Origin: a virus
DNA length: 26,024 nt
IMG/VR virus record: IMGVR_UViG_3300045973_000637
Location: 1-26,024 of that record
Strand: one strand, 5' to 3'
Shown: in pieces, positions 1-26,024 of the stretch
How positions within the stretch are numbered: the stretch's first letter is position 1
Layout: every line of letters starts with the position of its first letter
Made by a program: the position numbers and the translations under genes
The notes under the pieces: model-generated
Seen by the model: the letters and a program-made list of their open reading frames with translations, nothing else
Told to the model about the DNA's origin: nothing
Databases searched by the model: none

Positions 1-1358
1 CCCGCATTTCGGTACATTAGGCATACGCGCTGCAGTTTTTGTATTGCATTCTGAGACGATCTATAAATCGCGAGCTCATTTGAGATGCCCCAAAGCACAA
101 CTACTGGCTGCCCGGACGATTGCCCGACAATATTGACGGGAATTGATTCCTCGGTCAGCAAGGCACTTAATGAGCGGCCGGAATATGCGTCAATACGCAC
201 AGACCACGTAGCCCCCAGTCGGGCCGCCAAGCGATTTGCGAAATTTGTTCCTGAAACAGAAACAACTTGATGGTCTCCACCAGTTGTACCAAATCCAGAT
301 ACAACTGAGTGACCAACAGCAACGGCCAAACGTCGGCTATCACCCCATTTTGTATATAGCCTTTTCAGGATTTCCTGTTCCAGTGCCGGGCTAACTGCAC
401 CAGCCGCGATGGCTATCTCAGAAATCCAACCTTCGAGGTTATACGTTCCGTCTGATGCAGCGCCTATGCCGAGATCTGTTCCTGCCATACCCAGACTTCC
501 GGTCGCTGCTTCCGTCACATTTGAAGTGGTCGACGAGGTTGCTTGAGGAGCGAAGAATTTATTAAAACTTTCCTTGACCTTAGCCCCATCAAAAACAAAT
601 ACACCTATTCCCCATCCATCGTCATTACAAAGGAATACGTGCGATTTTCCGGCTAAGCCACCTACGCGACAGTCCATTTTATTATTGACCGTATCGATGG
701 CCATCCACCACGTAGCCCCACCAACAGCGCCAAGAGCCATGCCAACAGCACTTGCTGTTGGTTTTTTACAGACGACAAATGCAGTCATTGCCGCATCTGA
801 TGCAGCGGTGAAAAACGCGGGTATCTTGAAAAATGCCGAATTAGCACCGGAACCGGAAAAGTGAATGGCTGGTTTCCCATTCATTGCGCTCGGATCGTAG
901 GTTGGATACTTTCCCGCGTTGCCGAGCGCAATCTCCGTTGGAGAACGGCCTGATTTCTCTGGCCAAATAGCGACGTTATCGCCAAGCGTAGTAGCCGCGT
1001 TTGCATACGCCGTATCTTTGTACACAGGATCGGAAGCATCGAGCCATAGCATCAGCCCCGGCAGTCTAGCAATAGGGTCAAGAACATCGCTCTTGTAACT
1101 CGTCAGACCATTTGAAGCCAAAACATTGGGCGAAATTTCAATCACCCCGGTGACAGGATTGAATTCCCCTTGCAGCGGAGAAGTTTTTTTCGTGTTATCC
1201 GAATTGACCCAAGACGTACCTCCGGTCAAGTTGGTATCCGCCTGCTTGGTCGTACACAGCGCAGTTTCCGTTGCTGCATCGGTCGTCAGCAGGTTGTTGG
1301 GCAAATAGCGGCGACCGTTGCTGGGATCGGTCCATTGAGTGAGCAGGCGGACAGTCAT
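1..1358 (-). CDS. Lectin-like (LamG) plus SGNH-hydrolase virion protein, partial
   Basis: The leftward frame is open from the ATG at 1358 to the window edge, at least 452 codons, and its C-terminus lies outside. Residues about 100-335 resemble a concanavalin A-like (LamG) fold, opening with LPGLMLWLDASDP. From about residue 345 the pattern is that of an SGNH/GDSL hydrolase: GHSVVSGFGTT in place of the block-I GDS motif, and GISNEL near residue 423 as a block-III-like asparagine motif. The distal Asp/His block would be beyond the edge. It follows the capsid and small head gene, with a GGAAAC ribosome site before the ATG. A surface decoration or adsorption protein that binds and de-esterifies host glycan is the best inference. 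The His in place of the usual Asp in block I is odd. Confidence 0.7.
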   Translation of the reverse strand, partial: MTVRLLTQWTDPSNGRRYLPNNLLTTDAATETALCTTKQADTNLTGGTSWVNSDNTKKTSPLQGEFNPVTGVIEISPNVLASNGLTSYKSDVLDPIARLPGLMLWLDASDPVYKDTAYANAATTLGDNVAIWPEKSGRSPTEIALGNAGKYPTYDPSAMNGKPAIHFSGSGANSAFFKIPAFFTAASDAAMTAFVVCKKPTASAVGMALGAVGGATWWMAIDTVNNKMDCRVGGLAGKSHVFLCNDDGWGIGVFVFDGAKVKESFNKFFAPQATSSTTSNVTEAATGSLGMAGTDLGIGAASDGTYNLEGWISEIAIAAGAVSPALEQEILKRLYTKWGDSRRLAVAVGHSVVSGFGTTGGDHQVVSVSGTNFANRLAARLGATWSVRIDAYSGRSLSALLTEESIPVNIVGQSSGQPVVVLWGISNELAIYRSSQNAIQKLQRVCLMYRNA

Positions 1359-1367
1359 GATGTTTCC

Positions 1368-1679
1368 TTACGGGGTTACTGGGGCTTCATCGGCGACCGG
1401 AGTCGCTGTTTGATCGTCGGCAGCGGGCGTTATTTCGACCACTGCGCCTTCCGGCTTCGGCTCGACGAGTGCCGGCTCTTCCACTACCGATTCATGCTCG
1501 ATAACTGTTTTTCCAAGCTCTGCCAGGCAGTAATCAATGCCGCCCTGGTCATCATCAGCCAGGCCATCTTTCAGGAAGGGCCGGGCGATGGATGCATCAA
1601 TATTGATAATATCGTTGCACTGGCAGAACCCCTGACCGATGGGCACTGCGACCAGGATGCGAATTTTCTTTTTAGCCAT
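1368..1679 (-). CDS. Small head-associated phage protein
   Basis: This 103-residue protein lies between the capsid gene and the lectin/SGNH gene. The first 60 residues (starting MAKKKIRILVAVPIGQG) resemble the short proteins found just behind HK97-type capsid genes, which start with a basic beta-strand and contain a small folded domain. The last 40 residues are Glu/Pro/Ala/Val-rich and probably disordered. A good ribosome site (GGAAAAGAC) precedes the ATG. It could be a head-completion or decoration protein, but no specific family was recognised with confidence. Confidence 0.65.
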   Translation of the reverse strand: MAKKKIRILVAVPIGQGFCQCNDIINIDASIARPFLKDGLADDDQGGIDYCLAELGKTVIEHESVVEEPALVEPKPEGAVVEITPAADDQTATPVADEAPVTP

Positions 1680-1696
1680 GTCTTTTCCTTTCGGAT

Positions 1697-1722
1697 GCCG
1701 GCAACGGCAATACGTTGCCGGC
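1697..1722 (-). promoter_or_regulatory. Stem-loop behind the capsid gene
   Basis: A perfect 10-bp inverted repeat (GCCGGCAACG / CGTTGCCGGC, 6-nt loop) lies between the capsid stop and the next leftward start. No T-run follows it in the leftward transcript, so it does not look like an intrinsic terminator. It may be an mRNA-stabilising or processing hairpin that protects the capsid message, or a partial attenuator. Confidence 0.6.
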
Positions 1723-1730
1723 GTTCGGGT

Positions 1731-2942
1731 TTAGGTCGCGGAGTGCTGATAGGTCTTGACGGCACCGGTATCGAGCAGATTTCCGCCAGCGCGGGCCCAG
1801 GCCAGGAAGCCAACCTGACCCTTGCTCATATAGGCTGAATCTTCGAAACGGAAGATGGTGACATCGAGCGTGTCGCGGATCATGTATTGACCGATCTGGC
1901 CATAGGCGATGGACTTGGCGTTGGCGGCCGGGGTCGGCATATGGTTGTTGAGACAGACATCGGCCCCGAGCAGCTGGTCGCATTTGCCGCCGGCGATACT
2001 GGCGTCGTAGCTGGGAATCCAGATTGGGCGACCCGAGGTATCCTTGATCTTACGGGCGACTTTGCGAGCCGATTGCGACATCATGAAACACTGCGTGCCG
2101 TCATCGTAGGCCGCATCGATGGACTCCTGCAGATCGATGAGGTCATCGTAGATGAAGGTGACGGTCTGGCCCGTGGTACCCACTTTACCCACAGAGGCGC
2201 TTACCGTGACACCGAAGGGTTCCGTCGTGCCGGCACCGATGGTGAATTTCTTGTTCTGGATGCGGCCAACTCGATCGCGGATCCGCTTGTTGATGAGGGC
2301 GATGATGTCGATGCTGGTGTCTTGCAGCAACTCGATCGGCACGGTGATGATTTTCGAACCGAATTTGAAGGTGTTCAGCGGCGCCGTACCGAAGGTGATA
2401 TCGCTCGATGCCGACGAGGCGTTTTCGGCAACGATTTCGCCTTCTTCCGAGCTGCCATCGCTGGTCGGATAGGACAGCGGTCCACCGGATGCGGTAACGA
2501 TGCGGCTGGCTTCGTCGCGCATGCCGCGATAGGTGGCAATAGTTTCAACCAGGTCGGAGGCGACATCGCTTTGTACGGTGTAGCCGCCCTGGTTGCCGGT
2601 ACCGACTGACATGGTATTGCGGATCTGGGCCATTTCTTCTTTGCTCATGGCGCTGAGGCCATTGCGCAAGAGCTTGTCGAGCACCTTGCGGCGACTGTTC
2701 TTTTCGGTGTCTTGTGGATTGACGATCGGAGCATCTTCGAAACGCTGCTCGGCGTTGAGATTGAGCAGGCGCTGGGTGGCTTCGATCTGGCTGTCAACGG
2801 CATCGATTTGGTTGGCGATTTCGTCGAAGGCGGTTTTGTCAGCCGGCGACCAGATGGCATCGCCCTTGTTGGCGAGCTGGTTGTTGGCTTGCTTGGCGAG
2901 GTCGTTGCGGCGCTCGCGCAGGGCTTGGATGCTGAGTGGCAT
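1731..2942 (-). CDS. Major capsid protein, HK97 fold
   Basis: This 403-residue protein builds the icosahedral shell. The first about 110 residues are charged and helical (IQALRERRNDLAKQANNQ), typical of the scaffold-like delta domain removed by the prohead protease. The rest matches the HK97 family in order and length, with an E-loop-like region and a closing segment (YMSKGQVGFLAWARAGGNLL). I chose the ATG at 2942 because GAAAGGAAAC lies just upstream of it; an in-frame ATG at 2957 has no such site. The neighbours protease, portal and terminase support the call. Confidence 0.93.
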   Translation of the reverse strand: MPLSIQALRERRNDLAKQANNQLANKGDAIWSPADKTAFDEIANQIDAVDSQIEATQRLLNLNAEQRFEDAPIVNPQDTEKNSRRKVLDKLLRNGLSAMSKEEMAQIRNTMSVGTGNQGGYTVQSDVASDLVETIATYRGMRDEASRIVTASGGPLSYPTSDGSSEEGEIVAENASSASSDITFGTAPLNTFKFGSKIITVPIELLQDTSIDIIALINKRIRDRVGRIQNKKFTIGAGTTEPFGVTVSASVGKVGTTGQTVTFIYDDLIDLQESIDAAYDDGTQCFMMSQSARKVARKIKDTSGRPIWIPSYDASIAGGKCDQLLGADVCLNNHMPTPAANAKSIAYGQIGQYMIRDTLDVTIFRFEDSAYMSKGQVGFLAWARAGGNLLDTGAVKTYQHSAT

Positions 2943-2971
2943 TGGGTTTCCTTTCAAGAAACTCGGGACGT

Positions 2972-2993
2972 AAAAAAACCCGCTCGAGGCGGG
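2972..2993 (-). terminator. Intrinsic terminator between protease and capsid genes
   Basis: Read leftward, a CCCGC / GCGGG stem with a 5-nt loop is followed directly by seven T residues. It lies inside the late gene series, between the prohead protease stop and the capsid ribosome site. Late RNA polymerase must read through it, which fits an antiterminated late transcript. It could also tune the protease to capsid ratio. Confidence 0.8.
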
Positions 2994-3016
2994 CTGGGTT
3001 CGCTGCGCGGAGCGCG

Positions 3017-3736
3017 TCAGGAATTGGGGATCAACAGGCGAAGTCGGCGGGCGCAGGCGTCGCGGTGCGGATTGTGGTCAGGGGCTTGGGGCGGTTGTTT
3101 TGGTTTGGGCGCATTGGCAAAAGCGCTGAGATTCCAGCGGGCGGCATTGTTAGCGCTGGCGCTATCGTTGCCGGTCACCAATTGGTCAACGAAACCGCTA
3201 TCCAGGGCTTCTTGTGCCGAGAACCAGGTTTCGGCGTCCATCCAGGCCGTGACTTGCTCGACGGACTGCTTGGTCTTGCGGCAGTAGTCGGCAATGATGG
3301 CCTGGTCGATTTTTTCGAGCAGCGTGATGGTTTCGGCCAGATCCGATTTGTTGCCATAGGCCAACGTCCAGGCGTTGTGGATCATGAACATGGCGCCATC
3401 GGCAATGTTGATTTGCTTGGCGGCGATGGCGACCGTCGTGGCAGCACTGGCGGCGATGCCGTCAATCCAGGCGGTGACGTTGCCGTGCTGGGCGATGGCG
3501 GTGGCGATGGCGCGGCCGTCAAAGACATCGCCGCCTGGAGAGTTGATGCGCAGATTGATGGCCATCCCTTGCAGATCGGCGATCTGTTTGCAGACGTCTG
3601 CAGCGGCGATGCCCCAGTAGGGATCGATGACGTCGTAGAGATAGAGCGTGGCGCTATCGGCGCTTTGCTCCAGGCGTAGGCCCGTGGCCTCGCGCTGGGC
3701 ATTGTCACGCAGCAGCTGCAGCAGACGCTTGTGCAT
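3017..3736 (-). CDS. ClpP-like prohead protease
   Basis: This 239-residue serine protease of the ClpP/crotonase fold cleaves the capsid N-terminal domain during head maturation. The visible signature is INSPGGDVFDGRAIA around the oxyanion region, then GIAASAATTVAIAA with the nucleophilic serine, then MIHNAW with the catalytic histidine. The tail is Pro-rich. I chose the ATG at 3736 because AAAGGAAC precedes it; the frame also extends upstream to 3775. It overlaps the portal end by 32 nt. Confidence 0.9.
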   Translation of the reverse strand: MHKRLLQLLRDNAQREATGLRLEQSADSATLYLYDVIDPYWGIAAADVCKQIADLQGMAINLRINSPGGDVFDGRAIATAIAQHGNVTAWIDGIAASAATTVAIAAKQINIADGAMFMIHNAWTLAYGNKSDLAETITLLEKIDQAIIADYCRKTKQSVEQVTAWMDAETWFSAQEALDSGFVDQLVTGNDSASANNAARWNLSAFANAPKPKQPPQAPDHNPHRDACARRLRLLIPNS

Positions 3737-5012
3737 TGTTCGTTCCTTTATTTGGGTTGTAGAGCGTGTCGCCACCCTCGACCGGCGGCAGGTTTTTGAC
3801 TTTTCGGACTTCGTTGGGCGTCATCCAGCCCGGTCCCTGGCTGCCGCCGATGCCCTGGCGCAGGGTTTCGGATTCGGACTTTGCATCGCCGCGCAGCAGG
3901 CCTTCGAGGGAGAATTCAATGAAGTACTTGGCGGTGCGGAAAATCTTGCGGTTGAGCTCCTGCTCGATGCGGTTGAGGTAGGGCTGGATGGTGAATTTGA
4001 CGAAGCCGATGGTCATTTGCTCGATGCCAGTGCCCCAGCTTGAGGTTGTTTCCGTGGCGCCGATCATGTGGGGCGGTACGCCGAAGGCGCGGGCGATATC
4101 AATGACCTGGTATTTGCGCGATTCGAGCAGCTCGGCATCGGCTGCCGACATCGAGAGTTCCTTGATAGTCAGGCCTTCAGTGAGGACCATGGGTTTGCCA
4201 ACTTGGTTGGCACCGGTGTAACGGTCGGCGTAGGCTTTGCGCAGTTGCTCGATCTGGTCGTCTTTGAGCTTTCCCGGGGCTTCGATGAGATGCTTGGGCA
4301 TGGCACCGTTGGCGTAGAGCTTGCCGCTGAAATCGTCGGCGGCCAGGGCAATGCTGATGCCGTGCTGAGCACCGAGTCGGATGGTGCTCGGGCTGCGCTG
4401 GCCATCGAACATCAGGTTGGGGATGTGGATTACGTCGTCCTGGTGCAGGCCGTAGGGCTTGCTGCCATCCTTTAGCTGAATGTAGTAGTGCAGATAGTCG
4501 CCGACGATTTCGGTTTGAACCGTGTCGGGATGGTGCGGCGTGAAACCGGTGATGATGCCGGCACGATTGCGCTTGATTTCGCTGATGGCATCGCCACGCA
4601 GGCCGTTGCAGGCGACGACGAATTCATACCAGCTGGCGGCTGTCCAGCGCGGGTGCGGTTGTTCATTGAGCAGGTACCAGAGCGGAGAATTGCCGACGCG
4701 TTTGCGACCACCGTCTTCGGTTCGTTCGTAAACGTGAGCCGGCAGGCTGGCGATGGCGCCGGCAATGCGGTTGATACAGGCGTAGACGGCCGAAGTGCGC
4801 AGGGCAGTTCGTTCATTGACGGGATAGCCGGAGGAGGATTGCTGGCCACCGAGGAATTCGATGATGCGCGGATCGCTGCTGGTCATGTATTGCACGCCAT
4901 TGCCAAAATTCTGGATAGCGGGCAATTTTGCAGCGGCGGCGGCACGCTCAGCTTCGCGTTCTGCCTTGAAGCGAGTGAGGATGGTGCTTCCAGAGGCTGA
5001 ATTCATGGTCAC
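3705..5012 (-). CDS. Portal protein, HK97 family
   Basis: This protein of about 435 residues forms the dodecameric DNA-entry ring at one capsid vertex. Sequence hallmarks include RTSAVYACINRIAGAIASLP in the N-terminal third, then PNLMFDGQRSPS, and then AFGVPPHMIGA followed by the wing and stem helices. The C-terminus is Ala-rich. The start is either GTG 5012, which overlaps the TerL stop as GTGA and has AAGGA upstream, or ATG 5006. Confidence 0.92.
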   Translation of the reverse strand: MTMNSASGSTILTRFKAEREAERAAAAAKLPAIQNFGNGVQYMTSSDPRIIEFLGGQQSSSGYPVNERTALRTSAVYACINRIAGAIASLPAHVYERTEDGGRKRVGNSPLWYLLNEQPHPRWTAASWYEFVVACNGLRGDAISEIKRNRAGIITGFTPHHPDTVQTEIVGDYLHYYIQLKDGSKPYGLHQDDVIHIPNLMFDGQRSPSTIRLGAQHGISIALAADDFSGKLYANGAMPKHLIEAPGKLKDDQIEQLRKAYADRYTGANQVGKPMVLTEGLTIKELSMSAADAELLESRKYQVIDIARAFGVPPHMIGATETTSSWGTGIEQMTIGFVKFTIQPYLNRIEQELNRKIFRTAKYFIEFSLEGLLRGDAKSESETLRQGIGGSQGPGWMTPNEVRKVKNLPPVEGGDTLYNPNKGTNNAQASAAAAA

Positions 5013-6832
5013 AGTTCGACAAATCCTTGATCAATTGTTTCGTCATCGACGTAGGCGACGGCACGGCTCAGGGCCATTACCGCGGCTACGATGGGATCGA
5101 TACGGCCATTTTTCTTGCTGCGCTTTTTGTCCGGCCTGAAATTTTCGTTGCTGTCCGTGAGCAGGGCGACGTTTCCGGCAGCCCACCGTAATAGCGGGTT
5201 TCCGTTGTGGCGCAGGCGTTTCGAATAGATCAGTTCTTCCAGTTTTTTCGAGCCCGGGTACATGCCGCCGGTGTTTTGCGGCACCTCGACCAAGGGTAGG
5301 TCTTCATCAATCAGGTCATTGCAGAGCTGCAGGGCGTTCCATTTATCAAAACCGATCTGTCTGACGTCGTATTCGCGGCAGACGCTGCGCACTTTGTTCA
5401 TGACGGGCTTGTAATCGGTGACATCACCTTCGGTGACCGTCAGCCAGCCTTCTTTTTCCCAGCGGTCGTAGGGCGCCGCATCGTCTTCTTGCGTATCGAC
5501 CTTGGCGCGTGGGCACCAAACCCAGACCAAGACGTGCCATTCACTGCCGGACTCGGCTGGCGGGAATACCAAAGCCAGGGCAGTAAGGTCTCGCGTGCTG
5601 GCCAGGTCGAGGCCGCCGTAGCATTCACGACCGGCGAGGATGGCCGGATTAAATTTTTTCTTGCCTTTGTCCCAGATATCCAGATCGAACCAGCCCTCGG
5701 CATCGTTACACCAGATGTTGAGATCCTTGGTCTTGAAATTGGCCAGGGCACTGGGCAGCGCCTTGGCCTTGCGCGCCATGGTGCGCAGGTAGTCGAGCGT
5801 CTTCGATCTGCCTAGACCGGGATTTGCTTTCTGCCAGTTTTCCTCGTCAAACGGGTCATCGCCGGCATCGAGCGTGTAGATATAGCCGAATACGTCATCG
5901 TCTTGCCGTTTTCCTTCCAAAACTGATATCAGGTAGGTCCGAACCTCGACGCAAATGCCATCAATGATGAAACCCGCCGTCGTGATGGCCGAGAGCAGTG
6001 GCTGCGCCCGGGCACCGAAGCCGGATTCGAGAACATCCCACTGTTCCCGTGACTTTTGCGCGTGCAGTTCATCGAACAACACTGCAGACGGATTGAAACC
6101 GTCCTGGGCGTCCGCGTTACTGGCAATCGGCCGGAATACCGAGGCGCCGGCTTCGACGCGCTCTTGATTCATGCCCTCGAAAATCCTGAAACTGCGGCTG
6201 ATGCCGGCTGATTTTCGGCGCCAGCGCTTCATGTTTTCGAAGGCCGGCTTGAAGACGGTCATTGCCTGCTCGCGGGTGCTGGCCACGGCATAGACTTCGG
6301 CGCCGGCTTCGCCGTCCATCATGAATAGGTAGGCGCCCTGAGGCGCTTTCCAGGTACTTTTCCCGTTTTTTCGGGCTACCTCTTCATAGCCTCGGGTGAA
6401 ACGCCGGCGTCCATCGAGGCGGCGCCAGCCGTAAAGCACAGCCGTCCAGAATTTCTGCCACGGATCGAGCAGGATTGGCTGGCCAGCCAGAGCGCCCTTG
6501 ATATGGCAGAAGAAGCGCTCGATATAGTTGATGACATGCCACCCATGCGCCGGGCTGAACACCAGGCCGCGTTTGTGGCCTTCCTGCAGATCACGGTAAT
6601 GGCGCTCGACGGCGAGAAGAACATAGTTTCCAACAAGGATCTCGCCACGCAGAACGGGAATCCCGTAGGTGACATCCCATTCTTCCCATGACGATTCGGG
6701 AGGAATCAGGCGCTCGCGCTTGGCCTTCCCCTTCCGAACTCGACCATTTCGGCGAACAGGTCGTCTTGCCCCTGGGCGCTGGTCTTGCTCTCCCTCAGCT
6801 TTGCTTCGATTGTCGACATGACCGTCAAGCAT
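5009..6832 (-). CDS. Terminase large subunit
   Basis: This is the ATPase/nuclease motor that cuts concatemers and drives packaging. Walker A is seen as ARKNGKST, Walker B as AVLFDELHA, and the nuclease domain starts at GGLDLASTRDLTAL, with a late acidic motif near GRIDPIVAAVMALS. Length and order are typical of HK97-like TerL. The start is uncertain. The frame from ATG 6832 gives 607 residues but overlaps TerS by 127 nt, and its first about 40 residues are very basic with no clear ribosome site. Real translation may start later on a non-ATG codon near 6700. Confidence 0.93.
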   Translation of the reverse strand: MLDGHVDNRSKAEGEQDQRPGARRPVRRNGRVRKGKAKRERLIPPESSWEEWDVTYGIPVLRGEILVGNYVLLAVERHYRDLQEGHKRGLVFSPAHGWHVINYIERFFCHIKGALAGQPILLDPWQKFWTAVLYGWRRLDGRRRFTRGYEEVARKNGKSTWKAPQGAYLFMMDGEAGAEVYAVASTREQAMTVFKPAFENMKRWRRKSAGISRSFRIFEGMNQERVEAGASVFRPIASNADAQDGFNPSAVLFDELHAQKSREQWDVLESGFGARAQPLLSAITTAGFIIDGICVEVRTYLISVLEGKRQDDDVFGYIYTLDAGDDPFDEENWQKANPGLGRSKTLDYLRTMARKAKALPSALANFKTKDLNIWCNDAEGWFDLDIWDKGKKKFNPAILAGRECYGGLDLASTRDLTALALVFPPAESGSEWHVLVWVWCPRAKVDTQEDDAAPYDRWEKEGWLTVTEGDVTDYKPVMNKVRSVCREYDVRQIGFDKWNALQLCNDLIDEDLPLVEVPQNTGGMYPGSKKLEELIYSKRLRHNGNPLLRWAAGNVALLTDSNENFRPDKKRSKKNGRIDPIVAAVMALSRAVAYVDDETIDQGFVEL

Positions 6833-7191
6833 GCTTCAGGGAGTTCCTTTTTTATTTCGGATCGACCATTTCGCTCGTTGAAGCTGTGCGGCAGCTCGTA
6901 ACGGTTGCCCTTCTCGCTTTCGCCGTAGCGACCCAGCTTGATGCAGTCGGCCATATCGTCCGACCATGCTTTAATCGAGTGCGCCAACATCATGATCTGG
7001 ATGCCTGCAGCTTTGATATTCCGACCATCGCGGGCTAGCGCCTCGGCGATCCAGTCGTAAAGACGCAACCCTTGTCGGTCCAGATTGTGACCAGGTGGCG
7101 GGGCCGGAATCTCTATTCCGGCAACAACCTTCCTGGTCCAACCCTCACCGCCGCCGTGAAGGGCGATCAGTTTCCCTTTTTCGTCGTCCAC
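6706..7191 (-). CDS. Terminase small subunit, P27-like
   Basis: This 161-residue protein sits directly ahead of TerL and probably binds the packaging site. The helical centre (LYDWIAEALARDGRNIKAAG) and the C-terminal pattern (LPEACLTVMSTIEAKLRES) resemble P27-family small subunits. The first gene after a terminator and the adjacency to TerL are the main support. Its end overlaps the annotated TerL start. Confidence 0.82.
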   Translation of the reverse strand: MDDEKGKLIALHGGGEGWTRKVVAGIEIPAPPPGHNLDRQGLRLYDWIAEALARDGRNIKAAGIQIMMLAHSIKAWSDDMADCIKLGRYGESEKGNRYELPHSFNERNGRSEIKKELPEACLTVMSTIEAKLRESKTSAQGQDDLFAEMVEFGRGRPSASA

Positions 7192-7200
7192 AGCGGCTCC

Positions 7201-7235
7201 AAAAACACAAAAGCCCCGGAAAACGATTCCGAGGC
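7201..7235 (-). terminator. Intrinsic terminator ahead of terminase genes (tR'-like)
   Basis: Read leftward, a 9-bp stem (GCCTCGGAA / TTCCGGGGC, one G-T pair, 5-nt loop) is followed by TTTTGTGTTTTT. It lies between the HNH gene and TerS, downstream of the putative late promoter. The arrangement resembles lambda tR', which Q-modified polymerase reads through. The role is inferred; the structure is seen. Confidence 0.82.
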
Positions 7236-7323
7236 CTGATTCAATCGAAGGTAGAGCTAACTATCTCACCCCTCCCCCCTCTACGGAAACCTCCCCATAA
7301 AAACGGGGATAACCGCTCGGTCC

Positions 7324-7363
7324 GGCGAGGGGTTGGGTCAGGGTTTTGATACCCCCCCTCGCC
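7324..7363. repeat. Inverted repeat over the HNH stop codon
   Basis: GGCGAGGGG at 7324-7332 pairs with CCCCTCGCC at 7355-7363 across a 22-nt loop, and inner GGGT/ACCC bases can extend the pairing. It spans the HNH stop at 7338. There is no T-run, so termination is unlikely. It may structure the 3' end of the HNH message. Confidence 0.45.
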
Positions 7364-7736
7364 TGCCTCGGTTCTTTTCCTGGTCAGTCTTTGCCGTGTG
7401 GCAACTGCGGCAAAGGGCCTGCAGGTTGTCGTCATCGTCGCTGCCGCCATCTTCCTTCGGAACGATGTGATCGCAGTAGTAGGAGAACTTCTTGACGCCT
7501 ACTTCAGTCAGCCGTCCATTCCTTAGACACTCCTGACATAGGCCTTGATCACGGATCAGAATGCGTTCGCGCTTCTTGTCCCACTGGCTGCCGTAGCCCC
7601 TGGCATGACGCGTGCCACGATCAGGATCAGCGAAGGAGCCCGGATCGGGCCGGCGATGCTTATCGCAGTAGCTTCCTACCGCGACCAATTGACCACATCC
7701 AGGATATCGACAAGGCTTTCTGGCAGCGCTTGGCAT
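7338..7736 (-). CDS. HNH endonuclease next to terminase
   Basis: This 132-residue protein has an N-terminal zinc-ribbon-like region (CRYPGCGQL, then YCDKH), a CQEC pair, and a classical HNH core (CDHIVPKEDGGS, then LQALCRSCHTAKT). In HK97-like phages an HNH protein encoded beside the terminase genes is needed for specific cutting during packaging. The position and size match that group. The putative late promoter ends very near its ATG, so its own translation may depend on transcripts from further upstream. Confidence 0.9.
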   Translation of the reverse strand: MPSAARKPCRYPGCGQLVAVGSYCDKHRRPDPGSFADPDRGTRHARGYGSQWDKKRERILIRDQGLCQECLRNGRLTEVGVKKFSYYCDHIVPKEDGGSDDDDNLQALCRSCHTAKTDQEKNRGRRGGVSKP

Positions 7737-7737
7737 G

Positions 7738-7767
7738 GCTATATTTTCACTCTACACCCTGTGTCAA
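7738..7767 (-). promoter_or_regulatory. Putative late promoter (pR'-like)
   Basis: Read leftward, a perfect -35 (TTGACA, 7762-7767) is followed after 18 nt by TATAGC (7738-7743) within an AT-rich stretch. It lies in the 57-nt gap directly downstream of the Q-like gene. In lambdoid phages the late promoter is in the same place relative to Q. Confidence 0.6.
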
Positions 7768-7793
7768 CCCCCCTTGCAGTGAAATGTTTCATC

Positions 7794-8264
7794 TCAGCGC
7801 TTCAGACGGGCCGACAACTGGCCTTCCATCAAGCTGGCAGAGGCGACCAAGGCGTAGACGCCCTGGCGAACGACCTCCGTGTAATGCGATATATCCCGTT
7901 CTCCCGTCCCGTTACATCGCGGACAAGGAACAACCTTGTCCTCGACCATGACCATCGACCGCCCATCACATGTCATGCACCGACCGTTGTTCCACACATC
8001 GAGCGCCTTCCACGCTGCCCCATTCGCCACATCAGCCGGATGCCCCATCTCGATCAACGTCGTTGCCAGGTGCAGGACGATGTTCCAGGCGTTCGCTGCA
8101 GTCGGTTCACTCGACAGGTAGCGCACTACGGCAAAGCCCAGCGGATTGCGCTGACCGGCAATCCCGAGGGCCGTGGCACAGTCGTGGGTCCAATGCTCCC
8201 AGGTCAGATCACCGCTGGCGGTCGCCGTCACGGCCGACTCTACCCGATTCAGTTCCTTGGTCAT
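7794..8264 (-). CDS. Zinc-finger protein, probable Q-type late antiterminator
   Basis: This 156-residue protein has a DnaJ-like zinc finger: CMTCDG, about 12 residues, then CPRCNGTGE. The N-terminal half is helical, and a helical tail follows the finger. Several lambdoid Q antiterminators carry the same CxxCxG pair. Its place as the last gene before the putative late promoter, with terminators at 7201 and 2972 further on, supports a role in late antitermination. The ATG overlaps the preceding stop by 4 nt. Another phage zinc-finger protein of unknown role remains possible. Confidence 0.65.
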   Translation of the reverse strand: MTKELNRVESAVTATASGDLTWEHWTHDCATALGIAGQRNPLGFAVVRYLSSEPTAANAWNIVLHLATTLIEMGHPADVANGAAWKALDVWNNGRCMTCDGRSMVMVEDKVVPCPRCNGTGERDISHYTEVVRQGVYALVASASLMEGQLSARLKR

Positions 8265-8449
8265 GCCTTCCCCCTCAACTTTCCGGCCTTGGCCAGCTTG
8301 GTCAGCTGCCGAATCCGCTGTGCCTTGCGGCGGCGAGTCTGCTCCTTCAGGCGCTGCTCTTCGGCAGCCATCCGTCCGCGCATGTCGCGCAGCCGATCAA
8401 TGATCAAGACCGGATCCTGATACATCCAGCCAAACGGCACCGCGCTCAT
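8261..8449 (-). CDS. Small basic coiled-coil phage protein
   Basis: This 62-residue protein has a long charged helix (RMAAEEQRLKEQTRRRKAQR) and a Lys/Arg-rich C-terminus, so it may bind nucleic acid or form a coiled coil. It overlaps both neighbours by 4 nt, which indicates translational coupling in the leftward early operon. No family was recognised. Confidence 0.6.
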   Translation of the reverse strand: MSAVPFGWMYQDPVLIIDRLRDMRGRMAAEEQRLKEQTRRRKAQRIRQLTKLAKAGKLRGKA

Positions 8450-8682
8450 TTCTTCCCCTTGTTATCCAGAATTGATTGCCGAATCCGGGCCGTGACGCCG
8501 CGCCGGACATCATCACGAATCGCGACCGCCAGCGCCGCCATCACCACTTCAAACGCCCGGCCATCTGCCTGCGCTGCCCAGCTGAACAGGTGTCGATTCC
8601 ATTCAAGATCGATGCCGAAAAACTGTGCGATCTCGGCGACCTCGCCGGCCGTCTTCTGCGAGACCACGGCCCGCCCGTTCAC
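8446..8682 (-). CDS. Small conserved-type phage protein, unknown role
   Basis: This 78-residue mostly helical protein (AGEVAEIAQFFGIDLEWNRH, then FEVVMAALAVAIRDDVRRG) is coupled by 4-nt overlaps to genes on both sides. Placement between the replication gene and the Q-like gene suggests a replication or regulation accessory. No specific family was recognised. Confidence 0.6.
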   Translation of the reverse strand: MNGRAVVSQKTAGEVAEIAQFFGIDLEWNRHLFSWAAQADGRAFEVVMAALAVAIRDDVRRGVTARIRQSILDNKGKK

Positions 8683-8885
8683 AGCATCACCATGCCGTTA
8701 TCGTCATCGTTGAACGAATCGTCGCCGGCCGCCCGATCCCGGCTATCCGGCCGACGCGCCGGCTTCATGGGCTTGGCGAATTTCTCGCCGAGCGCCTCTT
8801 CAGCCATCTTGCGAACATGCAGCGGCACGCCCTCACCGGCTTCATAGCGCGCCTTGATTCGCAGCCAGGGCGTCAAATCGGGCAT
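8679..8885 (-). CDS. Small phage protein downstream of the initiator
   Basis: This 68-residue protein starts MPDLTPWLRIKARYEAGEG and ends in an acidic, Asp-rich tail (DDSFNDDDNG). The N-terminal half looks like a short helical domain. It overlaps the end of the initiator gene by 13 nt and the next start by 4 nt, so it is part of the same operon. No function was recognised. Confidence 0.58.
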   Translation of the reverse strand: MPDLTPWLRIKARYEAGEGVPLHVRKMAEEALGEKFAKPMKPARRPDSRDRAAGDDSFNDDDNGMVML

Positions 8886-9919
8886 GGTTGCCCACTTTTC
8901 CCATTGCTACGGCGAGTCTTTCGGGTTTGTCGATCGGCATCCTCAGCCAGCATCAGCGCCAGCTCAACCCGACTGCGCAGCCGATCAATCGCCTCACCGG
9001 CTACGCCCTCGATGCCCAGCGCCTTGGCCTTGGCGATAATCCCCGCCTCGCTGCTCCACCAGACGGGCGATGTCGGACTCTTCTCGCCCTTCCCCTTGCT
9101 GACCCGCCGTCGGCAAACCACGCGCTGCACGAAAATATCCAGGAACGGGAGGTTGATCGGGGATCGGTTTTGCGTTCCCTCTCGATCGCTTTTGGCGAGG
9201 CTGTAGGCCTCGTGCAGTTCCTCGCCGGTCACGGCGAGCTCCAACCATCCGGCGATTTGCGCCGCTCGAGTGGACACCCTGCCCCGGCAGCCGCGCGTCA
9301 GTTCCTGCAGACGTATCCACTCGGCAACGCGGTCCGCCTGTAGCGGCAGCACCAGCAAAGAAGAATTATCCACAGGTGATTTATCCACAGCTGTCACTGC
9401 TGCTGGTGCTGCTTGTTTAGAAGGATGGTTTACCCTTGTTCTTGAGGTGTGCCCCTCATCGCGGTTTTGGGTATTCCCTTCATCGTGCCCCTCATAAAGC
9501 GTATTTCCTTGCCCCGACTGGGTTTGTCCATGCCAATCATCGTGCCCTTCCTGTGTGCCCCTCATGTGCCCCTCATCTTTTGAACGAGCGGAAGCTCGAC
9601 GGGCCCTGGGCAGAAAAAAAACCAGTACTTCGCCGTTTCCGCGGGGCTGAATCAACCCCGCTTTATCCAGCGCATCCAGGGCGCTGCGGATGGCCTTCTT
9701 CGAGGGCGAACCGCACTCGGCCGCATGGCGGCCACGCACAGGCTCGACGTAGAGCTCTTCAGCCAGCGACTGCAGGCTGATGCCACGCACTGTGCCGACG
9801 ACCCCCGAATATCTATCCATGTACCAGCGCAGCACCAAGTAGAGGCAGCGCTGCAGAAACGGCAAGCCGGCCAGGGCCTCCCATTCCGGTGCGCTGAACG
9901 CGATGGCCTTCTCGATCAC
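8873..9919 (-). CDS. Phage replication initiator with winged-helix N-terminus
   Basis: This 348-residue protein starts at GTG 9919 behind a strong GGGAGGGG site. Residues 1-110 look like a winged-helix DNA-binding domain (LQRCLYLVLRWYMDRYSGVV, then KKAIRSALDALDKAGLIQPR). A Gly/His/Asp-rich linker at about 110-165 is encoded by the repeat cluster, and a helical C-terminal domain follows. Lambda O shows the same design: N-terminal origin-binding domain, origin inside the gene, C-terminal helicase-loader contact. No helicase or DnaC-like gene lies next to it in this window, so it may recruit host factors directly. Confidence 0.72.
   Translation of the reverse strand: MIEKAIAFSAPEWEALAGLPFLQRCLYLVLRWYMDRYSGVVGTVRGISLQSLAEELYVEPVRGRHAAECGSPSKKAIRSALDALDKAGLIQPRGNGEVLVFFLPRARRASARSKDEGHMRGTQEGHDDWHGQTQSGQGNTLYEGHDEGNTQNRDEGHTSRTRVNHPSKQAAPAAVTAVDKSPVDNSSLLVLPLQADRVAEWIRLQELTRGCRGRVSTRAAQIAGWLELAVTGEELHEAYSLAKSDREGTQNRSPINLPFLDIFVQRVVCRRRVSKGKGEKSPTSPVWWSSEAGIIAKAKALGIEGVAGEAIDRLRSRVELALMLAEDADRQTRKTRRSNGKSGQPCPI
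9366..9389. promoter_or_regulatory. Two perfect DnaA boxes inside the initiator gene
   Basis: TTATCCACA occurs at 9366-9374 and again at 9381-9389, in the same orientation and 15 bp apart start to start. Both match the strong E. coli DnaA consensus exactly. They lie about 60 bp from the iteron array and would bring host DnaA to a phage origin. Read leftward they encode VDKSPVDNS, an unremarkable linker. Confidence 0.8.
9449..9576. repeat. Iteron-like array, probable replication origin
   Basis: GTGCCCCTCAT occurs exactly at 9449-9459, 9485-9495, 9555-9565 and 9566-9576, with a 9-of-11 copy at 9542-9552. Copies at 9555 and 9566 abut head to tail. Because 11 is not a multiple of 3, the two are read in different codon frames, giving MRGT and DEGH. 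The DNA word, not the protein, is therefore conserved. This is what origin iterons bound by the encoded initiator would look like. Confidence 0.75.
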
Positions 9920-9962
9920 GCGAAAGCCCCTCCCTGGTTGTTGTTATGAACTCTCAAGGAGA

Positions 9963-10421
9963 CTATTCCGCCATGTCTTCCAGGCGCGACAGCATCGCGG
10001 CCATGGTCTGCTGGACCCGATAGATCGCAGCCTTGACGACCGCCAGCTCGTGCCGCTCGACGCGGCCATCGGCCAGCGTGTCATCCACCGCCCGTCCCAC
10101 GTCACCATTCGCCCGCCAGACCTGCGTGACCAGTTCCAGAACGGCCAGATCTCCGGCCACCGCACCATCTTCCGGCAACTTGACGAACACCCCGCCGCGC
10201 TGCCGTGCCGCGGCATGCGCCAGTTCGTCGGAGTTACACAGATCGACGATCTCTTCCGACCGATCCAGGCTCAGAAAATGCCGCTCGTTGCCGACCAGCT
10301 GATTGCGAAGAATCTGCGGCTTGACGCCATGATCCAGCATAGACAAGGCCGCAGCCAGCGCCTCGATACCCCCATTGAAACTGCGGGCAGCACGGTGCAC
10401 CGCAATGCGTAAATCGCTCAT
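9963..10421 (-). CDS. CII-like phage regulatory protein (CP76 family)
   Basis: This 152-residue protein resembles the CP76-type CII regulators of phages. It has an N-terminal helical DNA-binding region (SFNGGIEALAAALSMLDHGV), a central segment (RHFLSLDRSEEIVDLC), and a helical tail that may oligomerise. The ribosome site GAGGG precedes ATG 10421. It is the first gene past the terminator behind cro, as cII is in lambda. It probably activates lysogeny or integration promoters, which is an inference from family and place. Confidence 0.75.
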   Translation of the reverse strand: MSDLRIAVHRAARSFNGGIEALAAALSMLDHGVKPQILRNQLVGNERHFLSLDRSEEIVDLCNSDELAHAAARQRGGVFVKLPEDGAVAGDLAVLELVTQVWRANGDVGRAVDDTLADGRVERHELAVVKAAIYRVQQTMAAMLSRLEDMAE

Positions 10422-10494
10422 GTGTGTACACCCTCAATTAATACGTTTGTCATAGCCATGGCGCGGCCTACAGTGCGCTCAACGGACCGGGAAT

Positions 10495-10520
10495 AAAAAA
10501 CCGGCGCCCGAAGGCACCGG
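10495..10520 (-). terminator. Intrinsic terminator between cro and cII (tR1-like)
   Basis: Read leftward, CCGGTGCC - TTCG - GGCGCCGG forms an 8-bp stem with a stable tetraloop and one G-T pair, followed by six T residues. It separates the Cro-like gene from the CII-like gene, the same place as tR1 in lambda. The surrounding 10422-10598 stretch holds no other gene that I can support. Confidence 0.88.
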
Positions 10521-10598
10521 AAAAACGATCCACCAGGGAGACGACTTATGGACCGCAGAGAGAGACAGGATTCGAATCGGATTGCCAGGATGGTCATG

Positions 10599-10988
10599 TC
10601 AAGACTTCCCGCGCCGATCACCACCCTGACGCTGGTAGTAATCGGGGTCCGGCTTTTCCGGGGAGCGCCGTTCGTTAGACCGTTTTTCCGGAGATCCCGT
10701 GGCGACAGGCGGCACAATGCAGATAAAAGGACCGTTTTCGTCGCCGATGGGTTGGAGCGGAATCGCCGTCCTACCTGCAGCAAATCCAATCGGCAAACCA
10801 TCCTGCACGTTTGGGTATATATCGGGCCTTATCTGATGCGGGGTTACCACCCAGCCAGTCTTTTCAGCAGCATCCAGAACGCGCTCAGCCGGCACGCCAT
10901 CGCGCACCCATTTGCGAAATGCTTCTCCGGAAACACCATTCGCACGGGCCGCCGCAGCCTTAGTCTTATAAAAAAGGAGTAGTGACAT
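10599..10988 (-). CDS. Cro/YdaS-like early repressor
   Basis: The first 60 residues from ATG 10988 form a YdaS/Cro-type helix-turn-helix (AAARANGVSGEAFRKWVRDG, then VPAERVLDAAEKTG). This class reads host or phage operators and represses the lysogeny promoter. The C-terminal 60 residues are Arg/Pro-rich and probably disordered. A leader AAGGAGTAGTGAC-like site is on the opposite strand only, so the start rests on the family pattern. A promoter lies at 10996-11025, immediately upstream. It is divergent from the CI-like gene. Confidence 0.8.
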   Translation of the reverse strand: MSLLLFYKTKAAAARANGVSGEAFRKWVRDGVPAERVLDAAEKTGWVVTPHQIRPDIYPNVQDGLPIGFAAGRTAIPLQPIGDENGPFICIVPPVATGSPEKRSNERRSPEKPDPDYYQRQGGDRRGKS

Positions 10989-10995
10989 GGCGCAC

Positions 10996-11025
10996 ATTAT
11001 TGCAACCGATAGTTGCCATAGTCAA
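10996..11025 (-). promoter_or_regulatory. Promoter for the leftward cro operon
   Basis: Read leftward, TTGACT (11020-11025) and AATAAT (10996-11001) are separated by 18 nt, five of six matches in each box. The operator at 11002-11016 fills the spacer, so a bound repressor would exclude polymerase. Confidence 0.75.
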
Positions 11026-11072
11026 CAACTGATTCGTGCAGCGATTATGAATATTGTGCAACCCATGGTTGC
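11002..11072. promoter_or_regulatory. Operator pair between cro and cI
   Basis: Two palindromes share the form GCAAC-N5-GTTGC: GCAACCGATAGTTGC at 11002-11016 and GCAACCCATGGTTGC at 11058-11072. The first lies in the spacer of the cro promoter. The second overlaps the beginning of the CI-like frame. Related copies flank the other promoter at 12404 and 12448. Confidence 0.8.
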
Positions 11073-11541
11073 AAATACTAAAAAAGACTTCGCGGACCGC
11101 CTGAATTTATCCTGCGATAACGCGAAACCGCCCGTCATTTCCGGCCGGGGTAGGCGTGCAGAACTAAAACGTCGGGTGTATGCGTGCGGATTGACCGTAT
11201 CCGGAGAATCCGTTCGTAAATGGCTCAGCGACGAATCAATACCATCGATGGATAACGTGCGATTTATCGCTATCGCATTGGGCGTGGAAGCAGACTGGCT
11301 ACTTACGGGCCGGGCGGTACCGGATCACCGCCAGGCGGATTACGATGTAAAATCTGCAGCGCAAGTCCTAGAACTCAATGAGCCAGCAGCATCACCATTC
11401 TTAAGCGCCCGTCAAAGACATATCCAGGAGATCGTTGAACTTCTAAGCACTATCAACGATTATGGTGTGGTAATCGTGCGCGATAAAGCGAAGGACATGT
11501 CCCTTGAATTTCCCGTTGATCTATCGCAAACGGGATCGTGA
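11047..11541 (+). CDS. CI-like repressor without peptidase domain
   Basis: This 164-residue protein has a helix-turn-helix of repressor type (FADRLNLSC, then LTVSGESVRKWLSDESIPS, ending GVEADWLLTG). The C-terminal part is short and has no visible Ser/Lys S24 self-cleavage site, so RecA-driven autocleavage is not expected. The start is uncertain: ATG 10987, 11047 and 11065 are all in frame and none has a strong ribosome site. I rejected 10987 because it lies upstream of the operators. It is divergent from cro. Confidence 0.75.
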   Translation: MNIVQPMVANTKKDFADRLNLSCDNAKPPVISGRGRRAELKRRVYACGLTVSGESVRKWLSDESIPSMDNVRFIAIALGVEADWLLTGRAVPDHRQADYDVKSAAQVLELNEPAASPFLSARQRHIQEIVELLSTINDYGVVIVRDKAKDMSLEFPVDLSQTGS

Positions 11542-11632
11542 TCAATATTCGGGATTGGCGCAGACCAAATCTATAACCAATAGCCGATATCACTAAGGTA
11601 AAAAGTCACAGACGGCTTATTCCGGCCGCCTA

Positions 11633-12349
11633 TCAAGGAAGCTGCCGAATCGCTTCAACTGCACTTTGCGCCATCATCGCCGCCATTTTAGGAATGACCT
11701 CCTGAATGGTCTTGTCGAGATCTTCGACGCGAAGATAAACATCATCCGAATCTGCCCAGCGTTGGTCCGGCGTAGCAGCAATGGTCGTTTCCGAATCCTC
11801 ATAATTGTCGCCAAAAACGATGCGATCTGACGCGGTACAGTCGTTTTTCACGGCCGGCGTAACGATGCAATAAACAGCGTACACAGAAGGCTGGTAATAC
11901 GATTTATTGTGATGCGAACGGACGCCAATACTCTCAAAATAGGTATAGATGACGGTCTTTCCATCCGGATTGATGGTCGACGATTGAATCGTTTCCGGTT
12001 TTGTCGGATCAACCCTGGCTCTCCGCTGATCGCCAAGCGCCACCCCAAGCGCTGATAATTCGGCGCGAAATTCAGCATGCAATTTTTGACTGTACTTTTG
12101 ATCGCGCCGATACATCATCCCCGTCAGTCGGTCGCTCATTCCACTATTTCTAGACCTCGTGACGAATAGCGACAATGGCGCAGTCAGCACCGTGCCAATG
12201 ACGTTGAAATCACTGCGCATGGTGTAGGCAATTGGCTCAGGTCCATAGAGCGTATCGATCGGCGCATCGTTCTGCCTCTCTGCGAACGCCGCCGACGAGA
12301 GACATTCCGCAGCAATTAGTGCGAATGGCGCCGCAATCTTGAGTTTCAT
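11633..12349 (-). CDS. Secreted protein in the immunity region (moron candidate)
   Basis: This 238-residue protein has a signal peptide (MKLKIAAPFALIAAECLSSA, cut after AFA near residue 23) and no other membrane segment. The mature part has no family I recognise. It has two or more cysteines that could pair in the periplasm. A strong AGGGGG site precedes ATG 12349. It is convergent with cI and lies against the second operator pair. Genes placed like this are often expressed by lysogens to alter the host envelope; that role is inferred. Confidence 0.75.
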   Translation of the reverse strand: MKLKIAAPFALIAAECLSSAAFAERQNDAPIDTLYGPEPIAYTMRSDFNVIGTVLTAPLSLFVTRSRNSGMSDRLTGMMYRRDQKYSQKLHAEFRAELSALGVALGDQRRARVDPTKPETIQSSTINPDGKTVIYTYFESIGVRSHHNKSYYQPSVYAVYCIVTPAVKNDCTASDRIVFGDNYEDSETTIAATPDQRWADSDDVYLRVEDLDKTIQEVIPKMAAMMAQSAVEAIRQLP

Positions 12350-12403
12350 TTAACCCCCTAAGTGATTCGATAAATTTTAATCGATTTACATACGTCTAAA
12401 ATA

Positions 12404-12462
12404 GCAACTATTGGTTGTTGACTCCATGGAATTTCAGGTGATACAGTGCAACCATTAGTTGC
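12404..12462. promoter_or_regulatory. Second operator pair, ahead of the rightward operon
   Basis: GCAACTATTGGTTGT at 12404-12418 and GCAACCATTAGTTGC at 12448-12462 match the operators near cI. The second shares TGCAACC, TAGTTGCCAT and spacing with the site at 11002. They bracket the promoter at 12418-12447, so the same repressor probably shuts both early operons. The region 12350-12485 holds no supported gene. Confidence 0.8.
12418..12447 (+). promoter_or_regulatory. Promoter for the rightward DGR/integration operon
   Basis: TTGACT (12418-12423), an 18-nt spacer and TACAGT (12442-12447) form a sigma70-type promoter. TG at 12439-12440 provides an extended -10. Operators touch both ends, so it is probably repressed in lysogens. 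Confidence 0.6.
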
Positions 12463-12485
12463 CATTAACCAACCAGGAGCACCAA

Positions 12486-12611
12486 ATTACCCTCACCCTC
12501 GCCGGCCTCAAAGTCCACCTCGCCCACTGCGCTTTGGACCACCGCCACGGCCGTAGCATCGGCCTGACCTTCACGGCCAGCGGCATCCCCGCCGTCCCGG
12601 TCCGCCACTGA
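12486..12611 (+). CDS. Small ORF with possible ATT start
   Basis: An open frame of 41 codons runs to TGA 12611 with no ATG or GTG. AGGAG at 12475-12479 lies exactly 6 nt before ATT 12486, and the peptide (TLTLAGLKVHLAHCALDHRH) has the G+C-rich codon style of its neighbours. TTG 12459 is an alternative start with no ribosome site. It is the first possible gene of the rightward operon. It could equally be the remnant of a gene that lost its ATG. Confidence 0.4.
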   Translation: MTLTLAGLKVHLAHCALDHRHGRSIGLTFTASGIPAVPVRH

Positions 12612-12621
12612 GGCGAATGCC

Positions 12622-12894
12622 ATGCCCATTCGCCACTACCTAAAACTCAACGAATTGCAGCAGGACGAACTTAAAGGCCTGTTCAACCGCCTGCGTAAAA
12701 CGCCCGGCGGCGAGCTGATGGCCCAGGTCTGGAAAGACGGGGCGGTCGTCAGCCTGATCGACGCGCGAATGGTCGACGCCATTCAGGCGGTGACCGGCCA
12801 AACAGGGACCAGCCGATCTGCCCTGGAAAACTTTAACCATCCCGCCGCACCGAATATCGCCAAGGCCTTTGCCGAAGAGGATCACACCCAATGA
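12622..12894 (+). CDS. Small early phage protein, unknown role
   Basis: This 90-residue helical protein (starting MPIRHYLKLNELQQDELKGL) has a GAGGCGA site upstream and overlaps the next start as ATGA. No known family was recognised. Placement directly ahead of a DGR target gene suggests co-expression with it. Confidence 0.65.
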   Translation: MPIRHYLKLNELQQDELKGLFNRLRKTPGGELMAQVWKDGAVVSLIDARMVDAIQAVTGQTGTSRSALENFNHPAAPNIAKAFAEEDHTQ

Positions 12895-13523
12895 CCACCG
12901 ACAACACCCTAGCCAGCCTCAAACGCCGTCTCGAAAAAGCCGAACTGGTGCATCTGCGCAACCATGCCGGAGAACTGGCATCTCGCCTGGAACGCGCCGA
13001 AGAAGAATCAACATCTGCCTGGGCCGCCGCCGAAATGTGGCGTGAAGATCACCTGCAGCTCATGCAGGAATTGGCTGCTGATGGCCACGCTATCGGCCTG
13101 ACCAAGGAAGGTACCGTCGGCCTGATGGCCGAAATAAAATCATCCGCCTGCGCCATCGGCGAACAATGGCCAGGCACCGACGCCATCTATGCCGGAATCT
13201 CGCTGTCAAGCGACAACGCCCGTGCCGTGCATCTGATCCTGTGGCCGGAAACCAATACCAAGCAACTCGATCACGCCGCCGCCATCGCAGTAGCGGAAGC
13301 CGTCAATCCGGAGCACGGAAGCCATATTCCAACCCGGATTCAGTCCGTGACCCTGTACGGCAATTTGAAGGATTGCTTCGACAAGTCGCCCTGGTACTGG
13401 ACATCCACAAAACACGAGAACGGCGAGTGGGCGTTCATCCAGTTCTTCAACAACGGCTACCCGGACCTCCACGACCTCTCTGCCGAGTGTCGGGTCCGTG
13501 CCGTCAGCGAGATTCCACTTTAG
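12891..13523 (+). CDS. DGR target 1 with coiled-coil N-terminus
   Basis: This is a 210-residue protein. Residues 1-80 form a charged coiled coil (LKRRLEKAELVHLRNHAGEL). Residues about 88-210 are a ligand-binding domain close to target 4: both share AIGE-WPGT--YAGI-LSS, HLP/HIPTR-QS and the same end (SEIPL). The last 31 codons carry variable repeat 1. The fold is probably the C-type-lectin/DUF1566-like scaffold used by DGR targets. No signal peptide is visible. It lies 3 kb upstream of the other targets. Confidence 0.88.
   Translation: MTTDNTLASLKRRLEKAELVHLRNHAGELASRLERAEEESTSAWAAAEMWREDHLQLMQELAADGHAIGLTKEGTVGLMAEIKSSACAIGEQWPGTDAIYAGISLSSDNARAVHLILWPETNTKQLDHAAAIAVAEAVNPEHGSHIPTRIQSVTLYGNLKDCFDKSPWYWTSTKHENGEWAFIQFFNNGYPDLHDLSAECRVRAVSEIPL
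13431..13507 (+). repeat. DGR variable repeat 1
   Basis: This 77-nt copy of the template at 18829 starts at a GCG codon and ends at GTCAG. It differs from the template at 8 positions, all adenines in the template. Changed codons: AAC to TTC, TAC, GAC, CTC and CAC, and CAG to CCG. The G+C-rich 3' half (13476-13507) is identical, acting as the IMH-like invariant end. Confidence 0.97.
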
Positions 13524-13557
13524 TCCTTCAACCCTTCAATACTTAAGCCCTTTCGCC
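13519..13557 (+). repeat. 8-bp tandem units behind target 1
   Basis: The units TTTAGTCC, TTCAACCC, TTCAATAC, TTAAGCCC and TTTCGCC run without gaps from the stop codon to the next ATG. The TAG stop is part of the first unit. The same pattern follows the other three targets. Confidence 0.85.
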
Positions 13558-13764
13558 ATGCTCAATCCTTCTGCAACGACGCGAGCTGTAGTGCACGATT
13601 TTGAAGTCACCATGCATCGTAAGGCCTGCCTGAATGCCAATGAAGCCGCCCGAAAATGCATCGTGTTCGTGCGCGCCACCGACGTCGGAGAAGCCAAGAA
13701 AGCTGCAGATCGTCTGCCTCATAAACGCGCTTTCATGGCCATGTCGGCAAGGCAAGTCAAATGA
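13558..13764 (+). CDS. Small phage protein behind target 1
   Basis: This 68-residue protein (MLNPSATTRAVVHDFEVTMH) has an alpha/beta look, with strand-like VVHDFEVTM and helix-like EAARKCIVFVRATDVGEAKK. It starts right behind the octamer array and ends in an ATGA overlap with the next gene. The ribosome site is weak, so the start is uncertain. No family was recognised. Confidence 0.6.
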   Translation: MLNPSATTRAVVHDFEVTMHRKACLNANEAARKCIVFVRATDVGEAKKAADRLPHKRAFMAMSARQVK

Positions 13765-13928
13765 TCGCCGCCATTTTCTTTCCAGCCGATCCGGAAGCCT
13801 GTGTTTTCGATCTGGTCGAGCAGGCGCACCAGGCGCAGCGCGCCGGCCTGCGCCTCTATACCAACGGCATCCGCTTCGCCCTGCTGCCGCACCCGATCGC
13901 TGGATGGGCACTGTGGGGAACGCGCTGA
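13761..13928 (+). CDS. Short ORF of 55 residues
   Basis: The frame starts at ATG 13761 in a 4-nt overlap with the preceding stop and ends at 13928, two bases before the next start. The peptide (MIAAIFFPADPEACVFDLVE) has no recognised family. Tight coupling on both sides is the main support. Confidence 0.55.
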   Translation: MIAAIFFPADPEACVFDLVEQAHQAQRAGLRLYTNGIRFALLPHPIAGWALWGTR

Positions 13929-13930
13929 TC

Positions 13931-14263
13931 ATGGCCCGCCATAGCAACCCTTTCGGCGCATTTGAGATCGATTCATTGCCCGGCCAAAGCCAGGTCGCTG
14001 TCTGCCATGCCTTCTTTGTTCCCGAAGACCTGCGCGGCCGGGGCTATGGCCATTGCCTGAAAGAACTGCAAGAGATCGAGCTGGATATCCAGCATTACGA
14101 CCTGGCTATTTGCACGGTGGCCGCCGGCAACAGGCGTCAAAAGCGCGTACTCAAGCAGGCCGGCTGGCGCTATCTGATCGGCTTTCGTAATCGCCGCTCA
14201 GCGGAGACCACCGAACTGTGGTGCCGAGGTGGGCAGGCCGCGGAATCCTCATGCGACGCCTGA
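13931..14263 (+). CDS. GNAT-type acetyltransferase-like protein
   Basis: This 110-residue protein shows the GNAT cofactor motif A (VPEDLRGRGYGHCLKELQ, with the R/Q-x-x-G-x-G/A type loop) and a motif-B-like end (NRRQKRVLKQAGW). The substrate cannot be read from sequence. Similar small phage GNAT proteins help redirect host machinery. The frame is open further upstream, but ATG 13931 follows the previous stop directly and gives the expected family start. Confidence 0.65.
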   Translation: MARHSNPFGAFEIDSLPGQSQVAVCHAFFVPEDLRGRGYGHCLKELQEIELDIQHYDLAICTVAAGNRRQKRVLKQAGWRYLIGFRNRRSAETTELWCRGGQAAESSCDA

Positions 14264-14349
14264 TCGAAACCGTCCTCATCTCGATAGCCATCATCGTCTG
14301 CGGCGACGTGGCCAGCGGCGGAAACCAGATTGAGGGCTACGGCGAATGA
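14251..14349 (+). CDS. Very small membrane peptide ORF
   Basis: This 32-residue frame (MRRLIETVLISIAIIVCGDV) has one hydrophobic segment. It overlaps the GNAT end by 13 nt. No family was recognised, and support is limited to packing between genes. Confidence 0.35.
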   Translation: MRRLIETVLISIAIIVCGDVASGGNQIEGYGE

Positions 14350-14384
14350 TTACCGGACCCACCGTCATTACCGGACCCACCGTC
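14349..14384 (+). repeat. Perfect 18-bp tandem duplication
   Basis: ATTACCGGACCCACCGTC occurs at 14349-14366 and again at 14367-14384 without a gap. It lies just upstream of the ParB-like gene's ribosome site. It may be strand-slippage or a protein-binding site. Confidence 0.8.
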
Positions 14385-14405
14385 TTACTCGAAGGAACCA
14401 TCTCA

Positions 14406-16490
14406 ATGAATGACCTGACCGACCTCAAGCACATCGAAGCGACTCAGCTCTGCCACAGCCAGGCGCTGCTGATTGCCGAGATCCACCCCAGCCCAACCAA
14501 CCCGCGCAAGACCTTCCCCGAAGCCGATATGGCGGAGATGGTCGACAGTGTCAAGCGCCACGGTGTCATGCAAGCCATCCTAGTCCGCCCGTGGCCAGAG
14601 GCCTATGCCTTCGAGGGCGAGCGCCCGAAGTATGAACTGATTGCCGGCGAGCGCCGCTATCGCGCTGCTAAAACCGCCGGCCTGACCTACATCAGCGCCA
14701 CCGTTCGCGATCTGGATGATCATGAAACCCTCGAGCTGCAGATCGTCGAGAACCTGCACCGCAAAGACCTTAACGAGCTCGAAGAAGCCGAAGGCTACGA
14801 GATGATGGTCAAGCGCTATGGCTACACCGCCGAGCAGCTGGCTGAGAAGATCGACAAGAGCAAGGCCTACATCTACGCGCGCCTCAAGCTGACCGCCGCC
14901 GGCGAAGCAGCCCGTACTGCATTTCGCGAAGGCCACCTTGATGCTTCTCGCCTTCTGTTGATCGCCCGGATTCCGACTGAAAGGCTACAAGAAGAAGCGT
15001 TGGCAGAAATCAACGACGAAGGCTATCGCGGGCCCATGAATTACCGCCAGGCGGCGAAATACATCCAGGAAAACTATATGCTGGATCTGGCCAAGGCACC
15101 TTTCTTGTCGTCCGACCCCGAGCTTATTCCCATGGCCGGCCAATGCGGAACCTGCCCCAAGCGAACCGGCAACAATCCAGATCTTTACCCAGAGGTGAAA
15201 AGTGCAGACATCTGCACCGACACAGCCTGTTTTGCGGCCAAGAAAACCGCCCACTTCGTCCGCATCAAGGATGCTGCCAAGACGCAAGGTAGAACCGTAG
15301 TTGATGGTGAAGCCGCCGTAAAACTGCTACGCAACGGCGATTGGGATATCAAGGGCTTCGTCAAACTTGACGATAAATGCTACCAGGCAGGTTTCCGATC
15401 AGAAGGTGGATATCCCACCTATCGCGAATTATTGGCTGATAAAGGCGTACCGGTCACGCTGATCGAGAAGCTGGACGGCACGCTGATCGAGACGGTCGAG
15501 GAGAAAGCCTTCACCGCTATCGCCGCCGAAGTCGGCGCCAAGCCCAAGACAACGAGCAACAGCGGCGATAAGGAGCGCACCGCTAAGGAAAAAGCCGAAA
15601 ACGAATTCCGCCAGCGCCTGTTTGATCAGGTCAGCCGCGCCTATCAGGAATCATTTGACGGGCAAGACCACCTGGATATCTTCAGCCTGCGTTTGATCGC
15701 TCGCCAGTTCTTTTCCTGTACCTGGAACGAATACCAGAAAAAGCTGGCCACCCGCTGGCTACCCAGCGAAGAGAAAATCGACTCGCACGAGCGCATCCAG
15801 CAACTCACTCGGCTGATCGATACCATGCCGTTGGCGCAGCTTAATCTGTTCATGATCGAACTGGCCCTGATCGGCATGTCGCACGTCGGTAGCTATGGCG
15901 CTACGGAAACTCCAGCCCCCTTCCTCGCTGCCGCTCAGCATATGCTCATCTCGCCAGACACGATTCGGCGCGAGATCAAGGCCGAACAGGATGCCAAGGC
16001 GGCTGGCAAGGGCAAGAAGGCGGCGAAGACCGCAAGCCCGGAGTTTGCCGAAGGCAGCTATGTCGAGATCATCGCCTACGATACCCAGAAGGATCTGATT
16101 GGTTCCTTTGGCCAGGTCAAAGCCGTCGGCCGCGCCATCGCTTCCGGAAAACCGATCTACACGCTGCTGCTCGCCGATGGCCTTTCCCTAGTTGCCGATT
16201 CAACCGAGCTAGCCAGCGCCACACAGGCCGCTTTCGAGACCCAACAGGACGAACGCAATCCGGCGAATGCCGCCGCACAGGCCGGCGACGAACCCGCCGT
16301 GGTCCACAGCAAACGTGTTGTCACCCCCATCGCTTATCGCCACCCCGACAACGTCGGTCTGGCATGGACAGGCCGCGGCCGTCAGCCCAAATGGGTTGAG
16401 CACTGGCTGGCGCAGGACGGTAACACCCTGGAACAGCTTGCTGTTGGCCAGCCGCGCTGTGACAAGACGATTGACATCCCCGGGCTGTAA
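14406..16490 (+). CDS. ParB-like protein with H-NS-like C-terminus
   Basis: This 694-residue protein has the ParB N-terminal nucleotide-binding fold (SPTNPRKTF, GVMQAILVRP, ELIAGERRYRAAK near residue 76, ENLHRKDLNELEEAEGYE) and a helix-turn-helix near residue 140 (YTAEQLAEKIDKSKAYIYAR). A Cys cluster follows near residue 245 (CGTCPKRT, then CTDTACF). The last about 45 residues (TPIAYRHPDN, then AWTGRGRQPKWVEHWL) match the AT-hook-like loop of H-NS-family DNA binders. I chose ATG 14406 for its GAAGGA site; an in-frame ATG at 14346 adds the 18-bp repeat. There is no ParA, so a regulatory or nuclease-like role is as likely as partition. Confidence 0.82.
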   Translation: MNDLTDLKHIEATQLCHSQALLIAEIHPSPTNPRKTFPEADMAEMVDSVKRHGVMQAILVRPWPEAYAFEGERPKYELIAGERRYRAAKTAGLTYISATVRDLDDHETLELQIVENLHRKDLNELEEAEGYEMMVKRYGYTAEQLAEKIDKSKAYIYARLKLTAAGEAARTAFREGHLDASRLLLIARIPTERLQEEALAEINDEGYRGPMNYRQAAKYIQENYMLDLAKAPFLSSDPELIPMAGQCGTCPKRTGNNPDLYPEVKSADICTDTACFAAKKTAHFVRIKDAAKTQGRTVVDGEAAVKLLRNGDWDIKGFVKLDDKCYQAGFRSEGGYPTYRELLADKGVPVTLIEKLDGTLIETVEEKAFTAIAAEVGAKPKTTSNSGDKERTAKEKAENEFRQRLFDQVSRAYQESFDGQDHLDIFSLRLIARQFFSCTWNEYQKKLATRWLPSEEKIDSHERIQQLTRLIDTMPLAQLNLFMIELALIGMSHVGSYGATETPAPFLAAAQHMLISPDTIRREIKAEQDAKAAGKGKKAAKTASPEFAEGSYVEIIAYDTQKDLIGSFGQVKAVGRAIASGKPIYTLLLADGLSLVADSTELASATQAAFETQQDERNPANAAAQAGDEPAVVHSKRVVTPIAYRHPDNVGLAWTGRGRQPKWVEHWLAQDGNTLEQLAVGQPRCDKTIDIPGL

Positions 16491-16515
16491 TTCATCCACA
16501 ACGAAAGGAAGATTC

Positions 16516-17112
16516 ATGCAACAAACGCAAACCCCGCAAATCGGCACTGCCTTCGAAGGCGGTTTCTTTGGCGGCGTCATCAACGTCAATGGCCATCACA
16601 AGGGCGTCATCTGGGCCCCGAAAAAACCCGGCAGCTTTCCTGCCGTTCTGTTGGATGAAGACAAAATCGTCACCGATGCCGGCAGCCCGTTCGACTGCCT
16701 TAACAATACTCTGGCGCTGCTCTCCGCCGGCAGCCATGCCGCCAAGTATGTAACGGGTCTGAAGATCAACGGCTTCCAGGACTGGCTGATTCCATCGCGC
16801 GACGTGCTCGAGCTCGGTTATCGCCACTTCAAGCCGACCACGGACACGAACTGGTGTAGCTGGCGCGACGGCGAGAACCACAACAGCGTTCCACCAGGCT
16901 GGCTCTACACCCGTCAACTGCCTAGCCAGACATCACTCGAAGCCTTCAAGGCCGGCGGCGATGAGGCCTTCGATGTCGTCTGGCATTGGTCATCAACCGT
17001 ACATCCCGATGGCGACTCGGCGTTCATCCAGCACTTCTTCCTCGGCAGCCAGTGCGACAGCGCCCTCTCTGCCGAGTGTCGGGTCCGTGCCGTCAGGCTG
17101 ATTCAACTTTGA
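16516..17112 (+). CDS. DGR target 2, DUF1566-like
   Basis: This 198-residue protein of the DUF1566/C-type-lectin-like class has EGGFFGGVINVNG at the start, GFQDWLIPSRDVLELGYRHF in the centre, then CSWRDGENHNSVPPGWLYT, and WHWSSTVHPDGDSAFIQ entering the variable end. The last 31 codons contain variable repeat 2 and end RLIQL. It is a close paralog of target 3. AAAGGAAG precedes ATG 16516. No signal peptide or membrane segment is seen, so it probably acts in the cytoplasm or in the virion. Confidence 0.93.
   Translation: MQQTQTPQIGTAFEGGFFGGVINVNGHHKGVIWAPKKPGSFPAVLLDEDKIVTDAGSPFDCLNNTLALLSAGSHAAKYVTGLKINGFQDWLIPSRDVLELGYRHFKPTTDTNWCSWRDGENHNSVPPGWLYTRQLPSQTSLEAFKAGGDEAFDVVWHWSSTVHPDGDSAFIQHFFLGSQCDSALSAECRVRAVRLIQL
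17020..17096 (+). repeat. DGR variable repeat 2
   Basis: This 77-nt copy of the template differs at 11 positions, all template adenines. Examples are AAC to TGC, CTC and AGC, and GAC to GCC. The invariant end is 17065-17096. Confidence 0.97.
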
Positions 17113-17139
17113 TCCTTGAATCCTTCAATACTTATCAGG
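17108..17139 (+). repeat. 8-bp tandem units behind target 2
   Basis: The units TTTGATCC, TTGAATCC, TTCAATAC and TTATCAGG follow one another, with the TGA stop inside the first. TTGAA-TCC-TTCAA could also form a small hairpin. Confidence 0.8.
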
Positions 17140-17147
17140 AACTCATC

Positions 17148-17741
17148 ATGCAGCCCACCAATTTCACTATCGGCGCCGCCCTTGAGGGCGGATTTTTCGG
17201 CGGAATTATCAACGTCTCCGGTCAACAAAAAGGCGTCATCTGGGCGCCGAAGCAGGAAGGCCAGATCAAGGCTCGCCTGATGCCGCAAGGTCGCCGCATC
17301 CTGTCGGCCCATAGCCCGAATGACTGCCTGACCAATACGCAGCAATTGCTTGGTGTCGGCAGCCCAGCCGCTCAGCGCATCGCCGAAATGAACATCAATG
17401 GCTTCGCCGACTGGCTCATTCCGTCCCGCGACGTGCTCGAACTCGGCTATCGCCATTTCAAGCCGACCACCTACAAAAACTATTGCAGCTGGCGCGATGG
17501 CGAGAACCTCAACAGCGTTCCACCAGGCTGGCTCTACACCCCGGAACATCCGGCGCAGACGGCACTGGTTGATTTCCAGATAGATGGCACCGAAGCCTTC
17601 GACGATTACTACTACTGGACCTCGACCGTCCTGCCGACTGGCGAAACGGCGTTCTTCCAGACCTTCCTCAACGGCGTCCAGGGCGACAGCGTCCTCTCTG
17701 CCGAGTGTCGGGTCCGTGCCGTCAGGCTGATTCAACTTTAA
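17148..17741 (+). CDS. DGR target 3, DUF1566-like
   Basis: This 197-residue paralog of target 2 has the same order of motifs (EGGFFGGIINVSG, GFADWLIPSRDVLELGYRHF, CSWRDGENLNSVPPGWLYT, YYWTSTVLPTGETAFFQ). The region that differs most from target 2 besides the variable end is residues 35-65. It holds variable repeat 3 and ends RLIQL. Tandem duplication of an ancestral target gene is the simplest origin. CAGGA lies upstream of ATG 17148. Confidence 0.93.
   Translation: MQPTNFTIGAALEGGFFGGIINVSGQQKGVIWAPKQEGQIKARLMPQGRRILSAHSPNDCLTNTQQLLGVGSPAAQRIAEMNINGFADWLIPSRDVLELGYRHFKPTTYKNYCSWRDGENLNSVPPGWLYTPEHPAQTALVDFQIDGTEAFDDYYYWTSTVLPTGETAFFQTFLNGVQGDSVLSAECRVRAVRLIQL
17649..17725 (+). repeat. DGR variable repeat 3
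   Basis: This 77-nt copy of the template differs at 11 positions, all template adenines. It is the only copy in which the ATC codon near the 5' end has changed (to TTC). The invariant end is 17694-17725. Confidence 0.97.
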
Positions 17742-17768
17742 CCCTTGAATCCTTCAATCCTTCATCGG
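17737..17768 (+). repeat. 8-bp tandem units behind target 3
   Basis: The units are TTTAACCC, TTGAATCC, TTCAATCC and TTCATCGG. The TAA stop belongs to the first unit. Confidence 0.8.
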
Positions 17769-17777
17769 AAAACCACC

Positions 17778-18260
17778 ATGAAACTGCATATCGAGAATCT
17801 CAATATCACCGTGTCTCACCCTCAGCAGCCTGCAGGGCTGCTCGCGACGCTGGCCTTTGCCAACGCCGTATCCAGCACGCCAGCACCAGCGATCGGCGAG
17901 AAATGGCCGGGCACCGAAGCCACCTATGCCGGCATCGCGCTTTCCAGCGCCGGCGACAGCCTCGTCCATCTGCTGCTCTGGGATGAGTCGAACGATATCG
18001 CCCTGCCCTACGCCAAAGCTGTTGCCTACGCCGAAACGGTAAATCGCGACATGAACAGCCACCTCCCGACGCGCCATCAAAGCATCACGCTCTTCGAGAA
18101 CCTGCAGGCCAGCTTCAACCAGGACTACTACCACTGGACGCTGACCAAAACCAAGAGCGGTAAATCGGCGTTCATCCAGTTCTTCACCTACGGCTACCAG
18201 TACACCTGCGACCTCTCTGCCGAGTGTCGGGTCCGTGCCGTCAGCGAGATTCCACTTTAA
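17778..18260 (+). CDS. DGR target 4, paralog of target 1
   Basis: This 160-residue protein has an N-terminal strand-like stretch (MKLHIENLNITVSH) in place of the coiled coil of target 1. The shared domain follows (AIGEKWPGTEATYAGIALSS, then SHLPTRHQSITLF), then YYHWTLTKTKSGKSAFIQ and variable repeat 4, ending SEIPL. I chose ATG 17778; an in-frame ATG at 17745 lies inside the octamer array and is unlikely. It is the last target before avd. Confidence 0.9.
   Translation: MKLHIENLNITVSHPQQPAGLLATLAFANAVSSTPAPAIGEKWPGTEATYAGIALSSAGDSLVHLLLWDESNDIALPYAKAVAYAETVNRDMNSHLPTRHQSITLFENLQASFNQDYYHWTLTKTKSGKSAFIQFFTYGYQYTCDLSAECRVRAVSEIPL
18168..18244 (+). repeat. DGR variable repeat 4
   Basis: This 77-nt copy of the template differs at 9 positions, all template adenines. 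Three AAC codons became TAC and one became TTC, so the encoded surface is aromatic-rich. The invariant end is 18213-18244. Confidence 0.97.
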
Positions 18261-18302
18261 TCCTTTAACCCTTTAGTCCTTTAGTCCTTTAGTCCTTCAA
18301 CC
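18256..18302 (+). repeat. 8-bp tandem units between target 4 and avd
   Basis: This is the clearest array: TTTAATCC, TTTAACCC, three identical TTTAGTCC, then TTCAACC directly before the avd ATG. It fills the whole gap and leaves no normal ribosome site for avd. Confidence 0.9.
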
Positions 18303-18680
18303 ATGCTTCATACCAACCTGCCGATTTACAAGAAGGGTTACGACTTGTTAACCCTTGCCGCCGATGTTCAGCTGAACATGCCCCGCACGTTCAAGCAAAG
18401 CCTCGGCAAGCGCGTTTCAGACGAATGCGTCGATCTGCTCCTCGAAATCGGCTACGCCAATGCCAGCCGAGGCGAAGCACGCTGCGAGCACATCCGCAGC
18501 GTGCTTCGCGGGCTGGAAGTGGTCTCACTGATGATGCGAGTCAGTTTCGACAAGGGCTTTATCTCGCGAAAGATATGGGCCTGCAGCATCGAAATGACCA
18601 GCACCATTGGCGGCCAGGCAGGCGGATGGCTGAAGAAGTCAGCACCCGCGTCTGATTCACAGGGGTCAAGGCTCCTATGA
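18303..18680 (+). CDS. avd: DGR accessory protein Avd (four-helix bundle)
   Basis: This 125-residue protein of four amphipathic helices starts MLHTNLPIYKKGYDLLTLAA. Length, helix pattern (LGKRVSDECVDLLLEIGYAN, then IRSVLRGLEVVSLMMRVSFD) and position match Avd. In known DGRs Avd forms a positively charged pentamer that binds the template RNA and the reverse transcriptase. The stop overlaps the reverse transcriptase start as ATGA. The octamer array occupies its 5' leader. Confidence 0.9.
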   Translation: MLHTNLPIYKKGYDLLTLAADVQLNMPRTFKQSLGKRVSDECVDLLLEIGYANASRGEARCEHIRSVLRGLEVVSLMMRVSFDKGFISRKIWACSIEMTSTIGGQAGGWLKKSAPASDSQGSRLL

Positions 18681-20008
18681 CCGTGCGCTTTATGAATCTG
18701 GTCGCACCCCTGCCCCACAAGGGCACGGACATGCACACCACGGATACCGCAGATCTCTTCTCTGGCTGGTCCGGTGCAGTTTCCCCGCTGAACAGTCAGC
18801 AGGGCGACGTCGATAGTGCGAACGAACGGCGTTCATCCAGAACTTCAACAACGGCAACCAGAACAACAACGACCTCTCTGCCGAGTGTCGGGTCCGTGCC
18901 GTCAGCAGATTCATCCCACTACACCTTCGAGTTGTTGCTGCGTGCGTATCTGGATTGTCGCAAGCACAAGCGCAACTCGAAGAGTGCCCTGGCCTTCGAG
19001 CAGGATCTCGAACGCAACCTGTGGCAGCTGCACCTGGAACTGAGCGACGGTTCCTACTCCCCCGGAAAATCGATCTGCTTCGTCATCACGCGCCCGAAAC
19101 CGCGCGAAGTATGGGCTGCCGATTTCCGCGATCGCATCGTGCATCACCTGTTGCACAACCAGGTTGGCCCCCGCTTCTACGCCCGCTTCATTGCCGACTC
19201 CTGCGCTTGCATTGCCGGCCGTGGCACACTGTACGCAGCTGAACGACTCGAGGCCAAAGTCCGCAGCATTACGCAAAACTGGCGGCGCCCGGCCTACTAC
19301 CTCAAGTGTGACCTGGCCAATTTCTTTGTCGCGATCGACAAGCACATTGTGCAGGCACTGTTCGCCAAGCACATCAACGAACCATGGTGGCTGGCGCTGG
19401 CAGAAACCATCCTGTTTCACGATCCGCGCCAGAACTTTGAATACCAGGGCAACCCGGCTTTACTGGAACGCGTTCCGCCGCATAAGCGCCTGAGCAGCCA
19501 ACCGGCCCACCTTGGGCTGCCGATCGGCAATCTGTGGTCGCAGTTCTCCGCCAACGTTCTGCTCAATGTGCTTGACCAGTTCGTCAAGCACGAGCTGCAT
19601 TGCCGGCACTACATCCGCTACGTCGATGATTTCATCCTTCTACACGAGTCGGCACAGTGGCTCAATGCCGCCAAGGCCCGGATCGAGCAGCTGCTTGCCA
19701 AACAACTGGCAATGCATCTCAACCCCAGCAAAACCATCCTGCAGCCCATCAAGCGCGGCATTGATTTCGTCGGCCAGGTCACTAAGCCCCATCGCCGCAC
19801 TCTGCGCCGCAAAACCTTCAAAGACGCCATCCGGCGACTCGAATCCATCGACGCCACCGATGTTTTTCAGACGGCCAACAGCTATTTTGGCCTTCTTCGT
19901 CAGACCACCCACAGCCATCAAGACCGGGCCATTCTCAGCAACACCCTTCGCCATCGCGGCCACAGCATCAAGGCCGATCTCACCAAGACCTATCGGAGAA
20001 CCGCATGA
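18677..20008 (+). CDS. DGR reverse transcriptase
   Basis: This error-prone reverse transcriptase copies the template RNA with adenine infidelity. Visible motifs: KPREVWAADFRDRIVHHLL, then YLKCDLANFFVAID near residue 207 with the first catalytic Asp, GLPIGNLWSQF near 280 (the IGxxxSQ signature of DGR enzymes), and YVDD at about 315-318. The catalytic domain begins near residue 80. ATG 18677 overlaps the avd stop as ATGA but places the template inside the coding frame, read as a Thr/Ser-rich linker. GTG 18896 would start after most of the template and give about 370 residues, a usual size. The stop overlaps the next gene by 4 nt. Confidence 0.96.
   Translation: MTVRFMNLVAPLPHKGTDMHTTDTADLFSGWSGAVSPLNSQQGDVDSANERRSSRTSTTATRTTTTSLPSVGSVPSADSSHYTFELLLRAYLDCRKHKRNSKSALAFEQDLERNLWQLHLELSDGSYSPGKSICFVITRPKPREVWAADFRDRIVHHLLHNQVGPRFYARFIADSCACIAGRGTLYAAERLEAKVRSITQNWRRPAYYLKCDLANFFVAIDKHIVQALFAKHINEPWWLALAETILFHDPRQNFEYQGNPALLERVPPHKRLSSQPAHLGLPIGNLWSQFSANVLLNVLDQFVKHELHCRHYIRYVDDFILLHESAQWLNAAKARIEQLLAKQLAMHLNPSKTILQPIKRGIDFVGQVTKPHRRTLRRKTFKDAIRRLESIDATDVFQTANSYFGLLRQTTHSHQDRAILSNTLRHRGHSIKADLTKTYRRTA
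18829..18905 (+). repeat. DGR template repeat
   Basis: This 77-nt template has seven AAC codons in the target frame and 18 adenines in its variable 5' half (18829-18873). The 3' half (18874-18905) is identical in all four copies. Beyond it the template reads AGCAGATTCATCCCACT whereas targets 1 and 4 read AGCGAGATTCCACTT. It therefore has an altered IMH*-like flank that should keep it from being overwritten. It lies in the 5' part of the reverse transcriptase frame, in a different codon phase. Confidence 0.97.
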
Positions 20009-20847
20009 CCATTCCGCTTTGCATTTACCACCACGCCTGCGCAGATGGCGTTGCCGCTGCCTGGGCGGTGCGCGAGCACTATCGCCTCAAAGGCAGCGAT
20101 GTTGAATTCTTTCCCGGCATCTACGACGAGGCGCCGCCCGACGTCACTGGACGCGATGTGATCATGGTCGATTTCAGTTACAAGCGCCCAGTCTTGCTGC
20201 AGATGGCCGAGCAAGCCAATAGTCTGCTCGTCATCGACCATCATAAAACCGCTATGCAAGATATTATCGATCTTCCTTTTTCGATCGATCTGGAATTTTC
20301 CCTTAACCATTCGGGCGCAATGCTTGCATGGAACCGCTTTCACCCAGGCCAAGATGCACCGCTGCTCTTCGATCATATCCAGGACCATGACCTCTGGCGC
20401 TTCGCGCTTAGCCATACCCGTGAGATCACCGCCGCCGTCTATTCCCACCCGATCACACCAACGAACTTCGGCGACCTAATCAACGCCGGTATCCGGTCGC
20501 TGATCGCCGAAGGGATTTCCCTGTTGCGCAAGCAGCGTCATGACATCGATGCCATTATCCGCGATGCAGTTCGCCAGATGCGCTTTGGCGAGACGCTGGT
20601 CCCCGCCGCCAACGTACCCTGGATGTACGCCAGCGACGTCGCCGGGATCCTGGCCGAAGGCCAACCCTTTGCCGTCACCTATTACGACGATGCCAAGGGC
20701 CGGCGCTTTTCCTTGCGTTCCACCCCGGACGGTGCAGACGTCTCCACGATCGCCGAGGCCTTCGGCGGCGGCGGTCATGAACATGCGGCCGGATTTCGCA
20801 TGACGCGGGAAGAAGCGATCGATTTCGAAGTGGCGGGAGGGGTGTGA
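20005..20847 (+). CDS. DHH-family phosphoesterase
   Basis: This 280-residue protein has HHACADGVAAA near the N-terminus, VDFSYKRP, the DHH triad (IDHHKTA near residue 78), and a DHHA1-type end with GGGGHEHAAGFRM. This family hydrolyses phosphodiester bonds in nanoRNA, pAp or cyclic dinucleotides using manganese. The substrate is not readable here. It starts inside the reverse transcriptase stop (ATGA), so it is translated with the DGR enzyme. Confidence 0.88.
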   Translation: MTIPLCIYHHACADGVAAAWAVREHYRLKGSDVEFFPGIYDEAPPDVTGRDVIMVDFSYKRPVLLQMAEQANSLLVIDHHKTAMQDIIDLPFSIDLEFSLNHSGAMLAWNRFHPGQDAPLLFDHIQDHDLWRFALSHTREITAAVYSHPITPTNFGDLINAGIRSLIAEGISLLRKQRHDIDAIIRDAVRQMRFGETLVPAANVPWMYASDVAGILAEGQPFAVTYYDDAKGRRFSLRSTPDGADVSTIAEAFGGGGHEHAAGFRMTREEAIDFEVAGGV

Positions 20848-20849
20848 TC

Positions 20850-21347
20850 GTGAGCCACACAAATATACCCTGGTCAACCAGAACCGGGCGCCATCTCGGT
20901 GAAACGCTCATCGTTGGGGATAATGGCCGTCAGGTCATCGGATATTTTCAGCAGCCCAATATCGGGGGGTCACACGAAGACAATGCGCTACGAACCATCT
21001 CCTGCGTCAATGCCTGTGCTGGAATTCCCAACGACTATATCTCTAATGTTGTTTCCTTTGGCCTTCAAGGTCACAACAAAGTTTCAGACGATCTAATGGC
21101 AGCTCGAGATGCTTTGCTGCACGAAGGCATGCAGCGCGATGACCTTCTGGCTGCACTTCACGCGATTGTTGCAGAACTTAACCAAGGATTGAACTGCTCG
21201 CAAACGACCATTCGTAAAATAACTCAGGAAGCCATCGCCAGCGTGGAAGAATCGGCAGTTGTCAAGGATTCCTTGACAACTGAAATATCAATCCCCGCCC
21301 TCGTCTTCTACCCTGCCGGCAGCCTGGGCGAAGAGGTGCAGCCTTGA
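20850..21347 (+). CDS. Phage protein of unknown function
   Basis: This is a 165-residue protein. I chose GTG 20850 because GGAGG (20836-20840) is 9 nt upstream; GTG 20844 is only 3 nt from it. The N-terminal half has short strands (GRHLGETLIVGDNGRQVIGY), and the middle is helical (DDLMAARDALLHEGMQRDDL). Its stop overlaps the next TTG start. No family was recognised with confidence. Confidence 0.65.
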   Translation: MSHTNIPWSTRTGRHLGETLIVGDNGRQVIGYFQQPNIGGSHEDNALRTISCVNACAGIPNDYISNVVSFGLQGHNKVSDDLMAARDALLHEGMQRDDLLAALHAIVAELNQGLNCSQTTIRKITQEAIASVEESAVVKDSLTTEISIPALVFYPAGSLGEEVQP

Positions 21348-21865
21348 CCTGGCTACTCACCGCCTCCGGCAAGCAGTTCGATCCCGTCGACCCGCAACCC
21401 GACATGATTGACTTGGTCGATATCGCCAATGGCCTATCGAACGAATGCCGCTTTGCCGGCCAGTGTCGATACTTCTACAGCGTCGCCCAACACTCGGTAC
21501 TGGTCAGCCAGAACGTACCCCGCGAAAACGCCTGGGAAGCTCTGCTGCATGATGCCGCGGAAGCCTATATCAAGGATATCCCGGCGCCGATCAAGCGACT
21601 GCTCCCAGACTACCGCGCCCTCGAGCACAAGATCGAGGCCGCGATCCGCGCCCGCTTTGGCCTGCCGGATAGCCAGACACCCATTGTCAAGCATGCCGAT
21701 CTCGTTTTGCTCGCCACCGAGCGCCGTGACCTGATGCCGCAAGATGGCAGTTCCTGGCAGATGCTCAAGGGGATCACTCCGCTCGATAAGCGCATTCGGG
21801 CCGTGCATTCATCAGCCGCCAAATCCCTGTTCATGCAGCATGCTCTGGAGGTACTGCAGGCATGA
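21344..21865 (+). CDS. HD-domain phosphohydrolase (YfbR-like)
   Basis: This 173-residue protein has the HD metal-site pattern: RYFYSVAQHSVLV (His 50), ALLHDAAEAYIKDIP (His-Asp 69-70) and KHADLVLLATERRDLM (Asp near 117). Phage proteins of this type resemble 5'-deoxynucleotidases that shift the dNTP pool. It starts at TTG overlapping the previous stop. Substrate is inferred from the family, not proven. Confidence 0.85.
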   Translation: MTWLLTASGKQFDPVDPQPDMIDLVDIANGLSNECRFAGQCRYFYSVAQHSVLVSQNVPRENAWEALLHDAAEAYIKDIPAPIKRLLPDYRALEHKIEAAIRARFGLPDSQTPIVKHADLVLLATERRDLMPQDGSSWQMLKGITPLDKRIRAVHSSAAKSLFMQHALEVLQA

Positions 21866-22527
21866 AGAATCGCCGCGTTCACTGGTCTGAGCCTTTGACC
21901 GAACTGCTCATCGAGACGTATCCGCACATCCCGACCCAGTGGCTGGCCAGCGTTCTTAAAATCAGCATCCAGGCCGTTTACAACAAAGCCTTGTCACTGG
22001 GCCTGACCAAGACAGCCGAATTTATGGCCAGCGAATTTGGCACTCGCCTTCGCCGGGGCGACCAGATTTGCGCTGCTACACGTTTTCGAAAAGGGCAGAC
22101 CCCCTGGAACAAGGGGAAACATTACGTCGCCGGAGGCCGGTCAGCTGATACCCGATTTACGAAAGGTAATCAATCCGGCCGGGCCCGACAGCTTTATCAG
22201 CCGATCGGCAGCGAGCGCCTGAGCAAGGATGGCTATCTGCAGCGCAAGATCAATGACGACATGCCCCTGCAGAGACGCTGGCGCGGTGTCCACATCATCA
22301 ACTGGGAAGCCATCAATGGCCCCCTCCCACATGGCCACGCTCTCATCTTCAAGGATGGCAACAAACAGAACACCGATCCGGAAAATCTGGAACTCGTCAC
22401 TCGTGCCGAACTGATGCGCCGAAATTCATGCCATCGCTACGGCAAGGAAATCGCCCAACTCGTTCAGCTTCGCGGCGCCCTCACTCGTAAGATCAACAGC
22501 ATCGAAAGGAAACAACATGGCCAATGA
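21862..22527 (+). CDS. HNH homing-type endonuclease with helix-turn-helix
   Basis: This 221-residue protein has an N-terminal helix-turn-helix (TQWLASVLKISIQAVYNKAL), a basic linker with a NUMOD-like repeat (RFRKGQTPWNKGKHY, then RFTKGNQSGR), and an HNH core (GVHIINWEAINGPLPHGHAL, then GNKQNTDPENLELV). Phages carry such enzymes as free-standing homing nucleases. It is coupled to its neighbours by ATGA at the start and an 11-nt overlap at the end. Confidence 0.88.
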   Translation: MKNRRVHWSEPLTELLIETYPHIPTQWLASVLKISIQAVYNKALSLGLTKTAEFMASEFGTRLRRGDQICAATRFRKGQTPWNKGKHYVAGGRSADTRFTKGNQSGRARQLYQPIGSERLSKDGYLQRKINDDMPLQRRWRGVHIINWEAINGPLPHGHALIFKDGNKQNTDPENLELVTRAELMRRNSCHRYGKEIAQLVQLRGALTRKINSIERKQHGQ

Positions 22528-22831
22528 CACCATCGAACTGCGCAACATCCTATTCGACACCCTGCGCGATCTCCGCGACAAGAAAGACCCGATGGATATC
22601 GAGCGCGCCAGGACGATTAGTCAGGTAGCGCAGACCGCAATCAGTTTGGCCAAAGTCGAGGTCGACCACATGAAGGTTACGGGAGCGCCATCGTCATCCG
22701 GCTTTCTGCCAGCACCGGCTACGCCGACGGCAACCGGATCAAGCACTCAACAGGTTCCCGCATTGCCGAAAACACCCGGCGTTGCTGAACAGATCATGGC
22801 GGCCAATGTCACCCGCCATGAGTGCAAGTAA
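22517..22831 (+). CDS. Small phage protein, unknown role
   Basis: This is a 104-residue protein. Residues 1-55 are helical and charged (IELRNILFDTLRDLRDKKDP), and the rest is Pro/Ser/Thr-rich and probably disordered. GAAAGGAAA precedes the ATG. It is similar in layout to short proteins found between HNH and integrase genes in phages, but no specific function was recognised. Confidence 0.65.
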   Translation: MANDTIELRNILFDTLRDLRDKKDPMDIERARTISQVAQTAISLAKVEVDHMKVTGAPSSSGFLPAPATPTATGSSTQQVPALPKTPGVAEQIMAANVTRHECK

Positions 22832-22858
22832 CGCCATAGTTTAAAACCGGAACATTCC

Positions 22859-23143
22859 ATGGCACGCTACGTCCTCATCGCCAAATTCTGTGAGCTGACA
22901 GGCTACACAGACACGGCCGTGCGTGCCAAGATTAGAGATGAAGTATGGCTGGAAGATCAGGAATACAAAAAAGCACCTGACGGCCACATCGTTATCGACA
23001 TGGATGGATACGAATTATGGGTGGAGAAAGGTCTTACGAAGGGGTTCGCTCCCGTAGCGCAAAAAGCATCGAGATCGATTTCATCTACCGGGAAGAACGT
23101 TGCCGGGAAACATTCAGGATCGCCCCAACCCCTGCAAATCTGA
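22859..23143 (+). CDS. Excisionase-like protein
   Basis: This 94-residue protein starts MARYVLIAKFCELTGYTDTA and contains a winged-helix pattern (AVRAKIRDEVWLEDQEYKKA, then DGHIVIDMDGYELWVEKG) like small recombination directionality factors. It lies directly ahead of the integrase and overlaps it by 127 nt, which couples the two. Only the first about 60 residues look folded. Confidence 0.78.
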   Translation: MARYVLIAKFCELTGYTDTAVRAKIRDEVWLEDQEYKKAPDGHIVIDMDGYELWVEKGLTKGFAPVAQKASRSISSTGKNVAGKHSGSPQPLQI

Positions 23144-24225
23144 AGAAGGTGTCCCGGCATCGAGCTTCGATCCTCGATGCGATCGCGCACAATATTTTCG
23201 ACTATGCTGTCACCTTCCCGGAATCCAAAAACCGCTTCAAATTTGCCGACCGGCCACAGAGCGCCGGTACTTGCCTAGAGGACTATCTCGAAATATGGAT
23301 CACGGGCAAGCAGAAGCAGCTGAAGGCCAGCACCTGGGCTGGATATAACAAAATTGTCATCATGCTCAACCAGACCGACCTGGGGCGCATCCTGCTGCCC
23401 GATCTTCGCCGAGTTCACGTGCGCGACTGGTGCAAGAAGCAGGTGAGTAGTAACAAATGGCTGGCCAACGTGCAAAGTGTGCTGCGCTCGGCTCTGCAGG
23501 ATGCCCTGGATGATGACCTGATCGAAACTAATCCGCTCTATGGCTGGAAGTATGAAAATGCCGACACCATCAAGGTCAAGGATGACGTCGATCCGTTCGA
23601 ATCAAACGAGCGCGAGGCGATACTGGCCGCCATGATAGAGCCTCAGCACAAAAACATGTTCGAGTTTCTGTTCTGGACCGGCCTGCGCACATCAGAGCTG
23701 GTCGCGCTGACCTGGGACGATATCGACTGGATACGCGATGAGGCCAGAATCAACAAGGCCAAGACGCAGTTTGCCGACGAGCCGGAGACAACCAAGACAC
23801 GCAAGGGAATCCGCGATGTCAAACTGCTCGCGCCGGCCCTGGCCGCACTCAAGCGCCAAAAGGAACAGACATTTTTACAAGGGGGAGTTATTTTCCGCGA
23901 TCCGCGCACTGGCGAACCGTGGGAGGGCGACGAGGCGATCCGCCAAGGCCCCTGGAAGACGGCGATCAGGAAATCTGGGGCCAGATATCGACGCCCCTAC
24001 CAAACACGTCATACCTACGCATCCATGATGCTCACTGCGGGCGAGCCGCTTGGATGGGTTGCCAATCAAATGGGGCACAGCGATCTGAGCATGCTGGCCC
24101 GGGTGTACGCCCGGTGGATCAAGTCGGCGACACCCGATGTGGGCAACAAAGCCGTGGCCATGTTTTCCGCCAATAAAACCTGTGACTCAAATTGTGACTC
24201 AGCGAAGTCAAATGACGATATATAA
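23017..24225 (+). CDS. int: Tyrosine integrase
   Basis: This is a 402-residue site-specific recombinase. The N-terminus has the arm-binding pattern SIEIDFIYREERCRETFRIA. Then come a core-binding helical domain and the catalytic domain: TGLRTSELVALTW with the first Arg, a conserved Lys region, YQTRHTYASMML with Arg-His, MGHSDLSML, and the Tyr nucleophile in VYARW near residue 364. It acts on the site that starts just inside its own 3' end. The first His of the usual HxxR box is Tyr, as in some relatives. Confidence 0.93.
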   Translation: MGGERSYEGVRSRSAKSIEIDFIYREERCRETFRIAPTPANLKKVSRHRASILDAIAHNIFDYAVTFPESKNRFKFADRPQSAGTCLEDYLEIWITGKQKQLKASTWAGYNKIVIMLNQTDLGRILLPDLRRVHVRDWCKKQVSSNKWLANVQSVLRSALQDALDDDLIETNPLYGWKYENADTIKVKDDVDPFESNEREAILAAMIEPQHKNMFEFLFWTGLRTSELVALTWDDIDWIRDEARINKAKTQFADEPETTKTRKGIRDVKLLAPALAALKRQKEQTFLQGGVIFRDPRTGEPWEGDEAIRQGPWKTAIRKSGARYRRPYQTRHTYASMMLTAGEPLGWVANQMGHSDLSMLARVYARWIKSATPDVGNKAVAMFSANKTCDSNCDSAKSNDDI

Positions 24226-24359
24226 GCGTCACAAACAAGTCACAACAACAAGCTAAGCGATTGATTTATATGTATTTTATTGGTGTGCCCGGAGGGACTC
24301 GAACCCGCCAATATGCACGATTTTACGAAGTTTCAAAGGCGCTGTGACTTATTTGCGAC
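24181..24359. other. Phage attachment site region with three arm-type site pairs
   Basis: Bipartite TGTGAC pairs, 11-12 bp apart, lie at 24181/24193 (forward), 24228/24239 (reverse) and 24343/24354 (forward, second half TGCGAC). They flank the tRNA-like core at 24281-24306. Paired arm sites on both sides of a core are what an integrase of this class binds in attP. The stretch has no coding gene apart from the integrase end and a weak small frame on the left strand. Confidence 0.7.
24281..24306 (-). other. att core: tRNA 3' end
   Basis: Read leftward, GGGTTCGAGTCCC and then TCCGGGCACACCA give a T-loop, T-stem, half of an acceptor stem and an encoded CCA. No tRNA body lies upstream of it, so it is only the 3' end. 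It would restore a host tRNA gene on integration. The tRNA identity cannot be determined from this fragment. Confidence 0.85.
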
Positions 24360-24473
24360 ATCGTCCGATATAAACGAGTATTTAGCCCAGCACCACCGTA
24401 GCCAATCCCGGCGCCAGCTGCTCGACGTGGCGATCATGCCGAGATGGAGCAGCGAATTGTCAGTATGGCCCAT
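24333..24473 (-). CDS. Possible 46-residue basic ORF
   Basis: The frame begins MGHTDNSLLHLG and is Trp/Arg-rich (SSSWRRDWLRWCWAK). It overlaps the end of the gene at 24460-24594 and has AAGGTG upstream. It runs into the attP arm. Only placement and the ribosome site support it. Confidence 0.35.
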   Translation of the reverse strand: MGHTDNSLLHLGMIATSSSWRRDWLRWCWAKYSFISDDVANKSQRL

Positions 24474-24594
24474 AGATCACCTTGATCAATAATTTCTGCC
24501 AAGCAATCCACGCTTGCAGGCTATGCTGCCAGAATACCAGCGTCGGCGGGTGAGCCGCTTTCCATTGATTAAGATCAGTCACAGGTGCCAGCAT
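24460..24594 (-). CDS. Small Trp-rich phage protein
   Basis: This 44-residue protein (MLAPVTDLNQWKAAHPPTLV) has five tryptophans, counting those in FWQ, AWIAWQK and NQWK. AGGAG lies 6 nt before ATG 24594 and overlaps the stop of the gene upstream. The short amphipathic segment (SLQAWIAWQKLLIKV) could touch a membrane. No family was recognised. Confidence 0.55.
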   Translation of the reverse strand: MLAPVTDLNQWKAAHPPTLVFWQHSLQAWIAWQKLLIKVIYGPY

Positions 24595-24602
24595 GATTGC
24601 TC

Positions 24603-24800
24603 CTAGTAGTAACCATTGACGATAACAATTTTCAGATCGTCATCATGGGTATCGCCTTCCGGCGCAGCTGTCAGAAAGTGCGACCGCACCTCGGGAAAAT
24701 AATGGCCTCGACCGGCCTTGCAGTGCGCATCAAAATAATCCCGCATCTGCTCGCAGGTAGCCGCTTTGGGGAAATTCACCTGGCGTTCGGTTTCGGTCAT
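24603..24800 (-). CDS. Small protein behind Rz, unknown role
   Basis: This 65-residue protein starts at ATG 24800, which overlaps the Rz stop as ATGA. The sequence (MTETERQVNFPKAATCEQMR) is soluble, mixed charge, with an Asp-rich turn (THDDDLKIVIV) near the end. No family was recognised. Confidence 0.6.
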   Translation of the reverse strand: MTETERQVNFPKAATCEQMRDYFDAHCKAGRGHYFPEVRSHFLTAAPEGDTHDDDLKIVIVNGYY

Positions 24801-25279
24801 TTCGGCCACGCATCGATCAAGGTTTGTCGTTCGGAAAGGCATTCGTCAGCTGCTCCTGCCACTTTTGAATATTCAGCCGTGCACTCGCTGAATACGGTAA
24901 TGGCGGCGTCGGCGACGTGACGGGCGGCATCGACGGTAAGGGTAGCGATTCGACTGCGCAGTTGGGTGGCGGCGAGGCGCACCCGGTCAAGCTCAGACTG
25001 CAGGCCAGCAATAGTCTGCTCAAGCTCAATTTGGCGTTTGGCGGCTTCATTTTCGGCGATTTCCTTTTGATGGATTTGGGCGAGATGCTGTTCAAGCGCG
25101 AGCTTGTCGGCCCTGGATTTTTCAATGGCATATTGATTGGCAGCGCGCTGAAAGCCGATGTTTTCGTGATACGACACGAACCGGTAGTAACCGGCCATCA
25201 GCGCAATGCCCAGCAGGACGATGCCGATGATTTGCGTGGCAAAGCGATACGGCGCCGGGATCAGATCGAGGATGCTCAT
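24797..25279 (-). CDS. Inner-membrane spanin (Rz-like)
   Basis: This 160-residue protein has an N-terminal membrane segment (residues about 13-33, IIGIVLLGIALMAGYYR) and a long periplasmic coiled coil (QKEIAENEAAKRQIELEQTI). With an outer-membrane partner it fuses inner and outer membranes in the last lysis step. It overlaps the endolysin stop as ATGA and holds the Rz1-like gene in another frame. Confidence 0.85.
   Translation of the reverse strand: MSILDLIPAPYRFATQIIGIVLLGIALMAGYYRFVSYHENIGFQRAANQYAIEKSRADKLALEQHLAQIHQKEIAENEAAKRQIELEQTIAGLQSELDRVRLAATQLRSRIATLTVDAARHVADAAITVFSECTAEYSKVAGAADECLSERQTLIDAWPK
24817..25050 (-). CDS. Outer-membrane spanin lipoprotein (Rz1-like), embedded in Rz
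   Basis: This is a 77-residue frame inside Rz. It has a lipoprotein signal (LSLSRLLLACSLSLTG then Cys in ASPPP context; lipobox LTGC) and a Pro-rich mature part (PLPSMPPVTSPTPPLP). That is the design of lambda Rz1. I chose ATG 25050 because it gives a normal-length signal; an upstream ATG at 25131 would add 27 residues before it. Confidence 0.82.
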   Translation of the reverse strand: MKPPNAKLSLSRLLLACSLSLTGCASPPPNCAVESLPLPSMPPVTSPTPPLPYSASARLNIQKWQEQLTNAFPNDKP

Positions 25280-25800
25280 GCCAGCACCTCTTTGGCGATC
25301 TGGTAAAACGCCAGGCGTTCGGCCTGGCCATTCAGCCCGCCATTGATGCAGCGTGTGATGCGCTCGAAGCGGCCGGCATCGGCGAGATCGTTCAGGCTGT
25401 GCGAGGACCAGAACCAGCCGGCCGAGTCGCTAGCACAGGTAACCGTTTCAAGCATTTCCGGATGGGCGATCAGAATGTCCGGATCGCCGAAAAGCGCGAT
25501 CGAGCAGGATTCATAATTCGAACGGCCCGTAATTTGAATCAGACCGCGGCCCTTGAAGCGAACACCATCGCCCGGCTCAGTATTGCCCAGATCGGCGCGG
25601 CCTTCGTAGGCAGCACCGCTGGCAATCTCTTTGACGTACAGAAACGATTGGGATTCGTGGGCAATCTGCGCCAAAAAAGCTGCTTGTCGTGCTGGGGTGT
25701 TGATCTCGTAGCGATTCATTGCTTCGTTCAACGGACCCAAAAAAATGCCGGCTTTCTGGCCGGCATGAGGGATGATCTTTTTGAGTTGATCGAGAGTCAT
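25276..25800 (-). CDS. Endolysin, GH19 chitinase-like
   Basis: This 174-residue muralytic enzyme of glycoside hydrolase family 19 starts MTLDQLKKIIPHAGQ. It shows AFLAQIAHESQSF with the catalytic Glu 49, and FKGRGLIQITGRSNY in the substrate groove. GGAGG precedes ATG 25800. No signal peptide is seen, so it needs a holin to reach the wall. The frame extends upstream to 25992 but that part overlaps the small genes and is unlikely. Confidence 0.92.
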   Translation of the reverse strand: MTLDQLKKIIPHAGQKAGIFLGPLNEAMNRYEINTPARQAAFLAQIAHESQSFLYVKEIASGAAYEGRADLGNTEPGDGVRFKGRGLIQITGRSNYESCSIALFGDPDILIAHPEMLETVTCASDSAGWFWSSHSLNDLADAGRFERITRCINGGLNGQAERLAFYQIAKEVLA

Positions 25801-25910
25801 TGGATATCCTCCGGCAAGCGGCCGGGTGGCTGTTTGTGTTTCGAGACTTCCCAGGCGCCGGCGATGGCCGCGATGAGACAGCACAATACGATGCAGGCGG
25901 TTTCCATCAT
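25797..25910 (-). CDS. Small membrane protein in the lysis block
   Basis: This 37-residue protein has one hydrophobic segment (ACIVLCCLIAAIAGAW) and a polar tail. GGGAGGG precedes ATG 25910. It overlaps both neighbours as ATGA/TGATG. It could be a second holin or an antiholin-like regulator, an inference from location. Confidence 0.7.
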   Translation of the reverse strand: MMETACIVLCCLIAAIAGAWEVSKHKQPPGRLPEDIQ

Positions 25911-26024
25911 GGCGCCCTCCCCTGGATGACGCGCTGGAACAGGCGCTCAAGACCGGAGGTGCCGAGACTGGCCAGGCCAGCCGCCACGCCAATCTGCCCG
26001 AGCAGCGGCAAGTCGGGCACCCAG
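25907..26024 (-). CDS. Holin-like protein, C-terminal part
   Basis: An open leftward frame enters from the right window edge and stops at TGA 25907. The visible end (LPLLGQIGVAAGLASLG, then SGLERLFQRVIQ) is hydrophobic then amphipathic, like the last membrane segment and tail of a phage holin. Its start lies outside. Confidence 0.55.
   Translation of the reverse strand, partial: WVPDLPLLGQIGVAAGLASLGTSGLERLFQRVIQGRAP

Follow-up and report, generated by a model that had tools for sequence, protein, structure and literature searches.

A candidate lytic replication origin with phased iterons and DnaA boxes inside the O-like initiator gene of a temperate tailed phage

The initiator gene and its surroundings

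The gene considered here lies on the minus strand of the window, by which we mean the whole 26,024-nucleotide stretch of viral DNA that was analysed. The gene, its neighbours and the parts of the protein that it encodes are as follows.

8873–9919, minus strand: O-like replication initiator coding sequence, 348 aa, GTG start (from the ORF list, PHROG matches and CII-O-P homologues)
9963–10421, minus strand: CII-like regulator (Phage_CP76), operon neighbour upstream of the initiator
8679–8885, minus strand: small conserved ORF, in the expected place of a P loader gene; same order in L005–L008
8446–8682, minus strand: second small conserved ORF, after 8679–8885; same order in L005–L008
9608–9892, minus strand: N-terminal winged-helix domain, residues 10–104 (AlphaFold2 pLDDT about 46–72), putative iteron binder
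9368–9634, minus strand: linker-coding stretch, residues 96–184, predicted disordered (pLDDT <50), containing the whole candidate origin
8903–9364, minus strand: C-terminal helical domain, residues 186–339 (AlphaFold2), putative contact with host replication proteins

The protein matches PHROG 23635 and PHROG 13103, both of unknown function, and gives weak matches to the replication initiation PHROGs 270/1032. It has no Pfam family at E 0.1, which includes the absence of a match to the RepA_N domain (PF06970), and the NCBIfam search gave no credible assignment. The PF04492 profile (Phage_rep_O, the lambda O family) does not match its N-terminal domain; as a control, the same profile recovers L071, an O protein bearing DnaA boxes. 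A sequence search of solved structures returned Cullin-9 as its sole match, which we judged to be due to chance.

Position and predicted structure are more informative. The layout is lambda-like, with the gene in the CII-O position and followed by the two small ORFs, a Q-like antiterminator and then the terminase genes. Several phage homologues, BR153a and D14P among them, are about 32% identical and have the gene directly before a match to lambda P (PF06992). The AlphaFold2 model, built from five sequences, is of low confidence (mean pLDDT 55) yet shows a clear three-part division. In VIA-align, the winged helix has matches that include the plasmid RepA initiator (4pta/4pt7, Z 8.2–8.3); the RepA matches (4pta/4pt7/5kbj) are not distinctive, being tied with the winged helices of LexA, CRP and ORC. 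The place after CII, the homologues preceding a P-type loader and the three-part fold support the identification of this gene as a replication initiator, in agreement with the earlier note on this DNA. The two small ORFs at 8446–8885, for which the family search gave no match to either, are possibly a loader or an adaptor.

Elsewhere, the window carries a diversity-generating retroelement, with a reverse transcriptase at 18677–20008 and a template at about 18825–18913, within the 5′ portion of the called reverse-transcriptase ORF. Its four variable targets (13430–13515, 17018–17105, 17645–17734 and 18166–18252) show substitutions almost only at template adenines. The 714-aa protein encoded at 14346–16490 is an unusual fusion: it has ParB_N and HTH_ParB domains and ends in an H-NS C-terminal DNA-binding domain.

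A phased iteron array within the linker

All iterons and DnaA boxes of the gene map to the disordered linker. The array lies in the middle of the gene, some 345 nt from the start of the coding sequence, and consists of seven slots of 11 bp at offsets 0, 11, 24, 36, 81, 93 and 117.

9566–9576, minus strand: slot 1, ATGAGGGGCAC
9555–9565, minus strand: slot 2, ATGAGGGGCAC, 11 bp from slot 1 and out of its codon frame
9542–9552, minus strand: slot 3, AGGAAGGGCAC
9530–9540, minus strand: slot 4, ATGATTGGCAT, degenerate in the window, intact in L005, L006 and L007
9485–9495, minus strand: slot 5, ATGAGGGGCAC
9473–9483, minus strand: slot 6, ATGAAGGGAAT, degenerate in the window, near-consensus in relatives
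9449–9459, minus strand: slot 7, ATGAGGGGCAC
9360–9439, no strand: highest AT content in the gene, spanning from slot 7 to the DnaA boxes, 50–62% AT per 40 bp against 39% AT for the gene

The earlier note had reported four exact copies of GTGCCCCTCAT, which reads ATGAGGGGCAC on the gene strand, and these are indeed found at 9449, 9485, 9555 and 9566. It had counted five iterons in all; the four exact copies and a conserved fifth slot stand, but the array has seven slots. The 9542–9552 copy has two mismatches to GTGCCCCTCAT, a degree of similarity for which about 8 matches would arise by chance over the whole window, and it is accepted as an iteron because its slot is conserved in relatives. 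The AT-rich stretch is a candidate unwinding element, with an AT richness that is moderate (at most 62% in 40 bp), and most relatives have an AT peak where the array ends.

The array departs from what the protein sequence would dictate. The adjacent copies at 9555 and 9566 are translated in different frames (...DEGH MRGT...), as the earlier note had observed, and slot 2 is in a shifted codon frame in all six members of the close family, which comprises the window, L005, L006, L007, L008 and L015 and consists mostly of metagenomic contigs. When codons were permuted synonymously with the protein kept, the four exact 11-mers were reproduced in 0.04% of 5000 permutations. The window gene has 15 out-of-frame 8-mer repeats against a permuted mean of 0.6, a number that 0 of 1000 trials reached, and out-of-frame repeats exceeded synonymous permutations in every one of ten genes tested (P at most 0.003). 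Glycine codons in the array are enriched for GGG (P 2e-7). The claim that the repeats go beyond what protein repeats could explain is thus borne out by the frame-shifted slot and the out-of-frame excess, and on this comparative evidence the array is constrained at the DNA level.

The seven-slot offsets are common to 6/6 close family members (L006 with a 24 bp insert), and the slot core in the five close relatives of the window is near RGGGCAY. The Pseudomonas phage BR153a, with a protein of about 32% identity, has the same offsets and a core changed to AAGTGGGCAC. Two prophage homologues, L018 and L019, have other repeat sequences with exact repeats at distances of 70, 81 and 117, and also 11 in L018. 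Comparison of iterons in related initiator genes, which had been suggested as a check, thus finds the spacing kept even where repeat sequence and protein differ; this is the opposite of the outcome named as refuting, in which relatives would keep the protein and lose the repeats.

A natural exchange is apparent between AUS531phi and BR153a, which share 98.4% DNA identity from nt 459, just past the array, to the end of the gene. Upstream of nt 459, in the N-terminal half, they have 33.5% amino-acid identity, and the AUS531phi iteron, AGCTACAACC, is unlike that of BR153a, with a spacing of 11, 11, 12, 67 and 34. N-terminal domain and iteron have been exchanged together, as in lambdoid O swaps. 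That the repeat sequence changes along with the N-terminal domain is the behaviour expected if that domain reads the repeat. Natural sets such as AUS531phi/BR153a and window/L018/L019 differ in recognition sequence and N-terminal domain but largely preserve the slot geometry, and should be useful for the study of iteron recognition. In the distant homologue L024, the linker contains a long exact direct duplication, 105 nt apart, encoding KAARNPPVAGSSKAA twice.

DnaA boxes and the inverted repeat that encloses them

9366–9374, plus strand: DnaA box TTATCCACA, exact match
9381–9389, plus strand: DnaA box TTATCCACA, exact match
9401–9412, no strand: one arm of the perfect 12-bp inverted repeat that flanks the DnaA boxes
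9346–9357, no strand: other arm of the same inverted repeat

The two exact DnaA boxes lie where the earlier note placed them and are the only exact copies of TTATCCACA in the window, where about 0.12 would be expected in 26 kb; both are reproduced in 0.4% of synonymous-codon permutations of the gene. Across five related phage genomes (183.6 kb), exact TTATCCACA occurs eight times, each time in the initiator linker, against about 0.8 expected overall. Exact boxes within the candidate origin are present in 5/6 close family members and start 66–72 nt past the last slot core, on the far side of the AT-rich peak. L007 keeps both boxes with inverted orientation; since they then read VDK and LST, the boxes are not a protein motif. 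No exact box was found in L008, a Dechloromonas prophage that keeps the iterons, or in the Pseudomonas homologues, so the boxes are dispensable across the wider family. L018 and L019 have one exact box each.

Among 16 sampled PF04492 genes, none had an exact DnaA box. L071, a PF04492 protein whose ORF contains VDNSVDNSVDKL, has a VDNSVDNSVDK stretch with tandem boxes. A scan of viral sequences for tandem boxes, which shows occurrence in initiators and gives no rate, placed them mostly outside long ORFs, and only L066, L071 and L097 resembled winged-helix initiators. These three and L028 are unrelated winged-helix initiators (PF04492 or HTH_36) with two or three boxes in the linker, which suggests that boxes within initiator genes arose repeatedly.

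The inverted repeat around the boxes is a feature absent from the earlier note's description. Pairing was scored at fixed offsets, with a conserved GTAAAC and the end of the last box as the two anchors. It gives 12/12 pairs in the window, 11/12 in both L005 and L006 and 10/12 in L015, despite differing arm sequences; compared with synonymous permutations, P does not exceed 0.003 in any of the four. The offset was picked on the window and applied unchanged to L005, L006 and L015. Among 289 combinations of shifts, the unshifted one scores highest (44/48 against a mean of 16), and three arm pairs have changed on both sides. In L007, the two boxes form an inverted pair in a self-folding stem (dG −24.4, z −5.3); this is the only case of a DnaA box within a hairpin stem, the window boxes sitting in the loop. 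L008 keeps a stem without a box. The fold energy of the window hairpin taken alone is unconvincing against synonymous permutations (P 0.08). The case for a covarying inverted repeat enclosing the boxes thus appears good but not final, given that four sequences are few and that triplet-rich arms ease complementarity.

A proposed origin and the role of DnaA

We propose, with a probability of about 0.8, that the linker of this O-like initiator gene is the lytic origin of a temperate tailed phage, at which the phage protein would occupy the slots, the AT-rich stretch would melt and DnaA would help. The sequences show the anatomy, the conserved spacing, the DNA-level constraint, the joint swap of repeat and N-terminal domain, the exclusive placement of the boxes and the covarying inverted repeat; binding, melting, DnaA action and origin activity are inferred. 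The layout is that of an origin in a coding sequence, with direct repeats in the initiator gene between two domains and an AT-rich stretch beside them. First of all, the N-terminal winged-helix domain would bind the seven phased 11-bp slots and form a nucleoprotein complex. Second, the AT-rich stretch beside the array would melt. Third, host DnaA, on one or two TTATCCACA boxes past that stretch, may aid opening and/or bring the host DnaB helicase. GC skew, proposed earlier as a check, lends no support, as there is no sign change at 9.4 kb. Under the proposed reading, an initiator family of so far unassigned function (PHROG 23635/13103) gains a likely job and a mapped candidate origin.

The strongest alternative concerns the boxes. 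The origin could be lambda-like, with iterons and phage protein doing all the origin work and the DnaA boxes only regulatory, in transcription, timing or DnaA sensing. The DnaA-protected sites near the lambda origin and DnaA stimulation of pR work via transcription (PMC3985674; PMC7466680), L008 and the Pseudomonas homologues manage without exact boxes, and the presence of a box is loosely linked to the absence of P, L018 and L019 carrying both. The boxes, however, lie inside the origin by the AT-rich stretch rather than at a promoter, in a fixed place and within a covarying inverted repeat, and we consider a purely regulatory role a real possibility that falls somewhat short of an even chance.

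The locus raises the question of how helicase is supplied when a lambda-like phage has no P loader that can be detected, and whether DnaA provides this step. Neither PF06992 nor a custom P profile matched in the window or in the contigs of L005, L006, L007 and L015, which may be incomplete, and searches for DnaB_C (PF03796) and IstB/DnaC (PF01695) found nothing. Because no P, DnaB or DnaC-type gene is detectable in the clade contigs of 26–42 kb, a host route for helicase loading is attractive. In vitro, a hairpin containing a DnaA box is able to load DnaB, as in the ABC primosome (PMC6127211). There may thus be no phage-encoded loader, the O-like protein opening the origin and DnaA, at boxes in a cruciform or hairpin, loading DnaB with host DnaC in the ABC primosome manner; we regard this version as rather unlikely. 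If true, a lambda-type origin would here rely on the host initiator for the step that P otherwise performs. A simple rule by which boxes replace P was rejected. A box without P is found in the window, L005, L006, L007 and L015, and P without a box in L020 and in the Pseudomonas phages, where a P gene recognized by profile adjoins O; L018 and L019 have both; in L008 and several distant homologues, neither a box nor P was detected.

Alternatively, the repeats could be operator or partition-like sites, serving autoregulation of the initiator operon or incompatibility, with replication starting elsewhere. Initiator iterons do commonly double as operators. Here, however, the array has the mid-gene position seen in lambda and RepA_N origins, with an AT-rich stretch and DnaA boxes next to it, and these phage genomes contain no other exact DnaA box, which makes an exclusively operator or partition role improbable. 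Finally, a low-complexity protein linker (EGH and VDN repeats) is scarcely credible as the source of the DNA repeats: the protein is indeed repetitive (DEGH, EGHD, VDK/VDN) and predicted disordered, but the shifted frame of slot 2 in every family member already contradicts this reading, as do the excess of out-of-frame repeats, the codon bias inside the array and the inverted DnaA box of L007.

Comparison with known systems

The proposed origin shares with the lambda ori in gene O and with Stx phage origins a location in the middle of the initiator gene, an N-terminal DNA-binding part followed by a linker, iterons followed by an AT-rich stretch, and CII upstream (PMC7466680; PMC3985674). It differs in that the protein has no PF04492 match, the repeats are of 11 bp in seven phased slots rather than of 19 bp, no P gene is nearby and exact DnaA boxes are present. 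The earlier description of a lambda layout with added host DnaA boxes therefore holds for the origin-in-gene likeness; the boxes are less of a novelty, because lambda DNA has DnaA-protected sites near its origin, and DnaA sites at a lambda-type origin are not unprecedented (PMC3985674).

RepA_N plasmids such as pSK41 also place Rep boxes centrally in the rep gene and have a winged-helix N-terminal domain and, in RepA_N, a dispensable linker (PMC5703833). The chimeric plasmid pPR9, in which N-terminal domain and origin were swapped and the C-terminal domain kept, parallels the AUS531phi/BR153a exchange (PMC5703833). In contrast, the window initiator has no sequence match to RepA_N, and DnaA boxes were not detected in the staphylococcal plasmids (PMC5703833). 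In SPP1, the direct repeats of oriL to which the initiator gp38 binds are located in gene 38 itself, beside an AT-rich unwinding element (PMC6316719); SPP1 has its own loader gp39 and helicase gp40, whereas the clade of the window shows neither.

Unlike the candidate described here, the origins of P1, R6K and F lie outside the rep coding sequence. These iteron plasmids do share the association of replicon-specific iterons with an AT-rich region and host DnaA boxes (PMC5043065; PMC5703833). In the Pseudomonas temperate phage MD8, repeats were noted within the O-like gp56 gene, a likeness by description only; MD8 has a P-like gp57 and no DnaA boxes are reported there (PMC8508860). A phased seven-slot array combined with exact boxes in a covarying inverted repeat and the lack of a detectable loader did not turn up in a search of the literature, which covered few subscription papers. 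By analogy, the system would function like lambda O, SPP1 gp38 and RepA_N, with DnaA boxes added in the style of iteron plasmids, in a protein that by sequence belongs to neither PF04492 nor RepA_N.
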